Below are positions 1 through 64,000 of a stretch of 64,000 nt of DNA, in pieces. Under the pieces are notes generated by a model. It worked only from the letters and a program-made list of their open reading frames with translations. It ran no database searches and had not been told where the DNA came from. Source of the stretch: Rhodoferax sp. TH121 (GTDB lineage: Bacteria; Pseudomonadota; Gammaproteobacteria; Burkholderiales; Burkholderiaceae_C); contig NZ_NOXW01000019.1 of the NCBI RefSeq assembly GCF_002251855.1, positions 186,001 through 250,000 of the forward strand. Reading direction: 5' to 3'. How positions within the stretch are numbered: position 1 is the first letter of the stretch; each line of letters opens with the position of its first letter. The translations under genes were made by a program, and so were the position numbers.

Positions 1-756
1 TTGCGCGTGGGTTTTTCGGCCCTGTTGCTTTTGCTAATCTGGCGGCCCTGGCGCTGGGCCCTTGCGCCAGCGGATCGCATGTCTTTGCTGCGCTATGGCG
101 TGGCGCTGGGTCTGATGAACCTGTTGTTCTATATGTCCTTGCGCACCATCCCGTTTGGTATTGCAGTGGCCATAGAGTTTTCCGGGCCTTTGGCGGTGGC
201 GTTGTATGCGTCGCGCAAACCGGTGGACTTTGTGTGGCTGGCTCTGGCTATCGTAGGGCTGGGTTTGCTGCTCCCATTGGTCGGCCCTGTACAGGCGCTG
301 GACGTGACCGGTGTGCTGTATGCATTGGCCGCGGCTGCGTTCTGGGGTGCCTACATCGTGTTCGGCAAGCGCCTGGGCCACTTGCATGCCGGGCATTCGG
401 TGGCGCTGGGCCTCACGGTCGCTGCCATCACCGTGGTGCCCTTCGGCATCTGGCACGCGGGCGCTGCCTTGTTGGAGCCTCAGGTTTTGCTGATCGGGCT
501 GGTGGTGGCCGCCATTTCCAGCGCCATCCCCATTTCCCTCGAAATGGTCGCCCTCAAACGATTGCCTCAGGAGGCCTTCGGCATCATGACCAGCATGGAG
601 CCTGCGGTGGCGGCCTTGCTGGGGCTCGTGATGTTGAATGAACAACTCAGCGCGCCGCAGTGGTGGGCGATTGTGTGCATCATAGGCGCCGCGGCCGGCA
701 GCGCGGTGACTGCCAAGCGCGAACCGCAGCCCGCCGTTGCCGGGCTGGTGCAGTAA
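1..756 (+). CDS. EamA-family exporter, RhtA-like (5' truncated by window edge)
   Basis: Inner-membrane drug/metabolite-superfamily exporter. RhtA-type members export threonine, homoserine or other small metabolites. The visible 251 residues are almost entirely hydrophobic helices. The segment around FGIAVAIEFSGPLAVAL matches the signature region of RhtA-like EamA proteins, and a second EamA half follows from about residue 105. Full-length family members have about 290-300 residues and ten helices, so the first helices lie outside the window and the TTG at base 1 is probably an internal Leu codon. Stop at 754-756. The next gene is convergent. The substrate cannot be deduced from sequence. Confidence 0.8.
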   Translation: MRVGFSALLLLLIWRPWRWALAPADRMSLLRYGVALGLMNLLFYMSLRTIPFGIAVAIEFSGPLAVALYASRKPVDFVWLALAIVGLGLLLPLVGPVQALDVTGVLYALAAAAFWGAYIVFGKRLGHLHAGHSVALGLTVAAITVVPFGIWHAGAALLEPQVLLIGLVVAAISSAIPISLEMVALKRLPQEAFGIMTSMEPAVAALLGLVMLNEQLSAPQWWAIVCIIGAAAGSAVTAKREPQPAVAGLVQ

Positions 757-762
757 TTCGAT

Positions 763-1872
763 TTACTTGGGCAACCAGCCCAGCCCGTGGGCGTGCAGGC
801 TCTGCACATAGAGGCGGTCTTGGGTCTCGGTGATGGCCGTGGTTTCGGGGTAGCTGCCGCTGGGGTCCTGCAGGTCTGCCACTACTTTGCCATCTTCAGT
901 GAAGGCGATCACATGGCCGTAGGCCTTGGGGATGGGCCAGAGCGCGCGTGGCAGGCGCAGCGTCAGGCTGCGCAACCAGGGCTTTTGTGCCAGCTTGTCG
1001 ATGGTGGGGTTGCGGGGCTTGGCCAGGCCCAGCCAGATCTTGCCGTCCAGGCCGCGCATCAGGTTGTCGGGGTAGCCAGGCAGGTTATCCAGCAACACGC
1101 GGGCCTGGGCACTGGGTTGTGCGGCCAAGGTGCTAAGGTCCAGGTGGTTGGAGGTCACCGCAATCTTCCACACGCGGTACTTGCCGGTTTCGTTGACAAA
1201 CAGGGTCTGTTCGTCTTGGCTGAGCGCCACGCCATTGGCAAAGCTGATGCCACTGGCCACCACACGCGTGGCCTTGGTCGCAGGGTCGTATTCGAGGATA
1301 CGGCCCGTGCTGGCTTGTTCCAGGATGTCCAGTACGCTGGCCTCAAAAGTGCCGCCCCAGTCTTTGGGGGCAAACCGGGTGGAGGCATCGCTGAAATACA
1401 TCTTGCCATTCTTGGCAACCACCACGGCATCGGCATAGCGGATGGGGTCTGCATTCACCCAGTCGGTGAGTACGGTGACCTTGGCATCGGGCGCAATCGA
1501 CAGCAGGCCCTTCATCGCATCAGCCGCAATCAGATTGCCCCGTGCGTCAAAGTCAAAGCCCAGCACGCGCCCTCCGGTATTGGCAAACACTTCCTGGCCC
1601 GAGCCGTCGGCGTTCATGCGCAAGATGTTGCCGCTGAGCACGGTGGTGTAGAGCTTGCCATCTGGTCCGAACTGGATGTGTTCGGGCCCCACTTCACCGT
1701 TCAGGTCGATGATTTGAAGATTCGCCAACTTGCTGTTGACCGCATGGGCGCCGGTGTAGCCCGGTGCAGCAGGCGCCTCCCACACCACTGGGTTAATGGG
1801 CACGGGCCAGGCCAGCAGGTACGAGGTGGCCAAGGCCACCAGCGTGATTACACACAGTGCTATTTTTTTCAT
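763..1872 (-). CDS. SMP-30/strictosidine synthase-like beta-propeller protein
   Basis: A 369-residue protein with an N-terminal membrane anchor or signal (about residues 1-22), then a six-bladed propeller of the SMP-30/gluconolactonase/LRE type. Phrases such as EHIQFGPDGKLYTTVL, GFDFDARGNLIAAD and FANGVALSQDEQTLFVNETG are typical blade repeats of this fold. Family members hydrolyse lactones or related esters, often with a bound divalent metal. The N-terminal segment suggests an envelope-facing enzyme. It stands alone, convergent with the EamA exporter, and no pathway partner is visible. The substrate is unknown. Confidence 0.75.
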   Translation of the reverse strand: MKKIALCVITLVALATSYLLAWPVPINPVVWEAPAAPGYTGAHAVNSKLANLQIIDLNGEVGPEHIQFGPDGKLYTTVLSGNILRMNADGSGQEVFANTGGRVLGFDFDARGNLIAADAMKGLLSIAPDAKVTVLTDWVNADPIRYADAVVVAKNGKMYFSDASTRFAPKDWGGTFEASVLDILEQASTGRILEYDPATKATRVVASGISFANGVALSQDEQTLFVNETGKYRVWKIAVTSNHLDLSTLAAQPSAQARVLLDNLPGYPDNLMRGLDGKIWLGLAKPRNPTIDKLAQKPWLRSLTLRLPRALWPIPKAYGHVIAFTEDGKVVADLQDPSGSYPETTAITETQDRLYVQSLHAHGLGWLPK

Positions 1873-1945
1873 GGCGTGTCTCTCCCCTCAAAGAGCGCTT
1901 ATTGTGCGCGCACCAAGCCCGGCGGTCTGCCGCCTGGGCGACGCA

Positions 1946-3412
1946 TTATTCAGGCAAGGGGTTGGGGCGGGCTGATTTTTTGGCTGCGCCTTGTGCAGCC
2001 TGCGCGTCGGCCAGCGCGGCGCTCAGTTGGGCGTAGGCGCTACGTAGCTCGCCGGCGCGGGTGGCCATCTGGGCTTCGTGTTCGGCGGCGGCATTGCGCA
2101 TGTCCACCATGTGCTGGGCGGCCTGGTTTTCCAGTTGTGTGGTGCGCTGGTGGGCTCCCATAACCTGGTCACGACGTTGCAGGGCCAGGCGGGCGACGCG
2201 GTCAAACCAAGGCTTCCAGAGTGGCGGCACGGGCGGTGGCCGTTTGATGGTGGGGCCTTCGGTTTGCTGCACGTAGTCGGCCAGTTGCAGGGCGGGTTGG
2301 GTGAAGCGCCGGTTCAGCCACAGGCAGGCCCCCAGCAGCGCCAGCAGGCCCGTTACACCCGTGGCCAACATGGGCACCATTTGTATCAGCGTTTTGCGTG
2401 CCACCACGCTGCCAGGCGCATGCACCAGCAGGCTCCAGTCAGTACCGCGCAGGGCAAAGCGCAACCAGCCCGCTTCCGGCGTATAGGGGCCTGCAGGCAA
2501 GGGTAGCGCTTTGGTGTCACTCGTGGCCAGCACCTGTCCTTGGCCATTAACGACCCACGCCTGGCCCATGGGCAGGGCGCGTTGCAGCAGTACGGCGTTC
2601 AGGGCGTCCAGCGTCAGGTCCGCACCTACCAGGCCCACATACCGCTCAGCGTTGTAGATCGGTGCCAACACCGACACCACAGCGGTTTTCTTGATCGGGT
2701 CGGTGTGGGCGCCAGTCCACACCAGTTCTTTTTGCGGGTTGCGCGTGGGACCCGCGGCGTCCAGAGGATGGGTGCCCCCCGCATCCCACAACGTGGCCAG
2801 GGCAGCAGCCATCTCGGTCTGGCCGGTGGCGGTAATCAATTCCTCGCGCGATTGGGCCGGATACACCCAGCGCCATTGCTTTTGTGCGTCGTAGAAGTAG
2901 CTCCATTGCAGCCGCTGGTGCTGGCTGTGCGACGCGGCCACCTGGGCCAGTGCGCCCAGTGGGGCTTCTACGCCACGGCGGTAAGCCGTGGCATCAGCGC
3001 CGGGGTCCACGTGCACCGCGCCCACGTCTTTCACCAGGTCTTGTGGCAGTCGGTCCCAAGGCGCGTCACGCAGCGGCGCCAGGTTGCGCCGCTCCAGGCG
3101 GTCGACCAAGCTGTTGTCGCTGAGCAGGGGCTGGCGCAGGTTGCGCTCGGTGGACAGGCGCATACCGCCCACATGGCTGCGCGCCACATCCAGGGTATCG
3201 TTCAGAGCCAGCTGCATTTGCTCACCCTGGCTGCTCAGGCTCCACCACAGGGCGGCACGCTGGCGCGCGTACACGCTCCAGCCGTAGGCCAGCAGGGCAA
3301 TGGTGAAAACCGCCATCACGGTCGCCAAGGCGGCGGTGTGTTGGCGCTGGATATGTCGTGCCGACGGGGCCGGCGCTTCGGTGTGCGGGACAGTGTCAGA
3401 CATGCCCGCCAT
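1946..3412 (-). CDS. Cache-type membrane sensor lacking an output domain
   Basis: A 488-residue protein with one helix near residues 27-49, a long periplasmic region of dCache/PAS-like style (the stretch VSVLAPIYNAERYVGLVGADLTL is typical of Cache domains; shown in part), a second helix near residues 342-366, then a cytoplasmic tail of about 120 residues. The tail is Ala/Gln/Glu-rich and probably coiled coil. No HisKA, HATPase, GGDEF, EAL or methyl-accepting signature follows, so signalling would need a partner. It starts 6 bases after the stop of the solute-binding protein upstream, so the two are probably co-transcribed. An alternative start is nine bases downstream (at 3403). Confidence 0.65.
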   Translation of the reverse strand: MAGMSDTVPHTEAPAPSARHIQRQHTAALATVMAVFTIALLAYGWSVYARQRAALWWSLSSQGEQMQLALNDTLDVARSHVGGMRLSTERNLRQPLLSDNSLVDRLERRNLAPLRDAPWDRLPQDLVKDVGAVHVDPGADATAYRRGVEAPLGALAQVAASHSQHQRLQWSYFYDAQKQWRWVYPAQSREELITATGQTEMAAALATLWDAGGTHPLDAAGPTRNPQKELVWTGAHTDPIKKTAVVSVLAPIYNAERYVGLVGADLTLDALNAVLLQRALPMGQAWVVNGQGQVLATSDTKALPLPAGPYTPEAGWLRFALRGTDWSLLVHAPGSVVARKTLIQMVPMLATGVTGLLALLGACLWLNRRFTQPALQLADYVQQTEGPTIKRPPPVPPLWKPWFDRVARLALQRRDQVMGAHQRTTQLENQAAQHMVDMRNAAAEHEAQMATRAGELRSAYAQLSAALADAQAAQGAAKKSARPNPLPE

Positions 3413-3418
3413 TGTGGA

Positions 3419-4618
3419 CTAAGCGCCGTAGCGCCGGGTCCATTCCTTCTCCAACGGATCCACCCAGCTGCCGTGCGGTTCGGGAATAGCCGGTGCACTC
3501 TTCTCTACCTGGCCTGGCAAGGGCTTGGCGGCAAATCGCGCGCGTTCCGGGGGGCTCAGTTTGTCCAATGCCAGCACGGTAGGGTCACCCCAGATGGCAA
3601 TGTCTGCCTTGCGGGCCTGGGCTTCGGCGCTGAGCAAGAAATTGGCAAACACCTGCGCACCCTCGGGCGCCGAGGCGTTGACCGGAATCGCCACAAAGTG
3701 GGTGTTGCCAATTGTTCCGCTATCAAATTGGTAGCTAATCACGCTATCGGCAAGGCGATTCGCAGCAATTTCGTTGGCCGCATCGTTGGGGTTGAAGGTC
3801 AATGCCAGGTGCAGCTCGCCATCGGCCAGCATTTGGCGCATGGCTTCGGCGTTTTGTGGAAACTGCTTGCCTGCCCGCCACAGGTGGGGGTGCAGCTGGT
3901 CCAGTGTGGCCCACAGGGGGGCCGTCGCTTTGGCAAACGACTCCATGACCACGGGTTTGTAAAAGGCGCTGCGGTACTCGCTGCTGTCCAGCAGCAGCTG
4001 TTTCAGGAAGGTAGTGCCATGAAAGTTGGGGGGGCGTGGGTAGGTCACGCGGCCCGGGTTGGCTTTGGCGAAGGCTTGCAGCTCGGCCAGGCTTCTGGGG
4101 GGCTTAGGGGTGCGCTTGCGGTCCGCCATGAAGGTGAGTTGGGCCATGCCCCAAGGGGCTTCCATGCCGTCCACAGGCTCCGAGAAGTCCATGCGTGTCG
4201 TGGGCTTACCTTGCACGTCCACCTTGGCATAGGCGGGCAGGCGCTCAGCAAAGGGGCCAAACAAAAGGCCTTCGCGCTTCATGCTCAAGAAGTTCTCGCC
4301 ATTGATCCACACCAGGTCCACCGTACCGGCCATCTTGCCCGCTGCCTTTTCGCTGCGCACCCGTTTCACCACATCGGCGGTGTCGGTCACCTTGACATGT
4401 TCCACCTTCACGCCAAAGCGCTTTTCCACTTCGGTCGCGGCCCACCGGATGTAAGCGTTGATGTTCTCTGCACCACCCCAGGCGTTGAAATACACCGTCT
4501 GGCCTTTGGCCTTGGTCTCGATGGCGCTCCAAGCCGGTGTGTTTTGGGCAAAGGCAGGCGTGGCAAATGCGGCACCCGATAGGGCGAGAACTTGGCGGCG
4601 AGAAAGAGCTGGTGTCAT
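3419..4618 (-). CDS. ABC transporter solute-binding protein, YnjB-like
   Basis: A periplasmic binding protein of 399 residues. I chose the ATG at 4616-4618 because it opens a twin-arginine-like signal (SRRQVLALSG...AFATPAFA, then Q); the open frame continues upstream without recognisable sequence. The mature part has the features of extracellular solute-binding proteins (VEKRFGVKVEHVKV, DLVWINGENF), and the ending IPEPHGSW...EKEWTRRYGA is characteristic of YnjB-type proteins. YnjB belongs with a permease and an ATPase, but neither is adjacent here. The ligand is unknown. The Cache sensor follows at once, suggesting a sensing or uptake pair. Confidence 0.75.
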   Translation of the reverse strand: MTPALSRRQVLALSGAAFATPAFAQNTPAWSAIETKAKGQTVYFNAWGGAENINAYIRWAATEVEKRFGVKVEHVKVTDTADVVKRVRSEKAAGKMAGTVDLVWINGENFLSMKREGLLFGPFAERLPAYAKVDVQGKPTTRMDFSEPVDGMEAPWGMAQLTFMADRKRTPKPPRSLAELQAFAKANPGRVTYPRPPNFHGTTFLKQLLLDSSEYRSAFYKPVVMESFAKATAPLWATLDQLHPHLWRAGKQFPQNAEAMRQMLADGELHLALTFNPNDAANEIAANRLADSVISYQFDSGTIGNTHFVAIPVNASAPEGAQVFANFLLSAEAQARKADIAIWGDPTVLALDKLSPPERARFAAKPLPGQVEKSAPAIPEPHGSWVDPLEKEWTRRYGA

Positions 4619-4679
4619 GGTGCGGGCAGAGTAGTGAATGGGGTTGGTCGAGCGTGGTACGTATTTCTTACACGCAGGC

Positions 4680-5792
4680 CTAGGCGAGCAGTGCCTGCGC
4701 AAACTCGCGGGCATTGAAGGTTTCCAGCTCGTCGAGTTTTTCGCCGACACCGATGAAGTACACGGGAATTGGCCGTTCGCGCGCAATGGCGGCCAGCACG
4801 CCGCCCTTGGCGGTGCCGTCCAGCTTGGTGACGATGAGACCGGTAAGGCCCAGCGCGTCGTCAAAGGCCTTGACTTGGGCCACAGCGTTTTGCCCGGTGT
4901 TCCCGTCAATGACCAAAAGCACTTCGTGCGGGGCCGTGCTCTCGGCCTTGCCAATCACACGTTTGATTTTCTTCAGCTCTTCCATCAGGTGCAACTGCGT
5001 GGGCAGGCGGCCTGCGGTGTCAATGAGTACTACGTCCTTGCCGCGTGCCTTGCCGGCGGTCACCGAGTCGTAACTCACGGCTGCGGGGTCGCCGCCTTCC
5101 TGGCTGACGATCTCCACCGTATTGCGGTCGGCCCAGACGGTGAGCTGCTCACGCGCTGCGGCGCGGAAGGTATCGGCCGCCGCCAGCAGCACGCTGGCAT
5201 TGCTGTCGGCCAGGTGTTTGGTGAGCTTGCCAATGCTGGTGGTCTTGCCCGCGCCGTTGACGCCCGCCACCATGATGACGGTGGGCGTGTGCTGGCCAAT
5301 CACCAGCGGCTTTTGCAGGGGGTGCAGCAGTTCGGTTAGTTCGGCGATCAGGATGTTCTTGAGCGCGGTGGGGTGGGTGACGCCACTGGCTTTGACCTTT
5401 TTGCGCAGGGCGCTGGTCAGGTGTTCGGTAGCGGCCACGCCGGCATCGGCCATGAGCAAAGCGCCTTCCAGGTCTTCGTACAGCGCCTCGTCAATCTGGC
5501 TGCCACCAAACACGCCCGAGATGCTGCTGGCAGTCTTGCCCAAGCCGGCCTTGAGTTTGTCCAGCCATTTTTGCCGCTCGGGCGGGGTGGCGCTGGGCTC
5601 GGGGATGGCGATGGGCGCCACCAGCGCGCTACCAATCAGGGAGCTGGTCGGCAGAGGGGCTGCAGGCGGGGGAAGCGGCACTTCTGCTACGGTGGGCGCT
5701 GCGGCTGGCGCCTGGACCGCAGGGGCGCTGGGCACCTCGGTCGTGGCGGGTGCAGGGGCGGAGGAGAACTTTTTCTTGAAAAAACTGAACAT
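4680..5792 (-). CDS. ftsY: Signal recognition particle receptor FtsY
   Basis: SRP receptor GTPase that docks ribosome-SRP complexes at the inner membrane for co-translational insertion. The 370-residue protein starts MFSFFKKKFS (ATG at 5790-5792), giving a basic amphipathic N-terminus. A Pro/Ala-rich linker takes the place of a long acidic A domain, followed by the NG domain. GTPase motifs are visible: GVNGAGKTT (G1), DTAGRLPTQ (G3), TKLDGTAKGG (G4) and the closing GVGEKLDEL. It is divergent from the M16 peptidase genes, an arrangement I recall as common in Burkholderiales. Confidence 0.95.
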   Translation of the reverse strand: MFSFFKKKFSSAPAPATTEVPSAPAVQAPAAAPTVAEVPLPPPAAPLPTSSLIGSALVAPIAIPEPSATPPERQKWLDKLKAGLGKTASSISGVFGGSQIDEALYEDLEGALLMADAGVAATEHLTSALRKKVKASGVTHPTALKNILIAELTELLHPLQKPLVIGQHTPTVIMVAGVNGAGKTTSIGKLTKHLADSNASVLLAAADTFRAAAREQLTVWADRNTVEIVSQEGGDPAAVSYDSVTAGKARGKDVVLIDTAGRLPTQLHLMEELKKIKRVIGKAESTAPHEVLLVIDGNTGQNAVAQVKAFDDALGLTGLIVTKLDGTAKGGVLAAIARERPIPVYFIGVGEKLDELETFNAREFAQALLA

Positions 5793-5821
5793 GTGGGGCG
5801 TTCTTAGAATCACAGCATTCT

Positions 5822-7258
5822 ATGAAACACCCATTCCACAGGCTGGGGCGGCGCGTGGCTGCCTGCAGTTTGCCCTTGGCGCTCGCGCTTCTCGCCCTCA
5901 CGCTCATCCACCGCGCCCACGCTGCTACGCCCGCTGAGGCCCAGCAGTTCACGCTGAAAAACGGCATGGCGCTTATCGTCAAACCTGACCGGCGCGCCCC
6001 CACGGCGGTGCACATGCTGTGGGTGCGCGTGGGTTCCATGGACGAGGTGGATGGCACTAGTGGTGTGGCCCACGTGCTGGAGCACATGATGTTCAAGGGC
6101 ACGCCTACCGTAAAGGCTGGGGATTTTTCGCGCCAGGTGGCGGCGCTGGGCGGGCGTGAAAATGCCTTCACCAGCAAGGACTACACGGGCTACTACCAGC
6201 AGATCCCGTCGGCGAAGCTGGAAGACGTAATGCGCCTGGAGGCGGACCGTTTTGCCAACAATCAGTGGAGCGACGCGGTGTTTGCCAAGGAGCTGGAGGT
6301 GGTGAAGGAAGAGCGCCGCATGCGCACCGATGACAACCCCCACGCTCGTCTGCACGAGGCCATGTCGGCCCAGATCTACCTGGCCCACCCTTACCGCCGC
6401 CCCATTGTGGGTTGGATGAGTGACTTGGACGCGCTGACTGCGCAAGACGCGCGCGACTTCTACCAGCGCTGGTACACCCCAGCCAATGCGGCCGTGGTGG
6501 TGGCCGGTGATGTGGACGTGGACCAGGTGCGCGCCTTGGCCGAACGTTACTACGGCAGCCTGTCCACCCGCGCCGTGCCAAGCCGCAAGCCGCGCGAGGA
6601 GCCCGCGCAAGAGGGGCTGCGCCGCATGGACTTCAAAGCCCCGGCCGAACAGGCCTATGTGGCGCTGGCCTTCAAGGCGCCGGGCCTAACCCCCGCCGCC
6701 CTCGCCGAAGCTGGGCCTGCGGCCGATGACAGCCTGGCCCTGACGGTCCTGTCCGCTGTGCTCAGCGGCTTTGACGGTGCACGCCTGCCGCGCACGCTCA
6801 CGCTGGACGCCAACCCTGTGGCTGACAACGTCGGGGCGTACTACAGCCTCACTGCTCGCGGCCCGCAGCTCTTCACACTCTACGGCGTGCCCGCTGCCGG
6901 TAAAACTGCTGCCGACGTGGAACAAGCCCTGCGCGCCCAGGTCGCGCGGGTGGCAAAAGACGGGGTGACCCCGGCCGAGCTGAACCGGGTGAAAAACCAA
7001 TGGGTGGCGGGCGAGGTGTACCGGCAAGACAGCGTATTCAACCAGGCCCGTGCTCTAGGGGTGGGCTGGATCAACGGCTACCCCTTGGGCAGTGACCAGC
7101 GCCTGCTGGAGCGCCTGCGCACTGTCACTGCCGCCCAGGTGCAGGCCGTGGCGGCCAAGTACTTTGGCGACGATGCCCTCACCGTGGCCACGCTCTTGCC
7201 CCAGCCCGTGGACAAGACCCGCAAACCCCGCCAGTCGCTGGCCGGTGCACGCCACTAA
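5822..7258 (+). CDS. M16 family zinc metallopeptidase (catalytic subunit)
   Basis: A 478-residue secreted or periplasmic peptidase of the insulinase/pitrilysin M16 family. An export signal (about residues 1-35, ending near HRAHAA) precedes the N-terminal M16 domain. The inverted zinc motif HVLEH is at residues 84-88, followed by the glutamate-rich segment KELEVVKEERRMRTDDN, so the active site looks complete. The next gene encodes a second M16 protein without the zinc motif. Such pairs work as a heterodimer in which the second subunit contributes the Arg/Tyr substrate clamp. The genes are 14 bases apart. Confidence 0.9.
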   Translation: MKHPFHRLGRRVAACSLPLALALLALTLIHRAHAATPAEAQQFTLKNGMALIVKPDRRAPTAVHMLWVRVGSMDEVDGTSGVAHVLEHMMFKGTPTVKAGDFSRQVAALGGRENAFTSKDYTGYYQQIPSAKLEDVMRLEADRFANNQWSDAVFAKELEVVKEERRMRTDDNPHARLHEAMSAQIYLAHPYRRPIVGWMSDLDALTAQDARDFYQRWYTPANAAVVVAGDVDVDQVRALAERYYGSLSTRAVPSRKPREEPAQEGLRRMDFKAPAEQAYVALAFKAPGLTPAALAEAGPAADDSLALTVLSAVLSGFDGARLPRTLTLDANPVADNVGAYYSLTARGPQLFTLYGVPAAGKTAADVEQALRAQVARVAKDGVTPAELNRVKNQWVAGEVYRQDSVFNQARALGVGWINGYPLGSDQRLLERLRTVTAAQVQAVAAKYFGDDALTVATLLPQPVDKTRKPRQSLAGARH

Positions 7259-7272
7259 GCTGACGTATCGCC

Positions 7273-8613
7273 ATGATTACTATTAAATTCATAGCTGTTC
7301 GCGCAGTTATCACGGGGGTTGCAGCCCTTTTTTGCACTAGTTTTGCATGGGCGGGCATTCCTATCCAGCACTGGACGCAGCCCAGCGGGGTGCGTGTCTA
7401 CCTGGTGGAGAGCCCGGCGATTCCCATGGTGGACCTGCAAATTGACTTGGACGCCGGAGGGCGCCGCGACCCGGCCGACAAGCCGGGGCTGGCCAACCTG
7501 ATGGCCTCCAGCACGTCCAACGGCGTACGGGCCACGGCCACCGAACCTGCGCTGGACGAGCACCAGCTCAGCGAGGCTTGGGCCGACCTGGGAGCCTCGT
7601 TTGGGGGCGGTGCAAGCGCTGACCGCATGAGCTTTGCCCTGCGCAGCCTGACCTACCCGGACCTGCTGGACAAGGCCGTGGTGCTGGCTGCGCGCCAGCT
7701 GGGCGAGCCATCCTTCCCTGAAGCCCCTTGGTTGCGCGATCGGCCCAAGCTGATGGCCAGCCTCAAGGAGGCCAACACCCGCCCGGCCACGCTGGCAGCA
7801 CGCGCTCTCAGCCGTGCGGTGTATGGCAGCCACCCCTACGGTTGGGAAATGACGGAAGAAAGTCTGCTGCGCACCAGCGTGCAAGACCTGCGCACACTGC
7901 ACGCCACGGCGTTGCGGGCCTGCGACGCCCGTGTGAGCATCGTGGGGGCGCTGACCCGTGCCCAAGCCGATGCGCTAGTCACGCGCCTGCTGGCCCGCCT
8001 GCCCAAGACCGCGTGCACAGCGCAGCCGGTGGTGCCTGAGGTGCAGCCACTGACGGCCGCCTCGGAGCAGCGCATCCCCTTCGCATCGGCCCAGGCCCAG
8101 GTGTTGTTGGGTCAGCCTGGCTACAAGCGCAACGACCCTGACTTCTTCGCCTTGCTGGTGGGCAACCACATCCTGGGCGGCGGCGGTTTCACCGCACGCC
8201 TGACCGAAGAGGTGCGCGAGAAGCGTGGCCTGACCTACAGCGTCTACAGCAGCTTTTCGCCCGGCTTGCATGCGGGCGCCTTCACTATCGGCCTGCAGAC
8301 CCGGCCGGACCAGGCCGACCAGGCGCTGGGCCTGGTGCGCGAAGTGCTGGCCAAGTTTGTGGACCAGGGCCCGACCGAGAAAGAACTGCAGGCGGCCAAA
8401 GACAACCTGGTGGGGGGCTTTGCGCTGCGCCTGGACAGCAACAAGAAACTGCTGGACAACGTGGCCAACATCGCCTGGAATGGTCTGCCGCTCGATTATT
8501 TGGACCGCTGGACCCAGCGCGTGGAGGCGGTCCGTGTGACCGATGTGCGCACCGCCTTTGCCCGCGTGCTCCAGCCGCAGAGCATTGCCACGGTGGTGCT
8601 TGGCGCGCCCTGA
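7273..8613 (+). CDS. M16 family peptidase-like protein (non-catalytic partner)
   Basis: A 446-residue partner of the preceding peptidase. It has the M16 fold but no HxxEH: the matching region reads KPGLANLMASS. The C-terminal half keeps the R...Y pair in LTEEVREKRGLTYSVYSSF, which in this family binds substrate in the heterodimer. The N-terminal export signal (about residues 1-27, ending SFAWA) is encoded largely by a copy of the dispersed repeat described elsewhere in this window (7281-7326), which is unusual. It probably works in the periplasm with the upstream subunit. Confidence 0.88.
   Translation: MITIKFIAVRAVITGVAALFCTSFAWAGIPIQHWTQPSGVRVYLVESPAIPMVDLQIDLDAGGRRDPADKPGLANLMASSTSNGVRATATEPALDEHQLSEAWADLGASFGGGASADRMSFALRSLTYPDLLDKAVVLAARQLGEPSFPEAPWLRDRPKLMASLKEANTRPATLAARALSRAVYGSHPYGWEMTEESLLRTSVQDLRTLHATALRACDARVSIVGALTRAQADALVTRLLARLPKTACTAQPVVPEVQPLTAASEQRIPFASAQAQVLLGQPGYKRNDPDFFALLVGNHILGGGGFTARLTEEVREKRGLTYSVYSSFSPGLHAGAFTIGLQTRPDQADQALGLVREVLAKFVDQGPTEKELQAAKDNLVGGFALRLDSNKKLLDNVANIAWNGLPLDYLDRWTQRVEAVRVTDVRTAFARVLQPQSIATVVLGAP
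7281..7326 (+). repeat. Dispersed repeat copy encoding an export signal
   Basis: The segment ATAGCTGTTCGCGCAGTTAT followed by a G-rich stretch and TTGCAGCCC matches the repeat core (ATAGCTG-YT-YGCGCAGTAT, then GGGCT-GCC). It encodes residues roughly 4-18 of the non-catalytic M16 subunit, the core of its signal peptide. Confidence 0.6.
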
Positions 8614-8635
8614 GCGCGCAGCGTTCAACAGGCGC

Positions 8636-9334
8636 TTAGCGCAGCGCCATCAGGCCCGAGGCCTTGCAGTCGTACATGCCTTCGTCGGCGGTTTGCAGCA
8701 GGCCCTCCAGGTCCGCACCGTGGCGCGGGAACAGGCCAAAGCCCACGCTTGCGCCCACGGTCACGTTGCTACCGTTGGGCAGGGTAATGTCTTCCGCAAT
8801 GGTGGCAATCAGTTTGCGGCCAATGTGGACCAGTTCGTCGGGGTCGTCAAACGACTCGATCAGCAGCACAAATTCGTCCCCACCAATGCGGGCCACGGTG
8901 TCGGATGCGCGTACAGCTGCCACCAGGCGCTGGGCCACGGTGCGCAGCACGATGTCGCCTGCAGCGTGGCCGTAGTGGTCGTTGATCACCTTGAAGCCAT
9001 TAAGGTCCACCATCAGCAATGCAAATTCCACGCGCTTGCGTTTGGATCGCTCCAGCGTCAGCTGAAAGCGGTCAGCCAGCAGCAAGCGGTTGGCCAGGCC
9101 GGTTAGGCCATCGGTGAAGGCTTGGTTCTTAAGCTGCTGGGTCGTCCGTTCCATGGCGGCTAGCTCGCGTTGCAGCACGGTTTGTTGGTCCAGCGCCATG
9201 CGCAGCCGCAGGCCCAAACGAACCAGTGCCCAAGCCACAGGAAGCCAAGCCAGGTAGGGCGATACGGCCAGGCTGAGTGCTGCCAGCAGCAAAGCCAAAG
9301 CCTCGAATCGGAAGAGGGCAAACAGGGACGTCAT
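8636..9334 (-). CDS. Membrane-associated diguanylate cyclase (GGDEF)
   Basis: A 232-residue protein that should make cyclic di-GMP. From the ATG at 9332-9334 it has a hydrophobic N-terminus (about residues 5-40, one or two helices), a short coiled linker and a GGDEF domain. GGDEF is at residues 151-155, and an RxxD inhibitory site (RASD, residues 142-145) stands exactly five residues before it, so product inhibition is likely. The lead-in FTDGLTGLANR is canonical. There is no recognisable input domain beyond the membrane segment. It is divergent from rsmD. Confidence 0.88.
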   Translation of the reverse strand: MTSLFALFRFEALALLLAALSLAVSPYLAWLPVAWALVRLGLRLRMALDQQTVLQRELAAMERTTQQLKNQAFTDGLTGLANRLLLADRFQLTLERSKRKRVEFALLMVDLNGFKVINDHYGHAAGDIVLRTVAQRLVAAVRASDTVARIGGDEFVLLIESFDDPDELVHIGRKLIATIAEDITLPNGSNVTVGASVGFGLFPRHGADLEGLLQTADEGMYDCKASGLMALR

Positions 9335-9435
9335 GGGTCGTCCATTGTGCGGGGTGAACCTAGGGTTAGTACTAGGCAATTTGTTACCAAACATGACCGC
9401 GCACTTGGCGGAAGCCCTTGCGGTAAGCTGCTCGC

Positions 9436-10053
9436 ATGAAAGCCAAAGCTACCTCTCCGAATACCGCCAAACGCCCCCCCCGGCCCCGCGCCGCCCAGAC
9501 CCACGAGATCCGCATCATTGGCGGGCTGTGGAAGCGCACCAAACTCAAGGTGGCCGACAAGGCCGGCCTGCGCCCCACGCCCGACCGTGTGCGCGAAACC
9601 GTCTTCAACTGGCTGGGCCAGGACCTGAGTGGCCTGCGCTGCCTGGACGCCTTTGCCGGCACCGGCGCGCTGGGCTTTGAAGCGGCCTCCCGCGGTGCCC
9701 AAGAAGTGCAGTTGGTGGAGCAGGACGGTGCGCTGGTGGAGCAGCTCAAAAAGACCCAGGCGCAGCTGCAGGCCAGCCCGGTGCATGTGGTGCGCGGCGA
9801 CGGCGTGTCCGCCATCCGCCAGGCTGCGCCCGGCAGCCTGGACGTGATCTTCATCGATCCGCCGTTTGATGCGCCCTTGTTTGAGCCCGCGCTGGGCGCC
9901 TGTGTGCGTGCGCTGGCGCCTGAGGGCTGGGTCTATCTGGAATCGCCTACCGCGTACACCGACGAATTGCTGAGCGCCGTGGGGCTGAGCGTGCACCGGC
10001 ACCTCAAAGCCGGCGCGGTGCACGCCCACCTGCTCAAGCGCAGCGCCGCATAA
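9436..10053 (+). CDS. rsmD: 16S rRNA (guanine(966)-N2)-methyltransferase RsmD
   Basis: A 205-residue S-adenosylmethionine-dependent methyltransferase that modifies G966 of 16S rRNA. Visible motifs are HEIRIIGGLWKR and TPDRVRETVFNWL at the N-terminus, LDAFAGTGALGFEAASRGA (SAM motif I) and the catalytic IFIDPPFD. The Lys/Pro-rich first 20 residues are typical of the family. rsmD is directly followed by coaD (25 bases), a very common pairing that supports both calls. Confidence 0.93.
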   Translation: MKAKATSPNTAKRPPRPRAAQTHEIRIIGGLWKRTKLKVADKAGLRPTPDRVRETVFNWLGQDLSGLRCLDAFAGTGALGFEAASRGAQEVQLVEQDGALVEQLKKTQAQLQASPVHVVRGDGVSAIRQAAPGSLDVIFIDPPFDAPLFEPALGACVRALAPEGWVYLESPTAYTDELLSAVGLSVHRHLKAGAVHAHLLKRSAA

Positions 10054-10078
10054 TTCTGCCTATCCGTCTGGAGCGCCC

Positions 10079-10567
10079 ATGCCCAATTCTGTGATTGCCG
10101 TGTTCCCTGGCACCTTCGACCCCATCACCCTGGGCCACCAGGACCTGATCCGCCGCTCGGCGCGGCTGTTTGGCACCGTCATCGTGGCGGTAGCGATGGC
10201 CCACCACAAGAAAACCATGTTCACGCTGGAAGAGCGTCTGGCCATGGTGCGCGATGTGTTTGCGCCGTTGGACAACGTGCAGGTGGAAAGCTTTACCGGC
10301 TTGGTGCGTGACTTTGCGGTAAGCCATGGCGCCAAGGCCATGGTGCGCGGCGTGCGCTCCGTGACCGACTTTGACTATGAGGCCCAGCTCGCGGGCATGA
10401 ACAAGGCGCTGGCGCCCGAGGTCGAAACCGTCATTCTTACGCCGGACTCGCGTTATCAGTTCATCTCGAGTACGCTGGTACGGGAGATCGCCACGCTCAA
10501 GGGAGACGTTGCCCCGTTCGTGGCCCCCGTGGTCCATGCCCGCTTGATGGAGAAGTTAGCCAACTGA
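10079..10567 (+). CDS. coaD: Phosphopantetheine adenylyltransferase CoaD
   Basis: The penultimate enzyme of coenzyme A synthesis; it transfers AMP from ATP to 4'-phosphopantetheine. The 162-residue length is standard. The nucleotidyltransferase motif GTFDPITLGH is at residues 11-20 (the H of the T/HxGH signature is residue 20), and the second signature YQFISSTLVREIA is near residue 125. Probably co-transcribed with rsmD. Confidence 0.96.
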   Translation: MPNSVIAVFPGTFDPITLGHQDLIRRSARLFGTVIVAVAMAHHKKTMFTLEERLAMVRDVFAPLDNVQVESFTGLVRDFAVSHGAKAMVRGVRSVTDFDYEAQLAGMNKALAPEVETVILTPDSRYQFISSTLVREIATLKGDVAPFVAPVVHARLMEKLAN

Positions 10568-10585
10568 CGCCGTAAGGAGGTCGCC

Positions 10586-11029
10586 ATGAAAGTTCTGTTG
10601 CCAGTGGATGGTTCGGAGTTGTCGATGGAGGCCGTTCGCCTGGCGCTGCGCATGCGCCGGGAGGGCATGCACCTGTCTGCGGTGCTGGCCAATGTGCAGG
10701 AGCCCGCCAGCCTCTACGAGATGCTGGTGGCCCATGATCCCGATGTGATTGACCACGTGAGTGCCGAAGCGGGCCTGCACGCATTGCAGCCCGCACGCGA
10801 CATGCTCGATGCCGCGGGGGTGGACTACGAGTGCGAGGTGGCCAAGGGGGATCCGGCGCATACGCTGATCGACATTTCGGAACGCTTTGCTTGCGACATG
10901 GTGATCATGGGCGCACGTGGCGCCAGCGCCTTGCGCAGCGCCATGCTGGGCTCGGTGTCCAACGAGGTGCTGCACGCCAGCACGGTGCCGGTGGTGATCG
11001 TCAAACCCGTGGATGCAGAAGGGGTTTGA
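10586..11029 (+). CDS. Universal stress protein (UspA family)
   Basis: A 147-residue cytoplasmic Usp protein. It opens MKVLLPVDGSELSMEAVRLAL, with the usual D-G-S near the N-terminus (shown in part), and ends with the nucleotide-binding style segment IMGARGASALRSAMLGSVSN followed by STVPVVIVKP. These match the ATP-binding G-x2-G-x9-G-(S/T) signature. A strong Shine-Dalgarno (AAGGAGG) lies just upstream of the ATG. Its specific role is unknown. Confidence 0.88.
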   Translation: MKVLLPVDGSELSMEAVRLALRMRREGMHLSAVLANVQEPASLYEMLVAHDPDVIDHVSAEAGLHALQPARDMLDAAGVDYECEVAKGDPAHTLIDISERFACDMVIMGARGASALRSAMLGSVSNEVLHASTVPVVIVKPVDAEGV

Positions 11030-11070
11030 ACCCCCTGCGGCGATAATTTGGCCATGGAGCGTGAACTGCC

Positions 11071-11352
11071 GTGGCACTGTTAATTACCGACGAATGCATC
11101 AACTGTGATGTGTGTGAGCCCGAGTGCCCGAACGAGGCGATTTACATGGGCGAGCAGATTTATGAGATTGACCCTCACAAATGCACGGAGTGCGTGGGCC
11201 ATTTCGATGAGCCGCAGTGTGTGCAGGTCTGCCCCGTGTCCTGCATTCCGGTGAACCCGGCGTTTGTGGAAGACCGCGAGACGCTTCTGCAGAAATACCG
11301 CCGTTTACAGGCCCAGGGTGGGTCCGTGACTTCTGCTCCTCCGGCGGCCTGA
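11071..11352 (+). CDS. YfhL-type 2[4Fe-4S] ferredoxin
   Basis: A 93-residue electron carrier starting with GTG at 11071. It has two cluster-binding blocks: CINCDVCEPECP near the N-terminus and CTECVGHFDEPQCVQVCP. The eight-residue insertion between the second and third Cys of the second block is the hallmark of the Alvin-type ferredoxin subfamily, to which YfhL belongs. A short Gln/Ser/Pro tail follows. The redox partner is unknown. Confidence 0.92.
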   Translation: MALLITDECINCDVCEPECPNEAIYMGEQIYEIDPHKCTECVGHFDEPQCVQVCPVSCIPVNPAFVEDRETLLQKYRRLQAQGGSVTSAPPAA

Positions 11353-11393
11353 GCGCCACACGCACTTACCCAGCCCAGGCCGCATGTGCGGCC

Positions 11394-11774
11394 TTATTGT
11401 TTTACGGGCGGCGGTGGTTTGGCGGTGAAGTACTCAGGCTCTTTGCTGTTCTTCTTGCTCTTGGGCTTGCTGTCGGATGGCTCTTTCTTATGCTGGGCCT
11501 TGGCCCATGCTTGGTCAGTCGCCCGGGCTTGGGCCTCATCCTTCAGCCGTTCTTTCTCTAGTGATTCTGCTTGCCGCGCCTGGCTTTTGCTGTTTTGCGT
11601 GGCTGCAGATTTTTGTGCCTTGGTCCGGGCGTCTTCTGCTTCAATCGTGACGCCGTCCGGGCAGGGGATTTGGCTATAGTTGCTGCCACATTTATAGACT
11701 TTTTGGGCTATAGCCCCCGTGGATACTGCGCAAGCAGCTATCAAAAATAGAGCGAACTTCGCAAGGGGTGGCAT
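11394..11774 (-). CDS. Small secreted DUF4124-like protein
   Basis: A predicted exported protein of 126 residues. From the ATG at 11772-11774 it has a signal peptide (about residues 1-24), then VYKCG...YSQIPCPDG, resembling the short DUF4124 domain (a KCxxxxGxxxYxxxPC-like pattern), then a long charged Lys/Glu/Ala tail, probably helical. The signal peptide and first mature residues are encoded by a copy of the dispersed repeat (11691-11750). Function unknown. It lies 4 bases from the pth stop codon on the same strand, so it is likely the last gene of that operon. Confidence 0.65.
   Translation of the reverse strand: MPPLAKFALFLIAACAVSTGAIAQKVYKCGSNYSQIPCPDGVTIEAEDARTKAQKSAATQNSKSQARQAESLEKERLKDEAQARATDQAWAKAQHKKEPSDSKPKSKKNSKEPEYFTAKPPPPVKQ
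11691..11750 (-). repeat. Dispersed Comamonadaceae-type repeat, copy inside signal peptide
   Basis: Read on minus, this is one of the most complete copies of the family: GATAGCTGCTTGCGCAGTAT, then a CCAC-G-rich stretch, then GGGCTATAGCCC. It encodes the signal peptide and first mature residues of the DUF4124-like protein. Compare 7281-7326, 15740-15775, 29262-29319, 33061-33110, 44396-44450 and 61204-61252. Confidence 0.7.
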
Positions 11775-11778
11775 GGTG

Positions 11779-12423
11779 TTACTCCACAAGAGGGGGGGAC
11801 GGTACGGGAGCCGGGCTATCGACAGGTGGGCGAGGCGGCTTGGGGCGCGGTGGCTTGCTGGTGTGGATCAGCATGGTGGCTTTGTCCATCTCGCCAGCCA
11901 GCAAATGGGGCAGAGCCTTGAGGGAGCGGTCAATACATTGGTCGATGGCGATACGGTGGTCCAGCGATGGCTTTTTCAGCACCCAGTTCACCACTTCCGA
12001 TTTCACACCGGGATGACCCACGCCCAGGCGCAGGCGCCAGTAGTCCCCTGTACCCAGCTGCGCATGGATGTCGCGCAGACCGTTGTGGCCTGCGTGGCTA
12101 CCGCCAAATTTGAGCTTGACTTCGCCGGGCACCACATCCAGTTCGTCGTGCGCCACCAATATTTCGCTGGGCTGGATTTTGAAGAAACGCGCCAGTGCGC
12201 CAACGGACTTGCCCGAGATGTTCATGAAGGTCTGGGGCTCCAGCAACCACACCGTATTGCCTTGCACCGTCGTGCGGGCCATGAGGCCGTGGTAACCGCG
12301 GTCCATGGCCAAATTCACCTTGAGTTCGCGCGCCAGCGCATCGACCCACCAGAAGCCTGCATTGTGGCGGGTGGCGTCGTACTCGGGGCCGGGGTTGCCC
12401 AAGCCTACAAACAGTTTGATCAT
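11779..12423 (-). CDS. pth: Peptidyl-tRNA hydrolase
   Basis: Releases tRNA from peptidyl-tRNAs that drop off ribosomes. From the ATG at 12421-12423 the protein has 214 residues and opens [20 protein letters not shown] with the catalytic His at residue 20 (RHNAGF) and the substrate-binding Asn at 10. The HDELD block (catalytic Asp) and [12 protein letters not shown] are also present. The C-terminus has a Pro/Lys-rich extension of about 25 residues. It lies directly downstream of rplY, the usual neighbourhood. Confidence 0.95.
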
Positions 12424-12464
12424 TGGGAAAATTATCGCGTACAAAAAGTTGCTGCCCAAAATGA

Positions 12465-12490
12465 CAAGGGCCCACCGAAGTGGGCCCTTG
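12465..12490 (-). terminator. Rho-independent terminator after rplY
   Basis: Read on minus, the 11-base arms CAAGGGCCCAC and GTGGGCCCTTG enclose a TTCG tetraloop and are followed by TCATTTT. It lies 26 bases past the rplY stop and before the pth start, so it may attenuate read-through into pth. Confidence 0.75.
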
Positions 12491-12515
12491 TGCAGTGCGC
12501 GAGCGCTGGGAAGAA

Positions 12516-13145
12516 TTACTTCTTGCCCTTGCCCTTGCCCTTGGCATCCGCAGCAGGTGCAGCAGCCACAGGAGCGATCACTTCTTCCACCGGAGCGACC
12601 ACGGCCACGATCACGGGGTTAGCCTTGCCGTGGGTGACTGCAGTAACGCCTTTGGGCAGAGACAGGTCAGCCACGTGCAGGGACTTGCCCTTGACCAAGC
12701 CGGACAGGTCCACATTGATGAACTCAGGCAGGTCTGCAGGCAGGCATGCCACTTCCAGCTCCGTCACCACGTGGTTGATCAAGCAAGCATCCACCTTGGC
12801 GGCGGGAGAGTTCTCTTCGCCGCTGAAGTGCAAAGGCACTTTCATGCTCAGGCGGGTGTTGGCTTCCACACGCTGGAAGTCGATGTGCAGCACCAATTGC
12901 TTGAAGGGGTGCATTTGCACATTGCGCAGCAGAACCTTGCTTTCCTTGCCGTTCAGTTCCATGTCCAAGATGGAGGCGTGGAAGGCTTCCTTCTTCAGGG
13001 CGTGCCACAAAGCATTGTGGTCCAGCTCAATCAGTGCGGGTTCGGAAGAACCACCGTAAACGATGCCGGGGGTACGACCAGTAACGCGGAGACGGCGGCT
13101 CGCACCCGTGCCCTGCTTAGCGCGCTCAAAAGCGACAAATTTCAT
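12516..13145 (-). CDS. rplY: 50S ribosomal protein bL25 (Ctc form)
   Basis: 5S-rRNA-binding ribosomal protein in the long two-domain Ctc form. It has 209 residues, against about 95 for the short E. coli form. It opens [20 protein letters not shown], with the family's [13 protein letters not shown] block, then the C-terminal TL5-like domain ([28 protein letters not shown]), an Ala/Val-rich linker and a basic KGKGKGKK tail. It follows prs on the same strand with a 104-base gap. Confidence 0.95.
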
Positions 13146-13249
13146 AACTCACTCCAGTAAGAGTCCACCGCGACCAGTGTGACTCCGGTTTTAAAAGACA
13201 CCAGCCAACCCTGTGGGTCAGTGGCGTCGGCTTTTTGTCCCGATCCGAC

Positions 13250-14221
13250 TTAAGCGTCCTGATCCGAGAACAAACTCATGACCGACTCTCCGCGGGCGAT
13301 GCGCTGGATGGTGTCTCCAATCAGCGGCGCCACAGAGAGTTGGCGAATCTTGGTGCACTGCGCGGCGGCAGCGCTCAATGGGATGGTGTTGGTCACCACA
13401 ATTTCGTCCAGCGCATCGCCGCTGGATATACGTTCGATGGCGGGGCCAGAGAAGATGGGGTGGGTGCAATACGCGTACACCTTCTTGGCGCCACGGGCTT
13501 TTAGCACTTCGGCGGCTTTCACCAGTGTGCCGGCGGTGTCGATCATGTCGTCCATGATCACGCAGTTGCGGCCCTCGATCTCGCCGATCACGTGCATCAC
13601 TTCCGACACGTTGGCTTTGGGACGACGCTTGTCGATGATGGCCAGATCGCAGTTCAGTTGCTTGGCCAGCGCACGGGCACGCACCACACCACCGACGTCG
13701 GGCGAAACCACGATCAGGTCTTCGTAGTTCTTCTGGCGCAGGTCGCCCAGCAGCACGGGGGATGCGTAAATGTTATCCACCGGAATGTCAAAAAAACCCT
13801 GGATCTGGTCGGCGTGCAAGTCCATGGTCAGGACGCGGGCCACACCCACTGTTTGCAGCATGTTGGCCACCACCTTGGCGGTAATAGGCACACGGCTGGA
13901 ACGGGGACGGCGATCTTGGCGCGCATAGCCAAAGTAGGGGATCACGGCGCTGATGCGTTCGGCCGATGCACGCTTGAGCGCATCCACCATGATCAGCAGC
14001 TCCATCAGGTTTTCGTTGGTAGGCGCACAAGTGCTCTGCACCACAAACACATCACGTGCACGCACATTCTGGTTGATCTCTACCGTGACTTCACCATCCG
14101 AAAAGCGGCCTACGGTGGCGGAACCCAGGGAAATGCCCAGGTGCTTGGCTATGTCGGCGGCCATGCCAGGATTGGCATTGCCAGTGAAAACCATGAAATC
14201 AGGGGGAGTGAAGGCCTGCAT
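13250..14221 (-). CDS. prs: Ribose-phosphate pyrophosphokinase
   Basis: Makes PRPP from ribose-5-phosphate and ATP for nucleotide, histidine and tryptophan synthesis. The protein is 323 residues, as usual. Visible motifs are [10 protein letters not shown] at the N-terminus, [20 protein letters not shown], the flexible-loop region [18 protein letters not shown] and the PRPP-binding [18 protein letters not shown]. It sits in the conserved ispE-tRNA-Gln-prs-rplY-pth block. Confidence 0.97.
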
Positions 14222-14298
14222 GTGGGATCCAGCGAAGAGATTGGGTTTATGTCGTCACTATGCGCATGCCGAAGCGGGATGTGTCCCGAACAGCAATT

Positions 14299-14375
14299 TG
14301 GCAGGGGAAGAAGGATTCGAACCTTCGCATGCTGGAATCAAAATCCAGTGCCTTAACCAACTTGGCGACTCCCCT
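14299..14375 (-). tRNA. tRNA-Gln (UUG)
   Basis: Read on minus, a complete 77-nt cloverleaf with encoded CCA: acceptor AGGGGAG pairs with TTCCCCT (one G-T), the anticodon loop TTTTGAT gives anticodon TTG, and the T-loop TTCGAAT is standard. It lies between ispE and prs, the normal place in beta- and gammaproteobacteria. Confidence 0.95.
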
Positions 14376-14411
14376 ACACAGGTTGACAGCGAACGCTGCC
14401 CACCGCTAAAC

Positions 14412-15284
14412 CTAAATTTTGCCGTCGCTGTCTGCCCAACCCGACAGGGGATGAACATCCAGACTGCTGCACAACCTTACCTGAAGCGTTTCAGGTGCGT
14501 CGCCCACATCAATGTCGTGCAGCTTTTGCGCAAACACCGCACTTCCAGAGCCCGTCATCCTCCCACTTAAACCCTTGTCACCAAGCCATCTCAAGGCTTG
14601 ATTCACACCGGGGCACAGCTTCTGGGCAACGGCTTGCAAGTCGTTTCGGCCAAAACTCAAATTGTTTTGCGTTTTTCCGAAGGCGTCTGCAGCGAAGCCT
14701 GTGATTGTAGCAGGCTCTGAGTCGCGTTTCAACTCTGGATCAGAAAAAATCATTTTTGTGTCTAAACCGGCGTCGGGTTTGACCACTACCCAAGGGAGTT
14801 TCGGCAGCGTGAGTGGGCTGATTTTTTCACCGATGCCTTCGACCCAAGCGTGGCCACCACTCAGGAAGAAAGGCACGTCGGCACCCAGCGCCAAGCCGAT
14901 CTCAGAGAGTTGTTGCACCGAAAGCTTGAGATTCCACAAGCGATTCAGCGCCAGCAAGGTGGAGGCTGCATCCGACGAGCCGCCGCCCATGCCTGCCTGC
15001 GCCGGAATGGATTTCAAGACACCGATGTGCGCCCCCTGTGTGCAGCCGGTCGCGCGCTGCAGTGCGCGCGCTGCCCGCACGATAAGGTCATCGGCTGGCA
15101 GGGAGATGCTCAGGTCCTCGCGGCTGATTTGGCCATCGTTGCGCAGCGCAAAGTGCAGGGTGTCGCACCAGTCAATCAGCATGAAGACTGACTGCAGCAG
15201 GTGGTAACCATCGGCACGCCGTCCGACGATGTGCAGAAACAGGTTGAGTTTGGCGGGAGCTGGAATGTCGTAGAGCGACTGCAT
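14412..15284 (-). CDS. ispE: 4-diphosphocytidyl-2-C-methyl-D-erythritol kinase
   Basis: GHMP kinase of the MEP isoprenoid pathway. The 290-residue protein opens with PAPAKLNLFLHIVGRRADGYH, the usual N-terminal motif (shown in part). It has the ATP-binding PAQAGMGGGSSDAASTL and the C-terminal MTGSGSAVF. It lies upstream of tRNA-Gln and downstream of lolB on the same strand, a conserved order. Confidence 0.96.
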   Translation of the reverse strand: MQSLYDIPAPAKLNLFLHIVGRRADGYHLLQSVFMLIDWCDTLHFALRNDGQISREDLSISLPADDLIVRAARALQRATGCTQGAHIGVLKSIPAQAGMGGGSSDAASTLLALNRLWNLKLSVQQLSEIGLALGADVPFFLSGGHAWVEGIGEKISPLTLPKLPWVVVKPDAGLDTKMIFSDPELKRDSEPATITGFAADAFGKTQNNLSFGRNDLQAVAQKLCPGVNQALRWLGDKGLSGRMTGSGSAVFAQKLHDIDVGDAPETLQVRLCSSLDVHPLSGWADSDGKI

Positions 15285-15316
15285 GGCCCGAATTATCGGT
15301 GCAGCATGCCGCCCAC

Positions 15317-15820
15317 TCAGCGCTCCAGAATGATTCTGAGCTCTACCGCCGGCGCGTTGTCCGCCGCGCGGCGCGCCAGCAATCGCCCCTCGGGCAGTTG
15401 GCTGAGGTCAGCCTCCCAGCCCGGTGCGGCAGTAGCCATGCCATGTAGCCAGTCGAACAAGGCAGCCACCGGCAGCTCGGTACCGGTGGCTTGCTGGGCC
15501 AGGGCCGAGAGGGAATCAAAGTTGCGTAGCTCGCCCCCGTTGCGCAGCTGGGCCAGGCCGGGTGCCCATTGCATCTGGGCTACGGTGGTTCCCAAGGGGG
15601 AGAACAGGGCGAGGGTTCCTGCTTCACCCTGGCCATCGAGTTCGAAGTCTGCAGTGAAGACCTGCGGTGGCGTGCTCAGAACCTTGATGGCAATACGCCC
15701 ATGCCAATGATTGTGAGGGTCAAATTGGCCTGCGTTCCTCGTGGTTGTTGCGCAGCCAGCTATCAAAATTATAGTAAGCAATGCCCACAGGCGTATGGCT
15801 GCCAAGCCCCGGCGCGGCAT
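15317..15820 (-). CDS. lolB: Outer-membrane lipoprotein receptor LolB
   Basis: Receives lipoproteins from LolA and inserts them into the outer membrane. The 167-residue protein (ATG at 15818-15820 overlapping the upstream stop as TGATG; GTG at 15823 is an alternative) has a lipoprotein signal with lipobox ending I-A-G-C and the lipidated Cys at residue 23. The body has the LolB traits HWHGRIAIKV, GTLALFSPLGTTVAQM and a FDWLHG segment. The lipobox is encoded within a degenerate copy of the dispersed repeat (15740-15775). Confidence 0.88.
   Translation of the reverse strand: MPRRGLAAIRLWALLTIILIAGCATTTRNAGQFDPHNHWHGRIAIKVLSTPPQVFTADFELDGQGEAGTLALFSPLGTTVAQMQWAPGLAQLRNGGELRNFDSLSALAQQATGTELPVAALFDWLHGMATAAPGWEADLSQLPEGRLLARRAADNAPAVELRIILER
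15740..15775 (-). repeat. Dispersed repeat copy in the lolB lipobox
   Basis: On minus the sequence reads TATAATTTTGATAGCTGGCT, then GCGCAACAACCACGAGG. It matches the family (TTTTGATAGCTGCTTGCGCA...CCAC..GGG) with several substitutions. It encodes the end of the hydrophobic stretch and the lipobox of LolB. Confidence 0.5.
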
Positions 15821-17556
15821 CACAACGCGCCACGCAGGCGGCGCACGGTTTCCTGCAGGGTGTCGTTGTCCTTGTTTTCATCCAGAGCCTTGCGCCAGAG
15901 GGCGGTGGCTTGGTCGCGCAGCCCCATGGTCCACAGCACTTCACCGAGGTGTGCTGCTATTTCGGCGTCCTGGCGGTTGGCGTAGGCCTGCTCCAGTAGG
16001 CGCTTGGCTTCTGCGAGGTTGCCGCTGCGGAATTCGACCCAGGCTAGGCTGTCAATGATGAATGGGTCATTGGGCGCGAACTCCAGCGCCTTGGTGATGA
16101 GTTGGCGCGCCTCAGGCAGCCGCAGGTTGCGATCGGCCAGCGAGTAGCCCAAGGCGTTGTAGGCGTGGTGGTAGTCCGGTTGCTCGGCAATCACCCGGCG
16201 CAACAGCTGTTCCATCTCGGGCAGCTTGTTCAGTTTTTCAGCGAGCATGGCCAAGTCGTACGCCATGCCGACGTCTTTGGGAAAACGCTGCACGCCGGTT
16301 TGCAGCAGTGCATAGGCTTGCGCAAATTGTTTGAATTCGCGCAGCAGCTGGACCTCGCTGTTCAGTTTGGCGCGGGCGTCGTCGGGCTGGGTCTCGGGCG
16401 TCGCGCGGATCAACGCACGGGCTTCGTCCAGCTTGCCCTGGCGGGCCAGCAATGTCGCGCGCCGGGTTTGTACACGCAGTGCGTCTTGCGGGCTGTTGAT
16501 GCGGGCCAGGTAGGCGTTGGCTTCGTCGGGGCGCTGGGTCTGCTCGGCGATTTGGGCCAACAGCAGCAGGGCTTGCACCATGCCACGCCCGGTTGCCGTG
16601 CCGTCAGATGCCGACTCCTGCGGCGCACTGAGCTGCATGTACTGTTTGAGGGAGGCTTCTGCATCCGCCAACTTCTTGTCCTGCTCCTCCAGCGAACCTT
16701 TCACCAACCAGCCGTCGGCAAACGTGGGTGCCTGCAGGGTCAGCGTCTGCATTTGCGCCAAGGCTTCGGCGTACCGGGCGTTGTCTATCAGTTTGCGTCC
16801 ATAGGCCATACGTAGCTCTGGCATGGGCGTTCCGCTCAGGTATTTGCGCAGCAGCGGCTCGGCTTCTGCCACTTTGGCTTCCATCAGGTTCAATGCCAGG
16901 ATGGCGATTTCGTCCGACTGGCTGTCCAGCGCGCCGCCGCGTTGGGCGGCGTCCATGGCACCGGTGGGGTTGGAGGCGCTCAGGCGCAACATGCCTACGG
17001 CGGCCCAAGCCGCAGGGCCCGTGGTTTTGTTGCCTAGGTCGGTGACCAAGGCTTGCTCCACCTGCTGTGCGGCCAGAGTTTTATCCGTCACACGGGCAAA
17101 GTAACGCGGCAGCAGGCTGATGGCCGCAATCCGCTCTTTGCCCGTGCTGCCGGCCAGCTCGCGTTTGAGTGGCTCCAGTGTGTCGCTGACCCGGTTCACG
17201 CCAATCAGGATTTGCAACACATAGCGGTTGGCTTCTTTAGACGTTGGTATCGCGCGCTGCCAGGCACGCGCGGCGTCCAGCGCCGCGTCTGCACTGCGTG
17301 CACGCAATGCCAGTTCAACAGCACGTTCAAACAGCTTTTCCGAATTGGTTTTGCGTGCCGCGTCCAGCATCAGGGCGTAGGCATTGCCAGCATCACCGTT
17401 GTTGGCACTCAACTCGCCAAGTAACAATTGGTAAAAGAGTTCGCGATTGAGTTCGGAGTTTTGGACCGGTTCCGCGTCTGCAGCCCAGGCCATGGGACTC
17501 AGCCCCAAACTGGCGACCAGAATACTGAGGGAAACAAGGCGCTTGGATCGGTTCAT
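15820..17556 (-). CDS. TPR-repeat protein, probably periplasmic
   Basis: A 578-residue protein (ATG at 17554-17556) with a signal peptide of about 26 residues ending AWA, followed by many degenerate tetratricopeptide repeats through to the C-terminus (for example HHAYNALGYSLADRNLRLPE and DPFIIDSLAWVEFRSGNLAE). TPR arrays act as protein-binding scaffolds. It overlaps lolB by three bases, so translation is probably coupled, and I recall the same pair in other Burkholderiales, suggesting an envelope or lipoprotein role. No catalytic domain is visible. Confidence 0.8.
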   Translation of the reverse strand: MNRSKRLVSLSILVASLGLSPMAWAADAEPVQNSELNRELFYQLLLGELSANNGDAGNAYALMLDAARKTNSEKLFERAVELALRARSADAALDAARAWQRAIPTSKEANRYVLQILIGVNRVSDTLEPLKRELAGSTGKERIAAISLLPRYFARVTDKTLAAQQVEQALVTDLGNKTTGPAAWAAVGMLRLSASNPTGAMDAAQRGGALDSQSDEIAILALNLMEAKVAEAEPLLRKYLSGTPMPELRMAYGRKLIDNARYAEALAQMQTLTLQAPTFADGWLVKGSLEEQDKKLADAEASLKQYMQLSAPQESASDGTATGRGMVQALLLLAQIAEQTQRPDEANAYLARINSPQDALRVQTRRATLLARQGKLDEARALIRATPETQPDDARAKLNSEVQLLREFKQFAQAYALLQTGVQRFPKDVGMAYDLAMLAEKLNKLPEMEQLLRRVIAEQPDYHHAYNALGYSLADRNLRLPEARQLITKALEFAPNDPFIIDSLAWVEFRSGNLAEAKRLLEQAYANRQDAEIAAHLGEVLWTMGLRDQATALWRKALDENKDNDTLQETVRRLRGAL

Positions 17557-17595
17557 CAGACCATAATAATCCAACCCGAATAGCCCGAAGGCCCC

Positions 17596-18411
17596 ATGCC
17601 TGAATTACCCGAAGTCGAAGTGACCCGCCTGAGTTTTGCCGACCGCATTGCCGGTGCAGAGGTGCGGGCGGTGCACATGGGCAAACCCCTGCGCTGGCCT
17701 TTGGGGTGCGACCCGGACCAGCTAGTGGGTCAGCGTGTGCTGCAGGTGCGCCGCCGCGGCAAGTACCTTCTGCTCGATCTGAGTGCCGGCTTGCTGTTGG
17801 TGCATCTGGGCATGTCCGGCAGTGTGGCCTTTGGCGGTCGTATGCCTCCGCACGGCGTGCACGATCACTTTGACCTGGTGACCACCCGTGGCACCCTGCG
17901 CCTCAATGACCCACGTCGTTTTGGCGCAGTGGTGTTTGCGTCCGCGGAGTCTGACCCCGTGGCCCAAAAGCTGCTGGGCCACCTGGGTGTCGAGCCCCTG
18001 GGCGAGGATTTTGTGCTGGCCGATTTCCAGTCGGCCATGGCGCAGCGCAAGGCGCCCATCAAGCAGGTACTGCTAGCTGGTGAGGTTGTGGTGGGTGTGG
18101 GCAATATTTACGCGTCCGAGGCCCTGTTTCTGGCGGGAATTCGCCCTACGACGGCGTCCAGCAAGGTCAGCAAACCCCGCTTGGCCAAGCTGCACACCGC
18201 CATCCGCAATGTGCTGGCCCGTGCGGTGCACAAAGGGGGCAGCACCTTGCGCGACTTCTCCAATGCCAAAGGCGAAAGCGGTTACTTTCAGCTGGAGGCG
18301 ATGGTGTATGGTCGTGAAGGCGCGCCGTGCCGGGTCTGTGGCGGGGCGATTCGGGGCATTCGGCAGGGGCAGCGCTCCACCTTCTTCTGCCCCGCTTGTC
18401 AAAAACCCTGA
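17596..18411 (+). CDS. mutM: Formamidopyrimidine-DNA glycosylase
   Basis: Bifunctional glycosylase/AP lyase that removes 8-oxoguanine. The 271-residue protein begins [11 protein letters not shown], with the catalytic Pro2 and Glu3. It has the HLGMSGSV and [11 protein letters not shown] blocks, the helix-turn-helix [14 protein letters not shown] and a C-terminal zinc finger (CRVCGG...FFCPACQKP). It is divergent from the TPR gene. mutY, the partner of the GO repair system, is two genes downstream. Confidence 0.97.
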
Positions 18412-18461
18412 GCGCAGCTCGGGGGCGACGGTGCTATATTGAATGATTCCACGGGGGATTC

Positions 18462-20441
18462 TTGGCTACTTCATTTAACGACCAGTTTGACCAGCATGGC
18501 ACATGGCGCCGTGAGTTTGCCCTGCGCCTGAAGTTGTTGGGTGAATGGATGAAAGACCACGACCTGCTGGATGCCGGTGTGGAAGAGCGTCTGCGCCGAC
18601 TCGAAGCCCAGGTACGTTCCGACAAGGTGATGGTCGCCTTTGTGGCCGAGTTCTCGCGTGGCAAGTCCGAGATGATCAACGCTCTGTTTTTTGCAGGGTA
18701 TGGACGACGCATCATGCCGGCCAGTGCCGGCCGCACCACCATGTGCCCTACCGAAATGGGCTATGACGCCGACGTGCCGCCTTGCTTGCGTTTGCTGCCC
18801 ATCGAAACCCGCCTCCAGCCCCAGGCCCTGATGGAGTGGCGCATGGCGCCCGAGAAGTGGACCCGCATTGACCTCGACGTGAACAACCCCCAACAACTGG
18901 CCAAAGCCCTGGAAAAAGTGGCCGAGACCCGCAAGGTCACCCAGGACGAGGCGCGCGCGCTGGGTTTTTGGCACAGCCAGGCGCCGGAAGACAACCCCAT
19001 GGTCGACGCGCAGGGGATGGTCGAGGTGCCCAAGTGGCGCCACGCGCTGATCAATATTGCGCACCCGCTGCTCAAGCAGGGCTTGGTGATTCTGGATACA
19101 CCGGGGCTCAATGCCATTGGTGCCGAGCCCGAGCTCACCGTGAGCCTGATTCCCCAGGCGCACGCAGTGGTCTTCATGCTGGGGGCGGATACTGGTGTGA
19201 CCAAATCCGACTTGGCCATCTGGCGCGAACACCTGATTACTGAGTCCACCGATCCCGATGCGCGCCTGGTGGTGCTCAACAAGATCGACACGCTGTGGGA
19301 TGCACTCAGCACACCCGCACAAATCCAGACCCAGATCGACCGCCAGAGGGCCAGTACCGCCGAAATCCTGGGCCTGCCCAAAGAAAAGGTGATAGCCGTA
19401 TCTGCCCAAAAAGGTCTGGTGGCCAAAGTCACCGAAGACGACGAGCTGCTCAAGCGCAGTTGCCTGCCTTTGCTGGAAGATGTGTTGGGCCGCGGCATGA
19501 TGGGCAAGCGCCAGAAAATTCTGGGGTCTGCCATGGCCCATGGCATTACCGATCTGCGTACCGAGACAGGCCGCGTCATCAACATCCGCAAGCGCGACCT
19601 GACCGAGCAAACCATGGAGCTCAAGGGCTTGCAGGGCAAGAACGCCACGGTCATCAAGCACATGCGCAACCGCATCTCGCAAGAACAGGCTGAGTTTGAC
19701 CAGGGCGGTGCCAAGATCCACGCGGTTCGCTCGGTACACCTCAAGTTACTGCGCGAAGTGTTCGGCATTCTGGGCTCCAGCGCTCTCAAGAAAGAGATGG
19801 CGCAGCTCAACGACTCGCTCATGCAAAAAGGGCTGAAGCTGGGTGTGAAGCGCGCGTATGGCGAGACTTTTGATCGCCTGCGCGGCAATCTTCAAAGGGT
19901 GCAGGGCTTGTGTGGCGAGATTCAGAGCATGCTGGTGGCCAGCTTCAAACTGCTCAATGGTGAATACGGCTTCTCGCTCCAAGCGCCGGCCGAACCCGCC
20001 ATGGCCCATTTCATGGCCGAACTCGACACCATCGAACGCAACCACCTGCAGTACCTGGGCGTGGGCAATGCCTTCAAGCTGGCGCAGCCCGAGTTTTCGG
20101 ACCGGCTGGTGCGTGCGCTCTCGACCCGCCTGCGCTCGGTGCATGAAAACGCGCTGGGTGAGGTGGAGCTGTGGAGCAAATCGGCAGCAGCCCAACTGGA
20201 CGCCCAATTGCGCGAACGCCGCCGCAACTTTGCGCGCCGTATCGAAGCGATTGACCGTATCTCGCAAGCGGCGGGTGGTCTGGACGATCGCATCGGCGAG
20301 ATTGAGCAACAAGAGTCTGCCTTGAACCAACTGGACAGCAAACTGGCCGAGTTGACCGACTACCTGATCGCAGCCCAAGACGCCGCCAAGCTCATGGCGG
20401 TGGCCGCAGCGGCCTCGGCTGTGGACGTGGTTATTGCCTGA
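18462..20441 (+). CDS. Bacterial dynamin-like large GTPase
   Basis: A 659-residue dynamin-family protein starting with TTG at 18462 behind a good ribosome site (GGGGGA). The GTPase domain shows AEFSRGKSE (residues 62-70; family consensus GEFSxGKS, the first Gly replaced by Ala), a threonine-bearing switch (GRTTMCPTE), DTPGLNAIG and NKID. The rest is helical with long coiled segments, as in dynamins that bind membranes. It sits between mutM and mutY and ends 2 bases before the mutY start. The biological role is unknown. Confidence 0.82.
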   Translation: MATSFNDQFDQHGTWRREFALRLKLLGEWMKDHDLLDAGVEERLRRLEAQVRSDKVMVAFVAEFSRGKSEMINALFFAGYGRRIMPASAGRTTMCPTEMGYDADVPPCLRLLPIETRLQPQALMEWRMAPEKWTRIDLDVNNPQQLAKALEKVAETRKVTQDEARALGFWHSQAPEDNPMVDAQGMVEVPKWRHALINIAHPLLKQGLVILDTPGLNAIGAEPELTVSLIPQAHAVVFMLGADTGVTKSDLAIWREHLITESTDPDARLVVLNKIDTLWDALSTPAQIQTQIDRQRASTAEILGLPKEKVIAVSAQKGLVAKVTEDDELLKRSCLPLLEDVLGRGMMGKRQKILGSAMAHGITDLRTETGRVINIRKRDLTEQTMELKGLQGKNATVIKHMRNRISQEQAEFDQGGAKIHAVRSVHLKLLREVFGILGSSALKKEMAQLNDSLMQKGLKLGVKRAYGETFDRLRGNLQRVQGLCGEIQSMLVASFKLLNGEYGFSLQAPAEPAMAHFMAELDTIERNHLQYLGVGNAFKLAQPEFSDRLVRALSTRLRSVHENALGEVELWSKSAAAQLDAQLRERRRNFARRIEAIDRISQAAGGLDDRIGEIEQQESALNQLDSKLAELTDYLIAAQDAAKLMAVAAAASAVDVVIA

Positions 20442-20443
20442 GT

Positions 20444-21487
20444 GTGACCGCGAGCAACTTTGCCACCCAGGTGGTGGCCTGGCAGCGCCAGCACGGGCGC
20501 AACACCCTGCCGTGGCAAAACACCCAAGACCCCTACCGGGTCTGGCTCTCCGAGATCATGCTGCAGCAAACGCAGGTGGTCACGGTCATGGGCTACTTTG
20601 CCAAATTCCTGGAGCGTTGCCCTACTGTGGCTGATCTGGCCGCTGCCAGCAGCGATGAGGTAATGGGCTTGTGGAGCGGACTGGGCTATTACAGCCGCGC
20701 CCGCAATCTGCACCGGTGTGCGCAGCTGGTGGTGGAGTTGCACGGTGGACAGTTCCCGCGCGATGCCGCGACCCTGGCCACCTTGCCAGGCATCGGCCGG
20801 TCCACTGCGGCGGCCATTGCCTCCCTGTGTTTTGGCGAGCGCGTGGCAATTCTGGATGCCAATGTGAAACGCGTAGTGACCCGCGTGCTGGGCTTCGAAG
20901 CTGACCTGGCGTCGTCCACCAATGAGAAGAAGCTGTGGGACGCCGCCACCGGTCTGCTGCCTGTGTCCGAGAGCGCGGCAACCGACATGCCGCGCTACAC
21001 CCAAGGCATGATGGATTTGGGGGCCACCGTGTGCAGCCCCAAAAAGCCCAGCTGTCTGCTCTGCCCCGTACACAGCCACTGCGCTGCGGCCAAAGCGGGT
21101 CACCCCGAGCGCTACCCCGTGCGTACCCGCAAACTCAAACGCAGCAGCCAAAGCCTGTGGCTGCTGTGGGTGCAGCGGCCGGATGGCGCAGTGTGGCTGG
21201 CCAAGCGCCCAACGCCGGGCGTGTGGGCGGGGCTGCAGTGTTTCCCCCTGTTTGACAGCGAGGACGCGCTGCGTGCCGCACTGCCCGCCGAATATGCCGA
21301 TCGTGTGCAGATGCTGCCGGTGTTTACCCATGTGCTCACGCATAAAGAACTTTTTATGCACGCGGCCCGCATAAATACTGCGCGAGAAGCTATGAATTTA
21401 GGAGCGGGGGCTTGGTTTTTACCCGCCGAGTGGGCGGCTGCGGGCCTGCCTGCACCTGTGCGCAAGCTGCTGGAGGCCTCAGCCTAG
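20444..21487 (+). CDS. mutY: A/G-specific adenine glycosylase
   Basis: Removes adenine mispaired with 8-oxoguanine. The 347-residue protein (GTG start) has the catalytic Glu in [11 protein letters not shown] (about residue 37), the helix-hairpin-helix [27 protein letters not shown] with the catalytic Asp, and the iron-sulfur loop [17 protein letters not shown] (C-x6-C-x2-C-x5-C). The C-terminal NUDIX-like domain reads the 8-oxoG strand. A reverse copy of the dispersed repeat lies within that domain. The last 9 bases overlap the convergent rapZ. Confidence 0.95.
21366..21407 (-). repeat. Dispersed repeat copy inside mutY
   Basis: On minus it reads CCTAAATTCATAGCTTCTCG, then CGCAGTATTTATG, matching the family core. 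It encodes [13 protein letters not shown] on the opposite strand, in frame and without disrupting mutY. Confidence 0.5.
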
Positions 21488-22342
21488 AGCGTCCATCTCG
21501 CGGTGGCGCTTGAGCGTGACCCAGCTGTCTTTGAAGCGCTGGGCCAGCTGCTCCACCAGGTACACCGAGCGGTGCTGCCCCCCCGTGCAACCAATCGCCA
21601 CCGTCACGTAGCTGCGGTGGTCGCGGGCCAAGGCATCAAGCCAGCTTTCCAGAAAGTGCGCGATATGGTGCTGCATGCGTTCCACATCTTCTTCCGCTTT
21701 CAGAAAGTCGATCACCGGCTGGTCCCGCCCGGTCAGGTGTTTCAGCTCGGGGTCGTAGTGCGGGTTGGGCAGCATGCGCACGTCGAACATATAGTCCGCA
21801 TCGGTGGGCACACCGCGTTTGAAGGCAAAGGACTGGAATACTAGTGTGAGCTGCCCGCCTGGCGCGGCAATCAGCGTTTTGACGTAGCCCTGCAGCTGCG
21901 AGGGGCGGATGATGCTGGAGTCGATCACGTGCGCCTGCTCGCGCAGGTCGGCTAACAGTTCGCGCTCCAGTTCGATGGCATCCACCAGCGCACGGCGTTC
22001 GTCCACCGTGGCGTCCACGCGGGACAGAGGGTGTTTGCGGCGGGTTTCGGAATAGCGGCGCACCAGTGTGTCGGTGGTGGCATCCAGAAACAAGGATTTG
22101 ACCTCCACACCCAGCGCCCGCACGGCGGCCAGTTGTTGGGGCACCAGGGGCAGGGAGGTGGCGCTGCGCACATCCATGGCGATTGCTACGCGCGGCGCGT
22201 TGTGTTTCTTCTCTAGCTCCACAAAATCCAGCAGCAGCTCCGGTGGCAGGTTGTCCACACAGTAGAAGCCGGCGTCTTCCAGCGCATTCAGCGCCACTGA
22301 TTTACCGGAGCCGGACATGCCGGTGATGAGCACAATCTCCAT
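21479..22342 (-). CDS. rapZ: RNase adapter RapZ
   Basis: Nucleotide-binding adapter; in enterobacteria it directs RNase E to the sRNA GlmZ and controls glucosamine-6-phosphate synthesis. The 287-residue protein has the Walker A GMSGSGKS at residues 8-15, [15 protein letters not shown] and the C-terminal signature [12 protein letters not shown]. The ATG (22340-22342) overlaps the recN stop as TGATG, so translation is coupled. In betaproteobacteria the target may differ, since GlmZ is not obvious there. Confidence 0.94.
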
Positions 22343-23991
22343 CACGCCCCCGCTTGCAACATCTCTTTGGCGTGGGCCAGCGTGGTGCCCGAGAGCTTTT
22401 CACCGCCCAACATGCGGGCAATTTCGGCCACGCGCTGCTCGCCGCCCACGGAGGCCACGGTGCTCAGGGTGGCGCTGCCTTGCAGCTGCTTGGATACGAC
22501 CAAATGGTGGTGCGCGCACGCGGCTACCTGGGGCAGGTGGGTCACGGCCAGCACCTGGCGGTCGCTACCCAGCTGTTGCATAAGGCGGCCCACGGTCTCG
22601 GCCACCGCGCCGCCCACACCGGAATCCACCTCGTCAAAGATCAAAGTCTGGGCCGTGCCCAAGCGGCTGGTAGTGACCGCGATGGCCAGCGCCATGCGCG
22701 ACAGCTCGCCACCTGAGGCGACCTTGCCCACCGGGCGCGGCGTGCTGCCGGCGTGGCCTGCGGCCAGAAACTGCACGTCTTCCAAACCACTGGCCTGGGG
22801 CTGGGCCAGGGGCTCCAGCGCCACCTCAAACCGGCCGCCCTGCATGCCCAGCCCTTGCATGGCTTGCGTGATGCTTTGGGCCAGCAGGGGCGCAGCCTTG
22901 GCGCGTTGCTTGGAAATGGTTTTGGCCTCGGCCATGAAGGCGGCCTGGGCCTTGCGCTCTTTGGCCTGCAGGCCGTCCAGGTCGGCAGCGGCGTCCAGCT
23001 GGGCCAGCTCGGTCTTCCAGCTCGCCCACAACTCGGCCAGTTCTTCGGGCGGGCGTTTGTAGCGGCGCGACAGACTCACCCAGAGCGACATGCGTTCGTC
23101 CAGCTCGGCCAGGCGTTCGGGGTCCAGCTCGGCGCGGCGCGCGTAACTGCGCAGGCTGTGCACCGTGTCTTCAATTTGCGCGACGCTGGAGTTGAGGGCC
23201 TCAACGGCGTCTTTGAACTCGGCTTCCAGGTGTGACTGGGCTTGCAGCAGTTGCAGCGCGGCGTGCAGTGGGGCGAGGGCGTTGGTGTCGTCGTCTTCCA
23301 GCAGATTGACCGCGCCTTGGGCCGCGTCAATCAGCGCCTGCCCGTTGGCCAGGCGGCTGTGGCTGGCGTTGAGCTCGGGCCACTCGTCGGTGCCGGGATT
23401 GAGCTTGTCCACCTCGCCAATCTGCCAGGCTAGGCGCTCACGCTCGCGCTGCAGGCTGTCTTGTGCAGCCTGGGCTTGGGCGAGTGCTTGTTGGGTTTGG
23501 CGCCAGGTGGCCCACAGGCTGCTCAGGGCGCTGGTGTCTACCTTGGCGTAGGCATCCAGCAGGCCGCGCACGGCCTCAGGCCGGGTCAGGCTTTGCCAGG
23601 CGTGCTGGCCGTGAATGTCCAGCAGCTGCTCGCCAATGGTGCGCAGCTGTTGCGCGGTGGCGGGGCTGCCATTCACCCAAGCGCGGCTTTTACCCTGCGT
23701 GTCCACGGTCCGTCGCAGCAGCAGGGTGTCGCCGGCTTCAAAGCCCGCTTCGTCCAGCACGGCTTGCAGGTCCGGCGCGTTGTCGAACTCGGCGCTCACA
23801 TCAGTGCGGGCCGCGCCTTCGCGGATCACGCCGGTGTCGGCGCGTGCGCCGGTCACCAGTTGCAGCGCATCAATCAGGATGGATTTGCCCGCGCCGGTTT
23901 CACCGGTCAGCACCGAAAAGCCGGACTCCAAATCCAGCTCCAGCTCGCTGACGATCACAAAGTCTCTGAGAACAATTCGCTTGAGTGCCAT
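22342..23991 (-). CDS. recN: DNA repair protein RecN
   Basis: SMC-like ATPase for double-strand break repair. The 549-residue protein has Walker A GETGAGKS at residues 30-37, a central coiled coil (about 160-370) and the C-terminal signature with Walker [13 protein letters not shown], followed by [10 protein letters not shown]. It lies between nadK and rapZ on the same strand. The nadK-recN order is widespread in proteobacteria. Confidence 0.96.
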
Positions 23992-24011
23992 GTGTTCACT
24001 TTTGGTGGCGC

Positions 24012-24908
24012 TTAGGCCACCCCTTCATTCCAATGCATCTTTTGGCGCAGGGTGTCAAAGTAGGTCCAGCCCACGGGGTGCAAAAAGCGTACCTTGTGCT
24101 GCGAGCGGGTTACCTCAATGCGGTCGCCGTGCATCAGGCTGGCCAGACTCTGCATGTCAAAGTTGGCGCTCGCATCGCGCCCCGCTACGATTTCGATAGC
24201 TATCTGCGCAGTATCTGCAATGGCTATCGGTCGATTTGATAGGGTATGGGGGGCAATTGGCACCATCACCCAAGCGGCAATCGAGGGGTGCAGCAACGGC
24301 CCACCGGCCGACATGGCGTAGGCGGTGGAACCCGTGGGCGAGGCAATGATCAGCCCGTCCGCCCGCTGGTTGGCCACAAAGTGCCCGTCCACTTCCACCC
24401 GCAGCTCCACCATGCCCGAGGTCGCGCCGCGGTTCACCACCACGTCGTTCATGGCCTCGGCCTCAAACACGCAGTGGCCATCGCGCATCACGCGGGCATG
24501 CATCAGCGAGCGGTCGTCCACCTCGTAGTGGCCGGCCAGCATGGGGGCCAGCGTGGCTTTGTATTGCTCGAAGCGGATGTCGGTAATAAAGCCCAGCCGC
24601 CCGGAGTTGATGCCGATCAGCGGCACCTGGTAGCGCGCCAGCTGGCGGCCAATGCCCAGCATGGTGCCATCACCCCCCACCACCAGGGCCAGGTCGCAAT
24701 GGGTGCCAATGCCGTCCACATCCAGCGTGGTGTAGTTGCTTAAGCCCGTGTTGGTGGCGGTGTCGGCTTCGATCACCACCTCGCAGCCCTGGTCCATCAG
24801 ATAGTGGGCAATCTCGTCCAGCGATTTACGGGACGACGCCCCCGCAGCGCTGGTGCCGGTGGATTGGTACTTGCCGATCAGAGCGACATGCCTAAATTGG
24901 GACAACAT
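24012..24908 (-). CDS. nadK: NAD kinase
   Basis: Phosphorylates NAD to NADP. From the ATG at 24906-24908 the protein has 298 residues and begins [16 protein letters not shown]; the open frame continues upstream without family similarity. Signature blocks are [25 protein letters not shown] and [18 protein letters not shown] segment near residues 226-240 is encoded by sequence resembling the dispersed repeat (24191-24225). Divergent from hrcA with a 39-base gap. Confidence 0.95.
24191..24225 (+). repeat. Possible dispersed repeat copy inside nadK
   Basis: The plus strand reads GATAGCTATCTGCGCAGTAT, then CTGCAATGGCTAT, close to the family pattern. It encodes, on minus, part of a conserved NAD-kinase beta segment, so it may be convergence or gene conversion rather than insertion. 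Confidence 0.4.
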
Positions 24909-24947
24909 GCGCAAATTAGACACTAAATAGGTTACTAAAATGGCCGC

Positions 24948-25952
24948 ATGCTCGATGATCGTTCCAAGTTGTTGATGAAGGCGCTGGTGGAGCGCTATAT
25001 CGCCGATGGACAGCCCGTCGGCAGCCGCACCTTGTCCAAGGCCTCGGGCCTGGAACTGTCCCCTGCCACCATCCGCAACGTCATGTCGGACCTGGAGGAT
25101 TTGGGCCTCATCGTCAGCCCCCACACCTCGGCCGGGCGCATCCCCACCGCACGCGGCTACCGCCTGTTTGTGGACACCATGCTTACCGTGCAGCAGGGCA
25201 CCATGCCCGCCCATAGCCTTGCACCCGACCAGCCGCAACGCGTCATCTCCAATGCGGCCAACCTGCTCTCCAACCTGTCGCAGTTTGTCGGTGTCGTCAT
25301 CGCGCCGCGCCGCACATCGGCGTTTCGGCACATCGAATTTTTGCGCCTGTCCGAAAAACGCTTGCTGGTCATCATCGTGTCACCCGACGGCGACGTGCAA
25401 AACCGCGTCATCTACACCGAAGTGGACTACGCCCAGAGCCAGCTGGTGGAGGGCGCCAATTTCCTCAATACGCACTACGCCGGGCTCGAGATCGAAGAGG
25501 TCCGCAAGCGCCTGCAGAACGAGGTGGATAGCCTTCGCAGCGAAATTGCCACCCTGATGCAGGCCGCCGTGCACGCCAGCTCCGAGGCCATCAGCGAGTC
25601 GCAGGACGAGGTGGTGATCTCTGGCGAGCGCAACCTGCTCTCGGTGTCCGACTTTTCCAGCGATATGGGCCACCTGCGCCGCGCGTTTGATTTGTTCGAG
25701 CAAAAAGCCCAGCTCATGCGCCTGCTGGACGTGACCGGCCAGGCCGAAGGCGTGCGCATTTTCATCGGGGGCGAGAGCCAGGTGGTGCCGTTTGAAGACC
25801 TCTCCATTGTCAGCAGCCCTTACGAGGTGGATGGCAAGGTGGTCGGCACGCTGGGCGTGATCGGCCCCACACGCATGGCGTATGACCGCATGATCCAGAT
25901 CGTGGACATCACCTCCAAGCTGGTGAGCAATGCGCTGAGCCACCATAAATAG
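24948..25952 (+). CDS. hrcA: Heat-inducible transcription repressor HrcA
   Basis: Repressor of class I heat-shock operons through the CIRCE element. The 334-residue protein has an N-terminal winged helix ([20 protein letters not shown], then [20 protein letters not shown]) and the central and C-terminal GAF-like domain ([34 protein letters not shown]). No CIRCE inverted repeat was seen in the short upstream region, so autoregulation by CIRCE is not supported here. Confidence 0.95.
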
Positions 25953-25986
25953 CCTGCGCTGGCCCGGTACAATTGCTGGTTCGGTT

Positions 25987-26063
25987 GGGGCGTTAGCTCA
26001 GTTGGTTAGAGCAGAGGACTCATAATCCTTTGGTCGCGGGTTCAAGTCCCTCACGCCCTACCA
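25987..26063 (+). tRNA. tRNA with CAU anticodon (tRNA-Ile2 or elongator tRNA-Met)
   Basis: A complete 77-nt cloverleaf with encoded CCA: acceptor GGGGCGT pairs with ACGCCCT, and anticodon loop CTCATAA gives CAT. The segment TTGGTCGC.GGTTCAAGTCC resembles Ile2 (lysidine-modified) tRNAs more than elongator Met, but identity cannot be settled by reading alone. Confidence 0.9.
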
Positions 26064-26074
26064 TTTCATGCATC

Positions 26075-26108
26075 AAGCCTGTTGTTTCCCGGAACGGCAG
26101 GCTTTTTT
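26075..26108 (+). terminator. Rho-independent terminator after the CAU tRNA
   Basis: Arms AAGCCTG and CAGGCTT separated by 16 bases and followed by a T-run, starting 12 bases past the tRNA. Confidence 0.75.
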
Positions 26109-26199
26109 GTTCGCCCCGTGTGATGTTGACCTCGCGCAAGGTGTTGGGTCTTGGATAGGCCTACCCTGCAGGTGTACTACTTTTGAAAGGGAACACACC

Positions 26200-26586
26200 A
26201 TGTCGCATTACCACGCAGTTGTCTGGTTGGATCATTCGGAGGCCCATGTTATGCACATTGCGCCGGACGATGTGGAGGCCTCCATCATTCGCCCCAAGCG
26301 CCCGCATTCGCATTTGCACGCCAAGGGCGGCGCGGTGGGCTCGGGCAAGGCTGCCGAAGACAAGCACTACTACCATGCCATCGCCCAAGCGCTGGCGGGC
26401 GCGGAGGAAATTCTGGTGGTGGGCCCTGCACAGGCCAAGTTGCAGCTCATCAAGCACCTGCACCGCCACGACCCACAGGTGGGTAACAAGGTGGTGGGTG
26501 TGGAGAGCATTGACCACCCCAGCGACGCGCAACTGGTGGCCTACGCCCGCAAATACTTTGTGGCCAAGGACCAGATGCTGGCCTGA
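26200..26586 (+). CDS. Conserved small protein with eRF1 domain 3-like fold
   Basis: A 128-residue protein starting MSHYHAVVWLDHSEAHVMHI (ATG at 26200 behind GAAAGGGAA). Similar short proteins in Burkholderiales are labelled 'translational machinery protein' because they resemble eRF1/Pelota domain 3. The alternation of ILVVGPAQAKLQLIKHLHRH and VVGVESIDHPSDAQL fits such an alpha/beta fold. No catalytic residues can be named. It stands alone between a tRNA terminator and a convergent small gene. Confidence 0.6.
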   Translation: MSHYHAVVWLDHSEAHVMHIAPDDVEASIIRPKRPHSHLHAKGGAVGSGKAAEDKHYYHAIAQALAGAEEILVVGPAQAKLQLIKHLHRHDPQVGNKVVGVESIDHPSDAQLVAYARKYFVAKDQMLA

Positions 26587-26620
26587 GCCTGCGTTGCCAT
26601 AGCGGCGCAGCCGGACTGGC

Positions 26621-26935
26621 TTAGCGCTGTTTGAACGTGGAATGCACCGCCGCCGGGTGGTGCCCCACAAACAAAGTGGTTACCCCAACCATGAGGGCAT
26701 GGGCGCGGGTTTCATCCTGGTGCTCACACAGGGCCTGCATGAGCTCGGGGCGCAGGTACCAAAGTTCGCCGATGTCCCGGGCGTAGCTGATTTTGAACTC
26801 CAGGTGAAAGTCCGCGGCACTGCAATAGCTGCGCACCACGCTGAGCATGGCGTTGCGGATTTTCTCCATGGCCTCCTCGGGGCTCTCCAGTGGCTCGGGG
26901 AGCAAAAAGTTCCAGAAACTGTTTTTGATGCGCAT
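26621..26935 (-). CDS. Small conserved hypothetical protein
   Basis: A 104-residue protein if started at MRIKNSFWNFLLPEPLESPE (ATG at 26933-26935). A longer frame exists upstream, but its composition looks non-coding. No known domain was recognised. The sequence is rich in aromatic and charged residues, with no signal or membrane segment. It is convergent with the gene at 26200 and divergent from the AsmA gene. Confidence 0.5.
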   Translation of the reverse strand: MRIKNSFWNFLLPEPLESPEEAMEKIRNAMLSVVRSYCSAADFHLEFKISYARDIGELWYLRPELMQALCEHQDETRAHALMVGVTTLFVGHHPAAVHSTFKQR

Positions 26936-27169
26936 GCCGTCAGTCCTTGTGTGTGCCGACTTTGCATTCGGGTGTGTTGTGGTATCCCATGGGGGCAGTG
27001 TGCCTTGCGCATGTGAAGGCTGTCTGACAAACAGCGGGTTTGGCAAAGCGTTGTGCCAGCAATTACAAAGCGTTACTGCGCAATACCGCACACGCCGCTG
27101 CAGCGCCGCGCGCACTGCAGAAATAGAATGGTTCGCATCGGGCTCGCTCTCTCTGCACAAGGACTTTTC

Positions 27170-29239
27170 ATGAAGGCGCTTCGCGTTGTTGGTATGGCTG
27201 TGGTTGCCATTGTGGGCCTGTTGGCCCTGGCTGTGGGGGTGCTCTACGCCCTGTTTGACGGTGACACCATCAAGGCCGAGATCAGCCGCGCGATGCTGGA
27301 GCAAAAGCAGCGCACGCTAGTGATTGCGGGCCAGCCCAAGCTGTCCGTCTGGCCCAATGTGGGCATTCAGCTCGATGGCGCAACCTTGTCCGAACGCGCC
27401 AGCAAAGACGAATTTGCAGCCCTGCAGTCCGCCCGCATCTCGGTGGCGCTGATGCCGCTGCTGCGCAAGCAGGTGCAGGTGCGCGCACTGGACATCGAAG
27501 GGCTCAAGCTCACACTGGTGAAGAAGAAAGACGGCACGTTGAACATTGCCGACTTGCTGGGCGAACCCTCTGCGCCTGAAGCCAGCAAACCAGCGGAAGC
27601 CGCCAAGCCAGCCGACCCGCTGCTGATTGATGTGTCCAGCATCCACATTGCCAACGCCCATCTCACCTGGCGCGACGAGAAGGCGGGAACTACCGCCACC
27701 TTGTCGAACTTGAGCCTGTCCACCGGGGCCGTGTTGGCCGACACGGGCAAGAAGACCGCCGTCGTGGAGAAGCTGAGCCTGTCGGCCAAGGGCCAGAGTG
27801 GTACCGATGTATTCACGCTGGCGCTCGACGCGCCCAAGCTGAGCCTGTCGCCCGACAAGTCGGCGGGCGAGGCCCTTACTCTGTCGGCCACGCTGCAGGG
27901 TGTGGCCCGCAACGCGACGGTGAACCTGGTGTTGAATGGCGTGGAAGGCAATGCCGACGCGCTGAAGGTGGCCAACCTGGCGCTGAAGTTGGACGCCAAG
28001 GCGGGCGACGCGGCCGTGAAGGGGCAGCTGAGTTCCCCTGTGGCGGTGAACGTGGCGGGCCAAAGCGTGGCACTGGCCAAGCTGGCTGGCAATCTGGAGG
28101 TGGCCCACCCCAGCATGCCCATGAAGAGCGTGAGCCTGCCGATCAACGGTAGCCTGAAGGTGGATGCGCTGCAGCAGACCGCTGCGCTGGAGTTGGCCAC
28201 CCAATTTGATGAATCCAAGATCGCCACCAGCGTGAAGGTGGCCAAGTTTGCGCCGCTGGTGTTGGCATTTGATCTGGATGTAGACAAGCTCAACGTGGAC
28301 AAGTACTTGCCACCCAAGCCCGCCACCACAGCGCCAGCCAAAGAGGCTGCAGCGGCCAAGGAAGCGCCCGTGGATCTGAGCGCGCTCAAGGGCCACACGG
28401 TGAACGGTGCCATTCGCATCGGCGCGCTGCAGGTATCCAACCTGAAGCTGGAAAAGATCAACGCCAAGCTGGAGCTGGCGGGCGGCAAGCTGGATGTGGC
28501 GCCCTTGTCGCTGCACCTGTACGAGGGCAGCACCAGTGGCAGCCTGTCGGTCAACGCCAATGGCAACGCGGTGGCCATCAAGCAGGCACTGGTGGGCATC
28601 AGCATCAACCCGCTGATGAAAGACCTGGTGGCCAAGGATCTGCTGGAGGGCAAAGGCAATGTGACGCTGGATATCAACACCCAAGGCAGCACGGTGACGG
28701 CCATGAAGAGGGCGCTGGGCGGGTCGGCATCGCTGGCACTCAAAGACGGTGCCATCAAAGGCATCAATCTCGCGCAAAGTCTGCGCGACGTGAAGGCCAA
28801 GCTGGGTCAGGCCGACAGCACCCAGGCGGCCAATGCCAGCCAGAAAACCGATTTCTCGGAGCTGACCGGCTCCTTCAAAATTGCCAATGGCGTGGCCCGG
28901 AATGACGACTTGGCCATGAAGTCCCCCTTCATCCGCCTGGGCGGTGCGGGCGATGTGGATGTGGGCGCCGGCCAGATGAATTACCTGGCCCGTGCCACGG
29001 TGGTGGCCAGTGGCGAAGGGCAGGGCGGCAAAGACGCCAGCCAGCTCAAGGGCCTGACCGTACCGGTGCGCGTGAGCGGCCCTTTCGACGCCTTGAGCTA
29101 CAAGATCGAATTCGGCGCCATGCTGGAAGACGCCACCAAGGCCAAGGTGGAAGAGAAGAAGCAGGAGATTAAGGCCAAGGCCGAAGAGGCCGTGAAAGAC
29201 AAGGCCAAAGACCTGTTCAAGGGCTTGCTGGGCAAATAA
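27170..29239 (+). CDS. AsmA-family protein
   Basis: A 689-residue envelope protein. The ATG at 27170 opens a membrane anchor (about residues 8-30), after which the protein is presumed periplasmic. The AsmA N-terminus (GQPKLSVWPNVGIQLDGATL) and the C-terminal block with repeated G-x-D-V..N-Y-x-A-x-A (GDVDVGAGQMNYLARATVVA) are typical, with an Ala/Lys-rich middle. AsmA relatives form bridge-like lipid-transfer structures between membranes. The last 40 residues are a Lys/Glu/Ala helix. Monocistronic. Confidence 0.85.
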   Translation: MKALRVVGMAVVAIVGLLALAVGVLYALFDGDTIKAEISRAMLEQKQRTLVIAGQPKLSVWPNVGIQLDGATLSERASKDEFAALQSARISVALMPLLRKQVQVRALDIEGLKLTLVKKKDGTLNIADLLGEPSAPEASKPAEAAKPADPLLIDVSSIHIANAHLTWRDEKAGTTATLSNLSLSTGAVLADTGKKTAVVEKLSLSAKGQSGTDVFTLALDAPKLSLSPDKSAGEALTLSATLQGVARNATVNLVLNGVEGNADALKVANLALKLDAKAGDAAVKGQLSSPVAVNVAGQSVALAKLAGNLEVAHPSMPMKSVSLPINGSLKVDALQQTAALELATQFDESKIATSVKVAKFAPLVLAFDLDVDKLNVDKYLPPKPATTAPAKEAAAAKEAPVDLSALKGHTVNGAIRIGALQVSNLKLEKINAKLELAGGKLDVAPLSLHLYEGSTSGSLSVNANGNAVAIKQALVGISINPLMKDLVAKDLLEGKGNVTLDINTQGSTVTAMKRALGGSASLALKDGAIKGINLAQSLRDVKAKLGQADSTQAANASQKTDFSELTGSFKIANGVARNDDLAMKSPFIRLGGAGDVDVGAGQMNYLARATVVASGEGQGGKDASQLKGLTVPVRVSGPFDALSYKIEFGAMLEDATKAKVEEKKQEIKAKAEEAVKDKAKDLFKGLLGK

Positions 29240-29261
29240 GCCGCCCCGCGAGGTGTGCGAT

Positions 29262-29319
29262 TGCTCCTATTTCAGGAGCTTCTCGCGCAGTATCTATAAA
29301 GGCTAGGGGCCTATTTGGC
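29262..29319 (+). repeat. Dispersed repeat, intergenic copy
   Basis: The copy reads AGGAGCTTCTCGCGCAGTAT, then CTATAAAGGCTAGGGGCC and TATTTGGCT. It fills the gap between the convergent AsmA and MerR genes. It is the same family as 44396-44450 and 61204-61252, sharing the GCTAG-GGCC-TATTTGG end with 44396-44450. Confidence 0.75.
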
Positions 29320-29793
29320 TTATTTTTTGCCAGAACGTTCGCGTTCTGCCAGATGGCCGCGGCAGCTGGCGTTGATGACGCGTAGCTCTGCCAGCGTGGC
29401 GTCGATCTGGGCACGTTTGCGTTCCAGATCGGCTATCTCTGCGTCGGTGCGTTCGATCACGTACTGGAGCTGTTGCACGCGGCCTTCGCCCTGGTCGCCA
29501 TACAGGTCGAGGTAACGCTTGATCTCGGACAGCGGGGAGCCAATCGCCTTGGCGCGCAGGATGAGTGCCAGGCGTGCACGGTCGCGCCGGGTGTAGACGC
29601 GGGCGCCGTTGATGCGGCGTGGGCTGAGCAGACCCTTGTCTTCGTAAAAACGCAGTGCACGCAGCGTGATGCCGAATTCGCGGCACAGCTCGGTGATGCC
29701 GAACAGCTCGGTCGCACCCTCGTCGCGGTGGGAGGCGACGAAGGCCTGCGCATCTGCCACCGTGGTGTCGGTGGCCACGGGCTTAAATGACAC
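29320..29793 (-). CDS. MerR-family transcriptional regulator (LiuR-like)
   Basis: A 157-residue regulator. I prefer the GTG at 29791-29793, which overlaps the end of the upstream SCP2 gene; the longer open frame is antisense-like. The winged HTH reads FGITELCREFGITLRALRFY, then EDKGLLSPRRINGARVYTRR, followed by a long dimerisation helix. MerR proteins of this type (LiuR) control branched-chain acyl-CoA degradation genes. Here it is divergent from a carboxylase/dehydrogenase operon with a palindromic candidate operator (30175-30188), so it probably controls that operon. Confidence 0.8.
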   Translation of the reverse strand: MSFKPVATDTTVADAQAFVASHRDEGATELFGITELCREFGITLRALRFYEDKGLLSPRRINGARVYTRRDRARLALILRAKAIGSPLSEIKRYLDLYGDQGEGRVQQLQYVIERTDAEIADLERKRAQIDATLAELRVINASCRGHLAERERSGKK

Positions 29794-30079
29794 GTTGCAG
29801 GCGCATGGCGACGCCCATATCGCCACTGACCTTGAGCTTGCCAGCCATGAAGCCGGTGGCGGGCTCCAGGTCACCGTCCAGCATGGCTTGCAGGTTGTCC
29901 AGCGTGATGCCCACGGTGCAGTCGGCATCGGTGTTGTCATTGCTCACGCTGTTGGGGGTGCTTTTGCCGTCGATGACGATGACGCCGTCGGCGCCCATGT
30001 CGAACTTCAGGGTGGCGTTGAGGCCACTGTCGGCGCCCACTTTGGCGCGGATGGCTTCGGTTGCAGATGCGAGAGACAT
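29783..30079 (-). CDS. SCP2 sterol-binding domain protein
   Basis: A stand-alone SCP2 domain of 98 residues starting MSLASATEAIRAKVGADSGL. SCP2 proteins bind lipids or acyl-CoA esters in a hydrophobic tunnel. The end reads LEPATGFMAGKLKVSGDMGV, the conserved 'G-K-(L/I)-x-(I/V)-x-G-D' portion. It overlaps the MerR gene by 11 bases, and both are divergent from the acyl-CoA catabolic operon, suggesting a role in presenting hydrophobic CoA substrates to those enzymes (inference). Confidence 0.8.
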   Translation of the reverse strand: MSLASATEAIRAKVGADSGLNATLKFDMGADGVIVIDGKSTPNSVSNDNTDADCTVGITLDNLQAMLDGDLEPATGFMAGKLKVSGDMGVAMRLQRVI

Positions 30080-30173
30080 GGTGGTTTCCTTGTGAGTTGG
30101 AGAGAGGGTCGGGCTGGATCGTATCCCCACAGCATAACGTATAGCATAGTAAAAACACCTATACGGCAATAGG

Positions 30174-30202
30174 TTGACGTTAACGTCACCATCGCCTTTA
30201 AT
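30174..30202 (+). promoter_or_regulatory. Candidate promoter with overlapping palindromic operator
   Basis: A perfect 14-base palindrome, TGACGTTAACGTCA, spans 30175-30188 and overlaps a -35-like TTGACG (30174-30179). A -10-like TTTAAT follows at 30197-30202 with a 17-base spacer. It sits between the divergent MerR/SCP2 genes and the carboxylase operon. ACGT-based palindromes are, from memory, the LiuR-type site pattern. Confidence 0.6.
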
Positions 30203-30231
30203 GCGCCAAGACGTTTGAAGGACCTGTTGCC

Positions 30232-31842
30232 ATGCCCGCTCTCCGCTCCAAGATCAATCCCCGCTCTGCCGGCTTCGCGGCCAATGCCCAGCGCATGGCC
30301 GAACTGCTGGCCGAGGTGCAGCGCCTGGAGGGGCTGGTGATTGCCGAGTCCGAATCCAAGCGCGAAAAGTTTGAAAAACGCAAGCAGCTGCTACCGCGCG
30401 AACGTGTGGCCCGCTTGCTGGACCGCGGGACGCCGTTTCTGGAGTTGAGCCGCCTGGCCGGCCTGAACATGCACGACGACGATGGCAAGAAGGCCGTGCT
30501 GGGCGGTGGCTCCATCATCGGTATCGGTGTTGTCGCTGGCAAGCGCTGCCTGATCTCGGTGAACGACAGCGCCGTCAAAGGCGGCACGGTGGCACCCATG
30601 GGTCTGAAGAAGGCGCTACGTGCCCAAGAAATTGCGCTGGAGAACAAGTTGCCCGTCATCTACCTGGTGGAGAGCGGCGGCGCCAACCTGATGTACCAGG
30701 CCGAGATCTTCGTGGAGGGTGGGCGCAGCTTTGCCAACCAGGCGCGCATGTCGGCTGCGGGCATTCCACAAATTTCGGTCGTGCATGGCTCCAGCACGGC
30801 AGGCGGTGCGTACCTGCCGGGCCTGTCGGACTATGTGGTTCTGGTGCGCGGGCGCAGCAGCATCTACCTGGCGGGGCCGCCACTGGTGAAAGCCGCCATT
30901 GGCGAGGACTGCACGGATGATGAACTGGGCGGAGCCGAAACCCACGCCCAAGTGACAGGCCTGGGCGAATATCTGACAGAAGACGACGCGCACGCCATCG
31001 CCATGACGCGGGAGCTGATGGACAAGCTGAATTGGGACACCACACCGTCTGCCGCACCATTTGCTGCGCCGCTGTTTGACGAGCAGGAGCTCATGGGCAT
31101 CGTGCCAGCCGACGAGCGTGAGCCTTACGACGTGCGCGAGGTGATTGCTCGGCTGGTGGACGGCTCGGACTTCTTGGAGTTCAAGGCCAGCTATGCACCC
31201 GAGATGATGTGTGGCCACGCCCGCATCGAGGGGCGCTTGGTCGGCATTCTGGGTAACAACGGTCCTATCCAGCCTACGGGCTCTACCAAGGCGGCGCAAT
31301 TCATCCAGCTGTGTGACCAGAGCGGCACGCCGCTCATTTTTCTGCAGAACACCACCGGGTACATGGTGGGTTCGGCTGCCGAGCGAGGCGGCGCCATCAA
31401 ACATGGCAGCAAGATGATCCAGGCGGTGGCCAACGCGCGCGTACCCAAGTTCACCGTGGTGCTGGGCGGCTCGTACGGCGCAGGCAACTACGGCATGTGC
31501 GGGCGCGGCTTCGATCCGCGCTTCATATTCAGCTGGCCCAGCGCGCGCACGGCAGTCATGGGCGGCGCGCAGGCGGCCAAGGTGATGGACATCGTCAACC
31601 GCGCCAAGATTGAACGCATGGGCATGGAAGCCAATGATGAGGCGCTCAAGGCCATGTCTGACGGCTTGCGCCTGCGTTTGGACAAGGAAAGTGCGGCCCT
31701 GTTTGGTACCGCGCGGCTGTGGGACGACGGAATCATCGACCCGCGCGACACGCGCCGCCTGCTGGGCCTGTGCCTGGCATTGGCCGCAGAAGCCGAGCAA
31801 CGCAAGCTCAACGCCAATACCTTTGGCGTAGCTCGTCTCTGA
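30232..31842 (+). CDS. Acyl-CoA carboxylase carboxyltransferase (beta) subunit, AtuC/MccB type
   Basis: A 536-residue biotin-dependent carboxyltransferase. Carboxyltransferase motifs are visible: SGGANLMYQAEIF, SSTAGGAYLPGLSDYVV, LAGPPLVKAAIGE, NTTGYMVGSAAERGG and GGSYGAGNYGMCGRGF. The overall form matches methylcrotonyl-CoA and geranyl-CoA carboxylases. The shortened segment VEGGRSFANQARMSAAG, where MccB proteins have a longer Phe-rich loop, resembles geranyl-CoA carboxylase as I remember it. It is the first gene of an operon ordered like atuCDEF. The exact acyl-CoA is not proven. Confidence 0.85.
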   Translation: MPALRSKINPRSAGFAANAQRMAELLAEVQRLEGLVIAESESKREKFEKRKQLLPRERVARLLDRGTPFLELSRLAGLNMHDDDGKKAVLGGGSIIGIGVVAGKRCLISVNDSAVKGGTVAPMGLKKALRAQEIALENKLPVIYLVESGGANLMYQAEIFVEGGRSFANQARMSAAGIPQISVVHGSSTAGGAYLPGLSDYVVLVRGRSSIYLAGPPLVKAAIGEDCTDDELGGAETHAQVTGLGEYLTEDDAHAIAMTRELMDKLNWDTTPSAAPFAAPLFDEQELMGIVPADEREPYDVREVIARLVDGSDFLEFKASYAPEMMCGHARIEGRLVGILGNNGPIQPTGSTKAAQFIQLCDQSGTPLIFLQNTTGYMVGSAAERGGAIKHGSKMIQAVANARVPKFTVVLGGSYGAGNYGMCGRGFDPRFIFSWPSARTAVMGGAQAAKVMDIVNRAKIERMGMEANDEALKAMSDGLRLRLDKESAALFGTARLWDDGIIDPRDTRRLLGLCLALAAEAEQRKLNANTFGVARL

Positions 31843-31877
31843 TTGCAAGCTTTACAACAACGACCCGAGGACACTCC

Positions 31878-33041
31878 ATGAAATTCACCCCCGAGCACAC
31901 CCAGATCTCCGACACCGTACGCAAGTTCGTCGCCAACGAGATCAACCCCTTTACCGCTGAGTGGGAGAAGGCCGGCATCTTCCCCGCGCGCCAGCTCTTC
32001 AAGAAGATGGGTGGCCTGGGGCTTTTGGGCATCAAGTACCCCACCGAATTTGGCGGCATGGGGCTGGACTTCAGCTATTCCATGGTGGCGGCCGAGGCGC
32101 TGGGGGACTGCAATGTGGGCGGTGTGCCCATGGCCATTGGCGTGCAAACCGATATGTGCACCCCAGCGTTGGCACGTTTTGGCACCGACGAGTTGCGAGC
32201 CACGTATTTGGCCCCCGCCATTTCAGGCGACATGGTGGGTTGCATCGGCGTGAGTGAGGCCGGTGGCGGCTCCGACGTGGCTGCCTTGAAGACCACGGCG
32301 CGCAAGGACGGTGGCGATTACGTCATCAACGGCTCCAAGATGTGGATCACCAACGGGATGCAGGCCGACTGGTGCTGCCTGCTGGCCAACACCAGCGAAG
32401 GCGCGGTGCACAAAAACAAGTCGCTCATCATCGTACCCATGGATGCGCCCGGCATCACGCGCCAGAAGATCGAAAAGATCGGCATGCACAGCAGTGACAC
32501 GGCCCAGCTGTTCTTTGACAACGTGCGCGTGCCCCAACGCAACTTGATTGGCCAGGAGGGCATGGGCTTCATGCTGCAGATGCTGCAGTTCCAGGAAGAG
32601 CGCCTGTATGGCGCTGCAGGTGCGCTGCGCTCGCTGGACAACCTGATAGACCAGACCATTGCCTATACCCGCCAGCGCAAGACCTTTGGCCAGCCCATCA
32701 TCCACAACCAGGTGGTGCACTTCCGCTTGGCTGAGTTGCGCACCGAGGTGGAGGCGCTGCGAGCGCTGACCTACCGGGCGGTGGAGCAATACGTGAGTGG
32801 CAAGGATGTGACCAAATTGGCCTCCATGGCCAAGCTCAAAGCCGGTCGCCTCAGCCGCGAGGTGGCCGACAGCTGCCTGCAGTACTGGGGCGGTATGGGC
32901 TTCACGGCGGACAACCCGATCTCCCAGGCCTACCGTGACAGCCGCCTGATCTCGATCGGAGGCGGTGCCGACGAGATCATGCTGGGCATCATCTGCAAGC
33001 TCGAAGGCACGCTGCCGGGCAAGGCCAAAGACGGAGTCTAA
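31878..33041 (+). CDS. Acyl-CoA dehydrogenase, citronellyl-CoA dehydrogenase-like
   Basis: FAD-dependent dehydrogenase that introduces a double bond next to the CoA thioester. The ATG at 31878 follows GAGGACACTCC. The 387-residue protein begins MKFTPEHTQISDTVRKFVAN and carries the family signatures CIGVSEAGGGSDVAALKT and QYWGGMGFTADNPISQAYRD. It reads like AtuD-type enzymes (GVPMAIGVQTDM, KMWITNGMQADW). It lies 35 bases after the carboxylase beta gene and overlaps nothing. The substrate is inferred from context only. Confidence 0.85.
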   Translation: MKFTPEHTQISDTVRKFVANEINPFTAEWEKAGIFPARQLFKKMGGLGLLGIKYPTEFGGMGLDFSYSMVAAEALGDCNVGGVPMAIGVQTDMCTPALARFGTDELRATYLAPAISGDMVGCIGVSEAGGGSDVAALKTTARKDGGDYVINGSKMWITNGMQADWCCLLANTSEGAVHKNKSLIIVPMDAPGITRQKIEKIGMHSSDTAQLFFDNVRVPQRNLIGQEGMGFMLQMLQFQEERLYGAAGALRSLDNLIDQTIAYTRQRKTFGQPIIHNQVVHFRLAELRTEVEALRALTYRAVEQYVSGKDVTKLASMAKLKAGRLSREVADSCLQYWGGMGFTADNPISQAYRDSRLISIGGGADEIMLGIICKLEGTLPGKAKDGV

Positions 33042-33043
33042 CC

Positions 33044-33883
33044 ATGCAGCAACAGCTGGATGCTATGCAATTAGGAGCTGTTCGCGCAGTATCCACAGGG
33101 GCTGCCCTGCATATTTACTTAAATCGGCCCGAGGCGCGCAACGCCATGTCCTTGCAGATGGTGGCCGAGCTGCAGCAGGTGCTGCGGGCGGCGGAGGCCA
33201 CAGCGGGCACGCCCGGCGCTGTGCGCATGGTGGTGCTGCGCGGTGAGGGCGGGCACTTCTGTGCCGGTGCGGACCTGAAAGACATGGCGGGTGCACGCAT
33301 GCGGGCCATGCAACGCGCAGAGGGTGATCCCGATCCGATCGCCGAAGTGAACGCCGCTTTTGGCCACCTGTGTGCCGCCTATGCCAATACGCCGCTGGCG
33401 GTGGTGGCGGTGCTGGAGGGCACGGTTATGGGCGGTGGCTTTGGTCTGGCCTGCGTGGCCGATGTGGCCATTGCCAGCGACACCGCAGCCTTTCGTTTGC
33501 CCGAGACATCGTTGGGCGTAGTGCCTGCACAAATCGCGCCCTTCTTGGTGGAGCGCCTGGGTTACTCGCAGGCCAAGCGTTTGGCCGTGACGGGGGGGCG
33601 GCTCGATGCTGCCGGTGCGCTGGCGGTGGGGCTGGTGCATGCGGTGACAACCCCCGAAGGACTTGCGGCCGCGCTGGACAAGACCTTGGCCGACATCTTG
33701 GCCTGTGCCCCGGACGCACTGGCCGCTACCAAGGCGCTGATGCGCAAGGCGCGTTTTACCGCCGCGGCTGACTTGGTCACCGAGGCTGCTGCCATTTTTT
33801 CCCACGCGGCCCAGGGGCCCGAGGGGCAAGAGGGCATGACGGCCTTTATCCAGAAACGCAAACCCATGTGGGCCGTGACATGA
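33044..33883 (+). CDS. Enoyl-CoA hydratase/isomerase family protein
   Basis: A 279-residue crotonase-fold enzyme, probably hydrating the carboxylated enoyl-CoA (AtuE or LiuC role). Oxyanion-hole segments are GGHFCAGADLKDMAGAR and EGTVMGGGFGLACVADVAIA. The N-terminal 25 residues are unusual: residues about 6-22 (DAMQLGAVRAVSTGAAL) are encoded by a copy of the dispersed repeat, and the crotonase fold proper begins near LHIYLNRPEARNAM. It starts 2 bases after the dehydrogenase stop, and its stop overlaps the next ATG (ATGA). Confidence 0.85.
   Translation: MQQQLDAMQLGAVRAVSTGAALHIYLNRPEARNAMSLQMVAELQQVLRAAEATAGTPGAVRMVVLRGEGGHFCAGADLKDMAGARMRAMQRAEGDPDPIAEVNAAFGHLCAAYANTPLAVVAVLEGTVMGGGFGLACVADVAIASDTAAFRLPETSLGVVPAQIAPFLVERLGYSQAKRLAVTGGRLDAAGALAVGLVHAVTTPEGLAAALDKTLADILACAPDALAATKALMRKARFTAAADLVTEAAAIFSHAAQGPEGQEGMTAFIQKRKPMWAVT
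33061..33110 (+). repeat. Dispersed repeat copy in the 5' end of the hydratase gene
   Basis: The copy reads TTAGGAGCTGTTCGCGCAGT, then ATCCACAGGGGCTGCCC. It is in frame and extends the hydratase N-terminus by about 17 residues. Confidence 0.7.
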
Positions 33884-35856
33884 GCTTCTCCAAAATTCTG
33901 ATCGCCAACCGTGGCGAGATCGCCTGCCGAGTCATCCGCACGGCGCGCAAGCTGGGCTACCAAACCGTGGCCGTGTACAGCGATGCCGACCGTGATGCCC
34001 CTCATGTGGCCTTGGCCGATGAGGCAGTGCACATTGGCCCCTCGCCAGCCGCAGAGTCGTATTTGAAGATCGATGCGATCCTCGATGCAGCCCACAAGAC
34101 GGGCGCGGATGCGCTGCACCCCGGCTACGGCTTCCTCAGCGAGAACGCTGCCTTCGCGCAGGCCTGTGCCGACGCGGGCGTGGTGTTTATTGGGCCACCC
34201 GCCAGTGCCATCACCGCCATGGGCGACAAGGCTTTGGCCAAACAACGCATGCTGGAAGCGGGCGTGCCCTGTGCGCCCGGTTATCTGGGGGCTGACCAGA
34301 GTGATGCCGCATTGTCCACCGAGGCCAAGAAGCTGGGCTACCCGCTGCTGGTGAAAGCCGTGGCGGGCGGCGGCGGACGGGGCATGCGCCTAGTGCGCAA
34401 TGATGCGGAGCTGCAGCAGGGGATTGAAGGGGCACGCCGCGAAGCTACCAGCGCCTTTGGCGACGGCACGTTGATGCTGGAGCGCCTGATCGACAACGGC
34501 CGCCATATCGAGATTCAGGTGTTTGCCGATGCGCATGGCAATGCGGTGTATCTGGGCGAGCGCGATTGCACCGCACAGCGCCGCCGCCAAAAAGTGATTG
34601 AAGAAGCACCGTCGCCGGTGGTGTCCCCAGCCATGCGCAAGTCCATGGGCGAGGATGCAGTGGCTGCTGCCCTGGCGGTGGGCTACCGCGGGGCAGGCAC
34701 GGTGGAGTTCATCGTGGACGACCAGCTGAACCACTATTTTCTGGAGATGAATACGCGCCTGCAGGTGGAGCACCCGGTGACCGAATGCATCACCGGCTAC
34801 GACCTGGTGGAGTGGCAACTGCAGGTGGCCGCGGGCGATGTGCTGCCCGCCAAGCAGGAAGACATCACACTGACCGGGCACGCCATTGAGGCCCGGTTGT
34901 ATGTGGAAGATCCCTATTCCTGCTTTGCCCCGCAGACCGGCACCGTGGCTTGGTGGCGGCCACAGCGCGCGCTGCATGGTGGCGTGCGCGTGGACGATGG
35001 CATTCGCTGTGGGTCCGTGGTGTCGCCGTTCTACGACCCCATGGTCGCCAAAATCATCGTGCACGGCCGGGACCGGGACGACGCCATTCGCCGCCTGCGG
35101 GCGGCGCTGGCGAATACGCCCTTGCTGGGGTTGAAGAACAATGGCCGCTTCTTGAGCGACCTGGTGGACCACCCGGCCTTTCGCAAGGCCGAGATGACCA
35201 CCACGCTGATTGACCAGTGGCTGGAGCAGGGCGAGCCGCTGCTGCAGCCACCCGTGGCCATCGAAGCGGCATGGACCGTGGCAGCGGTGGCCTTGGCCAT
35301 GCAGCACGGCAGGAACCCTGCAGACGGCTGGCGTGCCAATAGCGTGGCGGCTTACGGTTTCCAGCTACAGACCGACGATACGGTGCGCGCTGTGCGGGTG
35401 TTACCGGACCGGCACGGCGGTGTGTCCGTCACCATGGAGGGCCACACCACCGCGGCGCGAGTGCTGCAATTTGCTGACGGTGTGTTGCGGCTCGAAATCG
35501 AGCGTGTCGCGCAGACCGCCATCGCGGTGTTTGCGGGTGCGGACTTGCACTTGGCGTATGCGGGCCACAGCCACGTGTTTACCGAGGTCTCGGCCTTCCC
35601 GAATGCGGACGCGCTCAAAGATGCCAGCCGTGCCCGCTCGCCCGTGGCAGGCAAGGTCACGCAGGTGCTGGTGGCGCCGGGCGATTTGGTGCAAGACGGC
35701 CAACAACTCGTCTGTGTGGAAGCGATGAAGATGGAAATGTGGCTTTGCGCCGAAAGCGCAGGCACGGTGAAAGCCGTGCATGCCCGGGCGGGCGACCAGG
35801 TCGAGTCCGGCGCGGTGCTGGTCGAGCTTGAACTCAACACGAAGAAGGATGCATGA
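33880..35856 (+). CDS. Acyl-CoA carboxylase biotin-containing (alpha) subunit
   Basis: A 658-residue biotin carboxylase with fused biotin carrier. From the ATG at 33880 it has the biotin-carboxylase N-domain (KILIANRGEIACRVIRTARK), ATP-grasp with KAVAGGGGRGMRLV, and FLEMNTRLQVEHPVTE. The C-terminal biotinyl domain has the attachment lysine in CVEAMKMEMW (about 35 residues before the end of the domain). It corresponds to AtuF or LiuD. It is translationally coupled to the hydratase (ATGA) and followed directly by the BKACE gene. Confidence 0.93.
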   Translation: MSFSKILIANRGEIACRVIRTARKLGYQTVAVYSDADRDAPHVALADEAVHIGPSPAAESYLKIDAILDAAHKTGADALHPGYGFLSENAAFAQACADAGVVFIGPPASAITAMGDKALAKQRMLEAGVPCAPGYLGADQSDAALSTEAKKLGYPLLVKAVAGGGGRGMRLVRNDAELQQGIEGARREATSAFGDGTLMLERLIDNGRHIEIQVFADAHGNAVYLGERDCTAQRRRQKVIEEAPSPVVSPAMRKSMGEDAVAAALAVGYRGAGTVEFIVDDQLNHYFLEMNTRLQVEHPVTECITGYDLVEWQLQVAAGDVLPAKQEDITLTGHAIEARLYVEDPYSCFAPQTGTVAWWRPQRALHGGVRVDDGIRCGSVVSPFYDPMVAKIIVHGRDRDDAIRRLRAALANTPLLGLKNNGRFLSDLVDHPAFRKAEMTTTLIDQWLEQGEPLLQPPVAIEAAWTVAAVALAMQHGRNPADGWRANSVAAYGFQLQTDDTVRAVRVLPDRHGGVSVTMEGHTTAARVLQFADGVLRLEIERVAQTAIAVFAGADLHLAYAGHSHVFTEVSAFPNADALKDASRARSPVAGKVTQVLVAPGDLVQDGQQLVCVEAMKMEMWLCAESAGTVKAVHARAGDQVESGAVLVELELNTKKDA

Positions 35857-36731
35857 TGGACAAAGCCATACTGACTTGCGCGCTGACCGGCGTGCTGACC
35901 AACCCCAAGCAGCACCCAGTGCCCGTCACTCCGGCGCAAATGGCCTCCGAGGCGCGCGACGCTTTCAATGCGGGTGCCAGCATCATGCACATCCACATGC
36001 GCAGCCAGGAAGAGGGCATGGGCCACATGCCCTCGTGGGACCCCGATGTGGCCGAGAACATCGTGAGTGCCATCCGTGAGGCTTGTCCCGGTGTCATCAT
36101 CAACCTGACCACGGGTGTGGTGGGCAAAGACATCAGCGGCCCGCTGGCCTGCATACGCCGCGTGAAGCCCGAGATTGCCGCCTGCAACGCTGGCAGCCTT
36201 AACTACCTCAAGCTCAAGGAAGACGGCTCCTGGGCGTGGCCGCCCATGGTGTTCGACAACCCGGTGGCCAAGGTGCAGCAGTTTTTGGATGTGATGGAAG
36301 AGGCCGGTACCCACCCGGAGTTCGAGTGTTTTGACGTGGGCATCGTGCGGTCGGTCACCATGTACCTGAAAAATGGCATGCTCAAGCCCACCATGGGGCG
36401 CGCGGAATACAACCTCGTGATGGGGGTTGCATCTGGCATGCCCTGTGATGCCGATCTGCTTGCCTTGTTGCCCAAGTACATGGCGCAGGACAGCGTTTGG
36501 CAGACCACATTGATCGGCCGCACTGAGATTTGGCCCGTGCACCAGAAGACCGCTGACCTTGGGGGCATGTTGCGTACCGGCTTGGAAGACACATTTTATC
36601 TGCCGGGCGGAGAGCGGGCCAAGGGTAACGGCGAGTTGATCGCTGCATTGGCGGTGTGCGCACACAACGCCGGCCGCGGTATCGCCAGTCCGTCAGAGGC
36701 CAGAGCCATGTTGGGCCTGCGTGCCGGGTAG
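35853..36731 (+). CDS. BKACE-family beta-keto acid cleavage enzyme (DUF849, Kce-like)
   Basis: A 292-residue zinc enzyme of the 3-keto-5-aminohexanoate cleavage family, which condenses a beta-keto acid with acetyl-CoA and splits it into acetoacetate and a new CoA ester. Metal-binding HIHMR is near residue 50, with LTTGVVGKDISGP and the C-terminal GLEDTFYLPGGERAKGN typical of the family. It overlaps the carboxylase alpha stop (ATGATG) and is the last gene of the operon, where leucine and terpenoid clusters normally have HMG-CoA-lyase-type enzymes. Confidence 0.85.
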   Translation: MMDKAILTCALTGVLTNPKQHPVPVTPAQMASEARDAFNAGASIMHIHMRSQEEGMGHMPSWDPDVAENIVSAIREACPGVIINLTTGVVGKDISGPLACIRRVKPEIAACNAGSLNYLKLKEDGSWAWPPMVFDNPVAKVQQFLDVMEEAGTHPEFECFDVGIVRSVTMYLKNGMLKPTMGRAEYNLVMGVASGMPCDADLLALLPKYMAQDSVWQTTLIGRTEIWPVHQKTADLGGMLRTGLEDTFYLPGGERAKGNGELIAALAVCAHNAGRGIASPSEARAMLGLRAG

Positions 36732-36750
36732 AATACGGCCATCCCGAATA

Positions 36751-36814
36751 CTGCTGAAAAGCAGTGTTTGAAAAGTTTCTCGGGTTTTCCCGCAAAGCAC
36801 GAAAAACTTCGTGC
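36751..36814. repeat. Three consecutive small hairpins
   Basis: Three separate perfect inverted repeats with 4-base loops: CTGCT/AGCAG (36751-36764), CGGG/CCCG (36781-36792) and GCACGAA/TTCGTGC (36797-36814). They lie between the BKACE stop and tRNA-Arg. None has a T-run, so they are not classical terminators. Confidence 0.5.
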
Positions 36815-36830
36815 TAGAATACGAAGCTTA

Positions 36831-36907
36831 GCGGCTGTAGCTCAGCTGGATAGAGTACTTGGCTACGAACCAAGGGGTCGTGGGTTCGATTCCTGCCAGC
36901 CGCACCA
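36831..36907 (+). tRNA. tRNA-Arg (ACG)
   Basis: A 77-nt cloverleaf with encoded CCA: acceptor GCGGCTG pairs with CAGCCGC, anticodon loop CTACGAA gives ACG (inosine-modified), and the T-loop is TTCGATT. A -10-like TAGAAT lies at 36815-36820. Confidence 0.95.
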
Positions 36908-36914
36908 AAAAGAC

Positions 36915-36947
36915 AAGGTCTGCAATCGCAAGGTTGCAGACCTTTTT
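36915..36947 (+). terminator. Rho-independent terminator after tRNA-Arg
   Basis: Perfect 11-base arms AAGGTCTGCAA and TTGCAGACCTT around an 8-base loop, followed by a T-run. Confidence 0.9.
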
Positions 36948-36970
36948 CTTATTCTGAACTAGGCAGATCC

Positions 36971-37521
36971 ATGAGCAAGGCTTTTACCAAAGAGTCCGAT
37001 GGTGCAGACGATGATGAGCTGCAGCTGCCAGCGCTGCCCGCAGGCGGCAAGAACTACATCACGCCGCAAGGCTACGCGGTCCTGCGCGATGAATTACTCG
37101 ACCTGATCGACAACGAGCGCCCCAAAATCGTGGAAGTCGTGCACTGGGCCGCCAGCAATGGGGATCGCTCGGAAAATGGCGACTACCTGTACGGCAAGAA
37201 ACGCCTGCGCGAGATCGACCGCCGCATCCGCTTCCTGACCAAGCGCCTGGAGATTGCCGAGGTCTCTGACCCCAGCGTACACCACGGCAATGACCAGATT
37301 TTTTTTGGCGCTACGGTCACCTATGTCGACGATGCCGATGTGGAGCGCACCGTCACCATCAAGGGAATCGATGAATCCAACAGTGCGGTGGGCGAGGTGA
37401 GCTGGATATCGCCGATTGCCCGCACCCTGCTCAAGGCGCGCGAGGGTGATGAACTCAAGCTGGTGATGCCCGACCGCGTGGCAACGATTGAGGTATTGCG
37501 GGTGGTGTACCCGGCGCCTGC

Positions 37522-37525
<4 letters not shown>
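36971..37525 (+). CDS. greB: Transcription elongation factor GreB
   Basis: Stimulates transcript cleavage by backtracked RNA polymerase. The 184-residue protein has an N-terminal extension, then the coiled coil YITPQGYAVLRDELLDLIDN and ENGDYLYGKKRLREIDRRI, with the acidic tip at the D-R-S-E-N-G-D turn, and a C-terminal FKBP-like domain ending LLKAREGDELKLVMPD. The KRLREIDRRIRFL pattern marks GreB rather than GreA. The last four bases overlap the convergent spoT stop region. Confidence 0.92.
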
Positions 37526-39756
<2,231 letters not shown>

Positions 39757-39800
39757 GGCTTAAATGTAGCGCGGCCCATGCTGTGGCGCAGGCCAAACGC

Positions 39801-39829
39801 AAAAAAGCACCGCGAGCGGTGCTTTTTTT
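39801..39829. terminator. Bidirectional terminator between rpoZ and spoT
   Basis: Arms GCACCGC and GCGGTGC with a 2-base spacer, preceded by an A-run and followed by a T-run. It follows the rpoZ stop on minus, so spoT probably has its own promoter or depends on read-through. Confidence 0.88.
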
Positions 39830-39843
39830 AGGAGAGTCGGCGA

Positions 39844-40047
39844 TTACAGCGGGACTTTTTTCAGCATTTCGATGCCGACCTTGCCCGCTGCGATTTCGCG
39901 CAGGGCAGTCACGCCAGGCTTGTTCTTGCTTTCAATCTTGGGGGTGTGGCCTTGGCTCAGCATGCGGGCACGGTAAGTTGCTGCCAAAACCAGTTGGAAG
40001 CGATTGGGGATCTGCTCGAGGCAGTCTTCAACAGTGATGCGGGCCAT
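39844..40047 (-). CDS. rpoZ: RNA polymerase omega subunit
   Basis: A 67-residue omega subunit, starting [20 protein letters not shown], the near-universal beginning of proteobacterial RpoZ, followed by [12 protein letters not shown]. It supports beta-prime folding and the ppGpp site on RNA polymerase. It lies between gmk and spoT, the classic order. Confidence 0.97.
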
Positions 40048-40063
40048 GGAAATCTCCGGGAAA

Positions 40064-40690
40064 CTAGAGGATGTTCAGCGCTTGGAATGTCTCTGCACGG
40101 GCGCGGCGCTGTGCTGAGATCTTGAGGCGCTGGGAGTGGACAATGGCTTTCAGGTCGAAAAGCGCACGGTCGAATAATTCATTGATTATAACGAAGTCGA
40201 ATTTTCCGACCTGGGCTACCTCGACCTGCGCGTTTTTCATGCGCATGTCGATGATCTCGGGCGAATCTTCGCCACGACGCTCCAGGCGCGAACGCAGCTC
40301 TTCCCAGCTCGGTGGCAGGATAAAGATGCAAATGGCGTTGGCAAAGACGTTTTTGATCTGGATGGCGCCTTGGAAGTCAATTTCCAGAATGACATCGGCG
40401 CCCATGGCCATGCGGTCTTCGATGGCTTTTTTGGACGTGCCGTAGCGGTTGGAATGTACATGGGCCCACTCCACAAAGGCGTCGGCGGCCACCATGGCGT
40501 CAAATTCCTGCTGCGAAACAAAGAAGTATTCGCGGCCATGTTTTTCCTGGCCACGCGGAGGGCGTGTGGTGTGCGACACCGAGGGCTGCAGCCGGGAATC
40601 TAGCTCCAGCAGGGCCTTGCACAGGCTGGACTTACCAGCCCCACTGGGGGCTGCGACAACAAAAAGATTTCCGGGGTAGTCCATTGACAT
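40064..40690 (-). CDS. gmk: Guanylate kinase
   Basis: Phosphorylates GMP/dGMP to the diphosphate. The 208-residue protein has the P-loop [12 protein letters not shown] near residue 12, [20 protein letters not shown], and [16 protein letters not shown]. Two in-frame ATGs (40688-40690 and 40682-40684) compete. The upstream of the two gives MSMDYPGN. Confidence 0.96.
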
Positions 40691-40722
40691 TGGCTCCGAT
40701 AAGGCGGCTAGCTGAAGTCGCC

Positions 40723-41640
40723 TTATTCTAAGTTCTGAACCTGCTCACGCATTTGTTCGATCAGCACCTTCATGTCCACGGAGATATGGGTCAGCTCCAA
40801 GGCTGCCGATTTGGAGCCCAGGGTGTTGGCCTCGCGGTGCAGCTCTTGAATCAGGAAGTCCAGTCGCTTGCCGATCTCGCCGCCCTTTTTGATCAGGCGC
40901 TCCAGCTCGTCCAGGTGCGAACTCAGGCGGGTGATTTCTTCTGCGACGTCAATACGAATGGCGAAGGCGGTCGCCTCGGTTAGGGCGCGGTCTTGGGCGG
41001 CTTCAGGCAGGGTGGCGCCGTCGGTCAGGGCCATCGCCTCTTTCCAGCGCTCCATGAAACGGGTGCGCTGTTGTTCCACCAGCTTGGGTACCAGTGGTCC
41101 GGCTTGTTCAGCCAGGGTGCGCAGCTGGGCAATGTGACCCAGCAGCATGGTGGCCAGGCGGGCGCCCTCGCGCTGGCGCGCGGCTAGCAGTTCTTTCAGG
41201 GCCTTTTCCGCCAAGGGTATGACGTCGGCACTCCAGTCGCGCTGACCGCCTTGCTCGCTCGCAGCCAGGCGAATGACATCGGCCACGCTCAGCGGATTGG
41301 CGTTGGGCAGCCAGGCGCGGATACTGTCCTGCGCGGCATTGAGTCGCTGTAGCAGCTTGGGGCTGGGGTCTGGGATGCTGCTGGTGCTCGTTGTTTCGAC
41401 CGATGCACGCACTTCAACCTTGCCGCGCTTGAGCTTGGCGCCCAGCAGCTCACGCAGGGCGGGCTCGAACTGGCGCAGGTCTTCGGGCAAGCGAAAGGTG
41501 AGGTCCAGGAAACGGCTGTTGACCGAGCGAATCTCCAGGCCAAGCTGGGTGGTAGGCTGGTTTTTTGGCTCGCCTTCCGGGGCGCTGGTGGCTGTGCTGT
41601 GCTGGGCACTGGCATAGCCAGTCATGCTGTAAACTGGCAT
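40723..41640 (-). CDS. yicC: YicC family endoribonuclease-like protein
   Basis: A 305-residue YicC protein. The ATG at 41638-41640 gives the family start [13 protein letters not shown]; the longer open frame is spurious. The rest has the YicC_N and DUF1732 features ([60 protein letters not shown]). E. coli YicC has been described as an endoribonuclease acting on small RNAs. It is upstream of gmk on the same strand, a common arrangement. Confidence 0.92.
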
Positions 41641-41719
41641 CACGGGTTCTCGCTGCGTTGAAACGGCCCCGAGAATAACCCGGTTCACACGCAACCGACG
41701 AGCCCTTACCCCGCAATTT

Positions 41720-42727
41720 ATGTCAAAGGTCAAGCCAGCACCGTTACCCCCCGATACCACGATTGGCGGCTACCGCATTATTCGCAAGGTGGCGGCCGGG
41801 GGCTTCGGCTTGGTGTATTTGGCGTTGGATTCTGAAGGCCAGCAGGTCGCAGTCAAGGAATACCTTCCGTCGTCGTTGGCAAGCCGTGCGCCTGGTGAGT
41901 TGCTGCCCCAGGTGCAGCCCGAAAAACTTTCGCTCTACCGCTTGGGCCTGAAAAGCTTTTTTGAAGAAGGCCGATCGCTGGCGCAAATCTCTCACCCCTC
42001 GGTGGTGAGTGTGCTGAATTTTTTTCGTGAGAATGAAACCGTTTACATGGTGATGAACTACTTGGAGGGCGCCGCCCTGCAGGATTTCATCGTCACCGCG
42101 CGCGACCAGAAGAAGAGCAAGGTGTTCCGCGAGTCCACCATTCGCTCCCTGTTCGACGAAATTCTGCGCGGCCTGCGTATCGTGCACCAGCACAAAATGC
42201 TGCACTTGGACATCAAGCCGGCCAACATCTTCATTACCGACGACAACAAGTCTGTGTTGATTGACTTTGGTGCCGCACGTGAAGTGCTGAGCAAGGAAGG
42301 CAACTTCATCCGTCCCATGTACACGCCAGGCTTTGCGGCCCCCGAGATGTACCGGCGCGATGCTTCCATGGGACCTTGGACCGACATCTATGCGATTGGC
42401 GCCTGCATTTATGCCTGCATGCAGGGCTATCCGCCCAATGAAGCCCCACAACGTCTGGAGAAAGACCGCATCACCACGGCACTTGCCCGTTTGCGTGGTG
42501 TGTACTCCGACAACCTGATCGAGGTGGTGGAGTGGTGCATGTCGCTGGACCCCCTGTCGCGCCCCCAGTCAGTTTTTGCCCTGCAAAAAGAGCTGTCGCG
42601 CGAAGGTGAGCGTCGCTACACCAAGCTCACCGTGGGTGAGAAGGTGCGCATGCAGTTTGACTCCATGGTCGCTGACACCAAGAAAACCGTGCAGGGTGCG
42701 GTGGCAGCACCGGGCAAACCCAAATGA
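41720..42727 (+). CDS. Ser/Thr protein kinase, Hanks type
   Basis: A 335-residue cytoplasmic kinase without a transmembrane segment. Motifs are VAAGGFGLVYLA (Gly loop), VAVKEYLP with the ATP Lys at residue 46, the catalytic loop LHLDIKPANIFI and IDFGAAREV. The HRD arginine is Leu, making it a non-RD kinase, and the activation segment is short. The stop overlaps the start of the PP2C phosphatase gene by four bases, so kinase and phosphatase are a coupled pair. It is divergent from yicC. Targets are unknown. Confidence 0.9.
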   Translation: MSKVKPAPLPPDTTIGGYRIIRKVAAGGFGLVYLALDSEGQQVAVKEYLPSSLASRAPGELLPQVQPEKLSLYRLGLKSFFEEGRSLAQISHPSVVSVLNFFRENETVYMVMNYLEGAALQDFIVTARDQKKSKVFRESTIRSLFDEILRGLRIVHQHKMLHLDIKPANIFITDDNKSVLIDFGAAREVLSKEGNFIRPMYTPGFAAPEMYRRDASMGPWTDIYAIGACIYACMQGYPPNEAPQRLEKDRITTALARLRGVYSDNLIEVVEWCMSLDPLSRPQSVFALQKELSREGERRYTKLTVGEKVRMQFDSMVADTKKTVQGAVAAPGKPK

Positions 42728-43638
42728 AATTTTCTGTATTCCAGATCAGCCGCAAAGGCGGTCGCGAAAAAAACGAAGACCGCATGGGGTATTGCTACAC
42801 CAAAGCGTCTGGTTTGTTTTTATTGGCCGACGGCATGGGGGGGCACCCGGAGGGTGAAATCGCCGCTCAAATGTCCCTGCAGGTGATTTCGGCGCTGTAC
42901 CAAAAAGAGGCTACGCCCGAGATTGAGGACGTGAAGGCGTTTTTCCAACGTGCCATCTTGGCTGCCCACCGCCAGATCCTGCGTTACGCCACCGAAAAAC
43001 ACCTGATGGACACCCCCCGCACCACGCTGGTCGCCGCCATCGTGCAGGGCGGTGCCGCACATTGGGTGCACTGTGGTGACTCGCGTTTGTACTTCGTGCG
43101 CCAAGGCGAGTTGTTGGCACGCACCCGCGACCATTCGTATATGGAGCAGCGCGAAGGTGAGCGGCCTCTCGCGCCTACACCCGCCGTTTTCAACCGCAAC
43201 GTGCTTTACACCTGCCTGGGTTCACCGACCAAGCCAGTGTTCGACATTACCGGCCCCGTACCCTTGTTGCAGGGTGACCGCATCATGCTGTGCTCGGATG
43301 GTCTGTGGGGCACGGTGGATGATTCCACCATCGTCTACCACCTGGCCCAAAAACCGGTGTCCGACTCTGCCCCTGATTTGGTGGAGCAGGCGCTGGCCAA
43401 TGGCGGGCCGCATTGTGACAACGTGACACTGATCACCATGGAGTGGGAAACACCGGACAGCTTCGAGTCCACCCGCGGCGCCATTTCCACCGACAGCATC
43501 GATGATGGTGTTTTCGCCTCCACAGTGCAGGCGGGTTGGCTGGACTCGCAGGTGGACGATCTGGACGATGCGGCCATTGAGCGCTCGATTGCCGAGATCA
43601 ACGAAGCGATTCGCCGCTCTGCTGCCCGCCGGGGTTAA
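42724..43638 (+). CDS. PP2C-family Ser/Thr phosphatase
   Basis: A metal-dependent phosphatase of 304 residues, the partner of the upstream kinase. PP2C motifs are [25 protein letters not shown] (metal-binding Asp), [25 protein letters not shown] and [13 protein letters not shown]-terminal tail of about 60 residues follows the domain. The ATG overlaps the kinase stop (ATGA). The pair sits before rph and rdgB. Confidence 0.93.
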
Positions 43639-43676
43639 ACACTGGCCGCGTGGCGGCCATTTCCAGAAGGACTGCC

Positions 43677-44405
43677 ATGACTGATTTCGTTCGCAGCGGT
43701 GCGCGCGCCGCCAACGCTTTGCGCCCGGTGCGCATTACCCGCCACTACACCATGCATGCCGAGGGCTCGGTGCTCATCGAGTTTGGCAACACCAAGGTGC
43801 TGTGCACTGCGTCGGTCGAGGAGCGCGTGCCGCCACACAAGCGCGGCAGCGGCGAGGGTTGGGTGACCGCCGAGTACGGCATGCTGCCACGCGCCACCCA
43901 CAGCCGCAGCGACCGCGAAGCCGCCAAGGGCAAGCAGAGCGGCCGCACGCAGGAAATCCAGCGCCTCATCGGCCGCTCGATGCGCGCCGTGTTTGATTTG
44001 AAGAAGCTGGGTGAGCGCACGATCCAGTTGGACTGCGACGTGATCCAGGCCGATGGCGGCACCCGCACGGCCGCCATCACGGGGGCCTTTGTTGCAGCGC
44101 AGGATGCGGTCAATGGCCTGTTGGCGGCTGGCAAGATCCCGGAAACCCCGATCACCGCGACGGTGGCGGCCATCAGCGTGGGCATCGTTCAGGGCACGCC
44201 GCTGCTGGACCTGGAGTACACGGAAGACTCTGCCTGCGACACCGACATGAATGTGGTGATGACTGGTGCGGGCCACTTTGTGGAAGTGCAAGGCACGGCG
44301 GAGGGCGTGGCGTTTACGCGCGCCGAGATGGACCAGCTGCTGGCGCTGGCCGAAAAAGGCATCACTGAGTTGATGGTCTTGCAGCAAAATGCACTATCAA
44401 AATAA
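43677..44405 (+). CDS. rph: Ribonuclease PH
   Basis: Phosphorolytic 3'-5' exoribonuclease that trims tRNA 3' ends. From the ATG at 43677 the protein has 242 residues: [59 protein letters not shown] and [14 protein letters not shown]. The last codons (NALSK, stop) lie within a dispersed repeat copy, which supplies the TAA. rdgB and hemW follow. Confidence 0.96.
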
Positions 44406-44450
44406 TAGCTGCTCGCGCAATATTCAAAAGGGCTAGAGGCCTATTTGGTT
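44396..44450 (+). repeat. Dispersed repeat overlapping the rph stop codon
   Basis: The copy reads TAATAGCTGCTCGCGCAATA, then TTCAAAAGGGCTAGAGGCC and TATTTGG. It is intergenic except that its first bases supply the last codons and the stop of rph. Confidence 0.75.
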
Positions 44451-44489
44451 TGAAAATGGCCTCCAGGCTGTTCGGTAGAAGTCTGAAAT

Positions 44490-45095
44490 ATGAAAATCGT
44501 TCTCGCATCCAATAACCAAGGCAAGCTCGCGGAGCTGCAGGCCATGTTCGCCCCGCTGGGCTGCACCCTGGTGCGCCAGGGCGATCTGGGGGTGCCCGAA
44601 GCGCCGGAGCCCTACCGCACCTTTGTGGAAAACGCGCTGACCAAGGCACGGAACGCGGCGCAGCACACCGGCCTGCCCGCGCTGGCCGATGACGCGGGCC
44701 TGTGTGTAGATGCATTTGGTGGTCTGCCCGGTGTGGACACCGCCTACTACGCTACCCAGCACGGCTATACCAAGGGCGACGACAACAACGTGACCGCACT
44801 GCTGGAACAGATGCAGGGCATTACTAGCCGCCGTTGCGCGATGGTCAGCACCCTGGTGGCCGTGCGTTCGCCCGAAGACCCCGAGCCCCTGATTGCCGTG
44901 GGCCGTGTGGTGGGCGAGGTGGCCCAGGAGCGTTTGGGCAGCAATGGCTTTGGCTTTGACCCCATCATGTGGATTCCCGAGTTTGGCCAGACCTTTGCCC
45001 AACTGCCGGTAGAGGTCAAAAATGCCAACAGCCACCGTGGTCGCGCGTCGCAGGCCATGGCTGCACTCATCCGCGCCAACTGGCTGGGGGCCTGA
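44490..45095 (+). CDS. rdgB: Non-canonical purine NTP pyrophosphatase (RdgB/HAM1)
   Basis: Hydrolyses dITP, XTP and related damaged purine nucleotides to the monophosphate. The 201-residue protein opens MKIVLASNNQGKLAELQAMF and has PALADDAGLCVDAFGG and GSNGFGFDPIMWIPEFGQTF, followed by NSHRGRASQAM, all family signatures. It lies between rph and hemW. Confidence 0.96.
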   Translation: MKIVLASNNQGKLAELQAMFAPLGCTLVRQGDLGVPEAPEPYRTFVENALTKARNAAQHTGLPALADDAGLCVDAFGGLPGVDTAYYATQHGYTKGDDNNVTALLEQMQGITSRRCAMVSTLVAVRSPEDPEPLIAVGRVVGEVAQERLGSNGFGFDPIMWIPEFGQTFAQLPVEVKNANSHRGRASQAMAALIRANWLGA

Positions 45096-45101
45096 GCGAT
45101 C

Positions 45102-46334
45102 ATGATTCCCATCACGCCGCAGGGGAGTGAGACGGAAGCCGCGGTTCAGCGCGACATCCAGCACTACATGCGCCCCGGTACCCTGCAGTTGCCGGCCTTG
45201 CCTCCGCTCTCGCTGTATGTGCACCTGCCCTGGTGCCTGAAGAAGTGCCCCTATTGCGACTTCAACTCGCATGAGCAAAACGCCGGCGGTTTGCAGGAGC
45301 AGCGCTACATCGACGCCGTGGTGGCCGACCTGGAAGCCGCGCTGCCGCTGATCTGGGGCCGCACGGTGCACAGCATCTTCATCGGTGGCGGCACGCCCAG
45401 CCTGTTTTCACCGCAGGCGATCGATCGCCTCCTGGCCGACATCCGTGCCCGATTGCGGCTGGAGGCGAACTGTGAAATCACGATGGAGGCCAACCCCGGC
45501 ACGTTTGAGAAGGACCGCTTCAAGGCCTTCCGCAGTGCCGGTGTCACGCGCCTGTCCATCGGTGTGCAGAGCTTCAACGACGAACATCTCAGGGCCCTGG
45601 GCCGCGTGCACGACCGTGCGCAGGCGCTGGCGGCAGTAGAGGAAGCCGCACAGGCGTTTGCGACCTTCAACCTCGACATCATGTACGCGCTGCCGGGCCA
45701 GACCATGGAGCAACTGGATGCGGATGTGAAGCTGGCGTTGCATTTCGCACCGCCACACATCTCCATCTACCACCTGACCATCGAGCCCAACACCTACTTT
45801 GCCAAGTTTCCACCGCAGATTCCCGAGGACGACACGGCCTATGCGATGCTGGACCACATCACCGAAGTGACCAGTCTGGCGGGGCTGGAACGGTATGAGG
45901 TGTCGGCCTATGCCCAACCCACGCACCGCTGTTTCCACAACCTCAATTACTGGCAGTTTGGTGACTACCTGGGCATAGGCGCTGGCGCGCATAGCAAGTT
46001 GAGCTTTGCGCACCGCGTGGTGCGCCAGGTGCGCTTTCGTGACCCTGCGCGCTACATGGCGCAGGCCCTGGCCGGCAATGCTCTGGCGCAGGACAGTGAG
46101 GTTGCGCGCGCGGACTTGCCGTTTGAATACATGCTCAATGCGCTTCGTTTGCGCCACGGCTTTGGTCTGCGTGATTTCACGGAGCGCACCGGCCTGCCCA
46201 TCACGGCCATCCAGGCAGGTTTGCAGGAGGCGGAGCGCAAAGGGCTGATCGAGCGTGACTTTGCCCGCGTGCGGCCGACCGCCCGGGGCTTTGACTTTCT
46301 GAGTGACTTGCAGGCGCTTTTCCTGCAAGAATGA
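45102..46334 (+). CDS. hemW: Radical SAM heme chaperone HemW
   Basis: HemN-like radical-SAM protein thought to deliver heme to target proteins. The 410-residue protein has the cluster motif C45-x3-C49-x2-C52 (CLKKCPYCDFNSH), GGGTPSLFS, RLSIGVQSFNDEHLRALGR, and a C-terminal HemN domain. The extra Cys found in true coproporphyrinogen dehydrogenases after CxxxCxxC is absent (CDF, not CxC), which favours HemW. It ends in ATGA with a small open frame of doubtful value. Confidence 0.94.
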   Translation: MIPITPQGSETEAAVQRDIQHYMRPGTLQLPALPPLSLYVHLPWCLKKCPYCDFNSHEQNAGGLQEQRYIDAVVADLEAALPLIWGRTVHSIFIGGGTPSLFSPQAIDRLLADIRARLRLEANCEITMEANPGTFEKDRFKAFRSAGVTRLSIGVQSFNDEHLRALGRVHDRAQALAAVEEAAQAFATFNLDIMYALPGQTMEQLDADVKLALHFAPPHISIYHLTIEPNTYFAKFPPQIPEDDTAYAMLDHITEVTSLAGLERYEVSAYAQPTHRCFHNLNYWQFGDYLGIGAGAHSKLSFAHRVVRQVRFRDPARYMAQALAGNALAQDSEVARADLPFEYMLNALRLRHGFGLRDFTERTGLPITAIQAGLQEAERKGLIERDFARVRPTARGFDFLSDLQALFLQE

Positions 46335-46433
46335 GCCCGCGCTGCGCCGACTGCGTTTGGTCGGCGTATTGCCCATGGAATCGCTGCGCGGGCGCTGGCC
46401 TGCATGCTCCGGCAAGACTACGGGAGGCTCTCT

Positions 46434-47120
46434 ATGTTTTCGGTGTACGGCAAAGCGGGACGGGTGTTTCGGGGCTCCATGGAGGAGTTGCGCCGTGTGG
46501 GGTCGGCTACGGGGCTCACGCGTTCACGCGGCGTTGCGGCGGTGGGTCAAGAAGGGCGCGACCATGGCAGCGATTCAGGTTTTGCGGGCCTGCTGGCTGA
46601 GACACCACCCGTTGCCCCTGCCGATGTGGCCCACCGCGCGGCATTGGCCGCCTATGCTGAGGTGCGCAAGACCGATACGCCGCGCCAGCCACTGACCAAG
46701 GTGCAGGCCATCATGAGCAGCCAGGTGGTGCTGGTACCCGATAGCTGCAGCATTGAGCAGGCGTGGCTGCTGCTTGAACATCACGGCATTGGTCAGGCCC
46801 CCGTGGTCTCCGAGCAGAAAGTGCTGGTGGGGCTGCTGGCCCGTGCGGGCCTGATGCGGGCCGATCACCTGCCACAGGCCGAGCAGCATCCTCTGGTCTG
46901 GCGCGCCTGGCTGGCTCAGAGTGTGACCGAGGTCATGTGGACTCCGGTCCCCAGCGTGGCAGAGGACACCGATATCCGCCGGGTCGCACGGGTGTTGTTG
47001 GACACCGGCTTGCCCGGTCTACCAGTGGTGGACGATGAGGGAAGGGTGAGCGGTTTCGTGTCGCGCTCCGACATCTTGCGCGCCGTGGTGGCCGATCCGC
47101 CGCTGGACCTTTGGACCTGA
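46434..47120 (+). CDS. CBS-domain protein
   Basis: A 228-residue protein with an N-terminal region of about 85 residues without a known domain (MFSVYGKAGRVFRGSMEELR) and two CBS motifs in the C-terminal half (QAIMSSQVVLVPDSCSIEQA; LLDTGLPGLPVVDDEGRVSG). A CBS pair usually binds adenine nucleotides and regulates an attached or partner protein. There is no catalytic domain. The ATG at 46434 has GGGAGG just upstream. Convergent with the MFS gene. Confidence 0.8.
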   Translation: MFSVYGKAGRVFRGSMEELRRVGSATGLTRSRGVAAVGQEGRDHGSDSGFAGLLAETPPVAPADVAHRAALAAYAEVRKTDTPRQPLTKVQAIMSSQVVLVPDSCSIEQAWLLLEHHGIGQAPVVSEQKVLVGLLARAGLMRADHLPQAEQHPLVWRAWLAQSVTEVMWTPVPSVAEDTDIRRVARVLLDTGLPGLPVVDDEGRVSGFVSRSDILRAVVADPPLDLWT

Positions 47121-47121
47121 G

Positions 47122-48351
47122 TCAGGCCTTATCCATGTGATCGCGCTGCGCCAGTGCCGGGAACAAGCGGAACCACAGACCCGCCACCAGCATGGTGCCC
47201 ACGCCGCCCATCACCACCGAGCCCACCGGCCCCCACAGAGCGGCGGTGGCGCCTGATTCAAATTCACCCAGCTGGTTGGACGCACCAATGAAGATGGAAT
47301 TGACGGCCGAGACCCGACCACGCATGTCATCGGGCGTTTCCAGCTGTACCAGGGTGTTGCGGGTGACCACGCTCACGCAATCGGCCGCTCCCGTGACCAC
47401 CAGCGCCAGCATGGACAGCCAGAAAGAGGTGGACAGGCCAAACACCAGCATGGCCAGCCCGAACACCCCCACCGCCATCAGCAGGCGCGGGCCCACTTTG
47501 CGCCGCAGGGGCCAGCGTGTGAGCACCAGCGACATGGCCAAGGCCCCCACCGCCGGGGCCGAGCGCAGCAGGCCCAGACCGGCCGGGCCAGTGTGCAGAA
47601 TGTCTTTGGCATAAATGGGCAGCAAGGCGGTAGCACCGCCCAGCAGCACCGCAAACAGGTCCAGCGACGTGGCGCCCAGAATCACCTTGCGCCGCCACAC
47701 AAATCCAATGCCCGCAAACAGCGACTGCCAAGTTGCTGCAGCCTGTGGTGGCTTGTGCCGGTAGCGCACCACCATCGTGAGTGCACTGGCACCCAGCAGC
47801 AGTGCCACACAGGTGATGTAAACGTAGCGGGGGCCCACGGCATACAACAAACCACCCAGCGCCGGGCCACCAATGATGGCCATCTCCATGCCCGTGGAGC
47901 TGATGGCAAAGGCGCGCGGCAACAGGCTGGCAGGTACTAGCAGGGGAATCAGGGCTTGCTGGGCCGGCATCTGGAAGGCGCGTGCCACGCCCAGCACCAC
48001 GGCCAGACCCAGAATCAGTTCCCGTGTGGCAAACCCTTGTGCAGTGGACGCCAGCATCAGCGCAGCCACCAGCGCCTGCAGTGCCATGCAGCAGGCAAAG
48101 ATGCGCCCGCGGTGTACCCGATCGGCCAGATGGCCAGCCGGCAGCGTCATCAGTAGCGCGGGTACAAACTGGAACAGCCCCACCAGGCCCAAGTCCCAGG
48201 CGCTGTGGGTGATGTCATACATGTGCCACGCCACGGCCACCATCAGCATCTGGTTGCCCATGATGCCCGCCAGGCGTGCCAGCCAGAAGCGGACGAATGG
48301 CGTTTGTCGGAAAAGTGCCGAGAGGGGAGGCGTGGCGGCGTCAGAGGACAT
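47122..48351 (-). CDS. MFS transporter
   Basis: A 409-residue protein with about 12 hydrophobic helices and the MFS loop motif GHLADRVHRGRIF between helices 2 and 3. It resembles the enterobactin exporter/DHA3-like group. From the ATG at 48349-48351 it begins MSSDAATPPLSALFRQTPFV. The substrate is unknown. The start codon lies only about 45 bases from the displaced tRNA-Ser 3' end at 48397, so the island inserted close upstream of this gene and may have changed its promoter. Confidence 0.88.
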   Translation of the reverse strand: MSSDAATPPLSALFRQTPFVRFWLARLAGIMGNQMLMVAVAWHMYDITHSAWDLGLVGLFQFVPALLMTLPAGHLADRVHRGRIFACCMALQALVAALMLASTAQGFATRELILGLAVVLGVARAFQMPAQQALIPLLVPASLLPRAFAISSTGMEMAIIGGPALGGLLYAVGPRYVYITCVALLLGASALTMVVRYRHKPPQAAATWQSLFAGIGFVWRRKVILGATSLDLFAVLLGGATALLPIYAKDILHTGPAGLGLLRSAPAVGALAMSLVLTRWPLRRKVGPRLLMAVGVFGLAMLVFGLSTSFWLSMLALVVTGAADCVSVVTRNTLVQLETPDDMRGRVSAVNSIFIGASNQLGEFESGATAALWGPVGSVVMGGVGTMLVAGLWFRLFPALAQRDHMDKA

Positions 48352-48396
48352 AGCGATCGCGGATCGACGCCTGTGGGCGTGCGCCAAAGAAGTGTT

Positions 48397-48424
48397 TGGC
48401 GGAAGCTGTGAGAAGCTAACTCAC
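48397..48424 (-). other. Left island junction: displaced 3' end of tRNA-Ser (att site)
   Basis: The plus strand reads TGGC-GGAAGCT-GTGAG-AAGCTAA-CTCAC. Read on minus this is a T-arm (GTGAG/CTCAC) followed by acceptor strand AGCTTCC, discriminator G and CCA. It is exactly the 3' end that the broken tRNA-Ser at 60417-60503 (5' acceptor GGAAGCT) needs. The T-arm matches the right junction in 14 of 17 positions, marking the recombination core. Confidence 0.8.
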
Positions 48425-48562
48425 TACCTCGCGAACTCAATCAAATCAAAGACTTAGGTGCGGTCGGGCCCCGCATTTTGGCATACTTCAGTGCATGACC
48501 AGAACGGACCTGCAGACGCGGATCACCCGCCCGCTGAGATCAGAGCTGCTGAGGCAGACGTT

Positions 48563-49216
48563 CTAGTCGAAAAGCGCATCCTGCTGTTTCTTGGTGCTCC
48601 TGGGCGCGCTGACGGGCTCGATGGGTCGCCCGAGAAAGCAGAAATCGGGGATGCTGAGCGGCTCGACCACACCGAACGCTGCTTCGCCGTTCTTTGACAA
48701 CCTTTCTCGAAGCTCCATTAATAGTCGCCCAAGGACATTTTGTCCAACTAACGTCGTGCCGTCCTCTGACAACTTTGCGCCCCAATATGTATCTCGCCTA
48801 GATTGTTCAACAATTGGTCGCTCTTTTGTGGCAAGCAACAAGCGTGAAAACTCATCAAAATTTTGGTTCAGCTTCACTCGTAGGCACCATCGCATTATTT
48901 TGAACCGAACTTCGTCCCAGTCACTCCTGGTCTGCGATTTGAAGGTCTTTGCCTTCATCTTTGCAGTCATTGGGCTGAATTGACCAATTATTTCCTGTTG
49001 AGCCTCTGGATTATTTGGGTATCTGCATGCTTGGTAGAGAGCTTCACTTGTTGGCACTCTCACCCCATTTATCTTCAATGGGAAGCCTGCTGCCATATTT
49101 GACAGGCCGCCAAAATCGTCCTTGGTCTTGTAAACGACAACAACCAAACCACGCTCATACGTACGGTTTGCTTCCGACGTCTGAGGCGCGTTATTTAAAG
49201 AATTTTCCGAAGACAT
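48563..49216 (-). CDS. NADAR-domain protein
   Basis: A 217-residue protein of the NADAR family (YbiA-like N-glycosidases; some family members remove ADP-ribose from guanine and act as antitoxin to DarT toxins). Family signatures are FGGLSNMAAGFPLKI (usual F-S-N pattern), VPTSEALYQACRYPNNPEAQ and the C-terminal DTYWGAKL...GQNVLGRLLMELRERL. Its start overlaps the end of the phosphoribosyltransferase-like gene by 26 bases, indicating one operon. It is visibly AT-richer than the chromosome, so it was acquired. Proposed role: eraser or antitoxin partner of the upstream protein (inference). Confidence 0.85.
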   Translation of the reverse strand: MSSENSLNNAPQTSEANRTYERGLVVVVYKTKDDFGGLSNMAAGFPLKINGVRVPTSEALYQACRYPNNPEAQQEIIGQFSPMTAKMKAKTFKSQTRSDWDEVRFKIMRWCLRVKLNQNFDEFSRLLLATKERPIVEQSRRDTYWGAKLSEDGTTLVGQNVLGRLLMELRERLSKNGEAAFGVVEPLSIPDFCFLGRPIEPVSAPRSTKKQQDALFD

Positions 49217-50225
49217 TCTCGGGGCTCGAATAATTCTTCCGGGCGAGCAGGGGGTACCACTTCAGCGCCCCTGACACCTCGTCCGGATTTCCCCACCACA
49301 ATGCCAAAGGGCAATTGTTCGGGCAATTCCGATATGTTACGACTGTCGCTCCAAAACCAAGACCGAAGAACCCGTGACCGAGTGGTCTGTTTACATCGGC
49401 TACTTGCCCTTGCGAGCGAATTTGTGCACCTGCGATAACGAATTCACGCTCCAGTATCTGACGCCCCGCTTCAGAAGAAAATGGATCTCTAGCGGCGCCT
49501 GGCGTCCGCGGGTCGAACGGAAATTTGTGAGGAAGCGCGAGATAGTCGTTCACTACCTTCACATTTGGAGCCTCAATTGGCCAGAGAACTTCAGAGCTGT
49601 TCTTGTAGCTCTTCCGATTTTCTATTTCTGCCAGGCGCCAGTAGGTAAAGTCAATTTTCTTCTGGGACTCCGTGACCGCAGTGCCAAGGTTCTTGCCAAG
49701 ATGGAAGCGACCTAGCGTATGCCACGCAATAACAATAACTTGGACGGAGGCTTTAGCAGGCGCGGATTTTCTGATCCAATCTCCCAGGTCGGTGCCGATA
49801 CGACCGCCGCTAAAGATGACATCATCCAGATAAATGAAATTCGAGTCTTCTTGACCGCATTCAGCGAGGCTAATTCCAAGTTCTTCTTGGAGGAGTTTGT
49901 CAAAGATATCGACCATTGCCGATTGACTTTGCCCGTCCTGCTGAATATCGAGAACGTTCGCCTTTAACCAATAGCTTTTTGGGTCTGTACCAGACAGCTT
50001 TTCATTGGTGATGAGGTTGCGAAGGAAGCTTTTAACCAGCTTCTTGGTGATGAACTGGCTCTTCATCACATGGTCGAATTCCCGAAGGAAGGCAAGTTGG
50101 TTGCCTGGGGTGAACTGGCTGACCCAGCGGTCGACATGCTGAGCTGTAGGCTCGGGGAGTTCGCCCTTTCGATACGTCTTGATTGTGGTGGCGATCGACT
50201 CCAATAGGTTCTGTCGTTCCGTCAT
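49191..50225 (-). CDS. Phosphoribosyltransferase-like protein, putative effector paired with NADAR
   Basis: A 344-residue protein from the ATG at 50223-50225 (the open frame upstream runs into tRNA-Ser). A PRPP-binding-like motif, [16 protein letters not shown], is at residues 129-144: hydrophobic stretch, two Asp (134-135), then a Gly-rich loop, as in type I phosphoribosyltransferases. An N-terminal helical region of about 85 residues and a long C-terminal region (with [20 protein letters not shown]) have no recognised family. Low GC and the NADAR neighbour suggest a conflict system. The biochemical activity is untested. Confidence 0.6.
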
Positions 50226-50243
50226 CAAGGTCCCCGCAATGGT

Positions 50244-50266
50244 CAACGGGGCCGCTGGCCCCGTTG
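50244..50266. repeat. Strong hairpin between tRNA-Ser and the PRTase gene
   Basis: Perfect 10-base arms CAACGGGGCC and GGCCCCGTTG with a 3-base loop, lying between the tRNA 3' end and the PRTase start on minus. No T-run follows, so transcripts from the tRNA might read on into the PRTase/NADAR operon. Confidence 0.7.
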
Positions 50267-50278
50267 TGATGTTTACGC

Positions 50279-50366
50279 TGGCGGAGAGCCAGGGATTCGA
50301 ACCCTGGAGCCCTTGCGGGCTGCCGGTTTTCAAGACCGGTGCAATCGACCACTCTGCCAGCTCTCC
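50279..50366 (-). tRNA. tRNA-Ser (UGA), complete, inside the island
   Basis: An 88-nt class II tRNA on minus: acceptor GGAGAGC pairs with GCTCTCC, discriminator G, encoded CCA, anticodon loop CTTGAAA (anticodon TGA), a long variable arm AGCCCGCAAGGGCT and T-loop TTCGAAT. All stems pair. It lies between the two junctions of the island and could replace the tRNA-Ser(UGA) that the island broke at 60417-60503. Confidence 0.95.
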
Positions 50367-50450
50367 GTGCGAGCATTGTAAGTTGTAACGAGCGTGATTT
50401 CAGATGATCAGCCTCGGATTGCGCTGATCATGGCAACAATATGCCCTAGT

Positions 50451-51302
50451 TCAGCTCATGGCCGGTACGAGCACATCCCACCAGAGGTTGCCGTCCACCG
50501 CATCACCAGGGACGAGGCTCTCGCTGACGGGCAGAAGGCAGGCGTCCACTTCGGCGACTTGGCTGTCACGGAGCAGGCCGGTGCGGTGTGCGTCCAAAAA
50601 CGACGCTGCCATCCACCGCATTGCCTGTTCGTTCGTGGCGACCACCGCGAGCCTGGCCAGCCACAGGCCGGACGCAATCTCGACCTGACGTTCACCACCC
50701 AAGCAGTCCTGCACCAGGGCGACAGTCTTGTGTCGTTCTGGCCGCGACTTGGCTGAGTTCTCGCATTCCAACCAAGTGCAGGCCCCATCGTTGGTGATGA
50801 CCAGGCCATCGGCCTGTTTGCCTTTCAGCACACGGCAAGGCCCGCGCTCGCTGGCAATCTCGTGTTCCGTCACGATTTCAAGACCTTGTTGCACGGCTCG
50901 GATGAGGTACCAGTTGCTGCAAGCCCGATGCACTGGATTGCCGAGCGCCAAAGTGTTGCCGCTTTCGGCGGGATGGCCTGTCTGCTCAGTGAGCAGCCGA
51001 GCTCCCTTGGCCGAAAGCAGGTACGCCGCGCCGCCCTTGGGCAGGGGACGGCTGATGATGAGCTTGTCGTCGGCCAGCGCCTTCAACATGCGGCGAGCCA
51101 TCGCCTGCGATTGTGAGGCGTCGGGCCAGACCAGTGCAGCGACCATACGACCGGTGAGCCAGCCGAAGCGGGCCAGCCAGGTCAGCACGTCGGTGCGATT
51201 GCGCTCGCCAATTACGCGCTTGTCTGGCGTCTCGGGAGCCGAGTCGTCGGCCAGTGTGCCGGTGGGCAGCACGGTCGAGGGGAAGGTGTCGGTGTCGTTC
51301 AT
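50451..51302 (-). CDS. Winged-helix protein resembling replication-relaxation proteins
   Basis: A 283-residue protein. The N-terminal half looks like a winged-helix region (VLTWLARFGWLTGRMVAALV, then AMARRMLKALADDKLIISRP). The C-terminal half has ADGLVITNDG...TWLECENSAKS, an Asp...Glu-x-Glu arrangement similar to replication-relaxation (Replic_Relax) proteins of plasmids and integrative elements. It is on the integrated island, so a role in element maintenance or transfer is plausible. A hairpin shared with another island gene lies 74 bases before its start. Confidence 0.5.
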   Translation of the reverse strand: MNDTDTFPSTVLPTGTLADDSAPETPDKRVIGERNRTDVLTWLARFGWLTGRMVAALVWPDASQSQAMARRMLKALADDKLIISRPLPKGGAAYLLSAKGARLLTEQTGHPAESGNTLALGNPVHRACSNWYLIRAVQQGLEIVTEHEIASERGPCRVLKGKQADGLVITNDGACTWLECENSAKSRPERHKTVALVQDCLGGERQVEIASGLWLARLAVVATNEQAMRWMAASFLDAHRTGLLRDSQVAEVDACLLPVSESLVPGDAVDGNLWWDVLVPAMS

Positions 51303-52247
51303 GGGCTTGTCTCCAGGTTGCTGAGCACCCTTGTGCTCTTCGACCTATAGCGACTGCGCCGCATGCGCACCATGTCCAGTCCGGCAGATCGCGCCGGACT
51401 GGAGGCCGACCGGTCGTTTTCCCCGGCTGGACGCCGGGCCACTCCCTGGGGTGCTAGGGCACCCCTCCGGCCCGAATACCGCGCCCCTTCTGCCGCTGCG
51501 CGGCCGGGCAAGGGGTTACACACCTTCCGCTCGCATCACAAGCCCCTGCGGGTCATGTCATGCGGGGCCTACGTCCCCTGCTCACGGCCGGGCTGGACGC
51601 CCGGGTCTGGCGACTGTGCAACCCCTTGCCCGGCCGCTCTGCGTCGGGGGCGGGGTGTCCACGCGCTTACGCTCTGGCACCCCCGGATGAACCAGTCCGA
51701 CGTGGGCGTCGGTACGCGCTTGGACTGCGCTCAGGTCCACCGGCTCCCCGCCGTTCTCGTCCCGCATGGGGCGGGAGCATCGACCGGGACTGCGCGGCGC
51801 CAGCCGCTTGTCCCACCGCTTCGCGGCGGCACCCTGAGCAACGCCGGGGGCGTCGCTGCACCCGGCCGGCGCTGCGCCCGGCCAGCGTTTAAAACCGCTT
51901 GCCTACAGTACCCGTGGAGGAGAGGGCTCAACACCCCGCGGCCACGATTCAAGCGCACCAAGCGGGAGACACGGGTGCGGCGCTGGGTGGCACATCTGGA
52001 AGCGCGTCGGGGGCGGGTGCAGTCCGCCTCGTAAGTCCAGATGTGCTGCGGCGTACCTACGCGACCGCAGCGCCTGAAACGACGGGCTGGCTCCAAACGT
52101 CCAGCACTTCGCGGGCAACCACCTCCAACTCGCATGATCCACGCGGGGTCGGGGGGTGTTTTGCCTTCGCTCAGAGCTTCCACCACCGTCCAGCGAAAGA
52201 ACTCTTACCCTTGGAAGAAAGTTCTACCAACCCTCACTGTGACGAAT
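51303..52247. other. Structured GC-rich region without a convincing gene
   Basis: About 945 bases in which open frames exist on both strands but none shows protein-like composition. It holds perfect inverted repeats: CCAGTCCGGC/GCCGGACTGG (51376-51402); CGGCCGGGCAAGGGGTT with its complement (51501-51517 and 51620-51636); and CACATCTGGA/TCCAGATGTG (51991-52045). Candidates are an origin of transfer or replication, or a structured RNA. No promoter was assigned. Confidence 0.55.
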
Positions 52248-52275
52248 GAAAAAGGCCCGCAACGCGGGCCTCGGG
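52248..52275 (-). terminator. Rho-independent terminator of the 219-residue gene
   Basis: Read on minus: AGGCCCGC, GTT loop, GCGGGCCT, then TTTTC. It lies 17 bases beyond the stop of the gene at 52292-52951. Confidence 0.85.
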
Positions 52276-52291
52276 GAACACCGGCGCGACT

Positions 52292-52951
52292 TCAGCGCGC
52301 GCGGAAAGGGAACGCGCGCGTCTTCAGCAGGACGATGCTCCGGCCCGCCGTGTCGGTCTTCGGCTCGTTGCCCAGCAGCACCGAGGCCATTAAAGCCGCA
52401 GACATCTTCTCGGGACTGTGCCATTCCTGCGGGCGGTACTGGGTGCCGCTGTGGTCCTGCATCAGGCCCAAGGTGGTCACGTCCTCAACCGTCAGGCGGG
52501 CCAGGTTCGACGCAAACCGGGTCGGCGAGATGAACACCGACAGGACTCCCTGCTTGAGGGCCATGTTGATGCCGTCCTGCAGCCCGCGTGCGCCGGTGCA
52601 GAAGGAATGCGCCGCTGTGTCCCAGCACAGGACCTGCCGACGCTTGAGCAGGTCGGTCGAAATCTGGTCGTTGAACGACAGCTCCGTGTGCGCAAGCTGG
52701 TCGACGGCGTGGGCATACTCTTTGCCGACCCAGTGCACCCACATCGGGGCATCCCAAAGCTCCTCGGGAACGAGCCAAGGGAAAACCCTGCCGGGCACCT
52801 CAAAGACTGAGGGCGGCAGGTCGTGGGCGACGGCCAGTGCTACGAACCGGGCAATCTCTGGGTCACGGTACGCCATGTCAGCCGTGGGCGCGCTCAGGCG
52901 CAGCGGGTTCTGTTCAGCTTCGATATCAATAGCAGCGAAAATAGTGGTCAT
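52292..52951 (-). CDS. Hypothetical island protein (219 residues)
   Basis: Not recognised. The protein begins MTTIFAAIDIEAEQNPLRLS and is soluble, without signal or membrane segments. Segments such as MWVHWVGKEYAHAVDQLAHT and FISPTRFASNLARLTVEDVT look like a real folded protein, and a good terminator follows it. It is divergent from the restriction-modification gene, with 84 bases between starts, so a regulatory or accessory role for that system is possible but unproven. The plus-strand frame over it looks spurious. Confidence 0.6.
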   Translation of the reverse strand: MTTIFAAIDIEAEQNPLRLSAPTADMAYRDPEIARFVALAVAHDLPPSVFEVPGRVFPWLVPEELWDAPMWVHWVGKEYAHAVDQLAHTELSFNDQISTDLLKRRQVLCWDTAAHSFCTGARGLQDGINMALKQGVLSVFISPTRFASNLARLTVEDVTTLGLMQDHSGTQYRPQEWHSPEKMSAALMASVLLGNEPKTDTAGRSIVLLKTRAFPFRAR

Positions 52952-53035
52952 TAAATAATTCCATTGGGTTATGGCCGATTGGCCGTGAATCCAATACAGC
53001 GCTCCCGTTTAGCCTCGCTCCAAAAAAAACCGAAC

Positions 53036-55528
53036 ATGGCCACCAAGTCCAAGAAGCCCACAGCCGCACCCGCCACGCCGTTCCCCACCGCACAAGACGC
53101 CCTGCACCAAGTTGGGCACTGGATGTGGATACCTTTGCGCAAGGAGTGGCGCGATGTGACCACCAAGCCCGAGGAGGTGGTCCGCCAGAAGTTCATCCGC
53201 ATCTTGGTCGAGCACTACGGTTACGACCTCGCGCAGCTCGACCAGGAGCGCAGGACGCAGCACGGACACAAAAGCCCCCGGGCTGACATCGTCGTGTGGC
53301 AGTCGGCCGCTGACAAGATCGCCAAGCCGGTGAGGGCGCCGGTGCTGGTGGTCGAGTGCAAGACCGACAGCATCGAGATTCAGGAGCGCGACTACTACCA
53401 GGGCGAGTCCTACACACGCGCCTCAGGCTGCGAGTTCTTCGTCGCCACCAATGCCCGGCACACGTCTGTGTTCCGGCTTCTGCCTGGCCTGCCGGGCGGT
53501 TTCGTCGCCATCAACGAGATACCCAAGGCCACCGACTGGGGCGACGCCAAGCGGCTGAAGGAAATCAAGGAGTCCCTGCGCGCCTTCAACCGCAAGGAGT
53601 TCCAGGACCTGCTGCTGGGCTGCCACAACATCCTGCGCGACGTGCACAAGATGGACCCGGGCCGGGCCTTCGACACCATCAGCAAGGTGCTGTTCATCAA
53701 GATGTATATCGAGCGGTCGGGGCAGCACGGCACGTTCAGCGTGGACTATCTCGACCGGCGTGCCGCCGTCCGCCTGCCCACCGACCCGGCCGTGCACGAC
53801 GGACTGTTCGAGCAGACCAAGTCTTACTACCAGGCCGACGAGCTGTTCACCGCCGCCGACAAACTGGACATCTCGGAGGCCACGTTCCGCCGCATCGTCA
53901 AGGAGCTGGAGCGCTTCGACCTGGCCAAGACCGGCGACGACATCAAGGGCCTGGCGTTCGAGCGCTTTCTCGGCACCACCTTCCGGGGCGAGCTGGGGCA
54001 GTTCTTCACGCCGCGCCCGGTGGTCGAGTTCATGGTTGACCTGCTGAACCCGGCCGAAGGCGAGCTGGTGTGCGACCCAGCAGCCGGGTCGGGGGGCTTC
54101 CTCATCCGGGCTTTCGAGCATGTTCGCGCGATGATCCAGCACGACATCCAGGCGAAGAAGGACGCTGAGCGCGCCCGCATCGAAGCCCTCAAATTGCCCG
54201 AGGAAGAGGAAGAGCAGCAGATTGAAGCCGCCTTCGCGGAGCTGAACCACGAGCTGCTGCCCAGCGGCGCAGACAACAAGCCCATCGACACCCGTGTTGG
54301 CCGTCTGGCCTGGCAGTGCATTTACGGTACCGATGCCGAGCCCCGCGCCGCCCGCACAGCCAAGATGAACATGGTCATGCACGGTGACGGCCATGGTGGC
54401 ATCCACTACCACGATGGTCTGGTGGACATCAACGGCATCTTCGACGGCCGGTTCGACGTGGTGCTGACGAACCCGCCCTTCGGCTCCAACGTCGGCAAGG
54501 ACCAGGTGCTCGGCGGCAGCGAGGAGGCGCGCATTCCGACCGACCCGGCATACATCGCCGCGTGCAAGAAGCGCTACGGCAAGGCCTGGGAGGAGAACCA
54601 CAACCGCCTATTGCAGTTGGAAACCGAGGGCACGACCATCCTCGACCTATTCGATATTGGCGCGGGTAAGGCCAATCGGCCGACTGAGCTGATATTCGTC
54701 GAGCGCTGCCTGAACCTGCTCAAGCCGGGCGGGCGCATGGGCATCGTGCTGCCGGATGGCAACCTGAACAACCCGTCGTTGGCCTGGCTGCGCCGGTACG
54801 CCGAAGGGCGGGCCAAGCTGTTGGCCGTGGTCGGCCTACCAGAAGAAACCTTTCGCTCCAGTGACGCCACCGTCAAGGCCTCGTTGGTCTTCATGACCAA
54901 GTTCACCGATGACGAGTCGGCGGCGTGGGATGCCGCCTGGGAGCAAGCCCAAACGGAGCTTGATCCCAAGTTCGACGGCCAGCGCAGCGACCTGCACGCG
55001 GCCTACGCTCCTCGCATCGTGTCGTGCGACGACAAGGCAGCGGCAACGCTGCTGGGCAAGCTCGCCAAGCTGGGTGTCACGCGCGCCCTGCCGGTGTGGA
55101 CGCAGGGCGAACCGCCCGCGTACCCGCTGGGCGTCGGGCCAACACAGCAGGCAAAGCCCTTGTGGGCCGGTGTCCCCAGCAGCAAGAACAAGGACGCCGC
55201 CAGCGAACTCAAGCGCGACGCGCAAGCCGCACTAGCCGCCGCCACCAAGGCTGGCGATGCGCTGCTGTCTGAGCTGAAGGCCAAGTACCGAGAGGTAGAC
55301 GCCGCCCACACCGCCGCCCTGTGGGCGCGCGTGCGGGAACTGTTCGACTACCCCGTGTTCGTTGCCGCTCCTAAGGCGGTCGGCATCACGTCCACAGGCG
55401 AGACAGGCGAGGGCGTTACCAACGACCTCACGAGCACGCTGGCTTTGTTCCGGCAGTTCGAGCAGTGGATTGGCAAAGGCGCCCCAGTGCTGGAGCAGCC
55501 AAATTTTCCGGAGCCCTCCACTGCTTAA
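53036..55528 (+). CDS. Restriction-modification fusion: nuclease domain plus HsdM-type N6-adenine methylase
   Basis: An 830-residue protein from the ATG at 53036. The N-terminal domain looks like the HsdR N-terminal nuclease, with D84 (RADIVVW), E107 and K109 (VVECKTD) forming a PD-(D/E)xK set, then YYQGESYTRASG. No helicase motor follows. Instead comes an HsdM-type methylase: GQFFTPRPVVEFMVDL, CDPAAGSGGFLI (SAM motif) and the catalytic NPPFGSNVG. A separate specificity subunit overlaps its 3' end. This is the layout of BcgI-like enzymes, which cut and methylate with one polypeptide plus an S subunit. Confidence 0.88.
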   Translation: MATKSKKPTAAPATPFPTAQDALHQVGHWMWIPLRKEWRDVTTKPEEVVRQKFIRILVEHYGYDLAQLDQERRTQHGHKSPRADIVVWQSAADKIAKPVRAPVLVVECKTDSIEIQERDYYQGESYTRASGCEFFVATNARHTSVFRLLPGLPGGFVAINEIPKATDWGDAKRLKEIKESLRAFNRKEFQDLLLGCHNILRDVHKMDPGRAFDTISKVLFIKMYIERSGQHGTFSVDYLDRRAAVRLPTDPAVHDGLFEQTKSYYQADELFTAADKLDISEATFRRIVKELERFDLAKTGDDIKGLAFERFLGTTFRGELGQFFTPRPVVEFMVDLLNPAEGELVCDPAAGSGGFLIRAFEHVRAMIQHDIQAKKDAERARIEALKLPEEEEEQQIEAAFAELNHELLPSGADNKPIDTRVGRLAWQCIYGTDAEPRAARTAKMNMVMHGDGHGGIHYHDGLVDINGIFDGRFDVVLTNPPFGSNVGKDQVLGGSEEARIPTDPAYIAACKKRYGKAWEENHNRLLQLETEGTTILDLFDIGAGKANRPTELIFVERCLNLLKPGGRMGIVLPDGNLNNPSLAWLRRYAEGRAKLLAVVGLPEETFRSSDATVKASLVFMTKFTDDESAAWDAAWEQAQTELDPKFDGQRSDLHAAYAPRIVSCDDKAAATLLGKLAKLGVTRALPVWTQGEPPAYPLGVGPTQQAKPLWAGVPSSKNKDAASELKRDAQAALAAATKAGDALLSELKAKYREVDAAHTAALWARVRELFDYPVFVAAPKAVGITSTGETGEGVTNDLTSTLALFRQFEQWIGKGAPVLEQPNFPEPSTA

Positions 55529-56856
55529 TCCGGCAGTGGAGGGACATTGAGCGTTGGATTGAGACCGAGGCGGCTCAGGCCCGCACAAGCGGATTCCCGC
55601 TGGTGCCGTTGCGCGAGCTGCTGACCGAGCGCAAGGAGCCCGTGCGCGTCACGGTTGGGCTGGGTGATTGGCAGCCCATCACCATCAAGTTCTCAGGCGA
55701 GGTGCTTCCCCGCGACCGCGCGGAAGCCTTCAAGGGAGCCATGTTCGCGGCCTACCCCGGCGACGTGGTGTTTTCCAAGATTGATGCCCGCAACGGCGCG
55801 GTCGGGCTCATCCCGGCGACCATGCCCAAGGTGGTGTTGACGCCCGAATATCCGGTGATGGTGCCGGACCTGATGAAACTGCGGCCCGCTTACCTGCACT
55901 ACCTGCTGCGTGCCGAGCACTTCCGTCATGATCTGCAACGCCAAGCATCAGGAACCAGCGGGCGAAAGCGCGTCACGCCCGAGGCCTTTCTAGGCCTGAG
56001 CGTGCCCTTGCCGACGCTCGATGAGCAGGACGCCTTGGTCACGGCCTACGAGGCTGCTTTGACCAAAGCAGCGGACAAGGAGGCCGACGCTGCGCGAATG
56101 GCTCTGGCAAGTCAGCGCGCTTTTGAGGCGGCGCTTGGTGTGGCACCAGCGCCACCGCTGCCCGACCGCCCGGTGTTCATTGCGCGCTTCAAGGACGTGG
56201 AGCGGTGGAGCCACGAAGGCGTGCTGCGGGACGTTACCTATACCGCCTCGACTTCGGCAAAGTGGCCAATGGTGGCACTGTCGAGCGTCGGCAAGGTGAG
56301 CTACGGCTTGCAGAAGTCGCCGGCCAACCGGCCCGGCAAGCACTCGCGGCCTTACCTGCGCGTCGCCAATGTGCAGCGGGGTGTGCTCGACCTCGCCGAG
56401 ATGAAGTACATGGACGTGCCCGACGACGACATGCCCAAACTGCGCCTGCTGGATGGTGACGTGCTGCTTTGCGAGGGCAACAGCCCCGACCTGGTGGGCC
56501 GTGGCGCCATCTGGCGCAATGAGATTTCGGACTGCATTCACCAGAACCATGTGCTGCGGGTCCGCGTGGACTTGAGCAAGCTGCTTCCGGACTTCCTGCT
56601 CGCGGTGATCAACTCCAGCCACGGACAGGCCTATTTCAGGTCTAAGGCCAAGCGCACTACGAATCTCGCTTCCATCAACAGCACGGAGGTGGCTGCTCTG
56701 CCCGTGCCGCTGCCACCGACAGCGAAGCAGGCAGCGCTGGTCAAAGCACTGGGCGACAACGAGAAAGCCTCGAAGGCTGTTGCCTTCGAGGCCAGTGAGT
56801 TGCGCCGGGTGGCTTGGGCGACCTTCGAGGCGGCCCTGTTCGAGCCGGGAGTCTGA
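55465..56856 (+). CDS. Specificity (S) subunit of the restriction-modification enzyme
   Basis: A 463-residue HsdS-like protein with two target-recognition regions and conserved helices: the first region includes MFAAYPGDVVFSKIDARNGA and ends LSVPLPTLDEQDALVTAYEA; the second has RPYLRVANVQRGVLDLAEMK and ends AALPVPLPPTAKQAALVKAL. Two recognition regions imply a bipartite DNA target. The frame opens with ATG at 55465, 64 bases inside the methylase gene; the true start is uncertain because no other start is close. Confidence 0.85.
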   Translation: MDWQRRPSAGAAKFSGALHCLIRQWRDIERWIETEAAQARTSGFPLVPLRELLTERKEPVRVTVGLGDWQPITIKFSGEVLPRDRAEAFKGAMFAAYPGDVVFSKIDARNGAVGLIPATMPKVVLTPEYPVMVPDLMKLRPAYLHYLLRAEHFRHDLQRQASGTSGRKRVTPEAFLGLSVPLPTLDEQDALVTAYEAALTKAADKEADAARMALASQRAFEAALGVAPAPPLPDRPVFIARFKDVERWSHEGVLRDVTYTASTSAKWPMVALSSVGKVSYGLQKSPANRPGKHSRPYLRVANVQRGVLDLAEMKYMDVPDDDMPKLRLLDGDVLLCEGNSPDLVGRGAIWRNEISDCIHQNHVLRVRVDLSKLLPDFLLAVINSSHGQAYFRSKAKRTTNLASINSTEVAALPVPLPPTAKQAALVKALGDNEKASKAVAFEASELRRVAWATFEAALFEPGV

Positions 56857-56877
56857 TTGGGCGCTGGACCTGGGACG

Positions 56878-57159
56878 TCACAGGTTCAGGTGCGGCCAGT
56901 GTTCCTGTAGGTCCACGAGCAGGTCGTTGGCCCGGGCCCAGCCCTGTAAGTATTCGCACTCGTGCCTGGCTTCTTCTGGTGCATGTCGGTCATGGATGTG
57001 CAGCTCACATGCCCGGAAGAGCAAGTCCGTCACGGCGGACAGCTCACAGGCCAGCGCCTCGATGACCAGCTCGCTGCTGCGAGCGCTCTGCGGCGGAATG
57101 GTGGCGATGCAGCCCTCGGGCGTGAAGCCCTCGCGCTGGGTGGTGTCGGTTACTGTCAT
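56878..57159 (-). CDS. Small hypothetical island protein (93 residues)
   Basis: A 93-residue protein, MTVTDTTQREGFTPEGCIAT at the start, then a helical segment SELVIEALACELSAVTDLLF and an aromatic C-terminal part (LQGWARANDLLVDLQEHWPH). The much longer frame upstream is not protein-like. No family was recognised. It is convergent with the S subunit and divergent from ardC. The leader upstream contains a hairpin (57247-57268) like that before the winged-helix gene. Confidence 0.55.
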   Translation of the reverse strand: MTVTDTTQREGFTPEGCIATIPPQSARSSELVIEALACELSAVTDLLFRACELHIHDRHAPEEARHECEYLQGWARANDLLVDLQEHWPHLNL

Positions 57160-57414
57160 GTCGGTCCTCAATGGTTGATTCGGACCTAGTGAAAGAAGCA
57201 GATTTATTCTCTCAGGGGCCAGCCCCTCGCGGCAGGCAACGGTGCAGTCCGCGCAGGATCGCGCGGACCCTTCGGCCCGTCCCTCCCCCTCTTCCGTCGT
57301 GCAGACGGGGTAGTGCCCCGGCCTGGCCTGCGGCCGTTGCCTTCTTCTTCCCCCGGTTTCGCCAACGGGCAGGGGTGCCATCCACAGCACCCCACACCCG
57401 ACAGGAGAACACCC
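57160..57414. other. Divergent leader region with hairpin
   Basis: The 255 bases between the 93-residue gene and ardC carry no gene. They include the inverted repeat GTCCGCGC-AGGATC-GCGCGGAC (57247-57268), similar in sequence to the hairpin at 51376-51402 (CAGTCCG ... GATCGCG ... CGGAC). Confidence 0.5.
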
Positions 57415-58314
57415 ATGGAAACCAAACCACGCCGAGACCTCTACGCCGAGGTCACGCAACGCATCATTGCCGCCCTGGCGCAGGGCGTAAGGCCCTGGGC
57501 CTGCCCTTGGAAGGCTCAGGTCAGCACCTTGAGGCGGCCGATGCGTCACACCGGGGAACCGTACCGGGGCATCAACGTGCTGTTGCTGTGGTGCACGGCC
57601 CAGGAGCGGGGCTATCAGCACAACACATGGCTGACCTACAGGCAGGCCGAAGCCCTTGGTGGTCAAGTCCGCAAGGGCGAGCGTGGTGCACTGGTGGTTT
57701 ACGCAGGTCGGCACACTGCGGCTGACACGACTAGCGCCGATGAAGACGCAGCAGAGCCAGCGCAGGCGCGAGGCGTCGCCTTTTTGCGCAGCTACACGGT
57801 GTTCAACGTTGAGCAGCTGGATGGATTGCCTGCCACCGGTGCAGGATTCAGCGCGGAGCATTCCCAGGTGACGCCCGACGAGCGGACCGAGGCCTTCTTT
57901 GCCGCGACGGGTGCCCGCGTGCAGCACGGCGGCGACCGGGCCTTCTACGCACCCGGTCCGGACGTTGTGCAACTACCCCAGCCTTCGGCTTTCAAAGACG
58001 CTGCCGCCTACGCCGCAACCAAGGCCCACGAGCTTGCTCACTGGACAGGCCACCCGCAGCGCCTTGCGCGAGAGTTCGGCAAGCGCTTCGGTGATGCCGC
58101 ATATGCCGTGGAAGAGCTGGTGGCCGAGCTGTGCGCTGCCTTCGTCTGTGCTGATCTGCAAATCGGCACAGAGCCCCGCGAGGACCACGCTGCCTACGTA
58201 GCGGACTGGTTGAAGGTCCTGCAAGGCGATAGCCGAGCCATCTTCACGGCCGCAGCCCAGGCGCAGCGCGCTGCCGACTACCTTTACCAACACCAAGGGG
58301 TGCGCCATGGTTGA
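57415..58314 (+). CDS. ardC: ArdC-family antirestriction protein (zincin)
   Basis: A 299-residue protein: N-terminal single-strand DNA-binding ArdC_N domain (RDLYAEVTQRIIAALAQGVR, PWACPWKAQ, YRGINVLLLW, TYRQAEALGGQVRKGERG), then a metallopeptidase-like C-terminal domain with HELAH at residues 205-209 and the following acidic segment. ArdC proteins protect incoming mobile DNA from host restriction. The ATG at 57415 follows ACAGGAGAA. It overlaps the next small gene by 8 bases. Typical cargo of conjugative elements. Confidence 0.9.
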   Translation: METKPRRDLYAEVTQRIIAALAQGVRPWACPWKAQVSTLRRPMRHTGEPYRGINVLLLWCTAQERGYQHNTWLTYRQAEALGGQVRKGERGALVVYAGRHTAADTTSADEDAAEPAQARGVAFLRSYTVFNVEQLDGLPATGAGFSAEHSQVTPDERTEAFFAATGARVQHGGDRAFYAPGPDVVQLPQPSAFKDAAAYAATKAHELAHWTGHPQRLAREFGKRFGDAAYAVEELVAELCAAFVCADLQIGTEPREDHAAYVADWLKVLQGDSRAIFTAAAQAQRAADYLYQHQGVRHG

Positions 58315-58579
58315 AACAATGTTGATGCTGGCCGTGGTGGTGGGAGGTGTTGCCTTGTTCGCTGGCTTGGTCTGGTGGGTCAACTGGCGAATCTATGGCC
58401 GGTTCCCCACGTTCGAGCAGTACCAGTGCCTGCACCCCGATTCGGTCAAGAACGGGGGGTGTCGCTGCCACATGTGCGGCGGGCAGCGTGTCTTCTTGCA
58501 GCACCTGGACGGAGAGCTTGACCGGCGCCGTCATATCTGTGTGACCTGCGGCACCGTGCTGTACCGCTCGCGAACATAG
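58307..58579 (+). CDS. Small membrane protein with Cys zinc-ribbon-like motif
   Basis: A 90-residue protein: a membrane helix (about residues 3-26), then a soluble part with Cys at GGCRCHMCGG and HICVTCGTVLYR, four to five Cys arranged like a zinc ribbon (C-x-C-x2-C ... C-x2-C). The start overlaps the end of ardC by eight bases, so expression is coupled. Unknown family. It could be an accessory of ArdC or of the element. Confidence 0.6.
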   Translation: MVETMLMLAVVVGGVALFAGLVWWVNWRIYGRFPTFEQYQCLHPDSVKNGGCRCHMCGGQRVFLQHLDGELDRRRHICVTCGTVLYRSRT

Positions 58580-58581
58580 CC

Positions 58582-60339
58582 TCAGCTCTTCGCTTCCATG
58601 GCCCAGGCCCCGTATGGGGCCGGTAGCGTGACGCCGTCAAAGTTCAGGGTCTTGACGTACTCCAGCAGCATGGCGGGGCCGTGACCCCGGCCATAGGCCG
58701 ATTCACTGCCCTCGGTTTCGATGAGGCCCACATCCTGGCCTCGCAGGCGCTTACGGCCTGTGTAGGCCTGTGCCATGCCAGCAGGCCACTGGTGGCCGGG
58801 GCGCTGTGCGTCGCGAATGCGGTCTTCGAGTTGGTGGCGAAAGCTGTGGTTGCCAAAGCCACGGCCGAAGGCGAGTTCGTCGCGCACGTAGCGCAAGAAG
58901 GCTTGTTCGTAGGCGCGGCCGAGGATCGGGTTCTTTCCGCCTGGCGTCGGCAGGCTGGACGGGAATAGCATCGCGTGCTCGCCATCGGCCTGACGGCGCT
59001 GCTGGACGAATTCGACGAAGCCCAACGTGCACAGCGTGGGATGCAGCGGGACCACCCGCTCGGTTGCCTCGTTCTTGACGCTGCGCGCCGTGCCAGCAGC
59101 CAGCAGGTCGGCCTGTTCGCCTTCCAGCTCGGCGCGGAAGTGCACCACGGGCACGGCCCCAGCACTGCTGATGTCCGAGGCCACCAGCTGGAGCACTTCA
59201 CGCACGCGGTTGCCGTGGAACAGGCAGACCAGCGGCACCCAGTACCGCGCCGCGAGGTCCCGGCCCATCTTGCCGCGCCACCGGTCGGACCCGGCCTGAT
59301 ACCAGTCCGAGGTGAACACGGTCGTGAGCTGCGCGTCCGTGAACGGGTGGCGGGGCTTTTTGCGAGCCCGCTCCTCTTTGGCGGTCAGCATCGGCATGAC
59401 CTCCATGTCATCGACCGGGTTCGCGCCTTGCAACATACCGCGCGTTCGCGCCAGGCCGAAAACTTCCCGGAGGGTGCGCTTGACGAGCCCGTGCGCATGC
59501 TTCATCGACCAGGGCTTGTCAGGTGCGCGCATGCGCGCTTCCAAAAACTCGTAAAGGTCAGCGCCCTTCACAGAGGCCAGCGGCACATCGCCCATGTGGG
59601 TGATCAGCCGCGACCAGATGTTCAGCGACGTGCCCAGGTGCTTGGCACCTGAGGTTTGGCGCTTGTAGTCCCGGTACGGGTCATTCATGGCGCTGAGCAT
59701 GTCGCCTTCGGCGGCAGGCTTGGCCGGTGTCGGAGTTGCCTCACCATCGGTGCGGCGGAGCAGCCGACCTGCCGCGTCGCGCTCCACCTCGGCGAAGGCC
59801 CGGACGAGCTGCGGATAGAGCGGGTCGGTGCGTTCGACTAGACAGTCAACCTGCATGCACCACAGGTCAATGACATCCAGTACGTTGCCCCATTCCGGCG
59901 AGGCCTTGCCCCGCTGCACCACCGAGCGCATGGACTGGTCAGTGACCTGGCAGAGCTGCGCCAGCGCCGCACCCGCAGCATCGTCGTAGCCGTCGCCCTC
60001 GAAGCGGGCTTCGTCGTCGAGCCGCATCCAGTGGTACAGCCGCCGTGCACAGATGTGCTCGATGAGGTCGTGGGTGAGGACGCGTGGGCTGGTTGCAGGG
60101 CCTTTGGCCTTGGCGAGCAGTTGATCCCACTCGGCCCGCTTGTCCGCGATGAGCTGGGAACCAATGGCCTTGGCACGGCGCAGGTCGGCTGTGCCGGTGG
60201 ATTTGCGGAACTCGCGCACCCCTGGCATGCCTTTGAGCGGGGTCGGAGGGACCAGCCGAACGTACCAGTTCAGCGTGCGGCCGTGGTCGGGCCGGTAAAA
60301 GTTTTCGGGCACTTCGCGTTGATTCCGTGTGGCACACAT
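58582..60339 (-). CDS. Tyrosine recombinase (island integrase)
   Basis: A 585-residue site-specific recombinase from the ATG at 60337-60339, with an N-terminal domain similar to DUF6538-type integrases (TLNWYVRLVPPTP, FRKSTGTADLRRAKAIGSQL). The catalytic domain shows the first Arg in CLFHGNRVREVLQLVASDI, HSFRHQLEDRIRD (HxxR) and a Tyr in LLEYVKTLN near the C-terminus. It starts 78 bases from the 3' end of the broken tRNA-Ser, the usual place of an integrase relative to its attachment site. Confidence 0.9.
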   Translation of the reverse strand: MCATRNQREVPENFYRPDHGRTLNWYVRLVPPTPLKGMPGVREFRKSTGTADLRRAKAIGSQLIADKRAEWDQLLAKAKGPATSPRVLTHDLIEHICARRLYHWMRLDDEARFEGDGYDDAAGAALAQLCQVTDQSMRSVVQRGKASPEWGNVLDVIDLWCMQVDCLVERTDPLYPQLVRAFAEVERDAAGRLLRRTDGEATPTPAKPAAEGDMLSAMNDPYRDYKRQTSGAKHLGTSLNIWSRLITHMGDVPLASVKGADLYEFLEARMRAPDKPWSMKHAHGLVKRTLREVFGLARTRGMLQGANPVDDMEVMPMLTAKEERARKKPRHPFTDAQLTTVFTSDWYQAGSDRWRGKMGRDLAARYWVPLVCLFHGNRVREVLQLVASDISSAGAVPVVHFRAELEGEQADLLAAGTARSVKNEATERVVPLHPTLCTLGFVEFVQQRRQADGEHAMLFPSSLPTPGGKNPILGRAYEQAFLRYVRDELAFGRGFGNHSFRHQLEDRIRDAQRPGHQWPAGMAQAYTGRKRLRGQDVGLIETEGSESAYGRGHGPAMLLEYVKTLNFDGVTLPAPYGAWAMEAKS

Positions 60340-60416
60340 ATTTGGCACACCTATCGATTCCAAGTCCTTGATTTTCAAGAACTTATCGACAAATCAACGA
60401 CTTACTTTAAGTTCGA

Positions 60417-60503
60417 CGGGGAGGGTGAGATTCGAACTCACGGAGGGGATAAACCCTCGCCGGTTTTCAAGACCGGTGCCTTAAACCGCTCGGCCAAGCT
60501 TCC
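60417..60503 (-). pseudogene. Broken tRNA-Ser (UGA) at the right island junction
   Basis: On minus: 5' acceptor GGAAGCT, intact D arm, anticodon loop CTTGAAA (TGA), variable arm and T-arm (GTGAG-TTCGAAT-CTCAC), but the 3' acceptor strand is CCTCCCC, which pairs with GGAAGCT at only two Watson-Crick positions (plus one G-T), and G is followed by TCG, not CCA. The fitting 3' end lies at 48397-48407. The tRNA was probably interrupted in its T-arm by the island. Confidence 0.8.
60425..60441 (-). other. Right attachment site core (T-arm of tRNA-Ser)
   Basis: The T-arm GTGAG-ATTCGAA-CTCAC (plus strand) matches the left site at 48408-48424 at 14 of 17 positions; differences are in the loop. To the right is chromosomal tRNA 5' sequence, to the left the integrase. 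Confidence 0.65.
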
Positions 60504-60537
60504 AGAGCTGCGTATTCTACCTGCGGACAGCGTGGCC

Positions 60538-61197
60538 TTAGGCTGCCTTGAGCATGCCTTTGGTTTCGATAAAGGCGATCACGTCTTGCAGGCCGGTCAG
60601 GTCTTTCAGGTTGGTCATCACAAAAGGTTTCATGCCCTTGGGCGTGTTGCGCATGCGCTCGGTGTCGCTGCGCATGATGTCTAGGTTGGCGCCCACGTGG
60701 GGGGCTAAGTCGGTCTTGTTGATGACGAAGAGGTCGCTCTTGGTGATGCCAGGTCCGCCCTTGCGCGGGATTTTTTCGCCCGCGGCCACGTCGATCACGT
60801 AGATGGTGAGGTCACTCAGCTCTGGGCTGAAGGTGGCGGCCAGGTTGTCGCCGCCGCTCTCGACAAACACGATGTCGGCATTGGGGTGGTCCACCAGCAT
60901 GCGGTCGATGGCCTCCAGGTTGATGGAACAGTCTTCACGGATGGCGGTGTGCGGGCAGCCGCCGGTTTCCACGCCCATGATGCGGTCGGCTGGCAGCGCG
61001 CCGCTGACGGTGAGCAGGCGCTGGTCTTCCTTGGTGTAGATGTCGTTGGTGATGGCGACCAGGTCGTACTGCTCGCGCATCGCCTTGCACAGCATCTCCA
61101 GCAGCGTGGTTTTGCCGGAGCCCACAGGGCCACCTATGCCCACGCGCAGGGGAGGGAGGTGCTTGGTACGGTTGGGGATGTGGTGCAGGGTCGACAT
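60538..61197 (-). CDS. ureG: Urease accessory GTPase UreG
   Basis: GTPase that supplies nickel to the urease apoenzyme via the UreDFG complex. From the ATG at 61195-61197 the protein has 219 residues: P-loop [50 protein letters not shown] and [13 protein letters not shown]. All family blocks are complete. The last of the urease genes on minus in this window (C-E-F-G order). Confidence 0.96.
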
Positions 61198-61203
61198 AAG
61201 TTT

Positions 61204-61252
61204 GCTATGAATAAAGGAGCTGTTTGCGCAGTATCTATAAGGTCTAGGACCT
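61204..61252 (+). repeat. Dispersed repeat between ureG and ureF
   Basis: The copy reads AAAGGAGCTGTTTGCGCAGT, then ATCTATAAGGTCTAGGACC. It fills the 46-base gap between the ureF stop and the ureG start and so lies inside the operon. Confidence 0.7.
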
Positions 61253-61921
61253 GAAAAGCCTTGAATATTGGACCTCATGCTGGCTGCTGAGGATGGCCAA
61301 CATGGGGGCAAATGCCTGGCGGGTTGCGTCAGTCACCGCCAGCGCATGGTCCACGGCGGCAGGAATCTCGGCGGTCAGCTTGGAGAGGATGCGCTGCCCC
61401 GCGCTTTGGCCCAGGGGTACAGACTTGATGGCCGCCTGGGTCATGTTTTCAGCCCAGCCAAAAGCGTAGGCCAGCAGGCACTCGCGCACCGGGGCTTGGG
61501 TGGCGCTGGCGGCCAGCGCGTAGGCGATGGGGTAGGTCGGTTCTTGTGAAGCGAGCACGGCAATTTGGGCAGGCGTTGCCGTGGTGTGGTTCTTCAGCCA
61601 TTCCAGCAGGCTCTTGCCCATTTGCTCGGTCTGGGCGCGCAGCTCGGCACTCTCGCGGGTCTGTAGCACCCAGGCGTTGAGCTCGGTTACGCGCGCCATA
61701 TCCTCAGCACGCCATGCGGCAATCCCTTGGGCGACCGCGGGCAGGTCAGAGCGTGCCAGTGTCAGGTGCAACTGGTCCACCAGCCAGGCCGATGCTTCTG
61801 TTTCTGTAGCGGCTCGCGCTGTATCCACAGCGGCTTCCAGGCATTCCGAGTAGGAAAATCCGCCAATGGGCAAGGCCGGTGAGGCCAGCCACATCAGTTG
61901 CATCAGGCTGCTGTCGAGCAT
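61244..61921 (-). CDS. ureF: Urease accessory protein UreF
   Basis: Helical accessory protein that acts as GTPase regulator in nickel loading. The 225-residue protein begins [20 protein letters not shown], with [13 protein letters not shown], the usual UreF opening, and C-terminal [20 protein letters not shown]. The 3' end overlaps the dispersed-repeat copy that separates it from ureG. Confidence 0.93.
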
Positions 61922-61929
61922 GCGTTTGA

Positions 61930-62577
61930 CTATTGGCCGTGATGGTGACCATGGTCATGGTCGTGTTTGCAGTCCGGGCCATGCACATGGGGTGGGGCCT
62001 GCACCGCCACCGGGATGCCGCGCAAGCTGGCTGCAGGCTTGGGGGCGTGGTCATGGCCAGCATGGGAGTGCCCGTGCCCATGGTCGTGGTCGTGTCCATG
62101 GTGGTGTCCGCCATGGTGGCCACCGGTGGCATAGGCCCCGCTCTCGGGCTCGAAGGCCTCGTCCACGGCGTTCACGATCAGGTGCATGGCGCGTAGCATG
62201 TCGGCCAGCACATGGTCGGGCTCGATCTTCAGGTGGTCGGGCTGAAGCTCGATGGGCACATGGCGGTTGCCCAAATGGTAGGCAGCGCGTATCAGGTCGA
62301 AGGGCGTGCCGTGGTCGCTGCAGTGCGTAATCTTCAACACCGATTGGGGCGCTGCAATTACCTTGATCAGCGAGCCGTCTTCGGCCACCAGTACATCGCC
62401 GCCACGCACTGTGGTGCCGCGGGGCAGAAACACGCCCAGCGTGCGGCCGGCGGAGTCGGTGGCGTCAAAGCGGCTTTTCTGGCGCACATCCCAGTCCAGC
62501 TCGACGCTGCTGGCGCGCTTGAGCAGAACCGAAGCCAGACCTTGGCCTTGGGGGATGCATTTGGAGACTTGGAGCAT
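61930..62577 (-). CDS. ureE: Urease accessory nickel chaperone UreE
   Basis: Nickel-binding metallochaperone. The 215-residue protein has the peptide-binding N-terminal domain ([37 protein letters not shown]) and the metal-binding domain ([13 protein letters not shown]), followed by a long His-rich tail of about 60 residues (for example [18 protein letters not shown]), longer than the short tails of many UreE proteins and suited to nickel storage. Confidence 0.95.
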
Positions 62578-62633
62578 AGGTATTCAGATGAACAAAGGAT
62601 GCTGGCATTGTGGCCCAGGCGCGCAGGGGCAGG

Positions 62634-63092
62634 TCACAGCAGATGTTTGGTCATGAAGGTGCTGTAGGGGTCGAGTACATAGCCGGCAAACGGTCCACAC
62701 TCCACAAAGCCTGCCCTGGCGTACAACGCGCGCGCTGCCGCAAACGGGGCATGGGAGCCGGTTTCCAGGCTGATCTGCCGCAGACCCAAAGCGCGTGCCT
62801 CTGCTTCGATATGGTCCAGCATCTGGCGTGCAACACCTTTGCGCAGATGCGCGTCTGCGGTGCGCATGGACTTGAGCTCCCCATGCGCGGGCGTCAGTGT
62901 TTTGAGGGCACCACAGCCCATGAGGTCCTCGCCGTCCCAGGCCGTCCAAAAGCGGATGCTGGGGTGCCGCAAGGCGTCCAGGTTGAGTGCGTGGACGCTA
63001 CCGGGGGGCGAGTGGGACTGGCTGGAGCGCAAGTGCGCTTCCAGCAAGTCTTGCACCCGCGGGTGCTCCAAACCGCCTGCGATGATCCGCAT
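62634..63092 (-). CDS. GNAT-family N-acetyltransferase within the urease cluster
   Basis: A 152-residue acetyltransferase from the ATG at 63090-63092 (a TTG at 63101 overlapping the ureC stop is possible). The acetyl-CoA-binding block is DAHLRKGVARQMLDHIEAEA, followed by LGLRQISLETGSHAPFAAAR and a C-terminal FVECGPFAGYVLDPYSTFM. It lies between ureC and ureE in the same direction. It is not part of the standard urease set, and its substrate is unknown. Confidence 0.85.
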   Translation of the reverse strand: MRIIAGGLEHPRVQDLLEAHLRSSQSHSPPGSVHALNLDALRHPSIRFWTAWDGEDLMGCGALKTLTPAHGELKSMRTADAHLRKGVARQMLDHIEAEARALGLRQISLETGSHAPFAAARALYARAGFVECGPFAGYVLDPYSTFMTKHLL

Positions 63093-63097
63093 CGCGC

Positions 63098-64000
63098 TCA
63101 AAACAGGAAGTACCGCTGCGCCAGCGCCAGCTTCACCGCGGGCTCGCAGGTCAGCAGTTGGCCATCGGCGCGCACGGTGTAGGTCTGCGGGTCAATCTCC
63201 ATCACCGGCAGGTAGCTGTTGTGCACCATGTGCTGCTTGCGCACGCCGCGGATGTTCTTCACGGCTGCCACATTCTTGGCCAGGCCAAAGCGCTCTTTCA
63301 CACCCGCGTTGAAACCGGCCTGCGACACAAAGGTGAACGAGCCCTTGTGCAACGCGCCACCGAACGAGCCGAACATGGGGCGGTAGTGCACCGGCTGGGG
63401 CGTGGGGATGGACGCATTCGGGTCGCCCATGGCCGCATGCGCGATGAAGCCGCCCTTCAAGATCAGCGCAGGCTTCACGCCAAAGAAGGCGGGCTTGTAG
63501 ATCACCAAGTCGGCCCACTTGCCCACTTCAATCGATCCCACCTCATGGCTGATGCCATGGGCAATCGCCGGGTTGATGGTGTACTTGGCCACATAACGCT
63601 TGGCGCGGAAGTTGTCGTTGCGCACGCTGTCTTCGGGCAAGCTGCCACGCTGGGCCTTCATCTTGTCGGCGGTTTGCCAGGTGCGGATGATGACTTCGCC
63701 CACGCGGCCCATGGCCTGGCTGTCGCTGCTCATCATGGAGATCGCGCCCATGTCGTGCAGGATGTCCTCAGCTGCAATGGTTTCCTTGCGGATGCGGCTC
63801 TCGGCAAAGGCCAGGTCTTCGGCAATGCCAGCGTCCAGGTGGTGGCACACCATCAGCATGTCCACATGCTCGTCCAGCGTGTTCTGGGTGTAGGGCATGG
63901 TGGGGTTGGTGGAGCTGGGCAAGAAGTTGTCCTGGCCCACCACCCGCAAGATGTCGGGCGCATGGCCGCCGCCCGCACCCTCGGTGTGGAAGGCGCACAG
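63098..64000 (-). CDS. ureC: Urease alpha subunit (C-terminal half; runs off the window)
   Basis: Catalytic nickel subunit of urease. The 300 visible residues begin inside [14 protein letters not shown] (metal-ligand His of the active site) and continue [20 protein letters not shown], then MLMVCHHLD with the catalytic His, and the flexible-flap region that follows. The reading frame stays open to base 64000 on minus, so the N-terminal part (with the carbamylated Lys) lies outside the window. It stops at 63098-63100. Confidence 0.96.

Follow-up and report, generated by a model that had tools for sequence, protein, structure and literature searches.

tRNA-dependent lysogeny was described in 2024 for actinobacteriophages, Fionnbharth and others, with Lys, Ile2 and Leu tRNAs given as targets, and mycobacteriophages are said in the same paper often to have their attachment core in the anticodon loop (PMC10865867). 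In proteobacteria, Lo5R7ANS-like prophages were reported to split tRNA-Leu(UAG) of Sinorhizobium meliloti AK21 and RU11/001 (PMC11476347; also PMC12429752). Canonical tRNA-gene islands, as treated in Islander, have a tyrosine integrase beside the tRNA and, at the opposite end, the 3' fragment that was displaced; as a rule, such an island restores the tRNA (PMC4383910). The recA island of Vibrio cholerae inserts into an important protein gene and carries a divergent copy of it (PMC4405046).

The window considered here is the whole analysed stretch of 64,000 nt from Rhodoferax sp. TH121, and all coordinates are window positions. By analogy, its island appears to work like the tRNA-dependent lysogeny of actinophages, with which it shares, as far as the phage paper describes them, a tyrosine-family integrase, attB in a single-copy tRNA gene, a tRNA that is not rebuilt and a tRNA borne by the element. 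However, that lysogeny belongs to temperate phages, whereas the window element is a 12-kb defence island in which no phage structural gene was recognised and which does not qualify as a temperate phage; its target is the T arm of tRNA-Ser(UGA), unlike the Lys, Ile2 and Leu targets (PMC10865867). The Lo5R7ANS-like case is similar in its proteobacterial host, in a replacement tRNA of another lineage (theirs 97.6% to Octadecabacter) and in a tRNA cut in its central part, but it concerns a prophage and a Leu(UAG) target, and the account of the replacement tRNA in PMC11476347 does not describe its conservation across the element family. The integrase beside the tRNA and the displaced fragment are as in the Islander type; the restoration is lacking. 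The recA island is alike in its strategy and differs in that the target here is a tRNA.

Borders of the island and the split tRNA gene

The following features define the integration site and the tRNA genes:

48413-60424, strand not applicable: integrated island, 12,012 bp, delimited by comparison of its flanks with the empty sites of L064 (G001) and L065 (G007)
60425-60503, minus strand: host-derived 5' part of the split tRNA-Ser(UGA), 79 bases, reaching to the CTCAC that closes the T arm
60414-60424, minus strand: island-derived tail CCTCCCCGTCG in place of the acceptor 3' strand and CCA, aligning with CGCTTCCGCCA of a related island
48397-48412, minus strand: severed 3' end of the host tRNA, CTCACAGCTTCCGCCA
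60425-60441, minus strand: attachment core on the tRNA side, GTGAGTTCGAATCTCAC
48408-48424, minus strand: attachment core on the far side, GTGAGTTAGCTTCTCAC, its distal arm alignable in L249
50279-50366, minus strand: complete replacement tRNA-Ser(UGA) with encoded CCA (ARAGORN; Rfam, 56.2 bits)
50375-50403, minus strand: promoter-like CTGAAA-17-TACAAT preceding the replacement tRNA; L249 keeps a 12-mer that includes the -10 element

In two same-genus genomes, G001 and G007, an uncut tRNA-Ser(UGA) lies between the same neighbours. Alignment with these empty sites showed that the MFS-side match stops at 48412 and the ureG-side match starts at 60425, the two overlapping by 5 bp (CTCAC); for 4 of the 6 relatives compared, only the ureG side gave a match. 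The borders of 48.41 and 60.43 kb proposed in a preliminary description of this DNA were thus confirmed, and the uninterrupted gene that it expected in island-less relatives was found in both genomes. Relatives have an intact AGCTTCCGCCA end at the same place; neither the altered 3' end in an island-less relative nor the displaced sequence in genomes never hit by the island, both named there as contrary evidence, was encountered.

The same description had proposed a tRNA-Ser(UGA) split with its 3' end displaced, and the exact end is indeed located at 48397-48412, where the string TGGCGGAAGCTGTGAG occurs as the only copy within the 64-kb window; the gene is cut where its T arm ends. The displaced fragment expected at the far end of a canonical island is therefore present. 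Alignment of the 17-base T-arm sequences GTGAGTTCGAATCTCAC and GTGAGTTAGCTTCTCAC also reproduced the reported agreement at 14 of 17 positions, and strand exchange may be placed within the shared TCTCAC. The tRNA had been drawn at 60417-60503; the host-derived part (60425-60503) stands, and its CCTCCCC tail turned out to be island DNA. All 95 aligned bases, 79 from the host-derived tRNA and 16 upstream, are identical to G001 and G034. The tRNA is rebuilt at neither attL nor attR, the acceptor strand and CCA being absent and the common core being short (14/17); hence the 3' end is not regenerated by the island attP. On folding, 3 acceptor-stem pairs were obtained for the broken tRNA, against 7 for the island tRNA and 7 for a native tRNA of a relative. 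ARAGORN made no tRNA call at 60417-60503, and the split gene gives the weakest of the 42 Rfam tRNA matches genome-wide (37 bits). Another of the tRNA matches, C13:9899-9970, is Asn-like.

Island genes and their relatives

The main proteins encoded between the borders are as follows:

58582-60378, minus strand: tyrosine integrase (PHROG_1 integrase, E 3.7e-14; DUF6538 below its cut-off)
57313-58314, plus strand: ArdC-like anti-restriction protein (Pfam ArdcN and MPTase-PolyVal), 61% identical in L250
55465-56856, plus strand: type I restriction specificity (HsdS-like) subunit (PADLOC Specificity_I, E 4e-55; Pfam and NCBIfam below cut-offs)
52964-55528, plus strand: type I methyltransferase (HsdM-like) with an HSDR_N_2 N-terminus (Pfam and PADLOC profiles)
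52292-52951, minus strand: protein without family, having no match in Pfam, NCBIfam, PADLOC or PHROGs
50451-51302, minus strand: Replic_Relax-like protein (Pfam E 1.8e-4, below the gathering score)
49191-50225, minus strand: PRTase-CE protein, NCBIfam DS32_1_antiphage (384 bits, cut-off 250)
48563-49216, minus strand: NADAR protein, NCBIfam DS32_2_antiphage (271 bits, cut-off 240)

The reading frame of the integrase begins with a TTG at 60378, and comparison with a relative indicates that the true start is likely near 60348. HGxRVxE and HSxRH stretches, which we take to be tyrosine-family integrase motifs, are conserved across three integrase homologues. The adjacent PRTase-like and NADAR genes, both above the NCBIfam cut-offs, form a DS-32 defence pair by predicted function. 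No phage structural family was found by Pfam and NCBIfam among the eight main island proteins, and the four of these eight that were compared with PHROGs gave only integrase and anti-restriction hits and one function-unknown family.

A related island with a 57% identical integrase was found in a Burkholderiales MAG. There, in L249, the replacement tRNA is identical at 88/88 bases and directly follows the Replic_Relax-like gene in the same order as in the window, although this gene shows only 67% protein and 70% DNA identity; the chance of an 88/88 match at 69% identity is about 7e-15. The attachment site of the related island gives CGCTTCCGCCA, a fitting 3' end for hosts with GGAAGCG acceptors, from which the island-derived end in the window differs by three indels and two substitutions. 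Similar anatomy recurs in L249/L250, G817 and G018.

Integrase relatives were found neither in plasmids nor in phages or viral contigs; among 399 genomes of the order they occur in the own genome and G093, and among genome contigs in L076 and L077. G093 and L077 may be one genome, because their proteins are identical. The UGA arm was not found in G1151, the genome of L077, which is therefore uninformative on the tRNA content of that island. The Replic_Relax-like protein had no plasmid match, and PRTase-CE had no relative among viral contigs. The island-tRNA pattern matched 17 viral contigs, of which 15 carry a tRNA-Ser(UGA) whose identity to the island tRNA does not exceed about 85% (78/92, 75/88), and long matches among the best 8 of 561 phage and the best 12 of 71 plasmid records reached about 82-84%. 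None of 299 family genomes contained the pattern GTTCTTATCTRAACC; a 28-base stretch of the island tRNA was present in 2 of 399, namely the own genome and G973.

Probable destruction and replacement of tRNA-Ser(UGA)

The intact tRNA-Ser(UGA) at 50279-50366 was absent from the preliminary description, whose view of a failed restoration or an altered end holds in that the host gene is not rebuilt and misses this complete foreign gene. The replacement is identical to the native tRNA at 66/92 positions, and its T-stem pairs differ from the target of the integrase. Reading of all 42 Rfam matches gave a tRNA-Ser set of GGA, CGA, GCU, broken UGA and island UGA in the draft genome, where the UGA anticodon arm has only two copies. 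The island tRNA is the sole intact UGA decoder found among these 42 matches. Neither Asp nor Glu is represented among them, so that the draft must be incomplete for tRNA genes, and a further UGA gene outside it is improbable but conceivable; within an assembly with these gaps, the host tRNA gene overlapped by attB has a single copy. The UCA codon is read by the anticodon UGA only. The host tRNA-Ser(UGA) would be essential and the island mobile, and the cell now apparently depends on the island for reading one codon.

In a survey of 103 same-genus genomes, the UGA anticodon arm was found in 75 and not found in 28; a looser pattern applied to 14 of these 28 gave nine matches in 5 genomes, all non-tRNA. 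The gene is cut in 3 of the 75 genomes, each of the three having a second copy, and intact in 72, including G036, whose two copies are both located at contig ends and share the sequence upstream, the second being counted as a contig-end duplicate. Fisher's p is 1.5e-5, or 5.9e-5 if that copy is counted as true, for counts that are not independent since the 75 genomes are related. The other two cut genomes contain not the integrase island but a 3.3-kb element with inverted ends TTATCTRAACCRA, in which no recombinase has been recognised so far.

From these sequence comparisons it may be concluded that a tyrosine-integrase island very probably destroys and replaces its target tRNA. As the tRNA is conserved at 88/88 bases in the related island beside the same gene (DNA 70%), restoration does not seem simply to have failed. 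On the host side the integrase would use the T arm of tRNA-Ser(UGA), a single-copy gene, and on the island side an attP whose resemblance to the target barely exceeds that arm (14/17 bases). The acceptor 3' strand and CCA are severed and not supplied again by attP, and the island provides a complete tRNA-Ser(UGA) of foreign sequence with a promoter-like site, which presumably takes over reading of the UCA codon. Such whole-gene cargo would free attP from matching the host acceptor stem, and losing the tRNA part of the island would be lethal unless the whole island exits and the host gene rejoins.

It could be supposed that an ordinary restoring island rebuilt a working tRNA, the 3' end of which decayed later thanks to the spare island tRNA, and the fitting end at the attachment site of the related island agrees with this. 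Nevertheless, we consider it improbable: the host part and upstream flank are unchanged relative to G001 and G034, yet the tail has five changes relative to the related island, and under uniform post-integration drift their confinement to the tail (11/99 bases) has a chance of about 2e-5. Some of this difference may stem from earlier divergence of the two islands, likewise pre-integration. Because the host-derived part is identical throughout and the tail differs from CGCTTCCGCCA, the altered tRNA end most likely predates the present integration.

That the island tRNA is cargo of the PRTase-CE and NADAR defence genes, unrelated to the split gene, seems very improbable; it adjoins DS-32-like genes in the window, but L249 has the identical tRNA without such genes alongside, and no tRNA lies within about 6 kb of the PRTase-CE and NADAR genes at the three plasmid loci found with them; this reading was rejected on these grounds. 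An assembly error or a chance repeat is hardly credible: the genome is a draft of 22 contigs, but the window with both junctions is on a single contig, the severed 16-mer is matched exactly and has a single copy in the window, and the same kind of anatomy occurs in the other loci named above.

Destruction and replacement of the target by this island would mean that tRNA-dependent integration, described for temperate phages, also occurs in a small defence island. Whether tRNA capture or loss of restoration came first is a question that the 2024 phage paper does not settle in its Discussion (PMC10865867). Two related islands with an identical captured tRNA, one of which retains a tRNA 3' end at its attachment site whereas the window island lost its own, suggest that capture came first. 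Tools demanding a restored tRNA beside the fragment are expected to miss or mis-map such islands. In our opinion, it is only a tentative and rather doubtful suggestion that non-phage mobile DNA at tRNA-Ser(UGA) generally follows a strategy of destroying and replacing, in which the integrase island and the 3.3-kb element of one genus converged on T-arm cutting and tRNA supply, the replacement in the island family being kept unlike the integrase's own target and acting as a retention device. The arrangement would be a route by which a mobile element becomes indispensable.

Split tRNA-Ser(UGA) gene and its probable replacement

The preliminary description held that a 12-kb integrase-bearing island had split the host tRNA-Ser(UGA) gene and that the severed 3′ end lay at the far junction. 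Both statements, as well as the proposed borders, were confirmed. The features concerned are:

60503–60425, minus strand: host-derived part of the split gene, ending in CTCAC and followed by CCTCCCCGTCG
48412–48397, minus strand: severed 3′ end, CTCACAGCTTCCGCCA, a 16-mer occurring once in the window
50366–50279, minus strand: intact tRNA-Ser(UGA) inside the island, found by ARAGORN and absent from the preliminary description

Both neighbours of the island, an MFS gene and ureG, were present in two of six same-genus loci fetched (L064 from G001 and L065 from G007), and the matching blocks of these loci join at window positions 48412 and 60425, with CTCAC common to both; the remaining four loci match on the ureG side only. 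The attachment cores are identical at 14 of 17 bases. Since all mismatches are located in the T loop, with the host loop kept at the tRNA-side junction and the other loop at the far one, strand exchange would be best placed within the shared TCTCAC. The predicted fold of the broken tRNA retains three acceptor pairs; a seven-pair acceptor stem is predicted for the island tRNA and for the native tRNA of a relative.

The island tRNA matches the split gene at 66/92 positions and is therefore not a copy of it. In the draft genome (3.99 Mb, 22 contigs, completeness 100), all 42 Rfam tRNA matches were read or correspond to the two UGA genes discussed, and the serine set comprises GGA, CGA, GCU, broken UGA and island UGA. 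The UGA anticodon arm occurs only twice in this draft, and none of the 42 matches is an Asp or Glu tRNA gene, so the draft is without some tRNA genes and the absence of a further UGA gene is not absolute. One odd match (C13:9899–9970; L254:498–573) was read as Asn(ATT). The UCA codon is read by the anticodon UGA only. Since this codon is also in use nearby (the ureG frame, for instance, has it twice), the cell should be unable to do without the island tRNA as long as its own gene stays split. A promoter-like CTGAAA-17-TACAAT, a consensus match only, is located upstream of it.

Other cut tRNA-Ser(UGA) genes in the genus

A search of 103 genus genomes for the UGA anticodon arm located it in 75, and all 75 were inspected. 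The gene was intact in 72 and cut in three, namely the window's genome, G817 and G018, each of these three having a second tRNA-Ser(UGA). Intact relatives have one UGA gene each, a contig-end duplicate in G036 aside. A second copy accompanies the cut gene in 3/3 genomes and the intact gene in 0/72 (Fisher 1.5e-5, or 5.9e-5 with the G036 duplicate counted as 1/72); these values are rough, the genomes being related.

Elements in the other two cut genes
G817, C1:1956239–1959541 (L186/L187): 3.3-kb element inserted in the T loop of tRNA-Ser(UGA), inverted ends TTATCTRAACCRA
G018, C122:11982–13895 (L138) and C134:65870–66303 (L184): element of the G817 type, with similar ends

The tRNA-Ser(UGA) of the G817 element is native-like and lacks an encoded CCA. 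Among its four ORFs tested in Pfam, one gave helix-turn-helix matches, one a weak HAD match below the cut-off and two nothing, and no recombinase was recognised. In G018, the foreign tRNA-Ser(UGA) lies on a different contig, 191 bp inward of the far end, and the element includes a stretch which we take to be IS3-like. Both junctions point to TAGGG/CCCTA, which suggests that this was G018's own T stem, unlike GTGAG/CTCAC of the intact genus genes compared.

The arm was not found in 28 of the 103 genomes (e.g., G026 and G828); 9 of 14 such genomes re-searched are called at least 90% complete. In these genomes, the UGA gene may be on islands lost from the assembly.

Ownership of the tRNA and probable loss of the restoring end

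The closest integrase relative (57% identical) is encoded at L076 of the Burkholderiales MAG UWPOB_VITRI1 (G1150), where it adjoins a tRNA-Ser(UGA) and an ArdC (anti-restriction) gene, as in the window. On another contig of this genome, a gene for a Replic_Relax homologue precedes a tRNA gene that shares 88/88 bases with the one in the island; next come a far attachment site and CTCACCGTCTCCGCCA, as predicted for the displaced end from the 5′ acceptor GGAGACG of G1150 itself. The two contigs appear to be two ends of one element, and the tRNA is part of this element. The complete tRNA identity against a background of 70% for Replic_Relax DNA, 61% for ArdC protein and 57% for integrase argues for strong selection on the tRNA. 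A second copy of the first 36 bases of the L076 host gene lies 136 bp ahead of the complete gene (8302–8337 and 8438–8473), perhaps as a scar of another integration or duplication.

At L076 the element supplies the 3′ end CGCTTCCGCCA, which fits the acceptor GGAAGCG known in some members of the window's genus and family. Against GGAGACG of the present host it leaves one G-U and one A-C pair, and the acceptor stem of the chimeric tRNA is not formed in the predicted minimum-energy fold. Three indels and two substitutions separate the tail of the split gene in the window from CGCTTCCGCCA in an alignment, and the similarity extends into the DNA beyond; the window's element, therefore, probably once had such a restoring end. 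Over the host-derived portion of the split gene plus the flank upstream of it, 95/95 bases agree with G001 and G034, so decay of this end most likely took place in the element, ahead of the present integration. The same tRNA is present in both elements; judging from these two cases, its capture was probably the earlier event, with the restoring end lost afterwards.

A more distant integrase homologue (about 42%; identical proteins at L075 and L077) adjoins an intact tRNA-Ser(GGA). In G973, from another genus of the family, a tRNA-Ser(UGA) differing by one base from the island tRNA is followed by a putative integrase-like frame, read by eye. A host of this kind is a possible source of the island tRNA.

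Island cargo and known systems

The DS-32-like defence pair PRTase-CE and NADAR is probably a later insert, because it is not adjacent to the tRNA in G1150 and its segment has 51% G+C versus 65% in the rest of the island. In three plasmid loci found, no tRNA lies within about 6 kb of this pair. Other island DNA includes:

51363–52291: stretch of some 900 bp with high G+C (about 70%), separating the Replic_Relax gene from its neighbour; a large part can be aligned to the G1150 locus with the identical tRNA (L249), and a 29-nt inverted repeat is present (51494–51522/51615–51643); an origin or a transfer site is one possibility
52964–56856: type I M and S genes, no distinct R gene being seen next to them; M is in part 77–78% identical to Acidithiobacillus caldus plasmid DNA

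By the normal rule described for Islander, islands restore the tRNA (PMC4383910), whereas the window island does not. In two Sinorhizobium strains, a prophage is reported to split tRNA-Leu(UAG) and to bring a foreign copy (PMC11476347). Among the matches listed in open-licence literature, no titles or abstract openings described a non-phage island doing likewise, which is weak evidence of novelty. Dependence of lysogeny on a phage tRNA was demonstrated experimentally in actinophages, and a Lactobacillus prophage is named in the Discussion of the same paper as a possible further case (PMC10865867). The window island follows the same logic but, with no recognised phage structural gene in it, is not classed as lysogeny. 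In its mechanism, it would work like tRNA-dependent lysogeny.
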